63,316 nucleotides of DNA, from NCBI GenBank assembly GCA_015522645.1, contig WALV01000067.1, forward strand, positions 1-63,316. Reading direction: 5' to 3'. Positions 1 through 63,316 of the stretch are shown here, piece after piece. The DNA comes from Candidatus Tiamatella sp. GTDB lineage: Archaea > Thermoproteota > Thermoprotei_A > Sulfolobales > Acidilobaceae. The notes beneath the pieces are model-generated. The model was not told the DNA's origin. It ran no database searches and was given only the letters and a program-made list of their open reading frames with translations. How positions within the stretch are numbered: the stretch's first letter is position 1; every line of letters begins with the position of its first letter. The position numbers and the translations under genes are program-made.

Positions 1-77
1 ATATAAATATATTGATATGAGCGGGATATTATAATCATATATACAAGTGCTTTATTAATCATACAAGCATTGTTTTC

Positions 78-1876
78 TTATAATTTAAATGGGAAATGTG
101 GGTTTTTCGTTTTATCCAGTATAAAATCTATCATTTGACTGTAAACGCGGATTCTATTACTTATCTTTGCTATACGATGCCCCTCGTCTTCTAGTAGAAT
201 GTATTTCACGTTGACACTTCTTTCCCTAAGCATAGTCACTAGCTGCTCAGCCTCGGATACTGGGACTCTGGTATCATTTTTACCGTGAATAACCATTAGA
301 GGAGCTTTTAACTTGTCAATGTGCGTGATAGGACTCAATTGCATCATTATTTCACCATGCCTATCTGGGTCACCGTACTCAGCCATCCTGTATTTTCTTC
401 TTTGTGGACTGGTATTCCTGATGAAAGTGACAAGGTTTACTATCCAGCTATTTCTACTCCACACCGCCATATATCAGGGTATAATGCCATGGACATCAAG
501 GTTAAGTACCCCCCATACGATCCGCCTGTAACGCATACGTTCCCAGGGTCAAGAAGCCCTTCTTTGACTAGCGAGAGATAAGCGTGATAAACATCCTTGA
601 CAGCCTCTCCCCTTTTCTCTATATCATCCATGTGTGTGAATGTTTTACCGTATCCTATTGAACCGCGGAAGTTAGGTGCTATTACTAGATAGCCGAGGCG
701 GGTGAGGAGTTGGATAATAGGGTTAAACCTGAACGTAGCTTGGCTCTCCGGACCCCCGTGAAGATACATAATGCCTGGATAGGGTTCTCTCCCGGTTACC
801 GGTTTAAATAGAAGGCTGTTTATTTCGAGCCCATCGAATGACTCGTATTTGAAGTGCTCCGGACTAGTGAAATCCTCCTGGTTTAAAAGCAGCTTCGGCG
901 AGTATGTTAGCCTCTTCATTTCACCGGTATTGTTTTCGACCAGGAATATTTCCTCACCTTGCTTGGAGCTTGACAGTGATATAATCAGCCGGGAAAGCTC
1001 CCCGCTATATTCTAGCCTGGTCACATAGCCTCCAGTCGATATAACTTTGAAGGGTTCCCTGTCTCCCTCCAGTTCTAATTTATAGATTTCACTCTCCCCG
1101 TTCTTGTTGACTGAGAAATAAACGGAGTGCCCAGCAAGTGCTAGTTCGTCTACACCCCATTCTCCATGGTAAATGTATCTCCACTTCCTTGTCTCCAGAT
1201 CATATAACCCTATTCCCTTGACCTCGTTGTCTATATTGGTAATGAAAAGGAAATGATCACTGTCAATAGGGATTGGAGAGTAATTAACGGCTTCTCCTTT
1301 GTGCCCAGTTAGATTGTATAGCCTTTTCCCTTCAGTGTCATATAATAATATGTCTGAATCTAGATTGGTGTAGTTCTTGCTCAGCAGTATCCTTGAAGGC
1401 GAAACCCAGTATTCTGCACGCAGTATTCCTTTGTTTTCCATAACTAGCCTAGACTGGCTGTCGAACTTGTAAATGTATAAATCAAAGTTAACTAGATCCC
1501 GTTTATTCGATGTAAATGCTAATGTTGTTCCAAGAGGATCCCATGCCCCAATGTAATTTATGTGATCCATTCCTTCCGATATTTGTATAATACTTTTACC
1601 CGTATCAATGTAGAGTCCCCAGAACTCGTTCCCAATACTATAGTCTGTAGTAAAGGCTATCAATTTCCTGCTTGATATGATATAATCGTCGATTCTGCCT
1701 TCCCATGGTAATGCAAGGTCATGCAGGAATTGTCCGTTTCGAGGGCAGGCCGCCCATAGCTTGTCAATGCCTGTTGTATTTGATATGTAGAATATGCAAT
1801 CACCCCATCCGGGTTTTCCTTCCCTAGCTGATCTAATGCTTAGGTATTTGGTTACCATATAGCTAGTTTCATCCAA
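78..1876 (-). pseudogene. S9 (prolyl oligopeptidase/acylaminoacyl-peptidase) family peptidase, split by a 1-nt frameshift
   Basis: Together the two reading frames encode about 600 residues, a normal size for archaeal acylaminoacyl-peptidase-like enzymes, which release N-terminal residues or degrade peptides in the cytosol. The upstream frame (440-1876) carries a beta-propeller-like N-terminal part and then the alpha/beta-hydrolase nucleophile motif GGSYGGY (Ser about residue 453), and stops right after GVEIAG. The downstream frame (78 to about 443) continues with IVNLVTFIRN, the acid motif GKNDTRV and the His motif EDEGHR, so the triad is split between frames. On the minus strand the junction reads GGA-TAG-TAAAC; one extra A would give GGA-ATA-GTA-AAC and restore EIAG-IVNLVTF. 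The start is TTG at 1876, with GGTGA seven bases upstream. Either the gene is inactivated or the base was lost in sequencing; I see no slippery heptamer for programmed frameshifting. Confidence 0.85.
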
Positions 1877-2018
1877 CGAATTTCACCAGTATTCCATGTA
1901 AATTATATATACAGGCCGTTTCTAACAGGTTCTAGTTATTATGCTGTAATAATATATTAACATAAGTTTATGTATTGGTTTCATTACATTAAAAGATGGT
2001 TTGGTAACCTAATGAAAG

Positions 2019-2693
2019 TCATATCGATAGAATAGCTATGCTCCTTAACAGGTCTGCAGTATCCTCGCATTTATCCGTGCTCATCTCCAGAGAAGTCAGT
2101 GAATTGTATAATGCTGTGCAAGTCCCTGGTGCAGCCTTTATATTGCACCATTCGAGCAGTCTCTCCTCCGTAGCGCTCCGTATGTCATCTGCTTCCTCCT
2201 CCATTTTCTCAACTATTTTAGCTAATTGAATTGTTTTCTTGGGATCATTTCTCACTAGCTTTACCGCTTCAATAATAGTTTCAACGGATTCTCTAACTAG
2301 CTCCGCTATTTTCTCGAGGGGGTCAAGTAGATTTGCCGGTATTTCGCATTCTAGCCTGCAGAGCAATAATATTCTCCTTCCAGCGGATTTCAGGTAAGCC
2401 GCTATATCGTCCGCTACTAGTACAACTCTAAGCAGTTCTTCTCTATCTATAGGATGAAACGTCCCTGTTGAAAGCTGCTCAATTATATGGTCTTTTACTT
2501 TATCCGCATTTCTCTCCTCTTCCTTTATCTGAGTGTATAACTCCTCAACATCTCCCTGTGATTTCCTTCTAAAAGCCTGCACGAGGCCTATCATTGCCTT
2601 ACTAGCCTCGAGTATATGGTTTAGATGCTCCAGCTCCATGGACAGGATTGATTCTTCCCGGCGTTTACTGATCCATGACCACGTGCTAACCAA
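2019..2693 (-). CDS. DUF47/PhoU-like phosphate transport accessory protein
   Basis: This 224-residue all-helical protein fits the DUF47 family (Pit accessory protein, distantly PhoU-like), which is commonly encoded beside Pit phosphate permeases and thought to modulate them. Visible features are repeated charged helices, the segment EEERNADKVKDHIIEQLSTGTFHP near residues 58-81 (acidic metal-binding-type residues), and a second acidic helix EKMEEEADDIRSATEERL near 166-183, giving the usual two-fold three-helix-bundle layout. The TTG start at 2693 lies about 8 nt after a strong GAGGAGGT site. It is 20 nt downstream of pit, so the two are almost certainly one transcript. The family assignment is firm; the regulatory role is known only from context. 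Confidence 0.85.
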   Translation of the reverse strand: MVSTWSWISKRREESILSMELEHLNHILEASKAMIGLVQAFRRKSQGDVEELYTQIKEEERNADKVKDHIIEQLSTGTFHPIDREELLRVVLVADDIAAYLKSAGRRILLLCRLECEIPANLLDPLEKIAELVRESVETIIEAVKLVRNDPKKTIQLAKIVEKMEEEADDIRSATEERLLEWCNIKAAPGTCTALYNSLTSLEMSTDKCEDTADLLRSIAILSI

Positions 2694-2713
2694 TATCTAC
2701 CAACCTCCTCGTT

Positions 2714-3754
2714 CTAAATTATGTACAAAAGGCTATATATTCCCGCGGCCAGCCCCGCAGCTATGGGGAGAGTGAAAACCCAGCCGGCTATGATAAGGCT
2801 AACTATCCTCCAGTCTACCCCGGAGAAGCCTTTCTCTTTGGCCATGCCCACTCCTATAACGGATGAAACGCTTGCATGTGTGGTTGAAACAGGCATCCCC
2901 ATGAGAGTAAATAGGTATACGACGCTAGCATTAGCCAGCTCAGCAGCTGTCCCGGATACATAGTCAAGTCTAGTGATCTTGAATCCTATTGTCATGATTA
3001 CCCTGTAACCCCATAGCAATGCTCCCGTCATTATGCCAAGCCCACCGAGTACTGAAAGGAGGTGCATTGTTTTCACATCGGGTACGCCGAACACTGATGA
3101 GACTACTGATACATACACGCCTGTAGCGTTGCCCACATCGTTTGCTCCATAGGCGTATGCGCTGAAAGCCATGGTAGCGATTAGGAGAACTCTGAATATG
3201 CTTACAGCGTTATATTTCCGTGAAAGCATGTTGCTTGACCATAGGAAGAACACGTACAGTATAGATGCGAGTATCATAGCGCCTAGCGGGCTTGTTATCC
3301 AGCTGAGAACTACTTTTCCAACAACATTCCAGTCTATTTTTGGTGATATTCCAAGGAGATAGCCGTGCATCAAGCCTACGCCAACTATGGCCCCTACAGT
3401 TGAATGTGTAGTGGAGACAGGTAGTCCTTTCCTAGTTGCTATTGTGACCCATAACCCGGCTCCTAGTGAGGCGCTTATAGCCATAATCAGGTCAATATCC
3501 TTCACTACTCCTTTGCCCAGAGTCTTAATTACATGGTATCCCTGGAAGTATGCACCTAGGAATGCGAATAAAGTAAACAATACTACAGTCTTCTTTAACG
3601 ATAATGCTCCTGATCCTACTACCATATTAGTAGGGTTGGCTGCATCATTGCCTCCTAGGTTGAATGCCACATAAAAAGCTAGTAACAGACCTATGCCTAC
3701 TAGGATTTCTGGGCTAATGCTCTCAACAGCCACGCTGTATCTTCCCGATTCCAT
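2714..3754 (-). CDS. pit: Pit-family inorganic phosphate permease
   Basis: This is a 346-residue integral membrane transporter of the PiT (SLC20) family, which imports phosphate as metal-phosphate or with a cation. The two inverted-repeat signatures are clear: NLGGNDAANPTNMVVGSGAL near residues 32-51, and YGANDVGNATGVYV in the second half. The paired TGLPVSTTH-like segments (GLPVSTTHSTVGAIVG and GMPVSTTHASVSSVIG) are also typical. There are about ten hydrophobic segments. ATG start at 3754. The DUF47 partner follows 20 nt downstream. The upstream region is AT-rich and contains GTTTATATAGAAATT (about 3797-3811), a likely shared divergent promoter with the lyase gene on the other side. Confidence 0.93.
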   Translation of the reverse strand: MESGRYSVAVESISPEILVGIGLLLAFYVAFNLGGNDAANPTNMVVGSGALSLKKTVVLFTLFAFLGAYFQGYHVIKTLGKGVVKDIDLIMAISASLGAGLWVTIATRKGLPVSTTHSTVGAIVGVGLMHGYLLGISPKIDWNVVGKVVLSWITSPLGAMILASILYVFFLWSSNMLSRKYNAVSIFRVLLIATMAFSAYAYGANDVGNATGVYVSVVSSVFGVPDVKTMHLLSVLGGLGIMTGALLWGYRVIMTIGFKITRLDYVSGTAAELANASVVYLFTLMGMPVSTTHASVSSVIGVGMAKEKGFSGVDWRIVSLIIAGWVFTLPIAAGLAAGIYSLLYII

Positions 3755-3946
3755 GATCGATTTAGTGTTATTGAAAAATTTTTCTCGTCCAAGGGGTTTA
3801 TATAGAAATTAAAATGTCCTTACGGCTGTGAATGCTATGTACTTGTATTTAAAGGTTGGCTCAGCCTATTGTTTTTATTATAGTAGTGATAACAATATTT
3901 GGATAAGATCACTGTTCACCATATATGTTTTTGGGGTGTGTATTAC

Positions 3947-5320
3947 TTGGACTTGCCCATAGAGTATTACCGGATTAAGATGATTGAAAAGATAGGGCTT
4001 CCGCCTAGAGAGGAGCGGTATAACCGCTTGGTTGATGCTGGCTGGAACGTGTTTAGATTGAGAAGCCGGGATGTATTCATTGATCTACTAACAGACAGTG
4101 GTACAGGCGCGATGAGTAAGGATCAATGGGCTTCCCTTATGATGGGAGATGAATCATATGCAGGTGCAGACAGCTGGTACAGGTTTAAAGAGGCTGTTGA
4201 GAATGTTCTAGGGTTCCCATTTGTTCTCCCTGTCCACCAGGGCAGGGCTGCAGAGAGAATTTTGTATACCACTCTCCTCGATATTAGTAAGCCAGCCGAC
4301 ATTGTTCCTGCTAACACTCATTTCGATACGGGTAAGGCTGTGATAGAGTTCTACGGTGGCAAACCCTTTGACTTACCTGTTAGGGAGGCCTTAGATTACA
4401 AGACTAACTACCCATTCAAGGGAGATATAGACCTGGAGGAACTGGAGAATACCCTGTCAACAGGGAATGTTTCATTCATCCTGTTAGTTTTAACGAATAA
4501 TACTATGGGAGGCCACCCAGTCTCCCCGGAAAACATCCGTGAAACGAGGAAACTTGCAAGTGATTACGATGTCCCTTTAGTCATGGATATAAGTAGGTTC
4601 GCCGAGAACGCTTTCCTAGTCAAGGAACGCCACCCATCCTACCGGGATAAAAGTGTAAGGGACATAGTTAGAGAAACAATGTCGTATGCGGACCATGTTA
4701 TAATGAGTGCCAAAAAAGACGGATTAGCTAATATTGGCGGGTTCATAGCAACCAGAAGCGAGGAGCTCTATAATAGAATGTCTGGTAGAGTAGTCCTAGA
4801 AGAGGGGTATGTAACCTATGGCGGCCTTGCGGGAAGAGATCTAGACGCTATAGCTACTGGCCTTAGAGAAGTAATTGACGAGGACTATCTCAAGTCAAGG
4901 GTTAGCCAGACACGTTATCTGCATAAAAGACTTGCTGAGGAAGGCGTGGCTGTAGTTCATCCGTACGGAGGTCATGCAGTTTATGTTGATGTGCTTGAAA
5001 CGCTCCCCCATTTACCTAGAGAGCAATTCCCGGCAGATGCATTGGCAGTTCACCTCTATTTAGAGAGCGGTGTTAGAGGCGTAGGATTAGGGGCTCTAGC
5101 ATTTGCAAGAGAGACTGAGGAAGGTGTAGTGTACCCGGAGAACGAGTTTCTGAGGCTAGCTATACCGAGACGAGTTTACACTGTAAGTCATCTCGACTAT
5201 GTTGCAAAGTCGCTAGGGTATGTAGCGAGTAGGCCACGGGAAGTTAAGGGATTAAGGATTGTTTGGGAGCCTCCTATAAGGGGCATAAGACACTTCTTAG
5301 CTAGGCTGGAACCCGTTTAA
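3947..5320 (+). CDS. Tryptophanase / tyrosine phenol-lyase (beta-eliminating lyase family)
   Basis: This PLP fold-type I enzyme cleaves an aromatic amino acid to pyruvate, ammonia and indole or phenol. The N-terminus EYYRIKMIEKIGLP matches the family's E-F-R-I-K-M-V start. Further family marks are LLTDSGTGAMS, the PVHQGRAAER loop, VMDISRFAENAF (Asp contacting the PLP ring) and SAKKDG carrying the PLP Lys. I prefer TTG at 3947 over the longer frame from 3899, because GGGGTG lies about ten bases upstream and the sequence before LDLPIEYYR resembles nothing in the family. The length (458 aa) is normal. Indole versus phenol specificity cannot be read from sequence alone. The gene ends one base from the convergent metF-like gene. 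It fits amino-acid fermentation together with the peptidase. Confidence 0.88.
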   Translation: MDLPIEYYRIKMIEKIGLPPREERYNRLVDAGWNVFRLRSRDVFIDLLTDSGTGAMSKDQWASLMMGDESYAGADSWYRFKEAVENVLGFPFVLPVHQGRAAERILYTTLLDISKPADIVPANTHFDTGKAVIEFYGGKPFDLPVREALDYKTNYPFKGDIDLEELENTLSTGNVSFILLVLTNNTMGGHPVSPENIRETRKLASDYDVPLVMDISRFAENAFLVKERHPSYRDKSVRDIVRETMSYADHVIMSAKKDGLANIGGFIATRSEELYNRMSGRVVLEEGYVTYGGLAGRDLDAIATGLREVIDEDYLKSRVSQTRYLHKRLAEEGVAVVHPYGGHAVYVDVLETLPHLPREQFPADALAVHLYLESGVRGVGLGALAFARETEEGVVYPENEFLRLAIPRRVYTVSHLDYVAKSLGYVASRPREVKGLRIVWEPPIRGIRHFLARLEPV

Positions 5321-5321
5321 C

Positions 5322-6380
5322 CTACTTGCATCGCTTTACTATACTTGCTATTCCCTCAGCGTAGTTCCAGTCCCCGGAGAAGACTATTAGTATGCCGTTT
5401 ACATAGTCTATGGATAATATATTGTTTATCCTATTCTCAAGCTCCTCCAGGGGATCCGGGTTCTCGTGGAGGTTTACATGGAAATGCTTCCTTACTATAT
5501 CCACGTCCCACCTGTTCCTCATAAGCATAACTGTAGCTATCACTGGTAGATTTCGAAGTAACGGGTCATTCTTTATATCCTTTAGTTTTCTAACTGCTTC
5601 ATCGCTGAATAAAGGTTGTGAAACGATGAACTCCATTCCTGCTCTACGTTTAGCTCTAAGCTTCCTAAGCTCTATTTCCCATAGCGAGTACGGGTTAGTC
5701 GCCCCGGCAATATTGAACTCGGGGACTTCTTTTACTTTTCCTCCCATGTAGTCTAACTCGTAATCCCTGAGGAGCCTTAGCATATAGATTAGTCTCACTG
5801 AATCCAAGTCGAAAACAGGTTTAACATGGGGACCTGCCATGAATCCCGGCCAGTCTCCGGTTAAGGCAAGATAGTTCTTCACACCTAGCCAGAGGCCTCC
5901 CAGAGCTGTACTAGTGAGGCTTGCCCGGTTCCTATCTTTACATGATAAATGCACCATTATATCTTCAGTAAACCCGTTTACCCGCAGATAACCGGCGGCT
6001 GCAACAGGGTCTGTTTGAACCCTTCCCAGCGGATTGTCTGTTATAGAAAACCCGTCGACTACTCCTTTGAATGGTCTCGCTTGATCTAGGAACCTTAGCC
6101 CATGGCCGCGTCTACTGGGCTCTAGTTCTATGAGAAACACCTTCTGACCGTTAAGCATTTTCCCCAAAAGTTCGGAGTATCCTTTGATTTCGAGTGAAAC
6201 ATCTTTATAGATAAAACCTGGACCAAGGATAGGGGTCTCCAATACCTCAGGTTTACCCTTGAGAAGCTCTGTATAGGGGCAGGGTCTCCCATCGACTTCG
6301 CATTTACCATTAGAATCCACTCCCCCACAGGGGCCATTTACCATGTTTTTAGGGCAGCCCTCCTGCAATAAGCTCACCAT
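5322..6380 (-). CDS. MetV-MetF fusion: methylenetetrahydrofolate reductase with N-terminal Cys-rich domain
   Basis: The first ~40 residues form a Cys-rich module, CPKNMVNGPCGG-...-CEV-...-CPY with cysteines at 9, 18, 27 and 34. It matches the MTHFR_C/MetV-type domain that partners MetF in acetogens and methylotrophs. From about residue 75 on there is a MetF-like TIM barrel: FLIELEPSRRGHG, DGFSITDNPLGR, VHLSCKDRNR, LALTGDWPG, FNIAGATNPY and GMEFIVSQPLF. The expected product reduces methylene-tetrahydro(folate/pterin) to the methyl form. The 352-residue length equals the two modules together. ATG start at 6380 with no strong ribosome site. A 13-nt inverted repeat lies just before the start. No other C1-branch genes are nearby, so the electron donor and pterin are unknown. 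Confidence 0.85.
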   Translation of the reverse strand: MVSLLQEGCPKNMVNGPCGGVDSNGKCEVDGRPCPYTELLKGKPEVLETPILGPGFIYKDVSLEIKGYSELLGKMLNGQKVFLIELEPSRRGHGLRFLDQARPFKGVVDGFSITDNPLGRVQTDPVAAAGYLRVNGFTEDIMVHLSCKDRNRASLTSTALGGLWLGVKNYLALTGDWPGFMAGPHVKPVFDLDSVRLIYMLRLLRDYELDYMGGKVKEVPEFNIAGATNPYSLWEIELRKLRAKRRAGMEFIVSQPLFSDEAVRKLKDIKNDPLLRNLPVIATVMLMRNRWDVDIVRKHFHVNLHENPDPLEELENRINNILSIDYVNGILIVFSGDWNYAEGIASIVKRCK

Positions 6381-6381
6381 T

Positions 6382-6394
6382 ACTGGTAACCAGT
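6382..6394. promoter_or_regulatory. Inverted repeat at the metF start (possible operator)
   Basis: ACTGGT-A-ACCAGT is a perfect 6-bp inverted repeat around one base, two bases from the ATG of the MetV-MetF gene. It would overlap or flank the transcript start of a short-leader mRNA. It is short enough to occur by chance. Confidence 0.3.
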
Positions 6395-6509
6395 GTCAAA
6401 TCTATTCGGAATGGATTATTAAAACAAGTCATGTATTGGGAGGAAACTGGGAGTAATGCTCAGTTTATTATCTCACTGCTAATAACTAGTTTTTTCCAGG
6501 CGAAGGCGT

Positions 6510-7421
6510 ATGGGTAAGGTAAAGATGGTTTTCCTAGCGACCAGACCATGGAGTTTCCCCATGACCGTTCTTATAGGACTAATCGCGGGATTGGCAGGAT
6601 GCTATAATGGCTATAGTATTGACTGGATACTATTGACGATAGGTCTTATCGGAAGTGTTTTACTGCATGCTATGGTCAATGTGTTGAATGACTACTATGA
6701 TACTAAGAGAGGCCTAGATAGAAGAGGGGTAGGGACCGTGGAGTATAGGCCGCATCCTATTCTCCACCAGATATTATCACCCGGGGAAACACTAGTTCTC
6801 GGAATAATTTCAGGTATAGCAGGTCTTATACTAGCAGCTCTAGTATGGTATTTGGGTCGGCCTTTAGCTATTCCACTAGGATTGATAGGCTTCATTCTCG
6901 CATATATATACACCGGCCCACCGTTCCCATTGAAATACAATGCTCTAGGAGAGATCGGGGTCTACCTTGCTTGGGGAATTGTGATACCTATCGGAAACTA
7001 TTATTTGGCTACGGGGGGAATCGATTTGACGCCTGTAATCATTGCACTACCAATGGCTATACTAGTTGTAAATGTACTTCTAGCGAATAACTTAAGGGAT
7101 ATAGAGGCTGACAAGGCGGGAGGTATAAAAACCCTAGCTACAGTCTTAGGGTTTGGGAGTGGAAGGAAGTTATTTAAGGTTCTCATAATACTTGCATATA
7201 TTATCCCAATATTCTATCTACCCGTAAAGTACACTCTCTTCCTAGCTACCTTACCAGTATATCTAACACTCAAGGGGGGATTGAATCTCTCGAAGATGAT
7301 GGATGAAGGTAAAGCACCGCCCGATGCGGATCCCAGGGTTGCAGGAGTTCTTCAAAAATACGCTATACTGTATCTCGCTGGTATTATTATAGTGTGCATA
7401 GCAGGTATTGTTTTCAAATAA
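6510..7421 (+). CDS. UbiA-family prenyltransferase, MenA-like
   Basis: This 303-residue protein has about eight or nine membrane segments and both aspartate motifs of UbiA prenyltransferases: NVLNDYYDTKRGLD (about residues 60-73) and NNLRDIEADKAGG (about 193-205). The N-terminal TRPWSFPMTVLIGLIAG and the HPILHQILSPGE loop are most like 1,4-dihydroxy-2-naphthoate polyprenyltransferase (MenA), which attaches an isoprenoid tail to a quinone ring at the membrane. A quinone role would fit the SDH complex in this window. An archaeal-lipid role (geranylgeranylglyceryl phosphate transferase) is the main alternative. ATG start at 6510. It ends 12 nt before the convergent tungstate ATPase gene. Confidence 0.8.
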   Translation: MGKVKMVFLATRPWSFPMTVLIGLIAGLAGCYNGYSIDWILLTIGLIGSVLLHAMVNVLNDYYDTKRGLDRRGVGTVEYRPHPILHQILSPGETLVLGIISGIAGLILAALVWYLGRPLAIPLGLIGFILAYIYTGPPFPLKYNALGEIGVYLAWGIVIPIGNYYLATGGIDLTPVIIALPMAILVVNVLLANNLRDIEADKAGGIKTLATVLGFGSGRKLFKVLIILAYIIPIFYLPVKYTLFLATLPVYLTLKGGLNLSKMMDEGKAPPDADPRVAGVLQKYAILYLAGIIIVCIAGIVFK

Positions 7422-7433
7422 TAAATTCCTCCT

Positions 7434-8159
7434 TTATTTCAGCTCTCTATACAAGTTCTCAACGAGATCTACATAGGGCTCCGAGTATTTCGTTTGAAGG
7501 AACTCTTCCCTACCAAATACACCAACTAGTTTCCCCTTAGCCATGTATCCCACCTTATCAGAGATGAATAAAGCCTCCATAATGTTATGCGTCACATGTA
7601 TTGCTGTGAATTCCAATTTACTCCTCAAGCTCTTCAAGAATTTTAAACCCTCCATCTGTAGCTCTGGATCAAGAGCATTGAACGGCTCGTCTAGTAGCAT
7701 TACCTTGGGGTCTACGGCTAAAGCCCTGGCTAGCGCAACTCTCTGCTTCTCTCCTCCGCTCAACGTATCAGGCTTCCTATCCAGTATCTCTTCTATTCTC
7801 AAAAGCCTAGCTAAGTATTTCGCCTTTTCATAAGCTACGCTTCTCGGTACTCCCCGTATCCGTAGTCCATAGCTAATATTATCTATTACAGTCATATGGG
7901 GGAATAACGCGTAGTCTTGAGGTACGAGGGAGACTTTCCTCTTTTCAGGCGGGTAGTCGGTTACATCTATACTCCCAATATAGACTCTACCAGCATATGG
8001 TTTTATTAGGCCAGCTATGGTATAGAGGAGTAATGTTTTACCTACACCGCTACCTCCTAGAACTGCAAGGTACTCTCCTTCACCGACCTCGAGCTTATCT
8101 ATGTTTAACTCGAAACCTTCAAGTTTAACACTTACATTTTCTAGTAGTATCATTGTCAC
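7434..8159 (-). CDS. wtpC: Tungstate/molybdate ABC transporter ATPase (WtpC-type)
   Basis: This 241-residue ABC ATPase shows Walker A GGSGVGKT, Q-loop LVPQDYALFPHM, signature LSGGEKQR, Walker B VMLLDEPFNALD and H-loop VTHN. It should drive import by the membrane dimer encoded just upstream. The C-terminal regulatory domain found in some ModC proteins is absent. The GTG start at 8159 overlaps the permease stop as GTGA, and AAGGTGG lies six bases upstream, so translation is coupled. It is the last gene of a wtpA-wtpB-wtpC operon. Substrate assignment rests on the binding protein. Confidence 0.88.
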   Translation of the reverse strand: MTMILLENVSVKLEGFELNIDKLEVGEGEYLAVLGGSGVGKTLLLYTIAGLIKPYAGRVYIGSIDVTDYPPEKRKVSLVPQDYALFPHMTVIDNISYGLRIRGVPRSVAYEKAKYLARLLRIEEILDRKPDTLSGGEKQRVALARALAVDPKVMLLDEPFNALDPELQMEGLKFLKSLRSKLEFTAIHVTHNIMEALFISDKVGYMAKGKLVGVFGREEFLQTKYSEPYVDLVENLYRELK

Positions 8160-8941
8160 TTTGAAGCCACCTTTCTTAATGCGATAAAGATTGACAGTAC
8201 TATTAACGCATAAATCGCTGATAATGTAGCAGCGTATTTTAAACCATAGACGCTGAGGTACTCTAGTATAAGTATATTAACAGTTTTAGGGTAGTAGGCT
8301 ACTACAAGTAAAGCACCTACCTCACTTAAACCTCTGGCCCAACCCAGGAGTGCTCCAGCCAGAATGTGTTTAAACGATAGTGGAAGTGTAATAGTAGTAA
8401 ATGCTTTCCATTCGCTTGCCCCTAAGGTTCGCGCTACTGACTCGAGTGAAGATCCTATTAACTGGAATCCCACCTTAACAGTATCAACGAGTAATGGAAT
8501 GGAGACGAATGCCATTACTATTACTATACCTTTGAAGTTATCCTCTATAATTAACCCTAAGTCCTGCAAATAACCTCCTAGTAATCCCCTTGAGCCAAAC
8601 GCGGCGAGTATCATTATTCCCGCAACAGCGTGAGGCATGACTAGGGGTAAATCAACGAATGCTTCCACCAGTTGCTTGCCGGGGAAGTCGCGTCGAGCCA
8701 ATATGTATGCAAGTGGGACGCCCATAACTGTTAAGATAGTAACGCTTAATATAGAAGCCTCGAGGGATACTTCGATTGCATTGATAACCTCCTGGTTTCT
8801 AATCATTTCAACTGATATACTGGGATTAGCTTCCATGAAAAGAGAGACTAAGGGTGCGATTATGAAAAATAACAGTAATGCTGACAGGCTAATAGTGATA
8901 TACTCGAACGTGCTAGCTTTTACCGCTGGATTCTTCAACAA
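8156..8941 (-). CDS. wtpB: Tungstate/molybdate ABC transporter permease (WtpB-type)
   Basis: This 261-residue membrane protein has six predicted helices and the cytoplasmic EAA loop typical of molybdate/tungstate/sulfate-class permeases (VARTLGASEWKAFTTITLPLS, about residues 168-188). DLPLVMPHAVAGI is also a class hallmark. It forms the channel used by the WtpA-delivered oxyanion. The start is one of two adjacent TTG codons (8941 or 8938), behind GGTGGGG. The N-terminus overlaps the end of wtpA by about 29 nt, and the stop overlaps wtpC by four. Confidence 0.88.
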   Translation of the reverse strand: MLKNPAVKASTFEYITISLSALLLFFIIAPLVSLFMEANPSISVEMIRNQEVINAIEVSLEASILSVTILTVMGVPLAYILARRDFPGKQLVEAFVDLPLVMPHAVAGIMILAAFGSRGLLGGYLQDLGLIIEDNFKGIVIVMAFVSIPLLVDTVKVGFQLIGSSLESVARTLGASEWKAFTTITLPLSFKHILAGALLGWARGLSEVGALLVVAYYPKTVNILILEYLSVYGLKYAATLSAIYALIVLSIFIALRKVASK

Positions 8942-9953
8942 GCCCCACCAATCCCTCTGGGATAGCGCCTGATCCTATTGGTTTATTTAGGAATGGTTGG
9001 CCTAAACTATTGAAAACCGTTCTCCCATTTTCCAGTATATACTTCACCAGGCCTAGAGCTTCATCCGGATGCTTGGCTGTTACCGGTACAGTTAAACCAT
9101 ATACTATTGGCGCCATAGCTATTGCTTTCTCATTCTCTGTTCCAACTAGTATGTGTACAACTACTTTCGAGTAGTTCTGAGCGTAGACAGGATTACCCAG
9201 GTTCGCGATGTCCGGCAGTGTTACATAGGTCAGATTATGCTGTACCGCCACACTCTGGTACTCGAACGCGTAGTCCAGTTCGCCGGACTCTAATAGTGAG
9301 AGGAGTTGAACGCTTTTAGGACGGATAACAAGGTTGCCTGTAGGAGCAAATGAAGGCGGTACGTATATGTTAAGCGTTCCATTTGTTAGATTATACGTGG
9401 AACCAGGTATTTTTTGGATAACAAGGTTCTCTAGTAACGACATATTATTGAAATATAGACTAAGTAAACCTATAACACCTACCGACCTATAACCGCATGG
9501 ATCCCTATTAGGGTCAGAGAACCCATACTTTATATTGGGGTTCAGCATATCGTTTAGAACGCTCGATAAGTTATGATTACCTTTAATACCTTGCCCCATT
9601 ACTATAACAAGTTTGTTTGAAGCAAACTCGATATACCATTTTGTATAGTTAGGGTACATATACATAGGGATGAGCCTATAGTCAGCTACAGCTACTATAT
9701 CACACGTTTTATGTAAGTCAGTTACTTTTCTAACGGCATCAACGCTACCACTGGGTTCTAGGAGTACTTTTACACCAGTTCTCTTCTGGTAGTCATCGGC
9801 TATTTTCTGCAATGGAATTGTTAGGCTTCCAGCATTACACACAACGAGCTCTACGTTTTGCTTATTACTACTTACATAGTGGTCTACAGCGATGTAACTA
9901 GCCACAACGATGAGAATGACAATTATGGCGAGTAGGGTTTTCCGGCTCGTCAA
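8913..9953 (-). CDS. wtpA: Tungstate-binding protein (WtpA-type), membrane-anchored
   Basis: This 346-residue extracellular solute-binding protein has an N-terminal hydrophobic anchor (residues 7-24) and no lipobox Cys. Family signatures match WtpA: VVCNAGSLTIP, VLLEPSGSVDAVRKVTDLHKTCDIVAVADYRLIP, CGYRSVGV and LDYAFEYQSVA. These Ser, Asp and Tyr positions make up the oxyanion pocket in the family. The TTG start at 9953 is supported by GGTGA seven bases upstream. The promoter is well defined: TATA at 9990-9998 puts the transcript start near 9967, and a perfect 22-bp palindrome abuts the TATA box. Tungstate would feed tungstopterin enzymes encoded elsewhere. Molybdate cannot be excluded. Confidence 0.9.
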   Translation of the reverse strand: MTSRKTLLAIIVILIVVASYIAVDHYVSSNKQNVELVVCNAGSLTIPLQKIADDYQKRTGVKVLLEPSGSVDAVRKVTDLHKTCDIVAVADYRLIPMYMYPNYTKWYIEFASNKLVIVMGQGIKGNHNLSSVLNDMLNPNIKYGFSDPNRDPCGYRSVGVIGLLSLYFNNMSLLENLVIQKIPGSTYNLTNGTLNIYVPPSFAPTGNLVIRPKSVQLLSLLESGELDYAFEYQSVAVQHNLTYVTLPDIANLGNPVYAQNYSKVVVHILVGTENEKAIAMAPIVYGLTVPVTAKHPDEALGLVKYILENGRTVFNSLGQPFLNKPIGSGAIPEGLVGLVEESSGKS

Positions 9954-9989
9954 CGTGAATCACCAGCAATGTTGCTTGATGAAATCAAC

Positions 9990-10018
9990 TTTATAAAATT
10001 ATCGGATATCCGATAATT
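9990..10018 (-). promoter_or_regulatory. wtpA promoter: TATA box with abutting 22-bp perfect palindrome
   Basis: Read on the minus strand, TTTTATAAA at 9998-9990 is the TATA box for wtpA. Immediately upstream, overlapping it by two bases, positions 9997-10018 form a perfect palindrome whose half-site is AATTATCGGAT. It covers the BRE position, about -31 to -52 from the predicted start. That is a classic place for a dimeric regulator, presumably oxyanion-responsive. No candidate regulator gene is adjacent. Confidence 0.7.
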
Positions 10019-10099
10019 GATAATACATCTCTGGCTTTAAAACTATCCTGTAAAACAGAAGCCATATCTTTTAATTGCAAAAAGAGGAGATATTAACTC

Positions 10100-10993
10100 C
10101 TACTTGCCACATATTTGAATGCTTTTAATAGTCTCATTCAATTTGCTGAGAATAGTTCCACTAGCTAAGGGCCCTGGGATATAAACAATTCTCATTTCAT
10201 TATTCCCTATTTTTATTTCATTTATAAGATTTCGCAATTGCTCTGAGGTGGAGGTTGAAGCAATTATACAATGAGCCTCTCCACTACTAATTGCCTGTGT
10301 TATCCTGTTTAACTCTTCAAAGGATGCTGGAGTGTCATGTTCAACAATAAAGAGATACTTCACTTTGAACCCTAGCCAGGAGACCTCATATTGAATAGTT
10401 GGATCCGAAGCTATGATAGTCATATTATATTTATCCCTATATTTAAGCAGTTCATTTGTTTCCGCGCTGAGTTCATTCAGTTTTTGCTCATGTATCGGTG
10501 TACACCCCGGATCGACTTTATTCAAAACAGTAACTAACGTCCTCATGAATAAAATGTAATTACTGGGATCCATTATTGGCATATGGTAATTTGGTTTTCC
10601 CGTAACAGGGTTATCTAGAATTTTTATCCCAGGTATCTTCGGTATTTCGAGGAGAATAGCTTTGGTTTCATTCTCTTCAACTAGATCCCTTATTTTCATT
10701 TCAAAAGGCGTATGAGCTGTTGACACTATAACAGTGGCTCTTTTCAGGAGATCAGCATCTTCAGGCGTCAACTGGTATTCATGCGGGTCAACTCCTTTGG
10801 GCACAATGGCTTTAACGGTTTCATTCTTACATGCAACTGACTCAATATCATCTACAAGTGACGGGAATGTAGATACTATTAGGATTTCCTTGTTATGCGT
10901 TGTAGTGCCGTTGTTTTGTAAAAGATAATATCCTGCACTTGCTATTACTAGTATCAAAATTATCACTGTACCTGCTTTCAACATAATGCTCAT
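10100..10993 (-). CDS. Zinc/manganese ABC transporter substrate-binding protein (ZnuA-like)
   Basis: The true start is ATG at 10993, behind GGGTGTG. The longer open frame runs back into the divergent ATPase gene and is spurious there. The 297-residue product has one N-terminal membrane anchor (about residues 5-22) and a cluster-A-I binding-protein fold. VPKGVDPHEYQLTPEDA is the family's metal-binding loop (first His), NYHMPIMDPSNY supplies the second His, and a further acidic region lies at YLFIVEHDTPASFEELN. The usual long His-rich loop is missing, and the third His region reads SDPTIQYEVSW, so the site is partly changed. It captures Zn, Mn or a similar ion for the permease encoded divergently. 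Confidence 0.8.
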   Translation of the reverse strand: MSIMLKAGTVIILILVIASAGYYLLQNNGTTTHNKEILIVSTFPSLVDDIESVACKNETVKAIVPKGVDPHEYQLTPEDADLLKRATVIVSTAHTPFEMKIRDLVEENETKAILLEIPKIPGIKILDNPVTGKPNYHMPIMDPSNYILFMRTLVTVLNKVDPGCTPIHEQKLNELSAETNELLKYRDKYNMTIIASDPTIQYEVSWLGFKVKYLFIVEHDTPASFEELNRITQAISSGEAHCIIASTSTSEQLRNLINEIKIGNNEMRIVYIPGPLASGTILSKLNETIKSIQICGK

Positions 10994-11035
10994 TGTGCAC
11001 ACCCAGGGTATATAATTTATAAATTCGTGCACAAT
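10992..11035. promoter_or_regulatory. Divergent Zn/Mn promoter with symmetric operator half-sites
   Basis: ATTGTGCAC (10992-11000) and GTGCACAAT (11027-11035) are exact inverted copies, 26 nt apart, centred on the AT-rich core TATATAATTTATAAATT (about 11010-11025) that holds TATA boxes for both directions. Each arm would sit at the transcript start of one of the two divergent units (znuA-like leftward, ATPase rightward). A repressor bound to both arms would control the whole locus. The NikR-like protein encoded in the rightward operon is the obvious candidate. Confidence 0.65.
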
Positions 11036-11057
11036 AATAAGAGTTGCGGGAGCAGAT

Positions 11058-11828
11058 ATGAAGCTGGTAATCAGGACTGAAAACGTAACTGTACGTTTAG
11101 GAAACGAGGATATAATAAGTGATCTCAACCTAGATTTAGAAGGTCCCGGACTAGTTGTAGTTATAGGTCCCAACGGAGCGGGGAAAACTACTCTTTTCCA
11201 AACACTAGTAGGACTAGTCAAACCCCATAAGGGTAAAGTGAGAATAAACAATGTAGATGTAACTGGGAATCCTAAACTAGCTGGAAAGCATATAGGTTAT
11301 ATGCCCCAATTATCACAAGTTAATAGATCGTTCCCTATAACCGGTAGAGAATTCGTGGAAAGCAGTATCCTTTTCAGGATGAAGCCACCTAGGCTAAGGG
11401 TGCCAGGCTGGGTTAGTAGGAAAACGGAGGAAATAGTTAGAGAATTGGGGGCACTAGAGTTTATGGATAAGCCTATTTCCGAACTGAGTGGGGGTCAGAT
11501 TCAAAGGCTCATGATAGCTAGGACAGTCGTACCAGATACTCCTATTCTATTGCTCGATGAGCCTACATCTGCCATAGACCCCCGTGGCAAGTTAGATGTA
11601 ATAAAGTTCATAGAAAAACTTTCCAGGAATAAGCTAGTTCTATTAACAACACATGATCCAACAGTTTTCAAGGAGAAGGCTAAACTTCTCATTGTCTTCT
11701 GGAGAGGTGTGAAAGCTATCGGTAAACCCGTAGAGGTACTCAAACCAGAAATTCTCCGTGAGATTTATGGGGAAATGGTTATTCCAGTTAAAGAATGCGT
11801 CCACCTGGTGGATACGCATGCTGTTTGA
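11058..11828 (+). CDS. Zn/Mn ABC transporter ATPase (ZnuC-like)
   Basis: This 256-residue ABC ATPase has Walker A GPNGAGKTT (about residues 38-46), Q-loop YMPQLSQVNRSFPIT typical of metal-chelate importers, signature LSGGQIQR, Walker B ILLLDEPTSAID and H-loop TTHD. ATG start at 11058 with GGGAG five bases upstream. The 3' end overlaps the permease gene by 11 nt. It powers metal import with the ABC-3 permease downstream and the binding protein encoded on the other strand. Confidence 0.88.
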   Translation: MKLVIRTENVTVRLGNEDIISDLNLDLEGPGLVVVIGPNGAGKTTLFQTLVGLVKPHKGKVRINNVDVTGNPKLAGKHIGYMPQLSQVNRSFPITGREFVESSILFRMKPPRLRVPGWVSRKTEEIVRELGALEFMDKPISELSGGQIQRLMIARTVVPDTPILLLDEPTSAIDPRGKLDVIKFIEKLSRNKLVLLTTHDPTVFKEKAKLLIVFWRGVKAIGKPVEVLKPEILREIYGEMVIPVKECVHLVDTHAV

Positions 11829-12612
11829 AATTAGATGGTTAATACTTATTACCCTAGCAGGACTCGCGTTCGGTGTATTAAGTCCTATTGTGACAGCTAG
11901 GAAGATGATGTTCCTAGCTGCTGCTATGCCGCATTCAGCTCTCTTAGCTGCAGTGATAGGGATACCTTTAAGCATTACATACGGGTTATCACCGGGCTTA
12001 TGGGCTATCATTATTGGAACGCCACTACCTCTAATAATTTATGCACTGGAGAAAAAAGGAGTAGAGGAAGATGTGGGAACATCTGTCTACGTAGCAGCCA
12101 CAGCATCGCTGAGTGTAGCACTGATGTACTATGTACTAACGAGTTACCCAATGGAATCTAGCCTGTGGAGCTATATCCTCGGAGACCCTCTTCTCTCAAC
12201 TTGGAGCGACGTGTATCTGGTTACAATAATCACAGTAGCCCTACTAGCTCTTCTAGTTCCCTTCATGAGGGAGCAGATACTGATGGGAGTTGACAGGGAT
12301 TTCGCTGTATCCTCGGGGATACATGCCTCCCTCTACGATATAATCTTCCTACTCTTGCTTTCCCTCTCAACAATCGGGTTCATGAGAACAGTCGGATACG
12401 TACTTGAGCATGTATTAATACTTCTACCTGCCTCCCTTGCATTGCTTATATCAAAGAGTGGGCGGGATGTCGTGTTATTCAGTATTACATCAGCCGTTCT
12501 GAGCGCTATAATAGGACTCCTTCTAGGTATTTCACTGAATCTCCAAGTCAGTGCAAGTGTAGGGCTTGTATTACTTATAGGCTATATATTAGCTATAGTT
12601 TGGCGGAGGTAA
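11818..12612 (+). CDS. Zn/Mn ABC transporter permease (ABC-3 / ZnuB-like)
   Basis: This 264-residue ABC-3 family permease has about eight or nine hydrophobic helices. LSPIVTARKMMFLAAAMPHSALLA near the N-terminus is the family's conserved segment, including the His in the translocation region, and VSSGIHASLYDIIFLLLLSLSTIGFMRTVGYVLEHVLILLPA is the characteristic later core. I start it at ATG 11818, because GGTGGA lies just upstream and the hydrophobic core begins immediately. The frame extending to 11758 lies wholly within the ATPase gene. It is followed by the NikR-like regulator. Confidence 0.87.
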   Translation: MLFEIRWLILITLAGLAFGVLSPIVTARKMMFLAAAMPHSALLAAVIGIPLSITYGLSPGLWAIIIGTPLPLIIYALEKKGVEEDVGTSVYVAATASLSVALMYYVLTSYPMESSLWSYILGDPLLSTWSDVYLVTIITVALLALLVPFMREQILMGVDRDFAVSSGIHASLYDIIFLLLLSLSTIGFMRTVGYVLEHVLILLPASLALLISKSGRDVVLFSITSAVLSAIIGLLLGISLNLQVSASVGLVLLIGYILAIVWRR

Positions 12613-12618
12613 ATGGTT

Positions 12619-13053
12619 ATGGAGTTTATAGGTAAAAGAAGGTTCGGCATATCAATAGAAGAACGCCTTGCAATCGACCTAGACTTACTCGCCACTAGAT
12701 TAGGTACTACTAGGAGTAGTCTAGTTGAGAGAGCCATAGAAGAATACGTTCATGACAGGCTTCACATAATTACCCCACATGATTGCGAAGGCATTTTACT
12801 AGTCAAACACTCGGCCAAACTGGCAGGTAAAGTATCTAATGTCATCGAAGGATACACTGATATCGCATTAATGGGACTACACTTCCACACCGGTGATGGT
12901 ACGTGTGTGAGAATGCTACATTTGAAAGGTAATAGTACAAGGATAACGGAGTTTGAGAGAAGACTTAGGGAGATAGGGGTAGATATGACCAGGTATATAG
13001 TTATCAGGACTCCCCAAAAAGATCAAGAGGAAAACCTATCTATAGCACCATGA
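12619..13053 (+). CDS. NikR-like ribbon-helix-helix metalloregulator
   Basis: The 144-residue protein joins an N-terminal RHH DNA-binding domain (ISIEERLAIDLDLLATRLGTTRSSLVERAIEEYV) to a NikR-like ACT-type metal-sensing domain. The nickel motif H-x-H-x5-C is kept as HFHTGDGTC (His88, His90, Cys96). The fourth NikR ligand, His eleven residues before His88, is Glu77 here. ATG 12619 is the better start, eight bases after GGAGGT; the ATG at 12613 lies only two bases after it. Being last in a Zn/Mn importer operon, it probably represses that locus through the inverted repeat at 10992-11035. A nickel role is the alternative. Confidence 0.75.
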   Translation: MEFIGKRRFGISIEERLAIDLDLLATRLGTTRSSLVERAIEEYVHDRLHIITPHDCEGILLVKHSAKLAGKVSNVIEGYTDIALMGLHFHTGDGTCVRMLHLKGNSTRITEFERRLREIGVDMTRYIVIRTPQKDQEENLSIAP

Positions 13054-13469
13054 GATTTCAAGATATCTCTTAGTTCTTTTGGAATGGAAATCTTTTTAGG
13101 TGGAAACCCCGTTACTGTGACAGTTACTATACTACACGTTGCCACTGTTTCACCATTATCGTCTCTAAACTCGTAACTATACTTTATGCTGCTTTCCCCT
13201 AACTCTATCTTTGTTAGCGCTACTTCATACATTGTCCTTGGGAGGAGCGGCTTCTTATAATCGCAATCAGCATGTACTCTGGGGAACCATATCTTTCTAC
13301 CAGCCATCCGGGCTTCCTCTCCTATACCTATATGGAAATAAAATTCCTCTTCAAGCCTCTCGCAAATAGCAAAGTACTTGGAGAAGTGCATGATTCCAGC
13401 AGCATCCGTCTCGCTCCACCATACACGCCATTTCATACTAAATATGTCCCTAGGCTCCAATAGTTCCAC
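13023..13469 (-). CDS. Hotdog-fold acyl-CoA thioesterase (4-hydroxybenzoyl-CoA thioesterase family)
   Basis: The protein is up to 148 residues. The motif WWSETDAAGIMHFSKYFAICERLEEEF (about residues 17-43) is the 4HBT/YbgC active-site helix, with the catalytic Asp in SETDAAG. It likely hydrolyses a small acyl-CoA in the cytosol; the substrate is unknown. The GTG start at 13469 is tentative: the ATG at 13436 immediately before KWRVWWSETD would give a more typical family N-terminus. The 3' end overlaps the convergent NikR-like gene by 31 nt. Confidence 0.82.
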   Translation of the reverse strand: MELLEPRDIFSMKWRVWWSETDAAGIMHFSKYFAICERLEEEFYFHIGIGEEARMAGRKIWFPRVHADCDYKKPLLPRTMYEVALTKIELGESSIKYSYEFRDDNGETVATCSIVTVTVTGFPPKKISIPKELRDILKSHGAIDRFSS

Positions 13470-13620
13470 CCTGTACGGGATGATTTAATCTCGCCTGGAA
13501 TATATTGTTATTCAATCATTATTCCATAATTTATTCTAACTATTTTTATAACCATCCAGTATCAACTAGAGAGACTTGGAAGCACAACCGTGTTACTAAA
13601 ATGTTTTGAGGTGTATTGTC

Positions 13621-16392
13621 TTGCCGTTCGATAGAAGTGACATCGTAGAGGAAATGGATACATATAAGGGTAGAGCCAAGGTATATAGTCTAAGAAAACT
13701 CGAAGAGCTGGGTATTACAGAAGTAGATAAACTACCATACTCGATCCGAATATTACTCGAAAACCAAGCCAGGCACTACGATGGCTATGTTGTAAGAGAA
13801 GAGGACATACTTGCATTAGCCAAATGGCAGCCGCAAGGTCAAAGAAAGGAAATACCATTCATGCCCTCCAGAGTAGTACTCCAAGACTTCACAGGAGTCC
13901 CTGCGGTAGTGGACTTCGCAGCTATGAGAGACGCCATGCAGGAGCTAGGCGGAGATCCTTCATGGGTAAACCCTCTGATACCCGGGGACCTTATAATAGA
14001 TCACAGCGTACAAGTAGACTTCTTCGGTACAGTCTACTCCGTATTTAGAAACCTAGATATGGAGTATAGAAGGAACCGGGAGAGATACACGCTGCTAAAA
14101 TGGGCTCAGAAAGCGTTAAACAACTTCCGCGTGGTACCCCCAGGGAAAGGAATAATACACCAGGTAAACCTGGAATACCTAGCTCAAGTCGTTCATATCA
14201 GGGAAACAAGGAATGGGCTTGAAGCATTTCCAGACACGCTGATAGGAACAGACAGCCATACAGTAATGATTAACGGTTTAGGAGTACTAGGATGGGGCGT
14301 TGGGGGAATTGAAGCAGAAGCAGTCATGTTAGGCCAGCCTTACTATATGCTAGTTCCAGATGTAGTTGGAGTTAAACTAGTAGGGGAACTCCCAGAAGGA
14401 GCAACAGCTACAGATCTGGTTCTAACAGTAACAGAGCTATTGAGGAAAGAAGGAGTTGTAGGTAAATTCGTAGAATTCTTCGGTCCCGGGGTAAAGAAGC
14501 TAAGCCTACCTGACAGAGCTACAGTGGCAAACATGGCTCCTGAATATGGTGCAACAATGGGTTACTTCCCCCCTGACGAGGTCACATTGAAATACCTTGA
14601 ACTAACAGGCAGGCCTCAAGAGCACGTTAAGTTCGTAGAAGAGTACCTAAAGAAGCAAAAACTGTTCTACAGCCTGGATAACCCAGAGCCTATATACACT
14701 AAAGTATTAGTCCTAGACATGTCTACAGTGGAACCATCGATAGCCGGTCCGAGGCAGCCGGATGAAAGGATCCCACTAAGGAAAGCCAAGGAAATAGTGG
14801 AGCAGCACATTAGAGACTTCCTAGAACAAAGAAGGAAAATGAGGGGAGTTGGTGCGGGAGAAGAACTGCACCATGAAGGTGCCCCTCATATCGAGGTTAT
14901 GGAGGAAGAATTACATAAACCCAAGGTTGAAGTAGTGGTTCATGGTGAGAAATCTATTATGACGCATGGAAGCGTGGCCATTGCAGCAATCACCAGCTGT
15001 ACAAACACTAGCAACCCGAGTGTACTTATTGGAGCAGGATTACTGGCTAAAAAGGCCGTTGAACTCGGATTAAAGACGAGGGCTCATGTGAAGACGAGTC
15101 TAGCACCTGGGAGCAGGGTAGTCGTCGACTACTTGCAGGAGGCGGGTCTACTACCATACCTTGAAGCACTGAGATTCCACGTAGTTGGATTCGGATGCAC
15201 TACATGTATAGGCAACAGTGGGCCGCTACCCGAGCCTGTTGCTAAGGCGATTCAGCAATACGACTTATATGCCGCGGCTGTCCTAAGCGGTAACAGGAAC
15301 TTTGAAGGCAGAATACACCCTCTGAGCAGAGGAAACTATCTAGCTAGCCCCATACTAGTAGTAGCCTATGCCCTTGCAGGGCGGGTCGACATTGACTTCG
15401 AGAAAGAGCCCGTACAGTACGACCCCAACGGTAACCCTGTTTATCTACGAGATATATGGCCCAGTCAGAAGGAGATAAAGGAGTACATGGAGAAAGCCAT
15501 TAAACCAGAAATGTTCAAAGAGAAGTATTCAAACGTCTTCGAAGGAGATGAAAGGTGGAAGTCGCTGGAAGCACCTACAGGCACAATGTTCCACTGGGAT
15601 CCCAGCTCGACATACATTAGAAGACCACCATTCTTCGAGAACATAACCCTTGAGCCGCCAGAACCTAAAGACATCAAGGGAGCTAGAGTATTAATGGTAC
15701 TAGGAGACAAAGTCACAACAGACCACATAAGCCCAGCGGGAACGATACCGAAAGATAGCCCTGCAGGTAAATACCTCCTGGAACATGGAGTGAGGCCATA
15801 CGAGTTCAACACCTATGGGTCAAGGAGAGGTAACCACGAGGTAATGATGAGGGGAACATTTGCTAATATAAGAATAAGAAACCTCATGGTACCAGGCAAA
15901 GAGGGAGGATGGACGAAGCATCTCCCAGACGGAACCGTCATGACCGTATATGATACGGCAATGAAATACAAGGAAGAAGGTGTGCCACTAATAGTTATAG
16001 CAGGCAAACAATACGGAACAGGTTCGAGCAGAGACTGGGCTGCAAAAGGTCCATACCTACTAGGAGTAAAAGCTGTAATAGCTGAGAGCTTCGAGAGAAT
16101 CCATAGAAGCAATCTGGTTGGAATGGGGATACTCCCACTAGAATTCATGCCGGGAGAAAACGCCGAGACGCTAGGGCTAACAGGGGAGGAAGTCTACGAT
16201 ATTCTAGGCATAGAAGATGGAATGGAACCTGGTAAAATACTAACAGTTAAGGCTACGAAGCCCGATGGCCAGATCGTTGAATTCAAAGTCAAAGCAAGGC
16301 TGGATACTCACGTAGAAGTAGAATACTTCAAGCACGGAGGTATACTCCAGTACGTGTTGAGAAAGATATACAAGGAACATAAAGGACAGTAA
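13621..16392 (+). CDS. acnA: Aconitate hydratase (AcnA type)
   Basis: This roughly 923-residue monomeric aconitase converts citrate to isocitrate in the cytosol with a [4Fe-4S] cluster. The three cluster ligands are visible as Cys460 (SCTNTSNPS) and Cys526/Cys529 (GCTTCIGNSGPL). Substrate motifs are present (TDSHTVMINGLG; GTGSSRDWAAKGPYLLG; SFERIHRSNLVGMGILPL). A charged linker near residues 385-440, rich in Glu, His and Arg, precedes the cluster domain. The TTG at 13621 sits seven bases after GAGGTG and is preferred to the in-frame TTG at 13606. The gene stands alone behind a divergent promoter, apart from the fumarase and SDH genes. Confidence 0.95.
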   Translation: MPFDRSDIVEEMDTYKGRAKVYSLRKLEELGITEVDKLPYSIRILLENQARHYDGYVVREEDILALAKWQPQGQRKEIPFMPSRVVLQDFTGVPAVVDFAAMRDAMQELGGDPSWVNPLIPGDLIIDHSVQVDFFGTVYSVFRNLDMEYRRNRERYTLLKWAQKALNNFRVVPPGKGIIHQVNLEYLAQVVHIRETRNGLEAFPDTLIGTDSHTVMINGLGVLGWGVGGIEAEAVMLGQPYYMLVPDVVGVKLVGELPEGATATDLVLTVTELLRKEGVVGKFVEFFGPGVKKLSLPDRATVANMAPEYGATMGYFPPDEVTLKYLELTGRPQEHVKFVEEYLKKQKLFYSLDNPEPIYTKVLVLDMSTVEPSIAGPRQPDERIPLRKAKEIVEQHIRDFLEQRRKMRGVGAGEELHHEGAPHIEVMEEELHKPKVEVVVHGEKSIMTHGSVAIAAITSCTNTSNPSVLIGAGLLAKKAVELGLKTRAHVKTSLAPGSRVVVDYLQEAGLLPYLEALRFHVVGFGCTTCIGNSGPLPEPVAKAIQQYDLYAAAVLSGNRNFEGRIHPLSRGNYLASPILVVAYALAGRVDIDFEKEPVQYDPNGNPVYLRDIWPSQKEIKEYMEKAIKPEMFKEKYSNVFEGDERWKSLEAPTGTMFHWDPSSTYIRRPPFFENITLEPPEPKDIKGARVLMVLGDKVTTDHISPAGTIPKDSPAGKYLLEHGVRPYEFNTYGSRRGNHEVMMRGTFANIRIRNLMVPGKEGGWTKHLPDGTVMTVYDTAMKYKEEGVPLIVIAGKQYGTGSSRDWAAKGPYLLGVKAVIAESFERIHRSNLVGMGILPLEFMPGENAETLGLTGEEVYDILGIEDGMEPGKILTVKATKPDGQIVEFKVKARLDTHVEVEYFKHGGILQYVLRKIYKEHKGQ

Positions 16393-16402
16393 ACGCCTGC
16401 TC

Positions 16403-16412
16403 TTTTCTTTTT
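16403..16412 (+). terminator. Oligo-T terminator after acnA
   Basis: The stretch TTTTCTTTTT begins ten bases after the acnA stop, fitting archaeal oligo-T termination. The rest of the gap to 16634 shows only a weak GGGAA/TTCCC pairing (about 16463-16488), no tRNA and no reading frame. Confidence 0.45.
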
Positions 16413-16634
16413 ATCTTCCTAACAGCTTTTATACCCCTCCAGCAGGCATAGTGCTGGGCTCGGGAATGCCATAATTATCTGTTCCCAGGGCTAAACATGT
16501 TTTCGAGCACACTGCATCCTTACCCTTCGCAAACTGGCTAAGAGATCTCCGCTAATACAGCCTATAGCAATGATTCTACTAATAGTTTAATAGCCACGCA
16601 TGCATCGGTTCAGTCGAATCCTTAAGTTATCGGA

Positions 16635-17216
16635 TTATATGAGAATAGCTATAATGCCTTCAACCACGCCTATAAGAAACCCTAGAATGAACCCCATGTA
16701 CTCGACGAACCCTAATTCTCTACCCGCTATTCTATGGAAAATATCCTCAAGGTCCTTAATATCCAACCTGTCGAACTCGGACTCTATAAGCTCTCTCATA
16801 TCTATTTTACTAGCCGCCTGTTCCCCGAGTTTCCTCAGGTACGGAGACAGATTCCCAGCTACAGTCTCCGACAAAGCGGGAATAGCGTTTGTCAGCACAG
16901 GTATTCTTACAGGTAGGTTTTGAAGTTTTTCTTCAAGGATTTCTCTAACAGCGGTAGCCATAGACTCCTCTATTCTATCCCAATACCTGTTCATGGCGTC
17001 TGTAGTCATAGCATAACTTGAAAAGATATCGCCTAACCTTAACGCCAGTTCCTTCTTCTTACTAGGAATGACTCCTTGGAAACAAAGCTTCTTGCCTGGG
17101 ATAACGCATTTCATCTCCTTTGGATGGAATAACATTTTAATGGCAAGCACATTCGTGAAATATCCTATTGTTCCACCTATAATACCGAAAAGCAGGACTA
17201 TCTCTAACGTGTGCAT
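16635..17216 (-). CDS. DUF445 family membrane protein
   Basis: The 193-residue protein matches the DUF445/YheB-like family: GGTIGYFTNVLAIKMLFHP near residues 14-32 is its hallmark, followed by FQGVIPSKKKELALRLGDIF. It has one N-terminal helix (about residues 5-25), a long amphipathic charged middle region, and a C-terminal helix (about 171-193). No biochemical role is established. ATG at 17216. It is transcribed convergently with acnA and divergently from the acyl-CoA synthetase gene. Confidence 0.8.
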   Translation of the reverse strand: MHTLEIVLLFGIIGGTIGYFTNVLAIKMLFHPKEMKCVIPGKKLCFQGVIPSKKKELALRLGDIFSSYAMTTDAMNRYWDRIEESMATAVREILEEKLQNLPVRIPVLTNAIPALSETVAGNLSPYLRKLGEQAASKIDMRELIESEFDRLDIKDLEDIFHRIAGRELGFVEYMGFILGFLIGVVEGIIAILI

Positions 17217-17358
17217 TGTAACGCCGAAGATCCTTCACCGAGTGATGAGAGTTTACCGGAATCCCGTATTAATATTACAGTGGTATCCTATGTTTTTATT
17301 CAACCTGCATATAATATTTAATAATAGTCAAAGGAAAACATAAGGGTGTCAACCTCTC

Positions 17359-19326
17359 TTGAACCAGTATTCTAGTATTTGGTATCCTCCGAAAGAACTT
17401 GTTAACTCGGCTAACGTCACATTATTCATGGAATCTCATGGATTGAAAGGCTATAAAGAGTTCGTGGAACGCTCCACTAGGGAGTTGGAATGGTTCTGGG
17501 GGAAGCTACCTGAATGGCTCGGTATTGCCTGGTTTAAGCCTCCTATACACGTCTCAGATCCGTCAAAGGGGCCTATGTGGACGAAATGGTATATTGGCGC
17601 GACACTCAATATAACCTATAACACTGTAGACAGGCATATTAAGAATGGTCGTGGTGATAGGATAGCCTTCATATGGCAAGGTGAAGACGGGTCATTGGAA
17701 TACTATTCTTACTCGAGACTCAAGGAGAGAATAGATAAAATAGCATCCAGATTCACCGAGTTGGGAGCAAGGAAGGGGGATAATATCCTGTTATACACTA
17801 CAATGATTCCTGATATGATAGTAGCATTCTATGCAGCTCTCAAGATAGGCGCTGCAGTAGCCCCTGTGTTCTCCGGGTTCGCCCCAGCCAGTGTAGCTGA
17901 GAGGATAGACGCGAGTAAGGCTAAGATAATAGTTTCTGCAGATGGATACTATCGTAGGGGAAGGGAAATCAACCTCTATGAGAACTTGAGAAGCGCTCTT
18001 AGTCTAACAGAACATAAGCCCAAAGCGGTAGTATACTCTAGAAGACTTGGCCTAGACTTAGAATTAGGGGAGAACGAATACTGGTTTGATAAGCTGGAGA
18101 ACGGTGCACGCCCACGCTATGAGCCCGTTGAGGTCTCTGGAGAAGATATAGCATTACTAATGTATACTAGTGGGACTACAGGTAAGCCCAAAGGGATTCA
18201 GATAAGGCAGCATGGTGCTTTACTGATGCCTATGAAAGACATTTACTTCAACATGGATCTGAAGCCTGGAGATAAGTTCTTCTGGGTAACTGACATAGGG
18301 TGGATGATGGGTCCATGGCAGATTATTGGTGTAAATGCTCTAGGTGGAACCCATGTTATAATTGAGGGTGCTATAAACTATCCTGAACCCACGAGGATTC
18401 TAGACCTAATAGATGGTCTCGGGATAACGCAGCTCGGATTCGCAGCTACTGTTGCACGGTTGATCAAGAAGGATGCTGAAAAGATTGTCGATAACTATGA
18501 CTTATCAACTCTACGAACATTCGGTAACACTGGAGAACCCATAGACACAGACACTTGGACATGGGTAATGTACTCGTTAGGAAGGGGTGAAAAGCCATTG
18601 ATAAACTTAAGCGGGGGCACTGACATGTTCGGGCCAATTGTTCTCCCCTCACCTACCGTTCCATTGAAACCGTCAACACTATGGGGTCCCGGCCTCGGAT
18701 GCGATATCGACGTACTTGATGATGAAGGGAAATCCGTCAGGGGGAATGTGGGTTACTTAGTTATGAAAAAACCTATACCCAGTATGACCTGGGGTTTCTT
18801 CGGGGAGCCGCATGACAGGTATATACAAACGTATTGGTCGAGATTCCCAGGTATATGGTATCATGGTGATTGGGCTCTAATCGATGAGGATGGCTATTGG
18901 TTTATATTGGGAAGGGCTGACGATGTGATAAAAGTAGCCGGTAAAAGAATAGGATCCGCCGAGGTAGAGGATATAATAAACTCCCATCTGAGCGTGGCAG
19001 AAACGGCCTGTATAGGGATTCCTGATCCTATTAAAGGAGAAGTTATCGCGTGCTTTTCAGTGCCAAAGGGAGAGAAGGAGATGACCGGCTTGGATGCCGA
19101 GCTTAAAACGTTAGTAGTAGAGAAACTGGGTAGGCCATTCGAACCTAAATACATGTTCATAGTAGATGACCTCCCAAGGACGCGTAGCGGGAAAATAATG
19201 AGACGTGTAATAAGGGACTTGTTAAAGGGATGGGAGCTAAAGGATAAATCCATCCTGGAGAACCCTGAAAGCATCGAGGCAGTAAAACAAGTAATCGACC
19301 AACTAAAGCAAGGTGAAAACGATTGA
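17359..19326 (+). CDS. AMP-forming acyl-CoA synthetase (acetyl-CoA synthetase-like)
   Basis: This 655-residue ANL-superfamily ligase makes an acyl-CoA from a carboxylate, CoA and ATP. YTSGTTGKPKGI is the P-loop (about residues 273-284), GRADDVIKVAGKRIGSAEVED is the A8 hinge, and RTRSGKIMRR near the end supplies the adenylation Lys. The N-terminal ACS domain (WFWGKLPEWLGIAWFKPP) is present. Acetate or propionate is likely, but a hydroxy-acid is possible. The TTG start at 17359 lies ten bases after AGGGTG. Its TGA overlaps the TTG of the next gene (TTGA), so the two are translationally coupled. Confidence 0.87.
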   Translation: MNQYSSIWYPPKELVNSANVTLFMESHGLKGYKEFVERSTRELEWFWGKLPEWLGIAWFKPPIHVSDPSKGPMWTKWYIGATLNITYNTVDRHIKNGRGDRIAFIWQGEDGSLEYYSYSRLKERIDKIASRFTELGARKGDNILLYTTMIPDMIVAFYAALKIGAAVAPVFSGFAPASVAERIDASKAKIIVSADGYYRRGREINLYENLRSALSLTEHKPKAVVYSRRLGLDLELGENEYWFDKLENGARPRYEPVEVSGEDIALLMYTSGTTGKPKGIQIRQHGALLMPMKDIYFNMDLKPGDKFFWVTDIGWMMGPWQIIGVNALGGTHVIIEGAINYPEPTRILDLIDGLGITQLGFAATVARLIKKDAEKIVDNYDLSTLRTFGNTGEPIDTDTWTWVMYSLGRGEKPLINLSGGTDMFGPIVLPSPTVPLKPSTLWGPGLGCDIDVLDDEGKSVRGNVGYLVMKKPIPSMTWGFFGEPHDRYIQTYWSRFPGIWYHGDWALIDEDGYWFILGRADDVIKVAGKRIGSAEVEDIINSHLSVAETACIGIPDPIKGEVIACFSVPKGEKEMTGLDAELKTLVVEKLGRPFEPKYMFIVDDLPRTRSGKIMRRVIRDLLKGWELKDKSILENPESIEAVKQVIDQLKQGEND

Positions 19327-20222
19327 CATTATCACTTAGACATAGACTGGAAAAACTGCGCATACAAGTTGGAAATACACCAGTTAAGTGCTTCAGAACC
19401 GGTGGAGTAGATCTTTGCATTAAACTCGAATACACTAACCCGAGTGGAAGCCATAAAGACAGAATTGTTCTAGGCATGCTTGATAACCTAATAGATACAG
19501 GCGAAATAAGAGAGAACAGTTGCATATCAGAGGTTAGCAGTGGTAATACTGCCCTAGCTGTAGCATGGGCTGCCAGATACCTAGGGTTAAAAGCAAGGAT
19601 CTATACTACACCTGCGGCTCCTGGGGCTAAAAAGAAACTCATTAGGGCCTTAGGGGGAGAGTTAATTGAAGTGCCGAAGGATGTTGATAGAGGCGAGCTC
19701 GTATCTGAGGCTATTGAGAAGGGATGTGTGCCTCTAAAACAGGATGACAACGAATACAACGTTCTCACACATTACTCTACCACTGCCGAGGAAATCCTAC
19801 GTCAGATGAACGGTGAGCTCGACGCGTTCTTCATGGGCATAGGTACTGGAGGCACAATTACAGGAGTAGGCTCTAGGTTAAAGCGGTTCAGCAGCCAGGT
19901 AAGAATTATAGGTGTGACACCCAGAAATAGTGTATTAGCTGGCGGTAAGGGAGGGGATATTATACCCGGGTTAGCTAGCAAGGAAGTTCCTCCCCTAACC
20001 GCGAATTCTCGTGGAATTATAGACGCTTTAATCGAGGTAAGCAGAGAAGAAGCATGGAAATATTCTTGGAAACTTCACAGTATAACAGGCTTCTTAGCAG
20101 GATTATCAACAGGAGCTTCCTATGCGGCAGTAGAAAAAGCATTAAAACAAGGGTTGATTAGCAAGGGGTCAAGAATAGTTATAATTGCTGCAGATAGACT
20201 TCACTCCTACATAACGGGTTAA
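19323..20222 (+). CDS. PLP-dependent cysteine synthase / threonine synthase-like enzyme (fold type II)
   Basis: The 299-residue protein carries the fold-type II PLP signatures: NPSGSHKDRIVLGML with the Schiff-base Lys (about residue 46), SSGNTALAVAWAARYLG for substrate carboxylate binding, the phosphate loop GIGTGGTITGVG, and GLSTGASYAAV near the C-terminus. The overall layout is closest to O-acetyl- or O-phosphoserine sulfhydrylase (CysK/CysM). It starts inside the stop of the acyl-CoA synthetase gene, a pairing that is not obvious for cysteine synthesis. The exact substrate is unknown. It ends in a 4-nt convergent overlap with the MEMO gene. Confidence 0.78.
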   Translation: MTLSLRHRLEKLRIQVGNTPVKCFRTGGVDLCIKLEYTNPSGSHKDRIVLGMLDNLIDTGEIRENSCISEVSSGNTALAVAWAARYLGLKARIYTTPAAPGAKKKLIRALGGELIEVPKDVDRGELVSEAIEKGCVPLKQDDNEYNVLTHYSTTAEEILRQMNGELDAFFMGIGTGGTITGVGSRLKRFSSQVRIIGVTPRNSVLAGGKGGDIIPGLASKEVPPLTANSRGIIDALIEVSREEAWKYSWKLHSITGFLAGLSTGASYAAVEKALKQGLISKGSRIVIIAADRLHSYITG

Positions 20223-21112
20223 CCCTCCCTCACAGAAATCGAGGCATAGCCCACAATGACGGAAGGATCCCCCGTAAGCTCTCCGGAATTATAATATTTC
20301 AATAGATTAAACCCCCATCCCTTTTCTCTCGCTATTTCCATTAGAACCGTTATTCCAGGCCAACCGCAGATTGTGGTATGGTATTCTTTGACCATATCGA
20401 AGAAGCCTGCAGTGTCTTTCTCAACAATTTTCTTGATGAACGATCTGTCAAGCTCGCCTACTTTACTTATAGGATCCACAGTGTATAGAACATACCCGTA
20501 CATGGGGCCGTGGTGCGTGAAGTCACTTGAAACAATAAATAAAGGCTTTCTCCCTAAATCATCTAAAACCCTGGGAAGACTCTCAGCATAGTACATAGCC
20601 CTTTCCAAGGTGAAAGGTTTAGTTACTATTGGAACTAGCATCCATTTATTCTTAAATGCAAACTGTGCGAAGGGAAGCTGGACCTCCACCGAATGCTCCT
20701 GCTCGTGAGCCCTTCTATTATCGGTTATCCCATCAACTCTTGATGTGAGCTCCTTCACAACCTCCAAATCTACAGGGACACTCCCTAGAGGCGTTATCCA
20801 CTTGTCAAAAGCTGTTGTCGTCGTCAGCTCTCCCCCGATCCCAGTGTGGTTAGTGCCTAGGATAACTAATGTATCGAAATCAACGCTATTTTCTGCTAGA
20901 TCAAGATAAAGCCATGATGCACAGGAGCCGCTATAAGTGTATCCAGCATGGGGAGCTATACCGCCATGGACAGAGTTCCGAATCTTTTCTCCAGGTAGTC
21001 TACCTGGCCCGTACTCTTTATCTAGAAAGCATCTTTCAATACTCTTCAAAAGCAAATCCTTGTCCAGGGGATAGAATCCCCATATACCCGCAACGGGATC
21101 TCGATCCGTCAT
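20219..21112 (-). CDS. MEMO1 family protein
   Basis: The 297-residue protein fits the MEMO family, structurally related to class III extradiol dioxygenases and widespread in archaea beside AMMECR1 and a radical-SAM enzyme. Metal-site-type motifs are visible: GGIAPHAGYTYSG (about residues 50-62), LVILGTNHTG (about 84-93), EHSVEVQLPF (about 141-150) and SDFTHHG. Its role is not settled. Neither AMMECR1 nor the radical-SAM partner is encoded next to it. ATG at 21112. Confidence 0.88.
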   Translation of the reverse strand: MTDRDPVAGIWGFYPLDKDLLLKSIERCFLDKEYGPGRLPGEKIRNSVHGGIAPHAGYTYSGSCASWLYLDLAENSVDFDTLVILGTNHTGIGGELTTTTAFDKWITPLGSVPVDLEVVKELTSRVDGITDNRRAHEQEHSVEVQLPFAQFAFKNKWMLVPIVTKPFTLERAMYYAESLPRVLDDLGRKPLFIVSSDFTHHGPMYGYVLYTVDPISKVGELDRSFIKKIVEKDTAGFFDMVKEYHTTICGWPGITVLMEIAREKGWGFNLLKYYNSGELTGDPSVIVGYASISVREG

Positions 21113-21196
21113 TTTAAACCCATTGTTTTATATTATTCTCTACCCCTTAAAACGCCTTAAGGATGAAAAGAAAATCGAGAGAGGGATTCACCGGTA

Positions 21197-23452
21197 ATGG
21201 AGTATCATGGGAGTGCTGTAACCTTGCCTTGGTGGAATAAACCATTGCGGGTGCTTCAATTCAACCTAGAAGACCCATACGGGTTCTATGCTTACAGGGT
21301 GAATGAGGATTTAATACTAAATCTTGCCTCCAAGCTCCATGCTAATATGCTCGTGGTGTTCGCCAGGGATGCCTGGGGAAGAGTATTTTACGATGGGAGT
21401 AAACTGTACCCGCGTCACCCTAATTCCAATTTAAACGTGTCGCATCTAGTAGAGAAAGGCAGGTCCAAGGGAATACATGTAGTAGTAATGAGTGCCCATA
21501 CAGCGAACAGGTATATTTATAGGTTACATCCGAGCTGGGCGCAGAGGACTAAAAAGGGTGAAGTAGTAGTTCTAGAGCATTACCCCACGAAAATGAGGAT
21601 CAAGGACCCTCATTGGCCTTTAATATGCATAAACAGCCCAGCTATGGATGAATATTTCATACCCGAGATTGAGGAATCCCTAAAAGCGACTGGTGCAGAT
21701 GGTGTTTTATTAGATAGCTTCAGATACATGCCTGACCCTGAGAGGGCTTGCTACTGTAAGTATTGCCGGGCGAAGTTCAAGAGAGATACAGGCTTTGATC
21801 TCCCGATGGATGACTCGGCTGACGAGGAGGCTTATAGGTTAGCCTGGGAGTGGAGGGAGAACAGTATAGTTAATGCCCTAAGAAAGCTTTGGAGGGTATC
21901 GAAGCAAGCTGGAGACAACATATTATTCTTCTTTAATAGTCATCCAGCCGGATGGTCCGGCAGAGGTAATATTATAGTAGAAAAATCTAGGAGTATATTA
22001 GATGCTGTTTTCGCAGAAGCATCGGAGGCAGATACAAACGCTCCTGGAATGCTTACATTAGCAACTAAACTCACTAGGGGCCTCCTAGGGGACAATAAGA
22101 AACCTGTATTCGTAAGCAGGAATCTTTTCTACTTACTAAGAACTACTCATTCCCCTCCACTAGTACATGTTCGGCAAGGTATTAGGGAGGTAGTCGCTGC
22201 AGGGGGTCAACCTTGGGTATTGTTATTCAGCAGCCAGCTATTCGAAGATCCGAGAGCACTAGATGCTGTAGAGCAGGTTTATGGAGAGCTAGATAAGGCA
22301 GGTGAATATATTGATACTACGAACCCGATTGGTCATATTGCAGTAGCATTCTCGACTGAAACACACGAGAAAGCATATAGGGATTCACCGGAGTTCTACG
22401 TGGGCGAGGTATCAGGTTTCACGTACATGATTTCGAGTCTCCATATTCCCTGGAATATTATATCCCTCAAAGATATAGGTAAACACGAGATATTGTCGAA
22501 GTATAAGACAATAATACTCCCCAACACAGCTGTGTTGTCAGATAACTGTATAAGGGGGCTAACAAACTTCGCATATAATGGAGGATATATAGTTGCGAGT
22601 CATGAGCTAGGAGTAATGAAAACAGACTATACTTATACCCATACCCTCGCCCTTAAGGATCTCATGGGAATAGAATTCGAGGGCATATTCCGATTCGGAT
22701 ACGCTTTTGTGCACTTGGAAGAATCCAATGATATCTGGAAGGACCTCCCCCAAGCAATTCCTTTCGGTGACCAGAGTATAAGATTCGAATACAAGAGAGT
22801 GGAAGCTAGACTTGGGGAATTCGTACGTATACGCCCTATAAATACAGATGTGCTTGCTTGGACGAGACTCGGAAGAAGCCATTACGGGTATGAATACACT
22901 CTGGGGCGGAGTACTCCTGCACCGGACTCAGTGTTAAGTGTAGCATCTATAATACATAGAAAGATTGGCGAAGCAGGTGGAGGAATAATCTATTATGGTA
23001 TGAGGCTAGGACTCCACTATACTAGATTGGGTCATCCAGATTATAGAGAACTTTTCAGGAGGCCGCTTGAGAAATATACCAGGGAGCCTCCGATTAAAGT
23101 GGAGGCGCCTGAAACAATCCAGGCGGAATATTATCATGTAGGAGAGGGAGTAACTGTACACTTAGTGAATCACACGTATAATCAGCGTATACTTCACGCT
23201 CCCACCGGTCCCTCTAAACAGTCAACACCAGGGTTTTCTCCTACTTATACGGTCCATCCGGCTAGAACAGTTATACCAGTAAGAAATATAGTGATCAGAG
23301 TCTCGACGAGTCTCTTAGGGGAAGGTGAAGTAAGGGCGATGGATGCCATTAAGGAAGAAGAGTTCGAAGTCACTTATGAGAAGGATCATATTACAGTGAG
23401 AGTACCATATGTAGACGAATACAGATTAGTGAGTATTACTCCTAAACATTAA
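21197..23452 (+). CDS. Glycoside-hydrolase-like protein (GHL6-type TIM barrel with GATase1-like domain)
   Basis: This 751-residue cytosolic protein has no signal peptide. Residues about 10-350 look like an alpha-amylase-like or GHL6-type barrel, with LHPSWAQRTKKGE, the acidic strand GADGVLLDSFRYMPDPERA and the Cys cluster CYCKYCRAKFKRDTGF, which resembles the small Cys motif in GH42/GHL proteins. Residues about 370-490 (GHIAVAFSTETHEKAYRDS to YKTIILPNTAVLSDNCIRGL) resemble the beta-galactosidase trimerisation/GATase1-like domain. A beta-rich C-terminus follows. The likely role is hydrolysis of an imported oligosaccharide. The two MFS genes convergent with it are candidate importers. ATG at 21197. 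Confidence 0.7.
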   Translation: MEYHGSAVTLPWWNKPLRVLQFNLEDPYGFYAYRVNEDLILNLASKLHANMLVVFARDAWGRVFYDGSKLYPRHPNSNLNVSHLVEKGRSKGIHVVVMSAHTANRYIYRLHPSWAQRTKKGEVVVLEHYPTKMRIKDPHWPLICINSPAMDEYFIPEIEESLKATGADGVLLDSFRYMPDPERACYCKYCRAKFKRDTGFDLPMDDSADEEAYRLAWEWRENSIVNALRKLWRVSKQAGDNILFFFNSHPAGWSGRGNIIVEKSRSILDAVFAEASEADTNAPGMLTLATKLTRGLLGDNKKPVFVSRNLFYLLRTTHSPPLVHVRQGIREVVAAGGQPWVLLFSSQLFEDPRALDAVEQVYGELDKAGEYIDTTNPIGHIAVAFSTETHEKAYRDSPEFYVGEVSGFTYMISSLHIPWNIISLKDIGKHEILSKYKTIILPNTAVLSDNCIRGLTNFAYNGGYIVASHELGVMKTDYTYTHTLALKDLMGIEFEGIFRFGYAFVHLEESNDIWKDLPQAIPFGDQSIRFEYKRVEARLGEFVRIRPINTDVLAWTRLGRSHYGYEYTLGRSTPAPDSVLSVASIIHRKIGEAGGGIIYYGMRLGLHYTRLGHPDYRELFRRPLEKYTREPPIKVEAPETIQAEYYHVGEGVTVHLVNHTYNQRILHAPTGPSKQSTPGFSPTYTVHPARTVIPVRNIVIRVSTSLLGEGEVRAMDAIKEEEFEVTYEKDHITVRVPYVDEYRLVSITPKH

Positions 23453-23463
23453 GTTCGCTTCAT

Positions 23464-24624
23464 TCATTTCTTCCGCAGGAAGTATACGGTGAATGCTCCA
23501 AGTGCAACTAAGTTGAGTAGCGGGTATAATAGTATTGCTAACCTATAACCGAAAAACGAACTTAGCACTCCTCCAACCAGCGGGCCTATTAACCCTCCAA
23601 CATCCCAGGATATGGTTGAGAAGCTGAAAGCAGAGCCGTATTCCTTGTTGTCTGTGACTTGGGATACCCCTACGAGCATGGAGGGAACAAGCATCCCCAA
23701 ACCCAATCCAATGGATATTGGTGAGATAACATACGATAGTAACCCTCTTGACAGCACTGTCAGGGAGCCTATGAGAATTAAGGAAAAAGCCAACTCTATC
23801 ACTCTAGAGGCACCTATTTTCTCAGACAATATACCGCCTGCTGCCCTTGTAGGTATGCTAGACAATCCTAGTATCGTGAAAAATGTGCCAGCCAGCTGTA
23901 TTCCCCTACCATAAACTTCATCATAGTACAAACTAAGGAATGTCTGGAGAGAGCTATATCCTGTTGCCATTATCGTAGTAGCTAGTGTAGTCCAGAATAT
24001 GAAGGGCTTACTACCTATCGCGAACCAACGCTTCATTATTAGCTTAAGACTCATGGTAGGTCTTCGCCTTTGCTCTATACCTTCTTCAAGCTTTATCGCC
24101 AGGTATGCGAAGGGTAGCGGAGTTAACCCTAGTGCAATGAAGGGGGCGTGGAACCCGTAGTTGACTGTTAGGTATGCTGATGCTAGGGGGCCTAGAGTGA
24201 AGCCGAGGCCGTTGAGTAGGCTCCTAATTCCCATGTGGAATCCGAGCCTCCCAGTCTTCTTAGCCAGGTAGGATGTTAGGGCTATACTCCCGGGAACATA
24301 AAATGCAACACCTATCCCCTGGAACACTCTACCAAAGGGAACTATGTATTTTGGTGATATGTAGAGGAGGCCAGAGAAAACTGTAGCCAGTAATCCTAGC
24401 ACGACTAGGTATTTCCTACTCCAAGTATCCGCTACTATCCCCGTTAATGGCCTTAGGAGCATTGACGTGAGAGGCATAAGCATTGCGACTACTCCTATTT
24501 CAGTGTCACTGAAACCGAGGGAAGCTAGGTAAGGGCCGAGTACTGGTAGGACTATGCTCATTGCGAAGAATATTGTGAATGTGGCGCTGTGGATTATTGC
24601 AAGTTGCTCATTGTTTCTGTCCAA
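23464..24624 (-). CDS. MFS transporter, first copy of a tandem pair
   Basis: The 386-residue protein has 12 predicted helices. The MFS inter-helix motif appears as GIVADTWSRKYLVVLG (about residues 61-76). It is very similar to its neighbour at 24721-25893, with several DNA blocks completely identical. The TTG start at 24624 is about eight bases after GGGAG. It ends 11 nt from the glycoside-hydrolase-like gene on the other strand, which suggests but does not prove a sugar or oligosaccharide substrate. Confidence 0.85.
   Translation of the reverse strand: MDRNNEQLAIIHSATFTIFFAMSIVLPVLGPYLASLGFSDTEIGVVAMLMPLTSMLLRPLTGIVADTWSRKYLVVLGLLATVFSGLLYISPKYIVPFGRVFQGIGVAFYVPGSIALTSYLAKKTGRLGFHMGIRSLLNGLGFTLGPLASAYLTVNYGFHAPFIALGLTPLPFAYLAIKLEEGIEQRRRPTMSLKLIMKRWFAIGSKPFIFWTTLATTIMATGYSSLQTFLSLYYDEVYGRGIQLAGTFFTILGLSSIPTRAAGGILSEKIGASRVIELAFSLILIGSLTVLSRGLLSYVISPISIGLGLGMLVPSMLVGVSQVTDNKEYGSAFSFSTISWDVGGLIGPLVGGVLSSFFGYRLAILLYPLLNLVALGAFTVYFLRKK
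24129..24250. repeat. 122-nt block identical to 25398-25519
   Basis: All 122 bases, including every third-codon position, match the copy in the neighbouring MFS gene; the flanking bases differ. It is the longest of five exact blocks shared by the tandem pair. Confidence 0.9.
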
Positions 24625-24720
24625 TATAGACTCCCGCGCTCAAAGGGTTGGTGTAGCATGGAGATATTTCATTGTATCGCGTGGTAATGATCGTCTGGAC
24701 GAAATCATTGAACCTAGTAC

Positions 24721-25893
24721 TCAGCTTACCTGGTTATTCCTCACACTTATATAGTATATGGTGAATGCTGCAACGGCCATCGAGTTTAGCAGTGGGTATA
24801 ATAGTATTGCCAGCCAATAGCCTGATAGTGAACTCAGAATCCCACCTAGTAATGGACCTATTAATCCCCCAGTATCCCAGTATGTTGTGGAGAAGCTGAA
24901 AGCAGAGCCGTATTCCTTGTTGTCTGTGACTTGGGATACCCCTACGAGCATGGAGGGAATAAGTAGTCCTAACCCTAGGCCTATGAAGATAGGTGAAATA
25001 ATGAAAGAAATAAACCCTTTCACTAATATGGTTGTTGAACCTACAAGTATTAGTATTAAAGCTGACTCCACTATTTTATATGGTCCCCTTTTCTCAGACA
25101 ATATACCGCCTGCTGCCCTTGTAGGTATGCTAGACAATCCTAGTATCGTGAAAAATGTGCCAGCTAATACAACTCCTTTCCCGTATGTCGCTTGATAGTA
25201 GAGGCTGAGGAAGGTCTGTATAGAGGTATAACCCACAGTCATGAGAGTCATTGATATTGTAGTCCATAGAATGAAGGGTTTCCTTCCAACGGAAAGCCAC
25301 CACTTTAATATTTTAACGTAATCTATTTCAGGGAGAACTCTGTGAGTTAGTTCATCAATATGTATTGAAAGATAGACGAAGGGCAGTGGCACAATTGCTA
25401 GTGCAATGAAGGGGGCGTGGAACCCGTAGTTGACTGTTAGGTATGCTGATGCTAGGGGGCCTAGAGTGAAGCCGAGGCCGTTGAGTAGGCTCCTAATTCC
25501 CATGTGGAATCCGAGCCTCACAGTCTTCTTAGCCAGGTAGGATGTAAGAGCAGTACTGCCAGGGACGAATAATGCTAATCCGATACCTTGGAACACTCTA
25601 CCAAAAGACACGATAAGGTTTGATCCTATGTAAAAGAGCCCTGATAAGGTTGTAGCCAGTAATCCTAGCACGACTAGGTATTTCCTACTCCAAGTATCCG
25701 CGAGGAATCCTGCCAAAGGCCTCAATACTATAGAAGTCAACGGCATGAACATAGCTATAATGCCTATCTCGGTATCACTAAACCCTAGAGAGGATAGATA
25801 TGGACCTAGTATGGGAACCACTATGCTCATTGCGAAGAATATTGTGAATGTGGCGCTGTGGATTATTGCAAGTTGCTTGCTAGTTTTATGCAA
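24721..25893 (-). CDS. MFS transporter, second copy of a tandem pair
   Basis: The 390-residue, 12-helix MFS protein is collinear with the preceding copy; the loop motif here is GFLADTWSRKYLVVLG. The segment LGFHMGIRSLLNGLGFTLGPLASAYLTVNYGFHAPFIAL is the same in both proteins. The TTG start at 25893 is behind GGGTGT. The 96-nt gap to the first copy has no clear promoter, so this upstream copy may share its transcript with it. Divergence is concentrated around residues 190-215 and the C-terminal half, where substrate preference may differ. Confidence 0.85.
   Translation of the reverse strand: MHKTSKQLAIIHSATFTIFFAMSIVVPILGPYLSSLGFSDTEIGIIAMFMPLTSIVLRPLAGFLADTWSRKYLVVLGLLATTLSGLFYIGSNLIVSFGRVFQGIGLALFVPGSTALTSYLAKKTVRLGFHMGIRSLLNGLGFTLGPLASAYLTVNYGFHAPFIALAIVPLPFVYLSIHIDELTHRVLPEIDYVKILKWWLSVGRKPFILWTTISMTLMTVGYTSIQTFLSLYYQATYGKGVVLAGTFFTILGLSSIPTRAAGGILSEKRGPYKIVESALILILVGSTTILVKGFISFIISPIFIGLGLGLLIPSMLVGVSQVTDNKEYGSAFSFSTTYWDTGGLIGPLLGGILSSLSGYWLAILLYPLLNSMAVAAFTIYYISVRNNQVS
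25398..25519. repeat. 122-nt block identical to 24129-24250
   Basis: This is the partner copy of the longest exact block between the twin MFS genes, offset by 1269 nt. Another 25 identical bases follow after a single mismatch. Confidence 0.9.
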
Positions 25894-26076
25894 GCATGTA
25901 CACCCGGTTCATAGGTTAGTAGTTTAGTTTCATGGAACCATAGTCTATGATATTTATATATTAAGGTTTCCGAAGTAATCGCGCTGGTGAATACCTAGTA
26001 ATAGAAGACATTTAGATGATGAGTCACCGTACTACTAAAGTAAAAGCTTGCAAGTGAAGTAGTCCGGGGAGCCTAG

Positions 26077-26150
26077 TGGGCCCGGGGGGATTCGAACCCC
26101 CGACCCCCCGGTTATCAGCCGGGTGCTCCACCTGGCTGAGCTACGGGCCC
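26077..26150 (-). tRNA. tRNA-Ile (GAT)
   Basis: On the minus strand the 74 nt fold into a complete cloverleaf: acceptor GGGCCCG/CGGGCCC, D-stem GCTC/GAGC, anticodon stem CCCGG/CCGGG with loop CTGATAA (anticodon GAT), variable GGGTC, and T-stem GGGGG/CCCCC with loop TTCGAAT. The discriminator is A. There is no intron and CCA is not encoded. Confidence 0.96.
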
Positions 26151-26194
26151 ATAATCCAAGGTGTGATTGATGTGTAGTCTGCAATAAATAAGAG

Positions 26195-27118
26195 TTACCT
26201 ATTCCTTCTATCCGTCCTTAGTTTCTCCTCTTCCTGTATCTGCTTATTAACGAGGACAACGGTAGACTTATCTTCGAGGGGGAGCTTGGATTTTAGCGAG
26301 GAATCTATTTCAATAGCCCCCCTCCTCTCAAGTTTATTCAGCATTTTGACTGTGGAATACGCCGCTAGTGGTTTGCTCAGATCAGACTCACTGTAGGTTT
26401 TAACTAGTTCCTTAATGAGGTTATATATTACTTCTAGGTCTTTCAGGTCATCTATTACTAAGGTTTCCCCGGATGCCATGATAAGCTTTGATAACCTCTC
26501 ATATGTTTCTTTATCGGCTATCACGAGGAGGCCGTCCCTGGAGTCTTTGGTTTCTTTTACTATTCTTATTCCGGGGCTCATTCTACCTTCCGGTCTCAAG
26601 TGCGTTCTCTCGAAGTTCTCCTCCTCCTGCTCTAAGATTGACTCTGAAACATATTCATCGAATAAGTCATCGTTTTCCGTGTATATCACCGAGCCCCTAG
26701 GGGAGACCACTAGGAGAGCGACATACGGGGGTTTTTCAGAGATATTATATGCTAGCGACTTTATGCTTTGGATTACTGCAAAGCTCTCACCGGTATTGCT
26801 CATGTCCCACGATGCCAGTTCTTCCTCATCGTCGATTGTATAGTATTCTGTTTCGAAGACTCCTGTCGTTTCCCCTGTTTTCTTCACCTTAGTGGCTAAT
26901 GTGAGGATTAGGTATACTATTGCAGAGACCCCGTATACTAGGACTTGTGTGTAGTAGAGGATTACAGCTAAACCTATTGAGGATAGAAGCGCTATTACTG
27001 GGTTTTGGGGAGGAACTATTATTCCTTGTATAAGAATGATGAAGAATGCTATTGCTACTGCTATCGAGACTCCGAGTTGGAAGCGCTTCATTCCTAGCTT
27101 AGGGGTTAACCTTGTCAC
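26195..27118 (-). CDS. Uncharacterised membrane protein with cytosolic domain
   Basis: I do not recognise this 307-residue protein. Three hydrophobic stretches lie near residues 14-34, 41-57 and 59-75. They are followed by a soluble, charged domain of about 230 residues with alternating beta strands (YVALLVVSPRGSVIYTE; GLLVIADKETYERL; GETLVIDDLKDLEVIYNLI) and a Lys/Glu/Arg-rich tail. This could be a sensor or longin/PAS-like fold, but no motif decides it. The start is GTG at 27118, very close to GGGGAGGTG; an in-frame ATG ten codons in is the alternative. It sits alone between tRNA-Ile and the MBL/phosphatase pair. Confidence 0.6.
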   Translation of the reverse strand: MTRLTPKLGMKRFQLGVSIAVAIAFFIILIQGIIVPPQNPVIALLSSIGLAVILYYTQVLVYGVSAIVYLILTLATKVKKTGETTGVFETEYYTIDDEEELASWDMSNTGESFAVIQSIKSLAYNISEKPPYVALLVVSPRGSVIYTENDDLFDEYVSESILEQEEENFERTHLRPEGRMSPGIRIVKETKDSRDGLLVIADKETYERLSKLIMASGETLVIDDLKDLEVIYNLIKELVKTYSESDLSKPLAAYSTVKMLNKLERRGAIEIDSSLKSKLPLEDKSTVVLVNKQIQEEEKLRTDRRNR

Positions 27119-27170
27119 ACCTCCCCTGCATGTTAAGGGGGAATCCAGACCTTTTATATAAACAATATCT

Positions 27171-27878
27171 TTAGTTGAACGGTATCTCTAGAATGCTCCC
27201 GGTCTTCGCAGGGATATATTTGTCCGGGTAGGCTCTTTTAACATAGCTTTTGGCTTGCTCTCCACTACAGTGTATTGGCGAGATAAACTCAGTCAAACGG
27301 GCTAAATTATCCAGGGTTCTTTTACTGGGTCCATGGAATCCTCCTATAACTAGGTAAAGATTCCCCCCTATTATTTCGGAAGCTGCCTGAGCTAACTTAT
27401 CTACTCCTGGATGACTACAGCCTACTAGAAGTACAGGATAATTGGTTTCCGGGTACAGTAACAGGGCATGCTCAAGTAAACCATAGTCATATAGTGGGTG
27501 GGTCAAGTAGAGATTCCCACTTATCTGTAAGCCTTCTCTATTGACCCTTACTTTCTTGAAGCCATAAGTCTTTACATGATACAAGGAATCCTCTGTCACG
27601 TAGAGCTCTATATCTCTGTTCACAGTTGCTATATAATCCAGGCCTCCACTATGATCCAGGTGGCGGTGACTGAGAACACCTACTTTAAAATTCCCTGCAT
27701 CAATACCGAGTTTCTCCATATTAAACTGTAGTACTTTTGGATTAGTATCAAAATCAAAGATTACTTCAGTATTGGGAAGCCTAGCATGTATGCTAAGCCC
27801 CCACTCGTTTAACAGTCCCTGTCCTGGATCATTGTCGTTTACCACTGTCAACACGATGCTGGGCTTCAACCTGGGCAC
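27171..27878 (-). CDS. Metallo-beta-lactamase fold hydrolase (COG1237 type)
   Basis: The 235-residue protein has the MBL metal motif SHRHLDHSGG (HxHxDH), a downstream CSHPGVD and VIGGFHGPS as further His ligands. The N-terminal VVNDNDPGQGLLNEWGLS is typical of the COG1237 group. Some members of that group are annotated as the dihydropterin-ribofuranosylaminobenzene phosphate enzyme of methanopterin synthesis; the substrate here is unknown. The GTG start at 27878 is three bases after the stop of the phosphatase gene, so the pair forms an operon. Confidence 0.85.
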   Translation of the reverse strand: MPRLKPSIVLTVVNDNDPGQGLLNEWGLSIHARLPNTEVIFDFDTNPKVLQFNMEKLGIDAGNFKVGVLSHRHLDHSGGLDYIATVNRDIELYVTEDSLYHVKTYGFKKVRVNREGLQISGNLYLTHPLYDYGLLEHALLLYPETNYPVLLVGCSHPGVDKLAQAASEIIGGNLYLVIGGFHGPSKRTLDNLARLTEFISPIHCSGEQAKSYVKRAYPDKYIPAKTGSILEIPFN

Positions 27879-27881
27879 CCT

Positions 27882-28841
27882 TTATTTTATTCTCACAAGT
27901 TCTAAAATGTCGCTCCAGAGTAATATAGCTCCTGCTCCTCTTAGGTGATACTCGCTTGTGAAAACAGTGAATACAGGGTGGTCTAGGCCGCTAGGGTTTA
28001 TCTCCATGTTTTTTGAAAGGGCTTCAAGCGCCTCGCCCTCATAGTATCTCCCGTCGCTAAGCCAGAGTGCGTATGTATCCTTTACTTCATGGGACCTTAT
28101 GATTCCTTTGAGGTTGCTAACATCGAGGAATTTCCCCCATGCAAGTCTTCCATACACGTAGATTCCTTCCCCTCTAATATTGGGGGCAAACCATTTTACC
28201 CCTCCATCAGGATCGTTCCAGAGGGCTTGCATTAGAATGCTAGGTATCCCCTCGGTGGTTTCAATTGCTTCCCTGGTGTTCTCTGCGGCAGCCAATAGTT
28301 CTTTCAATGTAGCAGGTTCACCAGGCATGGATTTGCAAGCTTTACAGGGAACCCCGCCGTGGACCAACAGCCAGTCTCCTGCTATTACGAGCCAAGTCAG
28401 CCTCTGGTATATGTGGCTAAGTATCATGTTGAATAACTTGAATCCTGTATCGCTCCCGAACTTAGAGTGAAGCTCGTCTAGGAACCCGTAGTAGGTATTC
28501 ATGCTCCTAGACTCATGGTTTCCTCTCAATATAATAATCCTGTCAGGCTCGTTGAGTTTGATTTGGATAAGGTTGCAGATAACCTCGTATCCATTACTCC
28601 CCCTGTCAGCATAGTCACCTAGGAAAACAATTTTACCAATACCCCTCTCCTCAGCCACTTCGATTGCCTTGGATAGATTACTAAGGGATCCGTGGATATC
28701 TCCAACTATGAGAAAACCATTCGAAAGGTCGGTTTTATTGAATTTTACCCAGGGGGTAAACTGTATTTTGCTCGCATAATCTGTTATGAGATCGCTGCAG
28801 TAAGTGGAATCGAATCTTTCTTCGACCTTAATTTTTATCAC
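27882..28841 (-). CDS. PPP-family serine/threonine protein phosphatase
   Basis: The 319-residue protein contains the three PPP metal motifs in order: GDIHG (about residues 48-52), GDYADRG (about 75-81) and GNHES (about 105-109), with a later HGGVP. It should dephosphorylate Ser/Thr phosphoproteins or a small phosphoester using two metal ions. The context LLVHGGVPCKACKSMPGEP with CxxC is unusual but lies away from the core. The start is GTG at 28841 in the string GAGGTG, so the leader must be very short or the start lies slightly downstream. It is first in an operon with the MBL hydrolase. Confidence 0.87.
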   Translation of the reverse strand: MIKIKVEERFDSTYCSDLITDYASKIQFTPWVKFNKTDLSNGFLIVGDIHGSLSNLSKAIEVAEERGIGKIVFLGDYADRGSNGYEVICNLIQIKLNEPDRIIILRGNHESRSMNTYYGFLDELHSKFGSDTGFKLFNMILSHIYQRLTWLVIAGDWLLVHGGVPCKACKSMPGEPATLKELLAAAENTREAIETTEGIPSILMQALWNDPDGGVKWFAPNIRGEGIYVYGRLAWGKFLDVSNLKGIIRSHEVKDTYALWLSDGRYYEGEALEALSKNMEINPSGLDHPVFTVFTSEYHLRGAGAILLWSDILELVRIK

Positions 28842-29135
28842 CTCAAAAAAACAGTCCCATTACGAGTTATTATTATCATCTATAGCTGTTATTAAAGGAA
28901 CGGTTACTCAAATAATAATTTAGACTATTAACTCCATAACTCTTATATATTCAACCTTGGATGTTTTCTTCATCAAGCTTGATTCAATAGTTAAATAAGT
29001 ATTACTAACTTATACTCGTGGAACTTCAAAGCCTATCCGTAGTATATAATATATTCCGAGCCATCAAAGAATACTTTTATTATTCATAATCAAAGTAAAT
29101 ATAGTTCCCAACACCATCCTACGGGGCGGTTTCTC
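28842..29135. other. AT-rich divergent intergenic region
   Basis: This 294-nt gap separates the phosphatase gene from the Ntn-hydrolase gene. It is strongly AT-rich with several TATA-like strings (for example around 28945 and 29085) and no conserved reading frame, tRNA or strong hairpin that I can see. It probably holds both divergent promoters. Confidence 0.5.
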
Positions 29136-30983
29136 TTGAAGAAGCCTTTAATAATAGTATCCGCGGTCCTAATCCTCGTGCTATTAACAGGATCGTTCAT
29201 GGCATATGCAGATTCATCGGCTAATATGCATTCATCGTATGACGGTAGAACTTCAGGGTTCATAAACAGGCCGTCAGGAGCAGGGTTCTTCATTCTGGTA
29301 GGAGCCTCACAAGTAGGGCCACTCAAAGTCCTATACATTTCCGGCAACGCGTATGACAGAGGATACGAATATGGGTATCTTGCAGGAGAAGAGATTTACG
29401 GTATGCTAACATGGGCATACAATATGCTGAGCCATGCACAGGGAATACCGGTAAATACATGGAGGCAAATGCTACTCAAGGCTGTAGGGTTATATGAGAA
29501 ATATATTCCAAGCGAATATATTGATGAAATGAAGGGAATGGCGGATGGATTCAACTACTTCCAGGCAAAATACCCGGGTTTCAGCCTAGGATACAATATA
29601 ACCTACCTAGATATATTGATGATAAATTCATTCGTAGACCTTAGCTGTACAGGGGCAGTTATATCAGGGAACTTAACAGCGGATGGTAATGTGTTAATAG
29701 GCACGACGGTAGATGCAGAACCTTTAGCACCATATTTTATATACGTTGTTGAAAGCCCGGACGAAGGCCACGGCCATAGGGTTGCCTACTTCACAGCTGC
29801 AGGTAGCTTATTCCAGAACGGATTCAATGATGTTGGTGTAGGTATGATAGAGCATCACATAGAGGGTTGGAAAAACGTTATAGGCATGCCTGAAATGATA
29901 AGGGACAGATACGTTCTACAGTACGCTGATAACGTCACAGATGCCATACAGCTATTCAAGGAAATATTTAAACAATACAACTTCTCTGGCTACGGGGACG
30001 ATGTAGCCATCTCGGATATGCAAGGCAATATAGCGAAAATAGAAGTGACACCATATAGGCTAGGGTTCATAGTGAACCCGCATAAAGAGCCTACGTGGCC
30101 GAAGGAGGACCCCTTCCTTAAAACAGGCCGTAAACTGGAGCCCGTGCCTTATATCAAGTACTATAAAGAAGGCTATGGTAGTGTCCTACGTGGGGACGGC
30201 TGGATAGTTAACGGTTTATACACTGTGAATGAAACTGTTGTAGGTATACCGCAACACCCATCCACGTGGCAGGAAGCTATCTCCAGCGGGAACTATAGTT
30301 GGATGTGGGAGGCACCTGAGAGATACATGATAGCCCACTATATTTATGATGCACAGATACGAGGTGAAAAGCTGACACTACGGGATGGAGTTATAATGTC
30401 CCAGCTACCACTTGTGGGGGATGCTCCACATGATGATGGAGCAATTTGGATGGAACCCCAGTTGGGTCTAGCCGTTATATTGAAGGGGCAATCCTCATTC
30501 ACCAAGCCAATATTCCTGCAAGTATTCTTCCCCGAGAGACCGGTTATACTGGGAAGGATCACTTATGGTCAACTAATGGGTGTAGCATACAAGTTAAACG
30601 GCTCCTTAACCTATTTGAACACTTTAATACAGAGGATACAGGATCAAATCCATAACCAGTGCCAGCAATCCACTAGCATCCAGGGCGAGCTCAAGCAACT
30701 CTCGGAGCAACTCACCCAAGCATCTCAGGAATGGGAGGGTGTGATTAGCCAATACCATGGTTTGGAAGCAGATTACCAAGCCCTTACGAGCCAGGGAGAA
30801 CAGATAAACTATAAGGTTCAAGAGGCAAACTCCAATATCGCCGAGATGAACAACACTCTTAACCAGGTCAAGTCAACGGGTTCAACCATAATAGGTTATC
30901 AAGCTGTTATTATCGCCCTACTAGTTATAATCCTTGGACTCCTAGGGTATGTTGCTGCCGCGATTAGACCCCTCTCATCTTAA
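29136..30983 (+). CDS. Membrane-anchored extracellular Ntn hydrolase (peptidase C45 / acyltransferase type)
   Basis: The 615-residue protein starts with a signal peptide or anchor (hydrophobic residues 5-22). GNAYDRGYEYGYLAGEEI (about 70-87) is the family's N-terminal motif. FVDLSCTGAVISGNLTADG places the predicted Ntn nucleophile at Cys171, where the precursor would self-cleave between Ser170 and Cys171. Residues about 500-590 are Gln- and Ser-rich coiled coil (QSTSIQGELKQLSEQLTQAS), followed by a hydrophobic helix (about 590-610) ending in a short charged tail. The enzyme should sit outside the cell on a stalk and cleave an amide or acyl bond; the substrate is unknown. TTG start at 29136. 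Confidence 0.75.
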   Translation: MKKPLIIVSAVLILVLLTGSFMAYADSSANMHSSYDGRTSGFINRPSGAGFFILVGASQVGPLKVLYISGNAYDRGYEYGYLAGEEIYGMLTWAYNMLSHAQGIPVNTWRQMLLKAVGLYEKYIPSEYIDEMKGMADGFNYFQAKYPGFSLGYNITYLDILMINSFVDLSCTGAVISGNLTADGNVLIGTTVDAEPLAPYFIYVVESPDEGHGHRVAYFTAAGSLFQNGFNDVGVGMIEHHIEGWKNVIGMPEMIRDRYVLQYADNVTDAIQLFKEIFKQYNFSGYGDDVAISDMQGNIAKIEVTPYRLGFIVNPHKEPTWPKEDPFLKTGRKLEPVPYIKYYKEGYGSVLRGDGWIVNGLYTVNETVVGIPQHPSTWQEAISSGNYSWMWEAPERYMIAHYIYDAQIRGEKLTLRDGVIMSQLPLVGDAPHDDGAIWMEPQLGLAVILKGQSSFTKPIFLQVFFPERPVILGRITYGQLMGVAYKLNGSLTYLNTLIQRIQDQIHNQCQQSTSIQGELKQLSEQLTQASQEWEGVISQYHGLEADYQALTSQGEQINYKVQEANSNIAEMNNTLNQVKSTGSTIIGYQAVIIALLVIILGLLGYVAAAIRPLSS

Positions 30984-31057
30984 CCTCTTTTTCATGGAGT
31001 ACAATTCTCTTGTTTGATAAACTTTTTACTAACCACTATTTTTGATAAAACAAACGC

Positions 31058-31396
31058 TTATTTATAGGTAATCCTAACGGCATCATCCACACGAGTCCCA
31101 GGCTTAACCATAACTACACCTATATCTCTGTTCTCGAAGAACCTCTTTCCACCCGGACCCATAGCAGTGGCAACCAACCTGGACACTCCTAGACCAGCTA
31201 GTATCCCGTGGATACCCCTCCTCTTACGAGCCTCCTCACTATCTAACTCGTGCCCCATATCACTAAAAACATTCTTAACTCTATCTACGACATCAGGCTC
31301 CCCGCTAGTGCAGTCAAATATTATGTAAACCTTGGCTTCCCCGAAATGACCTGTGTGGACGAACTTACTGTCTGAAGTTGCAACAGCTATTTTCAT
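31058..31396 (-). CDS. Dinitrogenase iron-molybdenum cofactor (NifX/NifB-type) domain protein
   Basis: The 112-residue single-domain protein has the MKIAVATSDSKFVHTGHFGEAKVYIIFD start (catalogued in archaea with NifX/MTH1175-type proteins) and the HGILAGLGVSRLVATAMGPGGKRFF core. Such proteins bind metal clusters or cofactors, but their role outside nitrogen fixation is unsettled. No nitrogenase genes are nearby. The ATG at 31396, seven bases after AGGTG, is preferred to the in-frame GTG at 31405. Confidence 0.82.
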   Translation of the reverse strand: MKIAVATSDSKFVHTGHFGEAKVYIIFDCTSGEPDVVDRVKNVFSDMGHELDSEEARKRRGIHGILAGLGVSRLVATAMGPGGKRFFENRDIGVVMVKPGTRVDDAVRITYK

Positions 31397-31445
31397 GGAA
31401 AACACCTGGGTATCAATTTATTGAATAAACTGAATATAATGAATA

Positions 31446-32537
31446 TTAATGAAATATCTTGTAAATCGAGCTTGATGTTATTATCTCCCAGGCTGCATCT
31501 ATGACTGTTAGAGCTAGAGCTATCGCCTGGTGAGACGAGTAGTATAGTCCTATTGCTAGGAGTGCAGTTATCGTTGTCCTACCCAGGGAGTCCATTACAG
31601 CATAGCCCGCTGCCACATACCATAGTGGCCACACTTCCCATTTCTCAGGCGGGTTGGATGGTTTTGGCTTTAATAGGATGTTATTGGCTGAGATCGATAT
31701 TGCAAGTGTTAGAAGTATTATTCCTGCATATGGCAGTGGATAATAGTAGTATACTGCAATGAACCCTGTTATTGGGAGGATTACTGCTAGGGTTACTGCT
31801 AGCTTCCTCGCGTTAGCTAACCCTAGTCTCACCGGAAGTGTTCTAACTTTCTTCTCTAGGTCGTGGGGATGCTTGTCCATGTGCTTCCCTATAAGTACTA
31901 GTGAAACTGCTAGGGAGTAGGGTAGGTATATTAAGAGGAGGTATAATGGATGGCTTCCCATCATGGCTATTATTGTACCTCCTATCATTACCGGGCCCCA
32001 CACTACTGCTACGAGTACTTCCCCTAGTCCAGAGCGTTTCGCGTCGAAGCCTATTCCCGCGTAGCCTAGTATGATGAATGCCCCTATAACTGCTAGAATT
32101 GCTATCCAAGGACTTACTGTTGTTGACAGATATACTGTTAGCAATGCGTCATATAGCCCTATGAGCCCTATTACTAGGTTTAGCTCGCTTTTACTTATTA
32201 TAGAGTCAATGAATGGGTGAGGGCCATATAGTGCCCTGAAGTATCCTGGGTCATCTATTCCTCTCTCATAGTCATAGTAGTCATTTACAAGGTTGTCGAG
32301 TAGGTGGGAGGCGGTGAACCCTAGTAGAATTGCCAAGTAAAGAATAAAGTTGAATTTCCCAGCTATTATCCATGCAATTAATGCCCCTATTGTTACCGAG
32401 TATATGGTCATTGGGATTACACATAACCTGCTTGCTGCTACTATTTTGGTTAGCCTGTCCATGTTTTCCATGTTCTCTGGGACCCTGCAGTATCTGAAGC
32501 TGTACCATAGTGCTTTCAACCGATACGTTTTAATCAC
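31446..32537 (-). CDS. UbiA-family prenyltransferase (second paralogue)
   Basis: The 363-residue, multi-helix protein has UbiA motif I LLDNLVNDYYDYERGIDDP (about residues 84-102) and a weaker motif II GKHMDKHPHDLEKKVRTLPVRLG. It is clearly diverged from the MenA-like copy at 6510. The extra N-terminal segment (KALWYSFRYCRVPENMENMDRLTK) looks conserved in style rather than spurious, so I keep GTG 32537; TTG 32519 is an alternative. Substrate unknown: a quinone, heme or lipid precursor are all possible. It lies 49 nt upstream of the NifX-like gene on the same strand. Confidence 0.78.
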   Translation of the reverse strand: MIKTYRLKALWYSFRYCRVPENMENMDRLTKIVAASRLCVIPMTIYSVTIGALIAWIIAGKFNFILYLAILLGFTASHLLDNLVNDYYDYERGIDDPGYFRALYGPHPFIDSIISKSELNLVIGLIGLYDALLTVYLSTTVSPWIAILAVIGAFIILGYAGIGFDAKRSGLGEVLVAVVWGPVMIGGTIIAMMGSHPLYLLLIYLPYSLAVSLVLIGKHMDKHPHDLEKKVRTLPVRLGLANARKLAVTLAVILPITGFIAVYYYYPLPYAGIILLTLAISISANNILLKPKPSNPPEKWEVWPLWYVAAGYAVMDSLGRTTITALLAIGLYYSSHQAIALALTVIDAAWEIITSSSIYKIFH

Positions 32538-32794
32538 CCATGTATAGGAATTACCATTAATAGGGGTAGTTTATAGAGATTCCTATGACCCACACAGGAA
32601 ATGATTGTAATTGTATTGTTAATGATGCTTCTTCCGTTTCATTTATTGATATTGAAGTCCATAAGGCATATAGTTGATCAATTAATATTGCATTTATCAC
32701 ATCTGTAATAGTAGTGTATCGTTCGTTAGGGCGTATCTTACTATAAGGGATTCAAGTGTTGTCAAACCGTAGTGAATCTATGCTTCCTTTAGAA

Positions 32795-33244
32795 CTACAA
32801 TTTCATTTCATCTAAAAATAGTACTTTCAGTTTTTTAATACTATTTAGTACTGGTTTCATCTCTTTTTCTACTTTCTTGAAGAGGGGAAGTGCATTTATT
32901 GTTTCGGCGGATGCTATAACATAGCAATCTGATAGTGGTAGACGTAATGCTTTCATTAATTCTCCAGCTCTTAACGCTATATTTTCATTTACCTCTAGTA
33001 TACCGGCTTTGCTTTTAATCCAGTCGACGAAGTTTAAAGCCTCTTTGTTCGGATCATCTAATCCAGCTACTTGGTAGATTCTCGAAGATATGTATAATGT
33101 TTCACTTAAAGTTACAGTACTCACATAGAGTTCAAATTCTCCTCTGTACGCTTGATCAAAGAGTCTTACAACTTGAGGCCTATAAGGGCTTTTTTGTACG
33201 ATATACTCCACTATCACACCAGTGTCAAGTACTAACCTTTTCAT
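32795..33244 (-). CDS. vapC: PIN-domain ribonuclease toxin (VapC)
   Basis: The 149-residue protein has a PIN domain with the acidic active-site residues at the expected places: LDTG (Asp about 7), SETLYI (Glu about 48) and LPLSDCYVIASA (Asp about 107). VapC toxins cleave RNA when not held by their antitoxin. The ATG lies 20 nt inside the 3' end of the upstream vapB gene, the usual coupled arrangement. Confidence 0.87.
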   Translation of the reverse strand: MKRLVLDTGVIVEYIVQKSPYRPQVVRLFDQAYRGEFELYVSTVTLSETLYISSRIYQVAGLDDPNKEALNFVDWIKSKAGILEVNENIALRAGELMKALRLPLSDCYVIASAETINALPLFKKVEKEMKPVLNSIKKLKVLFLDEMKL

Positions 33245-33485
33245 CCCTGACTATCCTCGTAAACCTTCCTTTTTCCAGCTCATATTCTTCATGTAGCAGT
33301 TTATCAACTATGTCTGGATCTATATCTACAATCTTAGGTTTTAAGGCCCTTAAAACAGCTTTATCGCCTACAACACTAGCTATAACTTCGCTTCCTTCCT
33401 CAACCCCAAGAGCTTCTCTTAATTTTTTCGGTAAGATAATAATACCTTTCTTCCTCACTTTCAAAATAATCCTCACAATACTCAC
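33225..33485 (-). CDS. vapB: AbrB-type antitoxin (VapB)
   Basis: The 86-residue protein has an N-terminal SpoVT-AbrB swapped-hairpin DNA-binding domain (ILKVRKKGIIILPKKLREALGVEEGSEVIASVV) and a charged C-terminal tail that would wrap and inhibit VapC. The start is GTG at 33485. It should neutralise the toxin and repress its own promoter in the AT-rich region just upstream. Confidence 0.87.
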   Translation of the reverse strand: MSIVRIILKVRKKGIIILPKKLREALGVEEGSEVIASVVGDKAVLRALKPKIVDIDPDIVDKLLHEEYELEKGRFTRIVRDEKVST

Positions 33486-33818
33486 CTAACAAATAATTAT
33501 TGGCGAACAAAGCATATAAAGTCCAACTACAATGAAAAGTTAAACAATAGTATTATATTAAACTATAATCAATAAGATCCAACAATTATGCTAGATTACT
33601 CTCTTATATAGGCTAGGAAATTTTGAAGGAAGGAATACCTGGTAGCAAGAATCCGTGAACCTCTTAGGAAGTAGAGGATAATGTTTTGTTAGATTTACTG
33701 CCTGCACTACTGGTTTCATACCTTAGGAGTATGAGAAAGCGATAGACAAAGCCGTCGAGAAATCCTATACTCGTGTGGATGTAGTTAACTCGATGAGGGA
33801 GATGTAAGCGGGGTTTGG
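33486..33818. other. 333-nt intergenic region with decayed coding remnant
   Basis: Between vapB and tRNA-Ala there is no intact gene. The left half is AT-rich and should contain the vapBC promoter. The right half has short open stretches cut by stops, one of which reads convincingly as protein (33727-33807). This looks like an eroded gene, perhaps a former member of the toxin-antitoxin locus. Confidence 0.4.
33727..33807 (+). pseudogene. Possible 3' remnant of a gene
   Basis: Right after an in-frame TAG, 26 sense codons read EYEKAIDKAVEKSYTRVDVV and then six more residues ending in MREM before TAA. The composition is that of a real helical C-terminus, but there is no start codon or N-terminal part. 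The source family is not identified. Confidence 0.2.
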
Positions 33819-33891
33819 TGGACCGGCCGGGATTTGAACCCGGGGCCTCCGCCGTGCGAGGGCGGCGCTCTTCCAGCTGAGCTACCGGCCC
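33816..33891 (-). tRNA. tRNA-Ala (CGC)
   Basis: The minus strand folds perfectly: acceptor GGGCCGG/CCGGTCC containing the G3-U70 alanine identity pair, D-stem GCTC/GAGC, anticodon stem CCGCC/GGCGG with loop CTCGCAC (anticodon CGC), variable AGGCC, and T-stem CCGGG/CCCGG with loop TTCAAAT. The discriminator is A, and CCA follows directly (33818-33816), so the 3' end is encoded. No intron. Confidence 0.96.
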
Positions 33892-33964
33892 ATCTCAATA
33901 TCTCTTTTAGGTTCAATGGCTTTTTTAAGCATTCACTGATTATGGCGTGAGGGCTTCCTTGGAA

Positions 33965-34696
33965 CTAGGGTTTGCTTCTTTTGATTACTTCGCTGGAGCC
34001 TACTAGGAATAGTATGCCTAGGATTAGTGAGACTGTTATAGATATTTCTGGTGGCAGTATGTCGTATGAGCCTGTGTAAGCGTACCTTAGGGCTTCTGTC
34101 ATGTAGGTTAGCGGTAGTGCTAGTGATATTGGAATTACGTAGTGCGGCATCATTGTTATTGGTATAATGATGTCTGACAGGAACATCATTGTGAATCTTA
34201 CTATGTTGAATACTGTCATGACTTGTGTGGGATCTTTTACTAGGAATGATATGAGGACGCCGAAGGTTGATGACGTGAATGTAGTTATGAGTATGGTTAT
34301 TGTGAGTAATAGTGTGAATGCTGGTGGTTTCGGTAGGATTATCAGGGTTAGGAGTAGTACTGGGATTGCTGATATTATCCCCATTATGAAGCTGCTCAGT
34401 GATTTTCCTAGTGATATGCAGTTGTATCCAATTGGGAATAGTAGTAGCCTTTCGAAGGATCCTATTCTTCTTTCGAATACTATGGACATGGCTGACATGG
34501 ATGTTGAGCCGAAGAATAGTGCCAGTGAAATCATCCCCGGCGCTAGCCATTCTGTGATTCCTCCCCTCCTCGTTATGAATGCTAGTGCGAATACGAAGGG
34601 GAAGATTATTCCCCAGCTTAGGGAGCCTGGTTTTAAATAGTATTCTCTGAAGTCTTTTCCCGCTATGTATAATGATTTAACCAGCTCGTCTAGCAT
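33965..34696 (-). CDS. ABC-2 type transporter permease
   Basis: The 243-residue membrane protein has about six hydrophobic helices, an early amphipathic segment (KDFREYYLKPGSLSWGIIFPF) and the ABC-2 signature region LPLTYMTEALRYAYTGSYDILP near residues 197-218. It forms the membrane part of an exporter with the ATPase encoded upstream. Its ATG shares one base with the ATPase stop (TAATG). The substrate is unknown; drug, lipid or polysaccharide export are typical of the class. Confidence 0.87.
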   Translation of the reverse strand: MLDELVKSLYIAGKDFREYYLKPGSLSWGIIFPFVFALAFITRRGGITEWLAPGMISLALFFGSTSMSAMSIVFERRIGSFERLLLFPIGYNCISLGKSLSSFIMGIISAIPVLLLTLIILPKPPAFTLLLTITILITTFTSSTFGVLISFLVKDPTQVMTVFNIVRFTMMFLSDIIIPITMMPHYVIPISLALPLTYMTEALRYAYTGSYDILPPEISITVSLILGILFLVGSSEVIKRSKP

Positions 34697-35640
34697 TATT
34701 GCTCACCTACTATTTGCAGGAATAGTTCTTCAGCATCCGCTCCTCGAAGGCTGAGCATACTTATATTGAGCTTGTTTAGTTTAGCGTATTGAATTAAGCC
34801 CTCTATTACAGGTATAGGGTTCGAGGTTACTATTTCAATTCTATCTTTCTCACTTTTCACACTTAAGGCTCCGGTAACGTGTTTAGCTAACTCTTTCACA
34901 CTGGGATTGACGGGTTGGAAGGCTACTTCAACCACTTCTTTTGCACTGAATTTTCTACCGAGTTCAACTGGTGTCCCTGAGGCAACTATTCTTCCTTTGT
35001 TTATGATGTTTATCCTATCGCAAATATGGAAGGCTTCATATACATTGTGCGTTGTCAGGAATATCGTGACTCCCGACTTGTTGAGTTCGAGGATTCTTTC
35101 CCAGACAACCCTTCTACTCATAACGTCTAGTCCTGCCGTCGGCTCGTCTAGGAATAATATCTTTGGGTTATGAGTTAGTGCAGCAGCTATTGTGAGCCTT
35201 CTCTTAAGGCCTTTTGAAAGGTTTTTGAACTTAAAATTCCTCATTTTCCATAGTCCAAAGAATTTGAGGAGTTTTTCTGCACGTTCCTGTCTATACTTTT
35301 TTGGCACGCCATACATTGCTGCTGAGAATAGGAGGTTTTGGAGAGCAGTTAGTTCAGAGTATAAATTAGATATGTCAGGGACTACGCCTATTATTCTCCT
35401 AACTTTTTTGTAATCCCTTACTACATCATATCCGCCTATTCTCGCTTCTCCTTCAGTGATGTTTGAAAGTCCTACGAGCATTCTAACGGTTGTAGTTTTA
35501 CCCGCTCCATTAGGCCCTAGGAACCCGAAGATCTCATTTTTCTTAACACAGAATGATATATGGTCGACTGCTTGCAGGTTATCATATTTTTTGACTAGGT
35601 TCCTGACTGTTATTATGCAATCGCCATCGTCGGCGCTCAC
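34696..35640 (-). CDS. ABC-2 exporter ATPase
   Basis: The 314-residue ABC ATPase has Walker A GPNGAGKTT (about residues 40-48), signature LSKGLKRRL, Walker B ILFLDEPTAGLD and H-loop TTHN, plus an extra C-terminal domain of about 85 residues (VVEVAFQPVNPSVKELAKHV onward) as in DrrA/CcmA-type exporters. The start is GTG at 35640. It is first in a two-gene operon with the permease. Confidence 0.88.
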   Translation of the reverse strand: MSADDGDCIITVRNLVKKYDNLQAVDHISFCVKKNEIFGFLGPNGAGKTTTVRMLVGLSNITEGEARIGGYDVVRDYKKVRRIIGVVPDISNLYSELTALQNLLFSAAMYGVPKKYRQERAEKLLKFFGLWKMRNFKFKNLSKGLKRRLTIAAALTHNPKILFLDEPTAGLDVMSRRVVWERILELNKSGVTIFLTTHNVYEAFHICDRINIINKGRIVASGTPVELGRKFSAKEVVEVAFQPVNPSVKELAKHVTGALSVKSEKDRIEIVTSNPIPVIEGLIQYAKLNKLNISMLSLRGADAEELFLQIVGEQ

Positions 35641-35743
35641 GTTAACTCACTTCTCCGGACGGTTTGTTTTTACCTGTCCTTAATAATATCCACGTATATA
35701 GTTTTCTATATATTGGAAACGAAGCATTAAACAGGATTCTCTG

Positions 35744-35753
35744 CCCCCCCCCC
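35744..35753. repeat. Run of ten C
   Basis: Ten consecutive C residues sit in an otherwise AT-rich intergenic region between the divergent ABC exporter and flavoprotein genes, about 70 nt upstream of the flavoprotein TATA box. Such a tract could vary in length by slippage, or its length could be a sequencing estimate. Confidence 0.85.
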
Positions 35754-35821
35754 GTTTACAATATCTCCAAGTAGAACCAGCGAATCGTGGTTGAGTGATA
35801 CTGTCTCCTATTGAGTAGCTT

Positions 35822-35829
35822 AATTATAT
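35822..35829 (+). promoter_or_regulatory. TATA box of the flavoprotein gene
   Basis: The TTATATA core lies about 25 nt before a predicted transcript start near 35851. That start falls after the in-frame TTG at 35849 but before TTG 35870, so it supports the later start codon. Confidence 0.5.
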
Positions 35830-35869
35830 ACGGTCATAGTTTTAATCTTTGAGTATTGGTGCTGGTGTT

Positions 35870-37237
35870 TTGCAAGGTCAGTGTGATTTCGATGTAATTA
35901 TCCTCGGTGGAGGTATAGGAGGTTACCCTGCGGCAGTATCTTTGTCACGTAAGGGTTTCCGGGTCGCCTTAGTCAATGACGGGTTAATGGGTGGTGAATG
36001 CACTAATTACGGCTGTATTCCTACGAAGGCTTTGATCAGGTATTTTGATTACCACTCGTCGAGAGAGCTCATTGCAAGTGATGTTTGGCGTAGTGGTATA
36101 AGTTTTGCTTTAGAATCCGCTAGGAAGAGTAGGAATGGAATTGAGAGTGTTCTATCTTCGTACGGTGTTACCGTAATACCGGGCAGAGGCGTCTTCTCCG
36201 GGGAGAAGAATGGGTGTTATCTTATCGCAGTGGAAGATAGTGTATATGGTAGTGGGAAAGTTTTAATTGCAACAGGGTCCTCCCCCATTATTCCTGGTGT
36301 TATCAGAGGATTACCCAGGTTACTTGGCAATAGGAGTATTCTAAGGTTAAACCAACCTCCTAGGTCAGTCCTTGTTATAGGTGCTGGTGCTGTTGGAGTG
36401 GAGTATAGCAGGATACTAGCCAATGCCGGTGTTCGAGTCATTCTTGTTGAAATGTTGAATAATGTTCTTCCAGAACTCCCCCGCGACTTATCCAGGCAGG
36501 TTCATATGGGGCTTGAAGAGCTTGGCGTGGAGGTTCATGTTTCAACCGTGTTGGATGAAGCGGTTCCTGGAAGTGATAATGTGCATTATAGATTATCTAC
36601 AGGTATTGAAGGGGAGGTTGACTATGTTTTCAATGCTACTGGGAGGAGACCGAATACAGACGGGCTTGGGTTGGATAGGATTAGTGTTGAATTGGATGAG
36701 AGAGGTTTCATTAAAACTAATAAAAAACTGGAGACTACTGCCCCCGGTGTTTATGCTGTGGGAGACGTTATTGGTCCCCCGCTTTTGGCTCATAAAGCCT
36801 ACTATCAGAGTCTTATCGCTGCGGAGAATATTGCAGGTAATGAGGTAGTGTTCAATTATCCAGTGCCGGTGATCGTGTTTTCTCACCCGGAAATAGTTCA
36901 AGTAGGGTATTCATGGGGTGACGCGAAGAAGGCCGGGTTTAATGCAAGTAGGAAGAGAGTGTCTTTGAGTATTTTAACAAGGAGTTTCATTGAAGGCTGG
37001 AGTGATGGTTTTGTTAGAATAGTTTATGACAGGGATTCTGGGGAAATTCTGGGCTTCGAGATGGCGGGCCCACTGGCTTCAGAATTATCCGGGTTAGCTT
37101 CTTATCTGGTCGCTAATAGAGTGAAGGTAGAGAGTTTACATAGAACGGTTTTCCCACATCCTACAATGACAGAGGTTTTCAGGGAGTTGGAAGAGGCTGT
37201 CAGGGGCGAGCCTGTCCACTATTACCTAAGACCGTGA
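35870..37237 (+). CDS. Pyridine nucleotide-disulfide oxidoreductase (dihydrolipoamide dehydrogenase-like)
   Basis: The roughly 455-residue flavoprotein has an N-terminal FAD-binding GGGIGG, the redox-active disulfide GGECTNYGCIPTKAL (C-x4-C), a NAD(P)-binding VIGAGAVGVEYSRIL, a second FAD motif YAVGDVIG and the C-terminal base HPTMTE. All catalytic parts of lipoamide dehydrogenase are kept. No 2-oxoacid dehydrogenase genes are adjacent, so it may serve a glycine-cleavage complex or another disulfide substrate. TTG 35870, with GGTGC eight bases upstream, is preferred to TTG 35849. Confidence 0.85.
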   Translation: MQGQCDFDVIILGGGIGGYPAAVSLSRKGFRVALVNDGLMGGECTNYGCIPTKALIRYFDYHSSRELIASDVWRSGISFALESARKSRNGIESVLSSYGVTVIPGRGVFSGEKNGCYLIAVEDSVYGSGKVLIATGSSPIIPGVIRGLPRLLGNRSILRLNQPPRSVLVIGAGAVGVEYSRILANAGVRVILVEMLNNVLPELPRDLSRQVHMGLEELGVEVHVSTVLDEAVPGSDNVHYRLSTGIEGEVDYVFNATGRRPNTDGLGLDRISVELDERGFIKTNKKLETTAPGVYAVGDVIGPPLLAHKAYYQSLIAAENIAGNEVVFNYPVPVIVFSHPEIVQVGYSWGDAKKAGFNASRKRVSLSILTRSFIEGWSDGFVRIVYDRDSGEILGFEMAGPLASELSGLASYLVANRVKVESLHRTVFPHPTMTEVFRELEEAVRGEPVHYYLRP

Positions 37238-37305
37238 GGATGGAACTTCCAGGTCAAAAGTTTTTAGATTCACTCCAGCCTCCCCATGTTCACGGGTTTC
37301 ATGAT

Positions 37306-37315
37306 AATATAAAAC
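37306..37315 (+). promoter_or_regulatory. Probable TATA box of the mre11-rad50-nurA-herA operon
   Basis: AATATAAAAC lies about 60 nt before the mre11 start, giving a predicted transcript start near 37340 and a leader of about 25-30 nt that contains the GGGTGA ribosome site at 37351-37356. Confidence 0.45.
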
Positions 37316-37367
37316 TTGGACTAGATAAATTGTTAGTGAGGAGCCTGCCCGGGTGAATTAGTGATTG

Positions 37368-38627
37368 ATGATAGCACACCTTGCCGATATTCATTTAGGG
37401 GCTAAGCCTTACCAAATGGAGTTCAGGCGCAAGGACGTATTCGAAGCCTTCTCGGAGCTTGTGGACACTATTATAACCGAGAAACCAGATCTTATCGTGG
37501 TTGCAGGGGACTTCTTCGATAATCCTAGACCAGATAATGATACATTGATCACTGCATTGAGAGAGCTTAGGAGGCTTGTGGATAAAGGTTTCCCCATAGT
37601 CTTCACATACGGAGAGCATGACTACCCGAAGGTGAGGGATAGGATACCTGTTGAATTGCTTGCCGAGTCCCTTAACAGTAAGGTTTACGCTCCCCCGAAG
37701 ATCGCGTTCCATGAAGGCACACCTGTGATAGATCCTTTCATATACAGAATGGAAGGCTTGACGGTCTATCTTACTCCGTACATAAAAGCATCGCTTGAAA
37801 AGAGGAGGGAAATTACTAGGGAGATAATGTCTATATTCGAGAATGACAAGAGGAGCCGGGGAGGGAAAGCGCTTGTTGCAGCTCACCTCTCCTTCGAAAC
37901 AGACTTCCCGTTCGGTTCAGTCCTAAGCTCTCCTGCTTTGCTCCCGAAAGTCGACTATGCAGCTATGGGTCATATTCACAGGCCATCTATCTGTCTTAAA
38001 GATTGCCTGGATCACGGAATAACACCCTACGCTTACCCCGGGAGTTTGGAAGCCCTTAGGAAGGATGAGATAGTTGATGAAGCTCGTGGCTATTACCTAG
38101 TAGATTTATCCGGGGATGAACCGGTTATACACCGGGTGGCCATTAGAAGTATAAGGCCGCAATATGTTATCGAATCTACAACTGAAAGGCTGATGAATGA
38201 TATAGGTATACTAAAGCGTAAACAAGGTGATTCATGGATTAAGATGCCACTCGTGCATGTCGAGTTGAGTGTGCCGAGGGAAAAGAGAATCACTGGAAGG
38301 ACCCTTAACCAGTTGGTGGAGACGGTTAAATCCAAGTATAAAGTCTACATACGAATATGGTATAAGACTATTGAAGAGGAAACACATAGTAGGTCAGAGA
38401 GCACTATTCTCGATATTAAAGAAATGGTTGCCCGCCTTATAGACCCGTCGAGGAAGAAGGATAGAGGTAAGCTCTTTGAGGCTGCCAGTATAATACTAGA
38501 ATTGAAGGAGGCATTACTCGATGGTAAAGAAGAGGACCTTGAGAACTTGATAACCAAGCTAACCGGCTACGAGAAACTACTCCTAGACCAGGAGAAGTCT
38601 CCTAAGCCGCTTGATAGTTACTGGTGA
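37368..38627 (+). CDS. mre11: DNA double-strand break repair nuclease Mre11
   Basis: The roughly 419-residue protein opens with the phosphodiesterase motif HLADIHLG, then VVAGDFFDN, AAHLSF and MGHIHRP, the Mn-binding set of Mre11. The third motif, normally GNHD, reads YGEHD, so the usual Asn metal ligand is Glu. Mre11 processes DNA ends with Rad50. The C-terminal third is charged and helical, as expected for the Rad50-binding region. The start is ATG at 37368 or the adjacent TTG at 37365, behind GGGTGA. Rad50 starts six bases after the stop. Confidence 0.93.
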   Translation: MIAHLADIHLGAKPYQMEFRRKDVFEAFSELVDTIITEKPDLIVVAGDFFDNPRPDNDTLITALRELRRLVDKGFPIVFTYGEHDYPKVRDRIPVELLAESLNSKVYAPPKIAFHEGTPVIDPFIYRMEGLTVYLTPYIKASLEKRREITREIMSIFENDKRSRGGKALVAAHLSFETDFPFGSVLSSPALLPKVDYAAMGHIHRPSICLKDCLDHGITPYAYPGSLEALRKDEIVDEARGYYLVDLSGDEPVIHRVAIRSIRPQYVIESTTERLMNDIGILKRKQGDSWIKMPLVHVELSVPREKRITGRTLNQLVETVKSKYKVYIRIWYKTIEEETHSRSESTILDIKEMVARLIDPSRKKDRGKLFEAASIILELKEALLDGKEEDLENLITKLTGYEKLLLDQEKSPKPLDSYW

Positions 38628-38633
38628 GGATTA

Positions 38634-41378
38634 ATGAAGAAGAGAAGCTTGCTCCTTGATTCCTTAGAGTTGAAGAATTTCCTCAGCCATGAGGATACGA
38701 GGATCACATTCGAGAAGGGAATACACGTGCTTGCAGGAGAGAATGGTGCTGGGAAAAGTAGCGTAGTAGATGCATTGTTCCTCCTCCTAGCTCAGCCACA
38801 GCAGCCTAAAAGCCTGAGGGGCGGCCGTAAAACTAGTCTGATAAGACGGTCAGCCGATAAGGCTGTGGTGACCGGGGAATTCACCGATGAAGTATCCGGC
38901 GAAAAATTCAAGATAAGAACAGTTATCTCCCGCCATACAAGCGAAGCATATGTATTTAAGAACCAGCGAGTTGTTGCTTCGGGCGTAATGGCTGTAAGGG
39001 ATTATCTGAGAAGGGAATTCTATCCAGAAGGATTAGACCCTGAGAACATGCTTGCTAATACTACAATTATCAGGCAAGGAGGGCTATCCGATATCCTCGA
39101 CATGATCTCGGGTGGACGTGTTAGAACCAGGAAGGAGTATTTCCAGGAGCTTCTAGGGTTGAATGAGTACGAGAAAGCCGTGGATAACTTGAAAAACAGG
39201 GGAATAACTATTCCACTGGATCCTCCGTACAACAAGACCTTCTATCCCACAGAATCAAGGGAAAATGGTTTAGAGGCCGTTAACAGGGATGTGATTCGCA
39301 CTAGGCAGGAGCTTGACAGGATATTAGCCAGCATAAGGATGAGAGAGGACGAGGTAAACCAGCACACGAAAAGGATGAGTGAATTAGAGGCCCGTAAAAA
39401 AGAAATACTGGACAGGCTTGGAGAACTTGATGAGAAAAGAGACCTGCTCAAAAAGAAAAAAACCCTAATGGAAGTAAAGAGTAAGACACTCAAAGAAATT
39501 GAAGAGGAGATCAAGAAACTAGAAGATGAGAACCGGAGTATAAAAGAGAAAATAGGAGAACTAGAGATACCTGAGGATATAGGCGGCTTATACACTAGGA
39601 TCCTAGTGCCATTACAGGAAGTAGAATATAGGATAAAGGAACTCGAACCCAGTATCACTCAGTTGGAGGATAAGCTCAGGGAGATCAATAAGGCATTAGA
39701 GGATAAGGCAGGGGCAGAGGAGTATGAGAAGGCTCGAAGCGGTGTAGAGAAGCTGAAAGCGAGGATCATGGAACTAGCGCATAGCCTTCTCACCTACAGG
39801 GATACCCTTAAAAAGCTAAATGAGTGGCGGGAAGAAGAAAGAAGTTTTCTTGGTAAACTAGAGGTAGAGGGTATTCCATCTGAAACTGTGGAAACCGCGA
39901 TAAGTGATTTGGATAGTATAATAGGTGAAACAAGGGAGAAGGAGAACGAGATAAACGAGCGACTTCGAGAGCGTGAAATAGAGGAGGAGTCTGTTAGAGC
40001 AAAAATCACGGAATTAAAGGAGAAAATAGATCTAATCGAATCCGGGACAAGTAATAGATGTCCATTATGCGGCCACGAGCTATCCAACAGGGAATTAGAG
40101 GATTTGAGAGAGAATATGACTAGGCAACTAAGGGATCTACAGGAGAGGGTCAGTAAAATAGAACCGGAAATCTCTAAACTGAGGAAGGAAAGCGAGTTAA
40201 TTAAACGGGAGTTAGATGACTTCCAGAAGCTCTATATGGAAGCCCAGAGAATACATTCTTCAAAGCCCGATGTTCCTAGTGACTTAGCTGAGCGAATAAC
40301 GAGTGCTGAAGAAGAGAAGAATGAACTTGAATCAACACTTTTACAGCTTGAAGATAAGAAGAAACAGTTTGAACTGGCTTGGCAAACATTCTATGCTACA
40401 CAGAGGAAGTACGGTAATTTAGAGAATGCGAAAGAACATCTTAAAAAAGAACTAGCTGAAAGGAGAAGAGACCTTAACATCCTGGTAGAAAGGAAGCTAT
40501 CTCTGACAAAAGAGGTTAACGAGTACGCTGAGAAATGGGGATTACCCAAGGATTTAGCTAAGCTAGTACTTGTTGTAAAGGATATGATGGAGAAAGAGAG
40601 AGAAAAAATACAACTTGAGGCAAGATTATCCGAGATTGAAGCCAGTATAAGAGAGAGAAAAGAGAAGGTTCACGAACTAACACGCGAAATAGAAGAGCTC
40701 GAGAAAGAGGTAACTATCCTGGAGAGAGAATCAAAGGAGTACGATAGGCTTGAACGGGAAAAGGAGAATATTGAGATAGAGTTAAGGAGGTTGGCTCAGC
40801 AGAAGGGAAGGCTTGAAGGTGAACTCAAAAAACTGAAGGAAACCCGAGACACTCTATCTAACTACTTACATGAATTGGGTAAAGCCTCTAGGAAACTCCG
40901 GCTACTCTATAAGGTTCGTAAGATCCTAGAGGAACTTCCATCTCTAATTCTCTATGAAACACTGATGAGACTAGAATCCCAGATGACGGAGATCATTAGA
41001 ATGTTCAACCTTTCATATACTGGCGTGTCAGTAGACCCGGATACACTAGAATTCAAAATACTTGACCCGGCAGGAGCTGAGGTAAGTATATCACAGTTAA
41101 GCGGAGGCGAGCAGACAGCTATTGCCCTGGCTTTCGTTGTAGGGTTGAATAAAGTTTTAGGGGGCATTATGGGATTCCTAGTTTTAGATGAGCCTACAAC
41201 TCATTTAGACCCGGAGAGGAGGAAGTCACTTGTTGAGATTATTGAGAACGCTGTTGCAGGAATAACTGGTGTACGACAGCTTGTCTTGGTTACACATCAC
41301 GAGGAAGTGAAGGATGCGGCAGACGTGCTATGCAACGTGTATAAAGCGGACGGGTCAAGTAGAGTGGAGTGTGAATAG
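38634..41378 (+). CDS. rad50: DNA double-strand break repair ATPase Rad50
   Basis: The 914-residue SMC-like ATPase has Walker A GENGAGKSS (Lys41), a long antiparallel coiled coil (about residues 190-770) and the zinc hook RCPLCGHEL at its tip (Cys476, Cys479). Signature LSGGEQTAIALAF lies near residue 822, Walker B FLVLDEPTTHLD near 848, and VTHHEE follows. It dimerises with Mre11 to tether and resect DNA ends. Some loops (for example IPLDPPYNKTFYPTESRENG near 187-206) interrupt the heptads. It lies between mre11 and nurA in one operon. Confidence 0.95.
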   Translation: MKKRSLLLDSLELKNFLSHEDTRITFEKGIHVLAGENGAGKSSVVDALFLLLAQPQQPKSLRGGRKTSLIRRSADKAVVTGEFTDEVSGEKFKIRTVISRHTSEAYVFKNQRVVASGVMAVRDYLRREFYPEGLDPENMLANTTIIRQGGLSDILDMISGGRVRTRKEYFQELLGLNEYEKAVDNLKNRGITIPLDPPYNKTFYPTESRENGLEAVNRDVIRTRQELDRILASIRMREDEVNQHTKRMSELEARKKEILDRLGELDEKRDLLKKKKTLMEVKSKTLKEIEEEIKKLEDENRSIKEKIGELEIPEDIGGLYTRILVPLQEVEYRIKELEPSITQLEDKLREINKALEDKAGAEEYEKARSGVEKLKARIMELAHSLLTYRDTLKKLNEWREEERSFLGKLEVEGIPSETVETAISDLDSIIGETREKENEINERLREREIEEESVRAKITELKEKIDLIESGTSNRCPLCGHELSNRELEDLRENMTRQLRDLQERVSKIEPEISKLRKESELIKRELDDFQKLYMEAQRIHSSKPDVPSDLAERITSAEEEKNELESTLLQLEDKKKQFELAWQTFYATQRKYGNLENAKEHLKKELAERRRDLNILVERKLSLTKEVNEYAEKWGLPKDLAKLVLVVKDMMEKEREKIQLEARLSEIEASIRERKEKVHELTREIEELEKEVTILERESKEYDRLEREKENIEIELRRLAQQKGRLEGELKKLKETRDTLSNYLHELGKASRKLRLLYKVRKILEELPSLILYETLMRLESQMTEIIRMFNLSYTGVSVDPDTLEFKILDPAGAEVSISQLSGGEQTAIALAFVVGLNKVLGGIMGFLVLDEPTTHLDPERRKSLVEIIENAVAGITGVRQLVLVTHHEEVKDAADVLCNVYKADGSSRVECE

Positions 41379-41380
41379 AA

Positions 41381-42634
41381 TTGGCAGTATACCCCTCTGA
41401 TTTCTATGGGAAAATAAGTGTAAAAAGAGGGTTAATAGAAAAACTAGCTTACATGCAACTCCTAGAGTCCACAAGCTTGGACCACTATAGAAAACCTGTA
41501 TGTGGCCCGGTAAGACCTTTACAGCAAGCAGCTACAGACGGCGGACTCGGGGTAAAGAGACTAGCTGCTTTCACAGTATACATGGTGAGAGGCTATAGTG
41601 TAGCATATAAGCCTAGTGATACAGGTGAGAACATGCCCTTAGGCGAAGAGATATATGCTGATCTAGGTGTACTAATACCGCCGTCAAGAGAGGAAACAAG
41701 GATATCAATCTACCGTGACATAGCTGAGATTTGGAGCGCGGTCAAAATATTAGATGTTATGGATAATAGCGGCGTATATCTTGGAGACGGCAGCATTGTC
41801 AGCCTCATAGTCGAACCAGTAGTATATAGAATGCTAAGAAGCACCGAAAGGCATCCAATCAAATGTATAAATGAAAGGATCGATCTAAATGTTTTAGAGC
41901 TCGAGTCTATAAAGGAGCCTTTAGCATCGAGGAGACTGTTAGGCGTTGACGAAGCCTCAGCTGTGCGGGGAAGTGGAAACCTTCTCCTGAGGGGTGACAG
42001 GGAACTCGGTGACTGCGCCCTTTACCTTGAATTTATTGAGAAAACCGTTCTCCTCAGGAGGCTACTAGTGAAGGCATGGGAGAAGAATATTATACCAATA
42101 TTCATATCCAAGTCTAGCAGAACAAGCTTCCTCTATAACCACGACCTGTATACTGACGTGTTCCTAATACAACTTGCAGACCCAATGGAGCCCGGGTACT
42201 TTTACAACCCGGAAAGAGTAAGCGTTTCAGGGGACATAGAAGGGCATCTTTGGAGGCTACTAGAAAAAGGAACGATAAGCAGTCTCGACCTATTCCCGGA
42301 AAACGTACTTGGACTCGCCGATTTTTATAGTAGGTTAAACGTACTGAGATTCTATGTAAGACTAGCTTTCGACGCACCTGTCTTGAGAGTGGAAGTACCC
42401 TTCTCTTCAGGCGAACTTGAGGGAATGAGTAAAGAGGAGCTCTCTAAGAACATGGAGACCATTATTTCAAGCGTATCAAGGGAACTAGTTGGACTCGAGT
42501 TAACAGATGGTTACCCGATGATCCTGAAAATCGTGCATGAGAGGAGTAAGATTACCGCCAATGAGGCGGCCATATTATTCGGTTCCCTAGGCCTCCAGGC
42601 CAGACACGGGTCTCGTGAGGTGCTCGGAGAATGA
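41381..42634 (+). CDS. nurA: NurA 5'-3' nuclease
   Basis: The 417-residue protein matches the NurA family, the nuclease that works with HerA in end resection. VYLGDGSIVSLIVEPV holds the conserved DGS active-site strand, GVDEASAVRG and GDRELGDCALYLEFIE follow, and FISKSSRTSFL is the mid-protein basic motif. The C-terminus (SKITANEAAILFGSLGL) is the expected helical end. TTG start at 41381, two bases after the rad50 stop; its own stop overlaps the herA ATG as ATGA. Confidence 0.88.
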   Translation: MAVYPSDFYGKISVKRGLIEKLAYMQLLESTSLDHYRKPVCGPVRPLQQAATDGGLGVKRLAAFTVYMVRGYSVAYKPSDTGENMPLGEEIYADLGVLIPPSREETRISIYRDIAEIWSAVKILDVMDNSGVYLGDGSIVSLIVEPVVYRMLRSTERHPIKCINERIDLNVLELESIKEPLASRRLLGVDEASAVRGSGNLLLRGDRELGDCALYLEFIEKTVLLRRLLVKAWEKNIIPIFISKSSRTSFLYNHDLYTDVFLIQLADPMEPGYFYNPERVSVSGDIEGHLWRLLEKGTISSLDLFPENVLGLADFYSRLNVLRFYVRLAFDAPVLRVEVPFSSGELEGMSKEELSKNMETIISSVSRELVGLELTDGYPMILKIVHERSKITANEAAILFGSLGLQARHGSREVLGE

Positions 42635-44169
42635 GCAATATCGAACTCAAACCCATTGGAGTAATAGTTGGGGAGAGCAGTCCCCTTCAAAGTATAGTGT
42701 TATTCGATCCCGACCATAATGTCAAGCCTCGGGTAGGAATGTATGTTACCACGGAAACCGAGGAGGGTGCTATTCTGGGTATAGTTGAAAGCATACGAGC
42801 CGGTAACCCCCTCTTACCCAGTGATATGGCGGATGTTAATGACGCATGGAAAATGAGTAGGTTCAGGGATCTACCAGGTAAGAAGTACTTGAGAGGGCTT
42901 GTCCAATGGCTTTCCCTACTAGAGCCCCTTGAGAGAGGCGAAGTTAGGTCACCAGGCCTACCGCCTATCCCGTCAAGCGATATTTACCCAGCTTCACGTA
43001 CGAGTCTTTCAACAATATTTGGCCCGGAAGGTAAGAAATGGATAAGAATAGGACGATTACTGTCCGATGAAACCGTCCCGTTTAAGATAAACATAGACCA
43101 GCTTGCTAGGCACTTGGCGGTACTAGCGGTTACCGGAGGCGGTAAAAGCAATACTGTATGTATACTGACTAAAAGGATAGTTGAAGAGCTCGGGGGAACC
43201 GTGGTTATATTCGACATGCACGGGGAATATTCCAGCATGGATGTACCAGGCATAATTAATGTTAGGGACCCTCAAGTTAACCCGGTCAACCTAACCTTCG
43301 AAGAGCTCAAGACACTTGCAAGGCTACCTGATAATGCTCATAACCAGGAGAGAGTGCTAAGAGAGGCATGGGAGAAAGTCAGCGAGCGCAGGTTGAAGGA
43401 TAAGGTTCAAGCTAGGGATATTATGAATTTGTTAAAGGAGATCGTCAGGGCTATGATCGAGGAGAAGAATGACTCTACAACCAAGGGTGCTGCCAGAGGG
43501 GTTTTGAACAGGTTGGATGATATTACCTACTATTATGGCGATATAATCGATGGCTTCGCTCCACTTGAACTAGAGGAGTTCATAGCACCCGGGAAACTAA
43601 ATGTGGTTGATCTATCAAGCGTTGATGAGAAAGCGGCTGACGCTGTAGTGGCCCACTATTTGAGGAGGCTTCTGGCTGCTAGGAAGGAGTATATCAGAAA
43701 GAACGGTCAGAGTGGTTATCCGGTGCCTGTTATAGCGTTCATTGAGGAGGCCCACATACTCGTATCATCGAGTAACTATACGTTAACCAGGTATTGGGCT
43801 TCTAGAATAGCGCGTGAGGGAAGAAAATTCCAGCTAGGAATAGCCCTAGTGAGCCAGAGACCCAAGAATGTTGACCCAGAAGTTCTAAGCCAAACCAATA
43901 ATAAGATTATCCTGAGAATAGTGGAACCCACTGATATGAGTTACGTGCAAAGAGCTACCGAGCAGATGTCAGATAACATAAAGGAACTGCTCCCTGGATT
44001 AAATCCAGGTGAGGCGGTAGTTGTAGGCATGATGGCTAGGCTCCCCGCGATTGTTAAAATCGATTTATGCGATGTTAAGAAGTCAGGCAGTGATGTCAGC
44101 TTATCAGATCTCTGGATGATGCATAACAGGGCTAAGAACACTCCACGTGATGTCAGCGACGTAATGTAG
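42631..44169 (+). CDS. herA: HerA hexameric DNA translocase
   Basis: The 512-residue FtsK/HerA-type ATPase has an N-terminal HAS-barrel (about residues 1-90), Walker A VTGGGKSNT (Lys172), VVIFDMHGEYS, Walker B VIAFIEEAHIL and the arginine-finger region RIAREGRKFQLG. With NurA it drives 3'-overhang generation at double-strand breaks. Translation is coupled to nurA by a 4-nt overlap. In many archaea herA is the first gene of this operon; here it is last. Confidence 0.94.
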   Translation: MSNIELKPIGVIVGESSPLQSIVLFDPDHNVKPRVGMYVTTETEEGAILGIVESIRAGNPLLPSDMADVNDAWKMSRFRDLPGKKYLRGLVQWLSLLEPLERGEVRSPGLPPIPSSDIYPASRTSLSTIFGPEGKKWIRIGRLLSDETVPFKINIDQLARHLAVLAVTGGGKSNTVCILTKRIVEELGGTVVIFDMHGEYSSMDVPGIINVRDPQVNPVNLTFEELKTLARLPDNAHNQERVLREAWEKVSERRLKDKVQARDIMNLLKEIVRAMIEEKNDSTTKGAARGVLNRLDDITYYYGDIIDGFAPLELEEFIAPGKLNVVDLSSVDEKAADAVVAHYLRRLLAARKEYIRKNGQSGYPVPVIAFIEEAHILVSSSNYTLTRYWASRIAREGRKFQLGIALVSQRPKNVDPEVLSQTNNKIILRIVEPTDMSYVQRATEQMSDNIKELLPGLNPGEAVVVGMMARLPAIVKIDLCDVKKSGSDVSLSDLWMMHNRAKNTPRDVSDVM

Positions 44170-44220
44170 GCATAAGACGCGGTTTCACTCAATATTAGAA
44201 GGGGGTCAGCACCGGTGGAG

Positions 44221-44252
44221 GCCGCCCATTCCCTTCCCTGTGGGAGGGTGGC
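44221..44252. terminator. GC-rich hairpin between herA and the PfkB gene
   Basis: GCCGCCC (44221-44227) pairs with GGGTGGC (44246-44252) with one G-U pair, and TTCCC/GGGA inside can extend it. It lies between two convergent stops. It may terminate transcription or be a small structured RNA; no oligo-T tract follows on either side. Confidence 0.35.
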
Positions 44253-44268
44253 ATATGTGCAATTTGCA

Positions 44269-45126
44269 TCATCCCAGAATATACTGGTGGATATCAGGCG
44301 GTTTTAATGCATAATACATACTAGTCATTAAAGCCTCAATAAACGCTTTCCTAGGTTCCCAGGTTCCACATAAGAACAACCCGTAAGATAAACTAAACAC
44401 GTCTCCGCAACCCACTCCAGGCGATGACGATACTTCTTTAGGCTTAGCTCGTAGACGAGGGTTTCCACTGGAATCTAATAGGACAGCCCCTTCAGGCCCC
44501 AGCGTGTACAGTAGGCTGTGCCTTGCTAGGCCTGCTATTTCATCTAATAATGCATCGAATTGCCGTTGTGGAATGTCGTCGGAGGATAGGTGTATAATAT
44601 CGACTACCCTACGTGGGAATACGCTGATAAGGTCTTCTGGAGCCATAGTCCGAGTGTAACCTTGTAAATCGAGAACAGACCACTGGGGCAGACCTGTCAA
44701 CTCCTTAAGGGTTTCCACGTTTAATTCTCCATATACCGGGCTAATCACAAGTAATCCAGGCCTCCTCTCCCTGGCTTCTTCAACTATTTCTTCACCAATA
44801 TCGATGGGGAAGTGTTTAAAGGAGATCCTCCGCATCTCTCTAGTGTAGTCGAGAACGATCCTAGCTGTAGGATGCCTTATTGGAATTAAAACAGGATTAC
44901 TACCCCTCTCCTTGATCGCACTAGCGAACACATTTTCATCACGGGTATTCACATAACTGACTATATCGAGGTGGGATAACCTGTATGCTGTGGAAATCCA
45001 TGACATATGATAACCAGGACCTCCCAGCCTTAACTCTCTACCTCGAGTTGTAACGATTTCATCTATGGTAAGCGTCGATATTACCATTGGTTTGCATGCA
45101 GCAAAAACATCATATTCCTCATCCAC
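44269..45126 (-). CDS. PfkB/ribokinase-family sugar or nucleoside kinase
   Basis: The 285-residue protein has the PfkB fold marks RLGGPGYHMSWISTAYRL near the N-terminus (substrate glycines), YTLGPEGAVLLD and the C-terminal anion-hole/base motif SSPGVGCGDVFSLSYGLFL. GCGD replaces the common GAGD but keeps the catalytic Asp. Substrate unknown. I start it at GTG 45126, five bases after GGGGTGGTGA, which overlaps the CDF stop by eight bases. The frame extends to 45147, but the extra residues have no family support. Confidence 0.78.
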   Translation of the reverse strand: MDEEYDVFAACKPMVISTLTIDEIVTTRGRELRLGGPGYHMSWISTAYRLSHLDIVSYVNTRDENVFASAIKERGSNPVLIPIRHPTARIVLDYTREMRRISFKHFPIDIGEEIVEEARERRPGLLVISPVYGELNVETLKELTGLPQWSVLDLQGYTRTMAPEDLISVFPRRVVDIIHLSSDDIPQRQFDALLDEIAGLARHSLLYTLGPEGAVLLDSSGNPRLRAKPKEVSSSPGVGCGDVFSLSYGLFLCGTWEPRKAFIEALMTSMYYALKPPDIHQYILG

Positions 45127-45952
45127 ATTCACCACCCCTTGGTTCAACGTGAACTGTGAGCTGGGCGTTATATTTGCAGCCTATCTCTTCTATTCTATCA
45201 GCTAGGCTGTGGGCTTCGACTACAGAGTATTTCTCAGGTACTCTAACAACTATATCACCCTGGTATCTCCCCGGGTAAATTTCTCTTATTCTTATGGAGG
45301 CTACTTCAACCTTTAAACTACCCTTTATATCGTTAACCATTGCTTCAATTAAAGGACTACCTGGAGCCGTATCTGATGTAAGCCTAATGTATTTTGCAGC
45401 GTTCTCCCATATCTCATAGAAAATGAATCCTAGGATCACTAAACCTCCTAAATAGTCGAATACTGGGGATGATTCCAGGGATAATGATATCACTGTAATG
45501 GCTATTAGACTCTCGAGTATCTCGCTTATAGTGAAGAGGCCATAAACCTGCAGTGGATCCTCCACTTTCCTCAAGATAAAAGGGAGGGGAGAGTAGAATA
45601 GTAATCCAGCGGTAGCCGAGTAAAGGGCGCCTGCCATAAGCTCATGACTCGGGGGCTGATGAATTAGCTCCATGGTAGAAACTCCTGCCATAAAGCTGTA
45701 CGTTAATATGATTATGAATGAACCCGCTAAGCTTAGTCTCCAATGCCCATACGGATGCTTCTCATCCGGTGCTTTCCAGGTGAATCTACTGTAGTGAAAC
45801 GCGGCTCCCAAAGCTACAAGGTTAGCTATACAGGTTAACGTGTCTACCATAAGTGTTATAGAGCCATATAGTATCCAGCCTAAACTCTTAGCCACAGTCC
45901 CCATGGATGCTAGAGCTGCGACTATTAATAGCTTGGTCTTCACCCTAGCCAT
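45119..45952 (-). CDS. Cation diffusion facilitator (CDF) family transporter, altered metal site
   Basis: The 277-residue protein has six predicted helices and a C-terminal ferredoxin-like domain (VASIRIREIYPGRYQGDIVVRVPE; LADRIEEIGCKYNAQLTVHVEP), the CDF plan. Helix II reads VDTLTCIAN, keeping the first Asp but with Cys at the second Asp position. Helix V reads FTISEILES, where HxxxD is expected. Transported ion and activity are therefore uncertain. ATG 45952, six bases after AAGGTG, is preferred to GTG 45961. It lies between DHH and PfkB genes in one operon. Confidence 0.78.
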   Translation of the reverse strand: MARVKTKLLIVAALASMGTVAKSLGWILYGSITLMVDTLTCIANLVALGAAFHYSRFTWKAPDEKHPYGHWRLSLAGSFIIILTYSFMAGVSTMELIHQPPSHELMAGALYSATAGLLFYSPLPFILRKVEDPLQVYGLFTISEILESLIAITVISLSLESSPVFDYLGGLVILGFIFYEIWENAAKYIRLTSDTAPGSPLIEAMVNDIKGSLKVEVASIRIREIYPGRYQGDIVVRVPEKYSVVEAHSLADRIEEIGCKYNAQLTVHVEPRGGECG

Positions 45953-45963
45953 CAAATACACCT

Positions 45964-47043
45964 TTACCTTATCTTATGAATCCATGAAAGAATGCTTTCA
46001 AACACATCCTCTCCTGCGACCCCATCTATCTCTATTCCAACCACGTTATTTCCAGGCTGATATTTTCCTCCCGACGTAAAGCCAGCGGATCTTGTGTACC
46101 TAAGTAAGTCAATAAGCCTAGGCTTATCCTTTTCAGTTCTAATATAGATATATGTCCTATTCAAAGGCTTCCAATAATACGAGACTAGAACTATGTCTTC
46201 ATTGTAAACACCTGCTAATCTCCTAGCCAATGAGGAGACGTGTCTACCATCACCCTCAAGCCTATAAACCCTAACTCCAGCAACATAGGAACCATTATCT
46301 AACGCCTTCTTGATAAGAGACTCATACTCGTCTTCAACACGTACCCGTAATATTGAAAGCAGTCCATCCTGTAGTAATAAGCGGCAAGGATCTGTATCGT
46401 AATCTGCCAGCCTAGATGACAGGTGTTCCAGTACATCCCTTCTACCCATGATGTCAGCAGCCATAATCTGGGTGACACACTCGGCTATCAGATCATAATC
46501 CTTTAAATGGTCAAGCTTTGCTTCCACCATGTACTTTTGGTACACCCTATTAGCCCTCACCTTCTCTCTTAGATCACCGACAATCCCCAATACTACTACA
46601 AGAGGCTTGTACATACCGGTTAAACTAGCTATAACATGCGATGCACTAGGCCAAAAGCCCCGTGGGTCACCGTTACTGGCCGGGTTGAACCATAGAACAA
46701 ACGGTTTCTTAGGCAGTTCAGTCTGGTAGTGATGGTCTATCACAATTAATGGTTTCTGCAGTTTTGCCCATAGCAAGTCAAGCGTTCCACCAGGTAAATT
46801 ATAATCAACTATAGCTACAGCACCTGACCTACTGCACCTCTTCTCAATCTCATCTATAACATTCCCGTCAACCCTATACGTATAGGGAGGTACATAGTAT
46901 CCCACGACGGATTCCGCTACAAGTGATAGAGTAGCTGCTGAAGCCACCCCATCCGCATCCCAGTGGTGGATGATGCATAATTGTTTACTACCAACTACCC
47001 TAAGTATTCTCCCCGCAGTCTGCCTCAAATCACTTGTACTCAA
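45964..47043 (-). CDS. DHH-family phosphoesterase (RecJ-like)
   Basis: The 359-residue protein carries the DHH-family motifs HHWDADGVASAATL (motif I), AIVDYNLPGG (motif II) and VIDHHYQTELP (the DHH motif), plus a C-terminal DHHA1-like end GFTSGGKYQPGNNVVGIEI. It is a manganese-dependent phosphoesterase, either a single-strand exonuclease of the archaeal RecJ group or a nanoRNase/cyclic-dinucleotide enzyme. Its nearness to the resection operon is compatible with DNA repair but not proof. TTG start at 47043 after AAGG. The CDF gene follows on the same strand. Confidence 0.83.
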   Translation of the reverse strand: MSTSDLRQTAGRILRVVGSKQLCIIHHWDADGVASAATLSLVAESVVGYYVPPYTYRVDGNVIDEIEKRCSRSGAVAIVDYNLPGGTLDLLWAKLQKPLIVIDHHYQTELPKKPFVLWFNPASNGDPRGFWPSASHVIASLTGMYKPLVVVLGIVGDLREKVRANRVYQKYMVEAKLDHLKDYDLIAECVTQIMAADIMGRRDVLEHLSSRLADYDTDPCRLLLQDGLLSILRVRVEDEYESLIKKALDNGSYVAGVRVYRLEGDGRHVSSLARRLAGVYNEDIVLVSYYWKPLNRTYIYIRTEKDKPRLIDLLRYTRSAGFTSGGKYQPGNNVVGIEIDGVAGEDVFESILSWIHKIR

Positions 47044-47128
47044 ACCTTATCCCTCCTTAACACCAATTAACCTCTAACATTAAAATATAGTAGACGGCGA
47101 AATCTAATTACAGAGGGAACACAAGGAA

Positions 47129-47884
47129 TTGACAGAAATTTACGGGTTAATAAGGAATTCTGCGTCAATCGGGGATTATGTTATTCGAATAGAAAATTAT
47201 GGTAGAGACTTGAAGAAATACGAGAGATTAACAGATAATAATGAAGTCGCTTTCTCCGCGGTACTTCCAGGGGATTCTGTTCTACTAGCAGAACCCTCTC
47301 TACCCATATTCTTACCGTTCCAATACGAAAGTGAAGCGCTGATGATAAGGTTAAAGGAACCTGTATATGTTACACCGAATTATACCGCTATATTCTACCT
47401 AGAAGCACCCTTCGACATAGTGGTATATGATGAGGATGGTGAAATCATAGACATATTCACAATGGAGAATCCTAAGTACAGTCTATACGGTGATCCTAAT
47501 AATGGGGTCGTCTGTAGATATGGAAAATCAAGCGTTCATGTTTCAGAGGAGGATGTTCCCCTGACAAGAGGCGTTCTCCCAGTAAAGGTTAGGAATTCAT
47601 TTAATACAACATTGAAGGTGACTCTTATCGTTATCCCATATCGGCTGCTTAAAACATATTATAGCCAGAACGGTAGGGTCTACTATTCAGTTGCTAAGGT
47701 GGAGCTAGAAGACAAGAACAGAGCAGTGGTTTATGCTTCCAAGGAAGCACCACGTAAAGGTCTTAGGCAATCGAAGATAGATCCTTTCAAAAGGAAGGGG
47801 ATATTTATACCTACAGAAGTAGGGAGGTTCGAGCTAGAATGGGGTTTCTCGATACCCTTAACCAGGCTTTCGCCACAATCATAA
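47129..47884 (+). CDS. DUF432 family protein
   Basis: The 251-residue, beta-rich soluble protein has no membrane helix. It fits the archaeal DUF432 family, which in several archaea is found next to mechanosensitive channels. Features include FLPFQYESEALMIRLKEPVYV, AIFYLEAPFDIVVYDEDGEIIDIF and the C-terminal IFIPTEVGRFELEWGFSIPL. The function is unknown. TTG start at 47129. Its last 46 nt overlap the start of the MscS gene, so the products are made together and may form a complex. Confidence 0.75.
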   Translation: MTEIYGLIRNSASIGDYVIRIENYGRDLKKYERLTDNNEVAFSAVLPGDSVLLAEPSLPIFLPFQYESEALMIRLKEPVYVTPNYTAIFYLEAPFDIVVYDEDGEIIDIFTMENPKYSLYGDPNNGVVCRYGKSSVHVSEEDVPLTRGVLPVKVRNSFNTTLKVTLIVIPYRLLKTYYSQNGRVYYSVAKVELEDKNRAVVYASKEAPRKGLRQSKIDPFKRKGIFIPTEVGRFELEWGFSIPLTRLSPQS

Positions 47885-48717
47885 ATGAATTTGAGAAATC
47901 GCTGGGTGGTCTCAATGCGGCTGAAATATTAGCTGCAGCCCTAATAATAATACTATCATACGTTATTGCAGTTTTATTCAAGAAGCTAGTTGAAAAGCCT
48001 CTAAGGAGAGTGGCTCCTCAGGATATAGCAACCCTGACATCGAGATTAGTGTATTATACAGTCCTATTCTTCGGCCTCCTATCGGTTTTAGCATTATTTA
48101 ATATAAGCCTCTCAGGATTACTGGTTGCCGGTGGAATAGCAGGTATTGTAATTGGATTTGCTAGCCAAACGGTTTTCTCGAACTTCCTCAGTGGGCTGTT
48201 CATATATTTTGATAAGCCATTCAAGATAGGAGACGCTATAGAAATTAAAGGAGAAAGCGGTATAGTCACTGATATAAATGTGTTTAGCACGAGAATAAGA
48301 AAATGGGATGGTGTATATTTAAGAATACCAAATGAAGACATATTTAAATCTCAGATTAAGAATCTTATACAAAACAAGGTTAGAAGAGTCGAATACACTA
48401 TCGGAATCAGCTATCAAGATGACCCGGAGAAAGCTAGAAGTATGATTCAAGAACACCTTGATAACCACCCTTTGGTGCTGGCTGAGCCGCTTCCTACAGT
48501 ATTTCTAAGCGATCTCGGCGATAGCGCCTTGGTTATTCAAGTTCGTTTTTGGACTCTAACGAAGTATTGGTTTCAAGCTAAAACGAGTATACTCGAGGAA
48601 TTGTATAAGAAGCTAACAGAAAATGGGATAACGATACCGTTCCCTCAGCAAACGATCTGGTTTGCAAATACATTAGAGCACCGGAGCCTCGGAAATAAAA
48701 ACAGGGATAATGGATAG
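47839..48717 (+). CDS. MscS-family mechanosensitive ion channel
   Basis: The 292-residue protein has three N-terminal helices (about residues 28-50, 68-90 and 96-125). The pore helix carries LVAGGIAGIVIGFASQTVFSNFLSGLFIYFDKPFKIGD, the MscS hallmark, followed by the beta domain GESGIVTDINVFSTRIR and a cytoplasmic alpha/beta domain. It releases solutes on osmotic downshock. ATG start at 47839, with GGGAGGT eleven bases upstream, inside the end of the DUF432 gene. Confidence 0.92.
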   Translation: MGFLDTLNQAFATIINEFEKSLGGLNAAEILAAALIIILSYVIAVLFKKLVEKPLRRVAPQDIATLTSRLVYYTVLFFGLLSVLALFNISLSGLLVAGGIAGIVIGFASQTVFSNFLSGLFIYFDKPFKIGDAIEIKGESGIVTDINVFSTRIRKWDGVYLRIPNEDIFKSQIKNLIQNKVRRVEYTIGISYQDDPEKARSMIQEHLDNHPLVLAEPLPTVFLSDLGDSALVIQVRFWTLTKYWFQAKTSILEELYKKLTENGITIPFPQQTIWFANTLEHRSLGNKNRDNG

Positions 48718-48820
48718 TGTCATAACTCTACATGGCCACCGGAATTTCTATATTTATGTTAATGAATATAGTGTATGGAGTGCTGTAATATTATTACGGG
48801 TTAGGGGAGAGGTATTAGCA

Positions 48821-49375
48821 ATGTGGGGGAATGTTAACGATCAGATACTGGGGTATTATTGGATAATGTCAGCATTACAGGGACAGCCATGGGTACCATT
48901 CGTCCCGAGCAACACTGATATTGTTAGAGAGGCATTCCATTATATTAGGTTGGGAAGGGATGACGTATTATATGATTTAGGATGTGGTGACGGCAGAGTA
49001 GCAGTTTTGGCTGCTAGTGAGTTTAGAGTTAAGAAAGCTATATGTGTAGAGAAGAACCCCAAACTCGCCCAGAAAGCCGTGTCACGTGTCAGGGAGGAGA
49101 AGCTTGAAGGTAAAGTCCTCGTTATTAACGCAGACATGTTCCAAGTTCCTATAACGGAAGCAACAGTAGTTTACATGTATTTACTCACAAGTGTCAATGA
49201 GATGCTACGCTCTAAACTTGAGGGAGAACTTCAGTGGGGTGCAAAGGTACTCACACTGGACTTCAAAATACCTGGATGGAGCCCTTACAGAACTTTGGGT
49301 ACTGGTAAAGGTTGGCAGAAAACGATATACATCTACATAAAAGGAGTATCTGACATCGTGACACGGCAAATATGA
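48821..49375 (+). CDS. Class I SAM-dependent methyltransferase, aKMT-like protein lysine methyltransferase
   Basis: The roughly 184-residue protein has SAM motif I VLYDLGCGDGRVAVLAA (about residues 47-63), the acidic motif II AICVEKN and motif IV EATVVYMYLLTSVNEMLRSKLE. The order and the PWVPFVPSNTDIVREAF start are close to the broad-specificity archaeal lysine methyltransferase of Sulfolobus (aKMT4). It likely methylates lysines on many proteins. ATG 48821, eight bases after GAGGT, is preferred; the open frame back to 48710 is not family-like. It is followed 13 nt downstream by an MFS gene. Confidence 0.83.
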   Translation: MWGNVNDQILGYYWIMSALQGQPWVPFVPSNTDIVREAFHYIRLGRDDVLYDLGCGDGRVAVLAASEFRVKKAICVEKNPKLAQKAVSRVREEKLEGKVLVINADMFQVPITEATVVYMYLLTSVNEMLRSKLEGELQWGAKVLTLDFKIPGWSPYRTLGTGKGWQKTIYIYIKGVSDIVTRQI

Positions 49376-49388
49376 CGTGGTGCACATA

Positions 49389-50564
49389 ATGTCTACGAGG
49401 CTTCCCCGTATAGTAATTCTTCTCGGCCTGGTTTCATTATTTGCAGACATGACTTACGAGGGCGGTAGAAGCGTCCTCGGCCCTTATATGGATTACTTCA
49501 AGGCCAGTGGCGCAATTGTTGGCGCATTGTCCATTGGAGAATTATTAATGCACCTGTCAAAAGGCCTTGGAGGCTATTTAGGTGATAGGGCTAAGACAGA
49601 AAAGAGTAGATGGGCGATTTTATTCGCGGGTTACGGTTTGAACCTTTTATCTGTGCCTTTGCTGGCATTTGCGGGTAGCTGGATGTGTGTATTCATCCTG
49701 GTTATCGCTGAACGTGTAGGGAAGGGACTTAAGACGCCTGTGAGGGATGCCTTGCTTGCAGAGGCTTCTGTGGGTTATGGTAGGGGTAGGGCTTTCGGTA
49801 TACATGAAGCTCTTGACCAGGTGGGGGCTATTGTAGGGCCTTTATATTTGGGATTGTCGATGATGACTGGGCATACGTACAGGATGGGATTTCTATCACT
49901 GTCAATTCCAGCAGCAATATCATTATCTATACTAGCTTACACATATCTATGGAATAAATCTAGCACAACGAAGTTCGATACTATGGAGTCTGAGAATCCT
50001 ATCTCGACCCATCTAAGTCTCTCCGCATACATTCTCTTAGTAAGTCTTCTATCCGCCGGCATAGTACAATGGGCACTATTATCATTCGTACTATCTAGAG
50101 GGGGCATTAATGTATCACTAATCGCCTACTCATATGCAGCAGCAATGGGGATAGACGCGCTAACAGCTCTAGGCGCAGGATTCATCTATAGTCGAATAGG
50201 CCTAAAGACACTATGGACCATCCCACTGCTCTCTGTCTTAGCATCCCTTCCATTCATTTCACCAAAATCAGCATCTCTAGTCTTAATAAGCATAGTATCA
50301 TGGGGAATGGTGATGGGTTTAGAAGAATCCGTGTTCCGCGCAGCCATAGGAGATATAGCTTCCAAAACAAGCTTAGCAGGAGCATACGGTACATACGGGT
50401 TATCAGTAGGTTTATCAGGCTTTGCAGGTAACTTATTCATGGGATACCTGGCGGATACGAAGCCGGTCGCCATACCCTTATTTGTCATCCTAATCGAACT
50501 GGTCGCTATCTCAGCATTAATTAATGCTTCAAGGAGAGTGAGTTACCAATCTCAAACCTCTTAA
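49389..50564 (+). CDS. MFS transporter
   Basis: The roughly 391-residue protein has about 12 helices. SLFADMTYEGGRSVLGPYM at the N-terminus and GKGLKTPVRDALLAEASVGYGRGRAFGIHEALDQVGAIVGPL are typical of a YfmO/UMF-like MFS subgroup with unknown substrates. It is not close to the twin MFS genes at 23-26 kb. ATG 49389 is used because GGTG lies six bases upstream. Its 3' end overlaps the convergent aldolase gene by 44 nt. Confidence 0.82.
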   Translation: MSTRLPRIVILLGLVSLFADMTYEGGRSVLGPYMDYFKASGAIVGALSIGELLMHLSKGLGGYLGDRAKTEKSRWAILFAGYGLNLLSVPLLAFAGSWMCVFILVIAERVGKGLKTPVRDALLAEASVGYGRGRAFGIHEALDQVGAIVGPLYLGLSMMTGHTYRMGFLSLSIPAAISLSILAYTYLWNKSSTTKFDTMESENPISTHLSLSAYILLVSLLSAGIVQWALLSFVLSRGGINVSLIAYSYAAAMGIDALTALGAGFIYSRIGLKTLWTIPLLSVLASLPFISPKSASLVLISIVSWGMVMGLEESVFRAAIGDIASKTSLAGAYGTYGLSVGLSGFAGNLFMGYLADTKPVAIPLFVILIELVAISALINASRRVSYQSQTS

Positions 50565-51126
50565 TTTCAAGGTAAGATAGAAACTCTAATCCTTCGAGAG
50601 AATCGAGAGCATGGTAAAGGCTTTTATCACTGTATGCTACAGCACCATGACCCAAGAGAATCGCTACTCTACAACCCGTCCTAGCTAAAGCTCCAGCAGT
50701 AGCCTCAGCCAACTCCTTAGATCCACTTGGAAGGCTTGGCACCATTGACACGCAATCTCCAACTGTGTATTTAGACTCAACATACTTTAAGGGATTAAGA
50801 ACCAATCCTAAATCGCCAGCTAGAACAGCGTGAGGCAAGTGAGCATGGAGAACAGACTTTGCCCTGGGGATCATTCTATAAATGCTTAAGTGCATTCTGT
50901 ATTCACTTGAAGGATTCCCCGAGATAACGTCCCCGTTCAGACTTATAACAGCTATATCCTCAGGTTTAAGCAGGTTCTTCGGAACAGCACTAGGAGAAAT
51001 ATATACTATACCACGTGTTCTATCAACAATGCTGGCATTCCCACCCATAATGTTGATTAACCCTCTATCATACAGGAGCTTCATAACTTCAATAATCTCC
51101 TTTCTAGGACTAATACTACCCGCCAA
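50521..51126 (-). CDS. Class II aldolase (L-fuculose-1-phosphate aldolase type)
   Basis: The 201-residue protein has the class II aldolase/adducin fold: NIMGGNASIVDR, YISPSAVPK, the zinc ligands HAHLPHAV and ILLGHGAV with its later His. It should cleave a ketose or aldol phosphate (fuculose-, rhamnulose- or related 1-phosphate) to DHAP and an aldehyde. In archaea this family has also been linked to other aldol steps, so the substrate is open. TTG start at 51126 after AGGGA. Confidence 0.85.
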   Translation of the reverse strand: MAGSISPRKEIIEVMKLLYDRGLINIMGGNASIVDRTRGIVYISPSAVPKNLLKPEDIAVISLNGDVISGNPSSEYRMHLSIYRMIPRAKSVLHAHLPHAVLAGDLGLVLNPLKYVESKYTVGDCVSMVPSLPSGSKELAEATAGALARTGCRVAILLGHGAVAYSDKSLYHALDSLEGLEFLSYLEIKRFEIGNSLSLKH

Positions 51127-51237
51127 TGTTTTTCCCTTGTTTTCTATATAACAGGATTAAACTAAGTATTTAACCTACTAAGAAACAGAACATTTGCATG
51201 TACAAATCAAATAGGATCATTGAACAGGGTGAAACAA

Positions 51238-52134
51238 GTGGCCCTAACATATAGTCAACTCATGGATTTCTTCTATAACTTAATACTAACAGGAGCAACA
51301 AGAATGCCTCTAGACGTTTATAACGCGCTCAAGAAGGCTTATGACGAAGAGGAGAATCCTGTAGCTAAAAAGCAGTTCGAAGCGATCCTCAAGAACATAG
51401 ACTTGGCTGCTAAAATGACTCGGCCAATATGCCAAGACACAGGGACGCCCTATTTTTTCATAGAAGTCGGCGAAGAATTCCCCTTGAAGACCAAGATAAA
51501 ACAAGCGGCAGAAGAGGCTCTAGCGAAACTTACTAAGCAAGGGTATCTCAGGCCTAATAGTGTAGACCCCTTCTACTTCAAAAACCCTGGCAATAACGCC
51601 GGTAGATATATCCCATGGTATCACTTCGAGATCGTTGAAGGGGATAAGATGGATGTATGGTATATGGCCAAAGGAGGAGGCAGTGAAGCTCCGAGTACAC
51701 TAGTAATGAGCACCCCCTTGAAGGGGTTTGAGAACCTTAAAAGGACTGTAGTAGAAACAATAGCTAAGTACGGGGCAATGCCGTGTCCTCCCGTAATAGT
51801 AGGTGTAGCAGTGGCAGCAGGCGCTGATATCGCTCTAACATTAGCGAAGAAGACACTGTTATGGGATACAACAGCAAGGAATCCCGATCCCAAACTGGCG
51901 AAGCTCGAAGAGGCACTGCTTAAGGCTGTCAACGAGCTAGAGATAGGCCCCCACGGATTCGGGGGTAAAACAACAGCGCTTAACGTTCATATTGACTATG
52001 CATTCAGGCACCCAGCTACCTTCGCTATTGCAGTTGTAACAGGGTGCTGGGCAACAAGGAAGAGCCATGGAGTTATAGATTCTACGGGTGAATGGGCGAT
52101 TGTTTCAAAACACTACGAACCTGAGGAGGGGTGA
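51238..52134 (+). CDS. fumA: Fumarate hydratase class I, alpha subunit
   Basis: The roughly 298-residue protein corresponds to the N-terminal Fe-S domain of class I fumarase. RPICQDTGTPYFFIEVG holds one cluster Cys, PCPPVIVGVAVAAGADIAL another, and VVTGCWATRKSHG the third. With the beta subunit encoded seven bases downstream it hydrates fumarate to malate, oxygen-sensitively, in the cytosol. GTG 51238 is six bases after AGGGTGA and gives the usual N-terminus; the TTG at 51220 places the ribosome site inside the gene. Confidence 0.92.
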   Translation: MALTYSQLMDFFYNLILTGATRMPLDVYNALKKAYDEEENPVAKKQFEAILKNIDLAAKMTRPICQDTGTPYFFIEVGEEFPLKTKIKQAAEEALAKLTKQGYLRPNSVDPFYFKNPGNNAGRYIPWYHFEIVEGDKMDVWYMAKGGGSEAPSTLVMSTPLKGFENLKRTVVETIAKYGAMPCPPVIVGVAVAAGADIALTLAKKTLLWDTTARNPDPKLAKLEEALLKAVNELEIGPHGFGGKTTALNVHIDYAFRHPATFAIAVVTGCWATRKSHGVIDSTGEWAIVSKHYEPEEG

Positions 52135-52140
52135 ATAGGC

Positions 52141-52767
52141 ATGAGTGAATCCGGGATATACTATTTGAGGACTCCCCTCAAGGACGAAGATATAGAGAAA
52201 CTTAGGCTGGGAGACATAGTTTATCTCTCCGGGATAGTGTTTACAGCAAGAGATGAGGCTCACGCTAAAATACTCGAGCTATTAGAGAAGGGAGAACCAT
52301 TACCCATGGACTTCAAGGGATTAGCACTATATCACTGTGGGCCTGTGGTAAGAAAGAAGGACAAGGAATACGAAATAGTGGCAGCAGGCCCGACTACCAG
52401 TATGAGAATGGAAAGCGTGGAAGCAGAGTTCATAGAGAAAACTGGTATAAAAATGGTTATTGGGAAAGGCGGAATGGGGTCTAAAACAGCAGAAGCTATG
52501 AAGAAACATAAAGCGGTATATGGTACGTTCACAGGGGGAGCAGCAGTGCTAGCTGCTGCAGCTGTAAAGAGAGTCGTTGACGTTTACTGGTTAGAGGAGC
52601 TGGGAATACCGGAAGCAGTATGGGTACTTGAAGTAGAAAACTTCGGCCCACTAGTTGTCACTATAGATTCAACGGGAGGAAACTATTATGAAGAGAAGCT
52701 CACTAGGGCAAGGGAGAAAGCACAGAACGAGATAATACCCCGCCTCCTAGAAGAGAACATCCCATAG
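52141..52767 (+). CDS. fumB: Fumarate hydratase class I, beta subunit
   Basis: The 208-residue protein corresponds to the C-terminal domain of class I fumarase: LRLGDIVYLSGIVFTARDEAH, LYHCGPVVRK, AAGPTTSMRME and GKGGMGSKTAEAMKKHKAVYGTFTGGAAVLAA are all family blocks. ATG start after GAGGAGGGGTG. It forms the active enzyme with the alpha subunit. A T-run follows the gene. Confidence 0.92.
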   Translation: MSESGIYYLRTPLKDEDIEKLRLGDIVYLSGIVFTARDEAHAKILELLEKGEPLPMDFKGLALYHCGPVVRKKDKEYEIVAAGPTTSMRMESVEAEFIEKTGIKMVIGKGGMGSKTAEAMKKHKAVYGTFTGGAAVLAAAAVKRVVDVYWLEELGIPEAVWVLEVENFGPLVVTIDSTGGNYYEEKLTRAREKAQNEIIPRLLEENIP

Positions 52768-52787
52768 GAGGCGTGGAACCATTATTC

Positions 52788-52793
52788 TTTTTT
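52788..52793 (+). terminator. T6 run after fumB
   Basis: CTTTTTT about 20 nt after the fumB stop fits archaeal oligo-T termination and separates the fumarase pair from the SDH operon. Confidence 0.4.
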
Positions 52794-52825
52794 ACAAGAC
52801 TAAGCCCTATCTAACAAAACTAGAT

Positions 52826-52858
52826 CCCCGCATTAATGCGGGGGAGACCGTAAGCGGT
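52826..52858 (+). promoter_or_regulatory. Tandem hairpins ahead of sdhA
   Basis: CCCCGCATT-AATGCGGGG (52826-52843) is a perfect 18-bp palindrome. Three bases later ACCG-TAAG-CGGT (52847-52858) forms a second small stem. Both lie in the 126-nt gap between fumB and sdhA, about 35 nt before the sdhA start. They may act as a terminator/attenuator, an mRNA element for sdhA, or be the end of an eroded IS605-type element. Confidence 0.55.
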
Positions 52859-52893
52859 TGAAACAGGATTAAGAATGTGATGGTGAAAAACAA

Positions 52894-54642
52894 TTGCCGG
52901 TCGAAACGATAACGCATGATGTACTAATCCTCGGATCGGGAATAGCCGGCCTTAGAGCCGCAGTTGAGATAAAAAGGCAATATGGGGAAAAGGTTGATGT
53001 TGGAATAATAAGCAAGCTACAGCTAATGAGAAGTCACAGTGTCTCAGCCGAAGGTGGAACAGCGGCAGTCCTATACCCTCAGGAGGGAGACAGTTATGCT
53101 TTACACGCGTGGGATACGATAAAGGGTAGCGACTTCCTTGCAGACCAGGAAGCTGTATGGAACTTCGTTAAGCAAATGCCGGAGGAGATATTCCTCCTAG
53201 ACCACTGGGGTCTACCATGGAACAGGAGACCTGACGGTAGAATAAACCAGAGGCCTTTCGGAGGACACAGTTTCCCACGTGCAACATTCGCAGCCGATAA
53301 AACAGGTTTCTATGAAATGCAGACACTATACAACAAACTCCTCCAATACGAGGGATGGGAGAGATATGACGAATGGTTTGCAACTAACATAGCAATGGAA
53401 AACAAGGAATATAAGGGGCTCTTCGCCCTCAACCTCAGAGACGGTAAACTCTACCTCTTCAGAAGCAAGGCACTTATCATAGCCACAGGAGGAGCAGGAA
53501 GACTCTTCAACTTTACAACATACGCTCATACAGTAACAGGTGACGGTTACGCGATGGCCTTCAGGGCAGGAATGGCGTTGAAAGACAATGAGTTCTTCCA
53601 GTTCCACCCAACTGGACTTGTTCCGAATGGTATACTAATAACGGAAGGTGCGAGAGGAGAGGGTGGATACCTTCTAAACAATAAGGGAGAGAGGTTTATG
53701 AAGAAATATGCTCCAAACTACATGGAGCTAGCTCCGAGAGACGTTGTGAGCAGGTCAATGTGGACTGAAATACTCGAGGGAAGAGGATTCGTCCACGAGC
53801 AGAGTGGACTAGAATACATATTGCTGGACCTCAGGCATATAGGTGAGGACAGGTTGAACGAGAGACTGCCTGCCGTGAGAGAGATAGCCATCCGTTACAT
53901 AGGGGTAGACCCAGCCGAGGAGCCTATTCCGGTAAGGCCAGCTGCCCACTATAGCATGGGTGGTATAAATTCCAATATGTACTCCATGGCTTTGGATGCC
54001 GAGGGTAAGTGGATTAAAGGAGTATGGGTTGCCGGCGAAGCCGGCTGTATGAGTGTGCATGGAGCAAACAGGCTTGGGACAAACAGTACAGCCGAATGTT
54101 TGGTTACAGGTAAAATGTCCGGATTCTTAGCGGGTAAATATGTTCTAGAGGGAGCAAAGTTGCCTGAAATGCCGTCAGAGGATAGGATTAAGGCTGAGGA
54201 GAAGTGGATATACGATGAAATGCTGAAGAAGGAGAGCGGGGAGTCGTTGTACACTGTAAGGAACGAGCTTAGAGAGACTATGGGTAAGAACTTCTACATC
54301 TACAGGAATGAAGAGGACATGAAGAAGGGTCTCTCCAAGATACTTGAGCTGCGGAAGAGGATGGAAAACATTTACCCCTTCGATAAAAGCAGAATATACA
54401 ATACTGACTTGATTGCAGCTATAGAAACCCAGAACCTCCTCGATACAGCCTTGGTGGTTGCTAAGGGAGCTCTTGCCAGGCAGGAGAGTAGAGGAGCACA
54501 CTTCAGATTAGACTTTCCTAAGAGAGACGATGAGAACTGGCTAAAGCATACTATAGCGGTCAGGTACGGAGAGGATGATGTCCAGTTAACTTATACCCCG
54601 GTCGAGGTTACGACCTGGAAGCCTGTAGAGAGGAAGTATTGA
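52894..54642 (+). CDS. sdhA: Succinate dehydrogenase / fumarate reductase flavoprotein subunit
   Basis: The 582-residue protein has the FAD-binding [32 protein letters not shown] with the His of covalent FAD attachment region, [28 protein letters not shown], and the active-site [14 protein letters not shown] and [14 protein letters not shown]. It oxidises succinate or reduces fumarate, passing electrons to the iron-sulfur subunit. TTG start at 52894, eight bases after GGTGA. It is first in an sdhA-C-D-B operon with tight spacing. Confidence 0.94.
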
Positions 54643-54652
54643 GGTGGTATCC

Positions 54653-55114
54653 ATGAGTGGAGGTACTCTGAAGAAGAATCTTCCAGGCCTTCTTCAGGCT
54701 AGTCTAAATCCATGGCTTGTCAGAATAAAGGATCATCCTGAGAGGCTGGCTTTCATACTTCACAGAGTGACCGGTGTAATAATAATACTATATCTTATGG
54801 CACACGTGTATGTCACCAACACTCCGACGAGAGCTGGCTGGGAAGCTTGGACGCAGGTTATGGCTCAGTTCGGTAATAACATATGGAACAAGATAGGTGA
54901 ATGGATAATAGCTGGATGCGTGATATTTCACGGTTTGAACGGTATCAGGTTATTATTAGTGGAATTCTTCGGGATTGGAGTGGGTAGACCAGTACATCCG
55001 AAGCCCCCATATAGGCCAGTTAGCCTGTATGCAGGCCAGAGACTCATGCTATTAATAGTTTTCGGCCTAGCTGTAATTGGATGGGTCTGGGCAGGCCTCA
55101 TAATTTTCGGGTGA
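54653..55114 (+). CDS. sdhC: Succinate dehydrogenase membrane subunit C
   Basis: The roughly 153-residue protein has three hydrophobic helices. FILHRVTGVIIILYLMAHVYV contains the conserved HRxTG and the likely heme-b His, and VIFHGLNGIRLLLVEFFG holds the HGLNG motif that is repeated in SdhD. It anchors SdhAB and binds quinone and heme in the membrane. ATG 54653 follows GAGGTGG, which overlaps the sdhA stop; the extra residues from 54644 are dropped. Confidence 0.87.
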   Translation: MSGGTLKKNLPGLLQASLNPWLVRIKDHPERLAFILHRVTGVIIILYLMAHVYVTNTPTRAGWEAWTQVMAQFGNNIWNKIGEWIIAGCVIFHGLNGIRLLLVEFFGIGVGRPVHPKPPYRPVSLYAGQRLMLLIVFGLAVIGWVWAGLIIFG

Positions 55115-55119
55115 TCAAA

Positions 55120-55470
55120 ATGAGTAAGGCATCCAATATTCAGGTGTGGCAATATATAACTGCAATATTACTTATATTCTTCCTAGGCTTCCATCTAGCG
55201 GAGAGGATACCTCAAATAACAGGGTTGACCTATCATCAAAGCTTGGACGCTGAGAACGTTTACCATAACTACAGTAGCTACGGTTGGGCCCTCTGGTTCC
55301 TAGCTGCCATAGCCTTATTCCACGGCTTAAACGGGCTACGGGGAATATTCCTGGAATGGCGTCAGGGAAAAACGTATACATTGACTGTTAACGCTCTCTT
55401 CTGGATAGTATACCTAGCGCTTTTAGGCATTGCTACATGGACCGTGATAAGCTTACCTGCACTAGGGTGA
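55120..55470 (+). CDS. sdhD: Succinate dehydrogenase membrane subunit D
   Basis: The 116-residue protein has three helices; LLIFFLGFHLAERIP and ALFHGLNGLRGIFLEW carry candidate heme/quinone His residues that mirror sdhC. ATG 55120 follows GGGTGATC at the end of sdhC. Having both C and D small anchors makes this the classic two-anchor complex, not the SdhE/F type of Sulfolobales. Confidence 0.83.
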   Translation: MSKASNIQVWQYITAILLIFFLGFHLAERIPQITGLTYHQSLDAENVYHNYSSYGWALWFLAAIALFHGLNGLRGIFLEWRQGKTYTLTVNALFWIVYLALLGIATWTVISLPALG

Positions 55471-55483
55471 GGGGTGAAGAGGT

Positions 55484-56398
55484 ATGAGTCTAGTAGAAGG
55501 AGGAATACCAACTCCACCTGAGAAAGTTATATTCAAAATAAAGAGATTCGATCCAGAGAAACAGGAATTCTACTGGAAGGAATATGAAATAGAGACGTTC
55601 CGAGGTATGACCGTGCTTGACGCTCTCTTAAAGATTAAGGAAGAACAAGACAGCTCCCTAGCGTTCAGGTACAGTTGTAGGATGGGTGTATGCGGTAGCT
55701 GTGGAATGGTGATAAATGGAATGCCTAGATTGGCCTGCCAGACACAGGTGGGTGCAATAGCAACGGAGGGCAACCCTGTTGTTACAGTAGAACCTCTATA
55801 TAACTATCCGCCTATAAGAGACCTATTCACGGATTTCACGAGTTTCTTCGAGAAGCACAAGAGTGTCAAGCCTTACCTGATAAGGAAAGATCCCCAGGAA
55901 ACTGAAACGGGGGATGCGGAGTTCGCAATGACTCCAGAGGAATACGAGGACATATATCAGTTCTCTCTATGTATAAGTTGTGGAGTTTGCTATGCAGCCT
56001 GCCCAGTTGCAGCGATGGATCCATTATACCTTGGACCTCAAGCATTAGCATACGCGTGGAGATATGTTAGCGATGTCAGAGACGAGGGGTATGAGGAGAG
56101 GTTAAAGATAATTGACACGGAGCACGGGTGCCACCGCTGTCACTTTGCAGCATCATGTAGTGCTGTCTGCCCCAAAGTGGTTGACCCTGCGATGGCTATA
56201 CAGAAGCTAAGAAGCACGTTGTATAAGAAGAAGCTGGGTGCGTGGAAGAAGAAGACCAGTAAAAAGGTGGGGCCATACCATTACGAGGGCCCAAGCAGGG
56301 CTAAGAAGGTACCTCAATTGACAGAGGCTTTACTGCCTGGTGTTGATCTAGAAGCCAAGATAAAGGAGCCTGTCAATATAGACATAGAGCTCAAGTGA
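55484..56398 (+). CDS. sdhB: Succinate dehydrogenase iron-sulfur subunit
   Basis: The 304-residue protein contains all three clusters: [2Fe-2S] CRMGVCGSCGMVINGMPRLAC, [4Fe-4S] SCGVCYAACP, and the [3Fe-4S]-type group CHRCHFAASCSAVCP with the partner Cys in ISCGVC. The tail beyond residue 240 is Lys-rich and somewhat longer than in bacterial homologues. It wires flavin to the membrane quinone site. ATG 55484 after GAGGGGTGAAGAGGT. A T7 run ends the operon. Confidence 0.93.
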   Translation: MSLVEGGIPTPPEKVIFKIKRFDPEKQEFYWKEYEIETFRGMTVLDALLKIKEEQDSSLAFRYSCRMGVCGSCGMVINGMPRLACQTQVGAIATEGNPVVTVEPLYNYPPIRDLFTDFTSFFEKHKSVKPYLIRKDPQETETGDAEFAMTPEEYEDIYQFSLCISCGVCYAACPVAAMDPLYLGPQALAYAWRYVSDVRDEGYEERLKIIDTEHGCHRCHFAASCSAVCPKVVDPAMAIQKLRSTLYKKKLGAWKKKTSKKVGPYHYEGPSRAKKVPQLTEALLPGVDLEAKIKEPVNIDIELK

Positions 56399-56405
56399 TT
56401 TTTTT
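56399..56405 (+). terminator. T7 run ending the sdh operon
   Basis: Seven T follow the sdhB stop directly. A TATA-like string (TTATATTTATACTC, about 56407-56420) then starts the next unit. Confidence 0.5.
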
Positions 56406-56459
56406 CTTATATTTATACTCAATATTATTTTTTACCTAACCTAACCCACATTCCCATGT

Positions 56460-57227
56460 GTGGGAAACTTGGAGGGATTCATTGTCCTCGTGGGTACAGC
56501 AGGCTCGGGTAAAACGCATCTCGCTGACTCCTTTGGCAGATGGCTGGAGAGTATGGATTACAGTATTGCGAGGATAAATCTGGACCCTGCTGTTGACTGG
56601 CTCCCATATTCACCTGATATAGATGTAAGGGACTATGTGTCGGCCCAGAACGTTATGTCTGAGATGAGGCTAGGCCCTAACGGTGCATTAATAGCTAGCA
56701 TAGACATGCTGATCGGACACGTTAATGACTTGAAGAGGGATTTATCACAATATAGTGTTGATTACTACATAGTTGATACACCCGGCCAAATGGAGTTATT
56801 TGCCTACAGAACATCAGGGCCCATAGTTCTAGAGAGCTTGCTCGGCTCTAGCGAAGCAGCTACGGTGTTCTTAGTCGACCCTATATTCATTGAGAAACCC
56901 TCAAGTCTTGTTTCCGCCCTCCTACTCGCGGCTTCAAGTTACCTTAGACTACTTAAACCCCAGGTTAACATCGTGTCTAAATCCGACCTATTATTACCTG
57001 ATATAATTGAATTTCTGGAATCAGGGTCTGAGGAGGGCGGGCTCCTAGGCGAAATGGTTGTTAGGGAGGATAGGAGTGATCCACTTTTATATAGAATGGC
57101 TGAAGTCCTAGATGAAACAGGTTTCACCGGCCGTATTATCCCTGTGTCAAGTAATACTAATTACGGATTTGAAACTCTTTATTATGAGTTGCAGAAAATA
57201 TTTGCAGGCGGAGAAGAGAAGGACTAG
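56460..57227 (+). CDS. GPN-loop GTPase
   Basis: The 255-residue protein has P-loop GTAGSGKTH (about residues 13-21), ARINLDPAVDWLPY, the diagnostic Gly-Pro-Asn loop in RLGPNGALIASID, DTPGQMELFAYR (G3) and SKSDLL (G4). It matches archaeal PAB0955-type GPN GTPases, whose eukaryotic relatives assist RNA polymerase assembly. GTG start at 56460. It has its own promoter after the sdh terminator. Confidence 0.92.
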   Translation: MGNLEGFIVLVGTAGSGKTHLADSFGRWLESMDYSIARINLDPAVDWLPYSPDIDVRDYVSAQNVMSEMRLGPNGALIASIDMLIGHVNDLKRDLSQYSVDYYIVDTPGQMELFAYRTSGPIVLESLLGSSEAATVFLVDPIFIEKPSSLVSALLLAASSYLRLLKPQVNIVSKSDLLLPDIIEFLESGSEEGGLLGEMVVREDRSDPLLYRMAEVLDETGFTGRIIPVSSNTNYGFETLYYELQKIFAGGEEKD

Positions 57228-57288
57228 TATAAGGTAGGTGTATAAAAAACCCTATATTAACCAATTAATTCATTGTGGGTGTGGGATA

Positions 57289-58674
57289 ATGAATCAGAGA
57301 CCGGACCTGGAACCCTTCTTTAATCCCTCAAGTATCGCTATTGTCGGTGCATCGCCGAAGGAAGGGAGTCTTGGAAGAGCTATTCTGGATAACCTGTTAC
57401 TTAGGTATAAGGGTATAATTTACCCGATTAACCCTAAATACAAGAATGAGCTCGGCCTGACATGGTATTCAAGCATATCAGAGCTCCCTGAATCTCCCGA
57501 GTTAGTAATAATTGCTGTTAGAGCAGACTTTGTACCGCGCATATTGGAGGAAGCTGGAGAGACAGGCTGTAAAGCAGCTATTATAATAAGCGGGGGATTC
57601 GCTGAATCCGGAGAACGCGGACAGCAGCTTCAAGAAGAAGCCTACAGAATAGCCCAAAAGTACGGTATTAGAGTAGTTGGACCTAACTGCATCGGAGTAT
57701 ACAATGCGCTAACAGGAGTTGACACTTTCTTCCTCCCCCAGGAAAGGATGAGAAGGCCTCCTAGAGGTCCGATAGCCATAATAAGCCAGAGCGGTGCCTT
57801 CCTCGCTTCTATAATGGATTGGGCTGCACTGGAAGGTATCGGTATAGCTAAAGCTGTGAATTTTGGTAATAAAATGGATGTGGATGAAGTAGATATGCTG
57901 GAGTATTTCGGTTGGGATGACGATATACGTGTAATACTAATGTATATTGAAGGCTTGAAACCGGGTCGCGGGCGGGACTTTATCGAAATCGCGAAGAGAG
58001 TGACTGCTAGGAAGCCTGTAATACTGTTGAAGGGAGGTAAAACATCCCGCGGTGCTAGTGCAGCTGCAAGTCATACTGCAGCGCTCGCCGGCGATTATAA
58101 TGTGTTGAAGGGAGCATTGAAGCAAGCTAGGATATTGGAGGCCGATGAAGTTCTGGATCTGTTTGATATGGGTAAAGCGTTAGCTAACCTGAGATACTCG
58201 CGTGGAAGGAGGGTGGCCATAGTTACTAATGCAGGCGGCCCTGGAGTGATAATGGTTGACAACTTGATAAAGTATAAGTTAGAAGTACCGGAGTTGTCTA
58301 AAGAGCTTCAGGAGAGGCTCAAGTCTATGTTCCCGCCGAGAGTGGCTGTTCGTAATCCTGTTGACTTGACGGGAGACGCAAATAATGAAGCGTATGAGAA
58401 AGCTCTTACAACTATAGTTGAGAGCGGTGAGGCTGATATTATAGTTGTTATAGCTTTAATGCAGCCCCCAGTATTAACCGTGGAATTAGGGGATTTAATA
58501 GCTGATATAGCTTGGAAGCACCACGGTATACCATTCATCGTGGTTACCATGGGGTCTGAAATAGCAAAGAAACTGGAGGAAAGGGTTGAAGGTAGGGGTA
58601 TACCCGTCTACAACTTCCCTGAGAGAGCCGCGAGAGCGGTTTATGCTGTAGCACATTGCTCTAAGTGTGGGTGA
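57289..58674 (+). CDS. acdA: ADP-forming acetyl-CoA synthetase, alpha subunit
   Basis: The roughly 461-residue protein has a CoA-binding domain (FNPSSIAIVGASPKEGSLGRAI), the succinyl-CoA-synthetase-like catalytic region VGPNCIGVYNALTG and ISQSGAFLASIMDWAA, and the phosphorylated His in AAASHTAALAGDY. With the beta subunit it converts acyl-CoA, ADP and phosphate to acid, CoA and ATP, the main energy step of peptide- and sugar-fermenting archaea. ATG 57289 is chosen. A TATA string at 57240-57248 suggests its own promoter. Confidence 0.92.
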   Translation: MNQRPDLEPFFNPSSIAIVGASPKEGSLGRAILDNLLLRYKGIIYPINPKYKNELGLTWYSSISELPESPELVIIAVRADFVPRILEEAGETGCKAAIIISGGFAESGERGQQLQEEAYRIAQKYGIRVVGPNCIGVYNALTGVDTFFLPQERMRRPPRGPIAIISQSGAFLASIMDWAALEGIGIAKAVNFGNKMDVDEVDMLEYFGWDDDIRVILMYIEGLKPGRGRDFIEIAKRVTARKPVILLKGGKTSRGASAAASHTAALAGDYNVLKGALKQARILEADEVLDLFDMGKALANLRYSRGRRVAIVTNAGGPGVIMVDNLIKYKLEVPELSKELQERLKSMFPPRVAVRNPVDLTGDANNEAYEKALTTIVESGEADIIVVIALMQPPVLTVELGDLIADIAWKHHGIPFIVVTMGSEIAKKLEERVEGRGIPVYNFPERAARAVYAVAHCSKCG

Positions 58675-58679
58675 GAGAG

Positions 58680-59372
58680 ATGGATTCTACTGAAATAATA
58701 GATAAAGCGATATCGGAGGGTAGAAGCAAGCTTTTGGAAGACGAAGCCTATGATTTACTATCGCTATACGGGGTGGCTGTACCTGATCACTGTATAGCTA
58801 GAAACATTGAGGAACTGGGATCTTGTGCAAATAAAGTAAGGTACCCGCATGTCTTGAAAGTTATGAGCCCTGATATAGTGCATAAAAGTGATGTAGGCGG
58901 AGTAATAGTGGGGGTTAAGAATATTGACGAAGACATCGACGCTTATAAAAGGATAGTTGAAAGCGTCAATAAGAAGGCTCCTGGTTCGAGAGTTACTGGT
59001 GTACTAGTCCAACACATGGTTCCTCAGGGACTAGAGGTTATAGTCGGCGGGATAAGGGATAGGTTCTTTGATACCGTTGTCATGTTTGGTCTTGGAGGAA
59101 TACTAGTCGAGGTATTACGCGACGTTTCATTCCGAGTATCACCTCTAACTTATAATGACGCGATTGAAATGCTAGATGATATCCAGGCGAGGAAAGTCTT
59201 GTATGGAGTTAGGGGGATGCCTCCAAGGGACCGGAATGCTTTAGCTAAAATAATATATGGGGTTTACCAGCTAATGGACAAGCACAGAAATATAAAGGAG
59301 ATTGACCTTAACCCGGTCATGAGTTATGAACGTGGAGCATGTGTCGCGGACGCACGTGTGATAATCGGTTAG
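58680..59372 (+). CDS. acdB: ADP-forming acetyl-CoA synthetase, beta subunit
   Basis: The roughly 230-residue ATP-grasp protein contains HVLKVMSPDIVHKSDVGGVIVGV, GLEVIVGGIRDRFFDTVVMFGLGGILVEVLRDVSFR (including a swinging-loop His/Glu region) and EIDLNPVMSYERG. The length is normal for the split beta subunit. ATG 58680 lies five bases after the acdA stop, so the two genes are coupled. Confidence 0.92.
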   Translation: MDSTEIIDKAISEGRSKLLEDEAYDLLSLYGVAVPDHCIARNIEELGSCANKVRYPHVLKVMSPDIVHKSDVGGVIVGVKNIDEDIDAYKRIVESVNKKAPGSRVTGVLVQHMVPQGLEVIVGGIRDRFFDTVVMFGLGGILVEVLRDVSFRVSPLTYNDAIEMLDDIQARKVLYGVRGMPPRDRNALAKIIYGVYQLMDKHRNIKEIDLNPVMSYERGACVADARVIIG

Positions 59373-59411
59373 AGGACAGAGAAGTGAGGCGAGATAGGTA
59401 GGTCGATAGTC

Positions 59412-60290
59412 TTGCAGGAAGCAAAAAATGTTGAGGCCCAGGAGAAAGAGATAATTGACCGGATAACGGAAGTAAGGCAGAGATTGAAGGAAGTAACTGA
59501 GCACAGAAGTATTCTTATCGACGAGATTAAGGTAGAAAGGAGGAAAAGAAGAGAACTCCTTGACAGGAGGAGAGAGTTAATAGATGAACTGAAAAAGCTC
59601 AGAGAAGAAAAGAACGCCTTATTCGAGGAGTTGAATAAGCTAAAAGAGAAGAGGAACGAGCTAAGCAAAATGCTTCACGAGAAAATTGACGAGCTGAAGA
59701 AATTCAAGGAGCAATTCAAGGATGACAATATTATGAGGGTTAGCATTTCCTCTATCCAACGGAGAATACAGCAGCTCGAATGGAAGCAGCAAACACAGGT
59801 TCTATCCCCCCAAGAGGAAAACGAGATTGTGAGGAGGATCATGGATCTAGAGGAGCTGCTGGAGAAAGCTCGTGAAGCTAAGAAATTGAAGGCTCAATTC
59901 ATATCGATTAAAGCTGAATTAGCTAAGATTAGGGTTGAACTGAAGGATACGAATGCTAAACTCAGAGATATTAGGGAAAACATTGGCCGAGTCAAGGAGA
60001 GAATATCTGCTCTAAGTAGCGAGGTTGATGAATTGAATAAGCAGATCGATGTTATGACGGAAGATATCGAGGTTAAAAGTAAGAATATCGAGGAACTATC
60101 TAAGGAGAGAACAGAGCTGAAATCGCACCTAAAAATCACGAATGAACAGCTTCGTGCAATACGTATGGGTGAGGATGCGAAGAAAGTTGAAGAGTTTGTT
60201 GAGGAGAGGAAGAAGCTTATCATGGAGAAAATGAAGAAAGGAGAGAGATTAACTTTAGAGGAAATGAAGATACTTTACGGGGAGCTCTAA
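59412..60290 (+). CDS. Archaeal coiled-coil protein (COG1340 type)
   Basis: The 292-residue protein is almost entirely charged coiled coil (Glu, Lys, Arg, Leu). A conserved interruption, SSIQRRIQQLEWKQQTQVLSPQEENEIVRRIMDLE (about residues 114-148), and the C-terminal MKKGERLTLEEMKILYGEL mark the archaeal COG1340 family of unknown function. TTG start at 59412. It follows acdB by 39 nt, so it may be co-transcribed. A structural or ribosome-associated role has been guessed for the family but not shown here. Confidence 0.83.
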   Translation: MQEAKNVEAQEKEIIDRITEVRQRLKEVTEHRSILIDEIKVERRKRRELLDRRRELIDELKKLREEKNALFEELNKLKEKRNELSKMLHEKIDELKKFKEQFKDDNIMRVSISSIQRRIQQLEWKQQTQVLSPQEENEIVRRIMDLEELLEKAREAKKLKAQFISIKAELAKIRVELKDTNAKLRDIRENIGRVKERISALSSEVDELNKQIDVMTEDIEVKSKNIEELSKERTELKSHLKITNEQLRAIRMGEDAKKVEEFVEERKKLIMEKMKKGERLTLEEMKILYGEL

Positions 60291-60390
60291 AGATTACAGG
60301 ACAGTCCAAGCTTCAAACCTTTAGTTTATCCTAACATCCCACAATATTTATTCCAGCAGAAGCAATTATTAACTAACTTGAGGGGCAGGG

Positions 60391-61551
60391 ATGGACTATT
60401 CGGAACCAATTCTGGTATTAGTGATAGATGTTGATGACGATTTGGGAAACGCTGGAATACAGACTCCTATTATAGGTGAGGAGTCCGTTCTAGACGCCGT
60501 CCAGCGTTTCGCACTACAGTACCCGGAGGATAGCGATGTTAACGCTATCTATGAAGGAATCAAACTGTATAGAGAGCTCAAGGAAACTGGTAACGATGCT
60601 TACATAGCAATTTTAGCTGGAGACCCGGTGAATAGTGTTAAAGCTCATATAAGGATTCTCTCAGAGCTTGATAAAGTACTGGATACACTAGGCCTTGAGA
60701 AAGGTAAAGTTAAAGCTATTGTTGTCACGGATGGAGCTGAGGATGAGACAGTCATCCCAGTTTTATCAAACGCTGTGAGTATCATTGGTGTTAAGCGAAT
60801 AGTAGTAACTCAACACGTGGGAATCGAAACCACCTATGTAATACTTGGTAGACTTATCAAGAAAGCAATTTTCGAACCCAGATTTTCAAAGTATTTCGTT
60901 GGTGTCCCAGGACTTATACTACTTGTAGGAGCGATTTTAGCTATTGTGAACTGGTTCACATATGTTATTGAAGCCGGAGCAGTCATACTAGCGCTAGCAA
61001 TGATAGTGAGAGGATTCAGCCTAGAGCCTTACCTTGAAAAAATGGGGGAGGACATTAAAGTCTTCTTCCTCCCAGGTGGAGAACACTATCACCTGATAGT
61101 TGTGGCAAACGCTACTTTAACTCTAAACTCTATCCTATCACTATTCTTGATTTACTATAACTGGTCCATCTCTGAGGACATAGTTCATAGAATCGGTTAC
61201 ATCCTGGGATACCCATTGATTATCTTTGGTTTCGGGGTTCTCGCTTTCCAGATAGGTAGACTCATGGTTTACATGGAGCTGAACAAAAAGAAAATGTATG
61301 ACGAAACTCTTAAGATTCTCGTAACCATAACATTGATACTAGCAGGATATGTCCTAGGTAATGGGCTTAGGAGCCTTCCAGTGAACCCCAGCTCAGATCT
61401 ATTATCCACTGTTGTAATAGAATCAGGATTCTTACAGATATTGTTCGGAGGACTTGGGATCATAGCCATGTTATATGTCTATTTCAGGGTTACAGGGAAA
61501 TACGAGGCTATTTCCCAAAGTTCCGCTGAACGCTCTGAAACCACTGGATAG
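60391..61551 (+). CDS. DUF373 family membrane protein
   Basis: The 386-residue protein has a cytosolic domain (about residues 1-165) with LVLVIDVDDDLGNAG near the start and KAIVVTDGAEDETVIPVL, the DUF373 signatures. Six or so hydrophobic helices follow (about 170-375). Function unknown; it is archaea-specific. ATG 60391 after GAGGGGCAGGG. Its end overlaps the convergent cis-prenyltransferase gene by 44 nt. Confidence 0.85.
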   Translation: MDYSEPILVLVIDVDDDLGNAGIQTPIIGEESVLDAVQRFALQYPEDSDVNAIYEGIKLYRELKETGNDAYIAILAGDPVNSVKAHIRILSELDKVLDTLGLEKGKVKAIVVTDGAEDETVIPVLSNAVSIIGVKRIVVTQHVGIETTYVILGRLIKKAIFEPRFSKYFVGVPGLILLVGAILAIVNWFTYVIEAGAVILALAMIVRGFSLEPYLEKMGEDIKVFFLPGGEHYHLIVVANATLTLNSILSLFLIYYNWSISEDIVHRIGYILGYPLIIFGFGVLAFQIGRLMVYMELNKKKMYDETLKILVTITLILAGYVLGNGLRSLPVNPSSDLLSTVVIESGFLQILFGGLGIIAMLYVYFRVTGKYEAISQSSAERSETTG

Positions 61552-62257
61552 CTCTGTGCAGGTCTTCTATACTAAACGCGGGCCACGGTTTTTCGGAGAA
61601 ATATAACTCTGCGTATCTAGCGTTTACTGGGAAGAAATCGCTTAGCCTCTTCTGGCCACCAGTTCTGATGACGAGATCAATCGGTGGAAGTAGCCTATAA
61701 CTTACGGGTCTCTCTGTTCCTTTCTTATCAATATCGATCTCCCAAAGAGTACTATAGCAGAGGGCTATACTGAGAATGCCTCCACTTCTATCCCTCGTTG
61801 AGTTTTCGAGTTCTATTATCCGGGCATTAATGTTTTCAGGTAACAGTAGGAGGTTCCCAAAGAAGATAACTCGTATCTGGTTCTCTATAATATCCTCGTC
61901 CTTTGAAAGCTCCTCGACTCCTTTGATGATAAGGTCGTGAAGGGTTTCCAGTTCCTCACTGCTTCTTTTAGTACAATTGTCGAGTGACATGGCGTAGACT
62001 GATAGGTATTTCACGCCGATCCTTAATAGTTCTTTCATAATATTTCTAAGATTCTCGTAGCCTACATTATATGCTATTCTATATGATAGATTCGCGAGGC
62101 GAGAGTATCTCCTGTTTCCATCTGGGATAATGCCAACATGTAACGGGATTTTAGACGGATCCAGATTCGTGTAACTAGAGCTCTTGGATACGCCTCTTAG
62201 CTTTCGCTGTATTTTCATTGCAGACGCGGCAAGGTTCCCTGTAATACTGCTATCCAA
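61508..62257 (-). CDS. Cis-prenyltransferase (undecaprenyl/dolichyl diphosphate synthase family)
   Basis: The roughly 249-residue protein has HVGIIPDGNRRYSR (catalytic Asp), YAMSLDNCTKRS, FFGNLLLLPE, LVIRTGGQKRLSDFFPVNARYAELYF and WPAF, the family blocks in order. It builds long polyprenyl diphosphates for dolichol-type glycan carriers. The usual ALAYGGRDE motif reads ALCYSTLWE here, so the substrate site is altered. TTG 62257, seven bases after AGGGGATG, is preferred to TTG 62275. Confidence 0.85.
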   Translation of the reverse strand: MDSSITGNLAASAMKIQRKLRGVSKSSSYTNLDPSKIPLHVGIIPDGNRRYSRLANLSYRIAYNVGYENLRNIMKELLRIGVKYLSVYAMSLDNCTKRSSEELETLHDLIIKGVEELSKDEDIIENQIRVIFFGNLLLLPENINARIIELENSTRDRSGGILSIALCYSTLWEIDIDKKGTERPVSYRLLPPIDLVIRTGGQKRLSDFFPVNARYAELYFSEKPWPAFSIEDLHRAIQWFQSVQRNFGK

Positions 62258-62353
62258 TGTACATCCCCTGCTCAATTTAGCCTTGTTTGACTATTCATCT
62301 AATCAATATATTAAGATTAAACATGTCTACTGATAATTTTATGGTGGTATGTA

Positions 62354-62947
62354 TTGGGAATAACGAATAAAGCGTTAATAGGTACTGGTAACTCTATGAA
62401 AGTCAGAGCTGCTAGGGTAGCTTTCCGCAAAATAGGTATTACCGATGTCCAGGGCGTTAATGTCGAAACCAAAATACCTCCTCAGCCTGTAGGATTAATA
62501 GAAACTATCGCAGGAGCTCTGGGACGGGCTGTGAAGACTAGGGAATTATGCGAGGACTGTTTCACCTCCGGAGTCGAGTCGGGAATACTTCCGTATCCTT
62601 CTCCCACAGGTTACATCGTGCAGCAAGTTGCTATTGTAATAGATCCCATGGCTAAAATAGGATTGGGGGTTAGCGAGGGATTCGAGTTATATGAATTTGA
62701 AGCGGATAAAGTATCTATGGGAGTCGAGCTGGCTGAAGTCTCGTCGGATTATAGAGGTGGTATCAGTATAAAGGAGAATCTAGGCTACATTGGCTATATG
62801 ACCCATGGAATAATTACCCGTTTCGACTTAACAGTGGATGCACTAGTAATGGCATTGAAACCCTGGATCCATGGTGATACGTTTAAACTGCCAAGCTATG
62901 TTGATTACATGAATAGATTTAAGGAGGCATTCGGAATAGACTTATAA
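62354..62947 (+). CDS. DUF84 non-canonical purine NTP phosphatase (inosine/xanthosine triphosphatase)
   Basis: The 197-residue protein has GTGNSMKVRAARVAF, VNVETKIPPQPVGLIETIAGALGRA, SGVESGILP and YMTHGIITRFD, matching the DUF84/YjjX-like family that removes ITP and XTP from the nucleotide pool. TTG start at 62354 after GGTGGT. It is followed by rps8e 40 nt downstream, probably in the same transcript. Confidence 0.85.
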   Translation: MGITNKALIGTGNSMKVRAARVAFRKIGITDVQGVNVETKIPPQPVGLIETIAGALGRAVKTRELCEDCFTSGVESGILPYPSPTGYIVQQVAIVIDPMAKIGLGVSEGFELYEFEADKVSMGVELAEVSSDYRGGISIKENLGYIGYMTHGIITRFDLTVDALVMALKPWIHGDTFKLPSYVDYMNRFKEAFGIDL

Positions 62948-62987
62948 TCCTCCAACTTGCCTAAGGTGAATTAGTGAGGGATGGTTA

Positions 62988-63316
62988 ATGGGTGTATACC
63001 ACGAGAGAGATAGGAAGAAGCTGAGTGGTGGAAAGAGAAGATACAACTATAAAGCTAAGAGAAGAGCGTTGTCTGGGAGATACTTCGTTCCAACAGTATT
63101 GGCTGCTGAAGTCGAAAAGGAAGAAAGAAGAAAACTGAGGATTAGGGGAGGAGGATTTAAGCTAAGGTTAAAGAAAGCTGTTTATGCTAATGTTATTGAG
63201 AAGAAGTCGGGAAGAGCTTTCAGGGCAAAGATACTCGAAGTCTCAGAGACTCCTGCGAACAGAGAATATAAGAGAAGGAATATAATCACTAAGGGAACGG
63301 TAATTAAGACCGAGAA
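62988..63316 (+). CDS. rps8e: 30S ribosomal protein S8e, 3'-truncated by the window edge
   Basis: From ATG 62988 the frame stays open to the end of the window (109 codons plus two bases). It reads MGVYHERDRKKLSGGKRRYN, then later LRIRGGGFKLRLKKAVYANV, ETPANREYKRRNIITKGT and VIKTE, the conserved S8e blocks. Only a short C-terminal part is missing. GTGAGGG lies upstream of the start. Confidence 0.93.
   Translation, partial: MGVYHERDRKKLSGGKRRYNYKAKRRALSGRYFVPTVLAAEVEKEERRKLRIRGGGFKLRLKKAVYANVIEKKSGRAFRAKILEVSETPANREYKRRNIITKGTVIKTE

Follow-up and report, generated by a model that had tools for sequence, protein, structure and literature searches.

An open reading frame of 615 amino acids with a TTG start was found on the plus strand at 29136-30983 (the end coordinate includes the stop codon) of a 63,316-nucleotide stretch of DNA from Candidatus Tiamatella sp., which is the whole sequence analysed here and is termed the window. 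The gene stands alone on its strand and is flanked by minus-strand genes, with a calcineurin-type phosphoesterase upstream and NifX/NifB-type and UbiA-type proteins downstream. Its GC content of 45.0% is close to the 43.8% of the window, so that it has no foreign look, and a scan for promoters and terminators with bacterial models returned nothing above shuffled sequences.

The product is predicted to be a stalk-mounted C45-type Ntn hydrolase. Residues 1-25 (29136-29210) form a hydrophobic, signal-peptide-like segment, in which an A-Y-A was recognised by eye before the presumed cleavage site. This is followed by an N-terminal (alpha) part, residues 26-170 (29211-29645), which carries the C45 motif SGNxxDRGYEYG and enters the profile match at residue 69, and by a putative catalytic (beta) part, residues 171-470 (29646-30545), of which residues 313-470 lie outside the C45 profile match. 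A heptad coiled-coil stalk extends from about residue 482 to 590 (30579-30905), and hydropathy places the C-terminal transmembrane helix next to it (best 19-mer 592-610, 30909-30965), with a short Arg-containing tail behind. The layout of signal, head, stalk and anchor is kept, together with Cys171, in all seven full-length members of the family, the window protein included. A preceding sequence-only reading had proposed a signal peptide, a C45-type Ntn core with Cys171 as nucleophile, a Gln/Ser-rich coiled-coil stalk and a C-terminal membrane helix, and each of these elements was borne out by the analyses described below or by the layout just given.

The head was assigned through two profile models. 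NCBIfam NF040521 (C45_proenzyme) matched residues 69-311 over profile positions 1-225 of 313 with an E-value of 1.8e-32 (112.9 bits, cut-off 85), although this model is a broad one that is also passed by a phospholipase B-like protein (L092). The Pfam family AAT, PF03417, matched at 8.1e-7 (29.4 bits, cut-off 23.2), and it likewise exceeded the cut-off in four of the five orthologs scanned, the fifth (L002) reaching 22.6 against 23.2. In a profile-profile comparison, the seven-member family profile aligned, at 99.6% across 226 columns, with that of 11 canonical C45 proteins from Thermoproteota, and the latter in turn matched the crystal structure of isopenicillin-N acyltransferase (IAT, 2x1d), which we take to be a MEROPS C45 member, at 5.3e-51.

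The predicted nucleophile Cys171 (codon 29646-29648) stands in the context VDLS-C171-TGAV, and the only other cysteine of the protein is Cys509. Cys171, Asp193 (29712-29714), Asn231 (29826-29828) and Glu303 are invariant in the seven full-length members, in all of which the RG...G motif of the alpha part is present too. Among 28 aligned C45 heads, which remained after four fragments had been dropped, the cysteine and Asn231 were found in all 28, the aspartate in 27 and Arg258 in 22, while the position of Glu303 is occupied by Glu in 26 and by Asp in the other two. Through bridging alignments, Cys171 and Asp193 correspond to Cys103 and Asp121 of IAT (numbers counted on the printed alignment), and Asn231 to the C45-invariant Asn; the catalytic roles of Cys103, Asp121 and Asn246 in IAT are assumed here. 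The last of these, the oxyanion Asn of the HTNH motif, found no aligned partner in the profile-profile alignment, which ends at residue 312. Asn314 (30075-30077) is the sole invariant head Asn after Glu303 in the seven members and is, by elimination, a candidate for that role. Beyond residue 312 there is no C45 match, and the final third of the head therefore appears to be rebuilt or strongly diverged.

In the Ntn precursor layout, the RG..G of the alpha part, the nucleophilic Cys, the Asp 18-22 residues further on and a GxN, the window protein thus resembles IAT, whereas it reads GTTVD where IAT has GQNWD, its HTNH motif is not recognisable and its last third has diverged. AlphaFold2 models of the full-length protein and of the head, both built from a six-row alignment, gave mean pLDDT values of 35.5 and 36.1, respectively, and a search of viral contigs for relatives that could deepen the alignment yielded 216 pattern matches, none of which was confirmed. 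A four-layer alpha-beta-beta-alpha fold is accordingly expected on the strength of homology to C45 and IAT. Taken together, the sequence evidence supports a C45-type Ntn hydrolase that is tethered to the membrane outside the cytoplasm and has Cys171 as its predicted nucleophile.

The stalk shows a pronounced heptad periodicity. Its hydrophobicity power at a period of 3.5 was 12.4, a value that was reached by none of 1000 shuffles, compared with 3.25 at 11/3, and the period-3.5 shuffle values were at most 0.024 in all seven family members. Two heptad positions are hydrophobic in 79% and 92% of cases, whereas the remaining five do not exceed 15%, and residues 487-582 are rich in Gln, Asn and Ser (18% Gln, 10% Leu, 9% Asn, 9% Ser). 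The features of an S-layer stalk-type anchor, namely a signal peptide, a coiled coil of at least about 100 residues and a C-terminal membrane helix, are all present. Each family member has exactly one stalk cysteine, at differing places (Cys509 in the window protein, codon 30660-30662); in other genera it occupies a more hydrophobic heptad position and would suit an inter-chain disulfide.

When the family profile was run against 229 genomes of the class, 22 stalk-only places were found beside the seven full-length proteins. In 16 of these places the alignment extends to profile position 600 or further and so reaches or crosses the membrane helix. Pfam analysis of ten stalk-profile proteins revealed a Tetrabrachion domain in L018 (1.7e-10) and L024 (8.6e-34), both partial sequences, and a BNR-repeat match in L036 (1.6e-10), while the others gave no informative domain. 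From a reading of their sequences, L019 looks like a SlaB protein and L016 like a solute-binding protein; the latter (1501-3456, minus strand) carries its solute-binding-like head, judged by eye, on a coiled coil with a membrane helix, and L036 (1-1884, plus strand) joins its BNR repeats to a coiled-coil and membrane-helix end. With heptad-preserving shuffles, the real score was reached in none of 200 trials for the tetrabrachion-type L018 and L024, L016, the candidate S-layer protein of the same genome, L026 and L021, in one of 200 for L034, in four for SlaB and in 65 for L089. Because these targets, L089 excepted, had been preselected as hits, the likeness of stalk and anchor is suggestive and does not prove common descent. 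A PDB search with the stalk gave a single weak match (E 0.8) to the Sulfolobus S-layer chain 8qox_B, which is presumably SlaB. Matches of the stalk to apolipoproteins, viral spike proteins, SMC and other proteins reflected composition only and were disregarded.

The candidate S-layer protein of the same genome offers a yardstick for the position of the enzyme. It is encoded on contig 19 (L064, 8932-13023, minus strand), comprises 1363 amino acids with 45 sequons, and contains a proline-free periodic stretch at about 1034-1340, in which an 11/3 periodicity gives way to 3.5 towards the membrane. The roughly 110 residues of the hydrolase stalk at period 3.5 are about a third of the roughly 305 in this protein, which corresponds, at 0.15 nm per residue, to about 16 nm against about 45 nm. 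This difference in stalk length suggests that the enzyme is placed under the canopy and not on the outermost surface, so that it probably works beneath the S-layer, provided that the candidate is indeed the S-layer protein. The earlier proposal of an enzyme displayed on the outside of the cell was therefore right as to an extracytoplasmic, tethered protein, while display at the outer surface gives way to a probable position beneath the canopy. A further enzyme of surface type is encoded in the same L064 sequence at 4377-6455 on the plus strand, a calcineurin-type phosphoesterase (7.8e-7) that has a linker rich in Thr and a hydrophobic helix at its C-terminus.

The family is rare. Six full-length orthologs, 50-85% identical overall, bring it to seven members in 48 genomes of the taxonomic family, where an eighth match (G047) consists of the stalk only. 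The same seven were recovered from the 229 class genomes, only the window's own full-length protein from 398 genomes drawn from the phylum, and five of the seven, all from Acidilobaceae archaeon MAGs, in one scan of a named genome collection. The C45 model itself exceeded its cut-off in 11 of the 229 class genomes and 24 of the 398 phylum genomes. Three of 28 C45 proteins outside the family (those matches that had loci, one with an internal stop being left out) combine a signal segment with a C-terminal membrane helix. These exported proteins differ in their linkers, which are Thr-rich in L061 (1351-3489, plus strand), a coiled coil in L089 (715-2700, minus strand) and a collagen-like GPQ repeat in L090 (658-2499, plus strand). 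In the tree of C45 heads, L061, the pair of L089 and L090, and the window family formed three separated groups, although the deep nodes are unsupported (0.047-0.152).

The explanation that we favour, with moderate confidence, is a secreted, type-I membrane-anchored and self-activating C45 amidohydrolase, similar to acyl-CoA:6-APA acyltransferase and held on a stalk in the quasi-periplasm between the membrane and the S-layer. It is founded on what the sequences display, that is, the C45 homology, the invariant Cys, Asp and Asn, the stalk, the anchor and their conservation. The precursor would be exported through Sec and lose its signal peptide, whereupon it would cleave itself before Cys171 into an alpha part of about 145 residues, which would stay bound after cleavage, and a beta part that has the nucleophile at its start. 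The C-terminal helix and the stalk, as a parallel coiled coil some 16 nm long (about 110 residues), may then hold an oligomer of heads between the membrane and the S-layer; there the enzyme would hydrolyse amide bonds in peptides or in small N-acylated compounds, and the products would be taken up. C45 enzymes act on amide bonds, by cleavage or by transfer, and IAT is an intracellular enzyme that uses acyl-CoA, whereas the window protein is exported and tethered. Since acyl-CoA is absent outside the cell, we infer that hydrolysis is likelier than CoA-dependent transfer of the IAT kind. Self-cleavage before the Cys, as proposed here, is described for acid ceramidase, a distant Ntn relative (PMC5915598).

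The most substantial rival, which we nevertheless judge unlikely, is that the head has the function of the phospholipase B-like (PLBD) branch and that the protein is a stalked esterase or acyl hydrolase stripping fatty acids from the lipids of other organisms, i.e., from necromass. The head tree speaks for it, because the sister of the window family there is L092 (support 0.954), an archaeal phospholipase B-like protein (1216-2577, minus strand) that matches Pfam PF04916 at 8.8e-16 and shares with the family a related Ntn head and the NDAGL...E motif. However, PF04916 does not appear in the Pfam lists of the orthologs L038 and L042, which are complete up to an E-value of 10, while AAT exceeds its cut-off in the proteins given above; nor was PF04916 among the matches listed for the window protein (25 of 30 families). 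L092 also differs in having neither a hydrophobic signal segment nor a C-terminal membrane segment, and in the alignment it lacks the equivalent of Asp193 that the family keeps.

The mounting of hydrolases on archaeal surface stalks has precedents, from which two further alternatives arise. A 2017 review on S-layers names STABLE, a subtilisin attached to the stalk of tetrabrachion in Staphylothermus marinus, as the one archaeal S-layer component for which enzyme activity has been reported (PMC5744192). Like the window protein, it is a hydrolase on an archaeal S-layer coiled-coil stalk, and its host is a hyperthermophilic relative, but STABLE sits on the stalk of another protein, which is right-handed with 11-residue repeats, whereas the Ntn head and its heptad stalk are one polypeptide. 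Two reports (PMC3958906, PMC6712394) describe SsMTP-1/SSO1175 as a thermopsin-like protease made in peptide-rich medium and its homolog M164_1049 as a paralog of SlaB with the role of a secondary stalk; these share with the window protein an extracellular hydrolase domain, a signal sequence, a C-terminal membrane anchor and, as the stalk comparison suggests for the window protein, a kinship with SlaB, and differ in that the head is a thermopsin-like protease rather than an Ntn hydrolase. SlaB and tetrabrachion proteins (L019, L018 and L024) themselves have the coiled coil and C-terminal membrane helix of the window protein and, unlike it, no known enzyme head, L018 and L024 being represented by partial sequences. 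An enzyme on an S-layer-type stalk is thus already known from STABLE and SSO1175. A search of the open-access literature in one library found no C45 enzyme on an archaeal surface, in agreement with the earlier statement that such an enzyme is little described in Thermoproteota, and the Ntn head on such a stalk is new within the literature searched.

The head might, by analogy, be an envelope maturase, an endopeptidase that processes S-layer or other adjacent surface precursors. Its type of anchor is common to S-layer stalk proteins, and a role of this kind is also proposed for STABLE (PMC5744192). The gene is present in only seven of 48 family genomes, whereas every one of them would have to process its S-layer; this makes the proposal distinctly improbable, and so does the fact that C45 enzymes of known activity act on small amides. 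Just as improbable is a catalytically silent head in a protein that serves as a secondary stalk helping to hold the S-layer, as proposed for M164_1049 (PMC3958906, PMC6712394). The diverged C-terminal third and the missing HTNH motif would fit such a loss of activity, but the invariance of Cys171, Asp193, Asn231 and Glu303 in all seven members is unexpected in a dead head, and SSO1175, the homolog of M164_1049, is described in the same sources as an active protease. A still more remote idea, which we hold very unlikely, is that an amine on an S-layer glycoprotein, instead of water, resolves the acyl-enzyme formed at Cys171; the protein would then transfer acyl or peptidyl groups at the surface and couple them to the archaeal coat, as an Ntn-type analogue of sortase carried on a stalk.

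For the favoured stalked amidohydrolase, the gene neighbourhood varies between genera, so that the evidence on its substrate is thin. A conserved context was considered and rejected, as the neighbours are a metallophosphatase and a NifX-like gene in the window genus, a phosphate transporter in L039 and L042, and, named by eye, an Opp-type peptide transporter in L040 and L041, two contigs from a single genus. Nor is there a conserved pairing with MFS genes, because the one upstream in L041 shares only 22% identity with that of the window. In another Thermoproteota genome, a C45/AAT domain lies in one open frame with PepX_C (the X-Pro dipeptidyl-peptidase C-terminal domain) and PKD (L096, 772-3597, minus strand), a frame that runs off its locus. 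This frame, the Opp transporter and the thermopsin precedent in peptide-rich medium are weak leads towards peptides, and the enzyme perhaps has a role in peptide or amide nutrition. Lipid amides and cell-wall components of the cell itself, which the sequence-only reading had listed as substrates, find no support, given that archaeal lipids are ether-linked and that these cells, to our knowledge, have no peptidoglycan. Its suggestion of quorum quenching by an N-acyl-homoserine-lactone acylase has in its favour only the Ntn fold class, and it finds no support in the profile searches, whose listed matches include no AHL-acylase family, or in the scanned neighbourhood, which contains no signal gene, so that it is the least credible of the readings.

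It appears that an archaeon of hot vents holds an amide-cutting enzyme outside its membrane on a coiled-coil stalk of the type found in the S-layers of its relatives. The Ntn head would extend the short list of enzymes known on archaeal surface stalks by a further type and, if this explanation is true, archaeal S-layer anchors may constitute a general mount for quasi-periplasmic enzymes. The tethering of C45 proteins at what appear to be three separated places of the tree, by three kinds of linker, makes the question of extracellular digestion directly testable.
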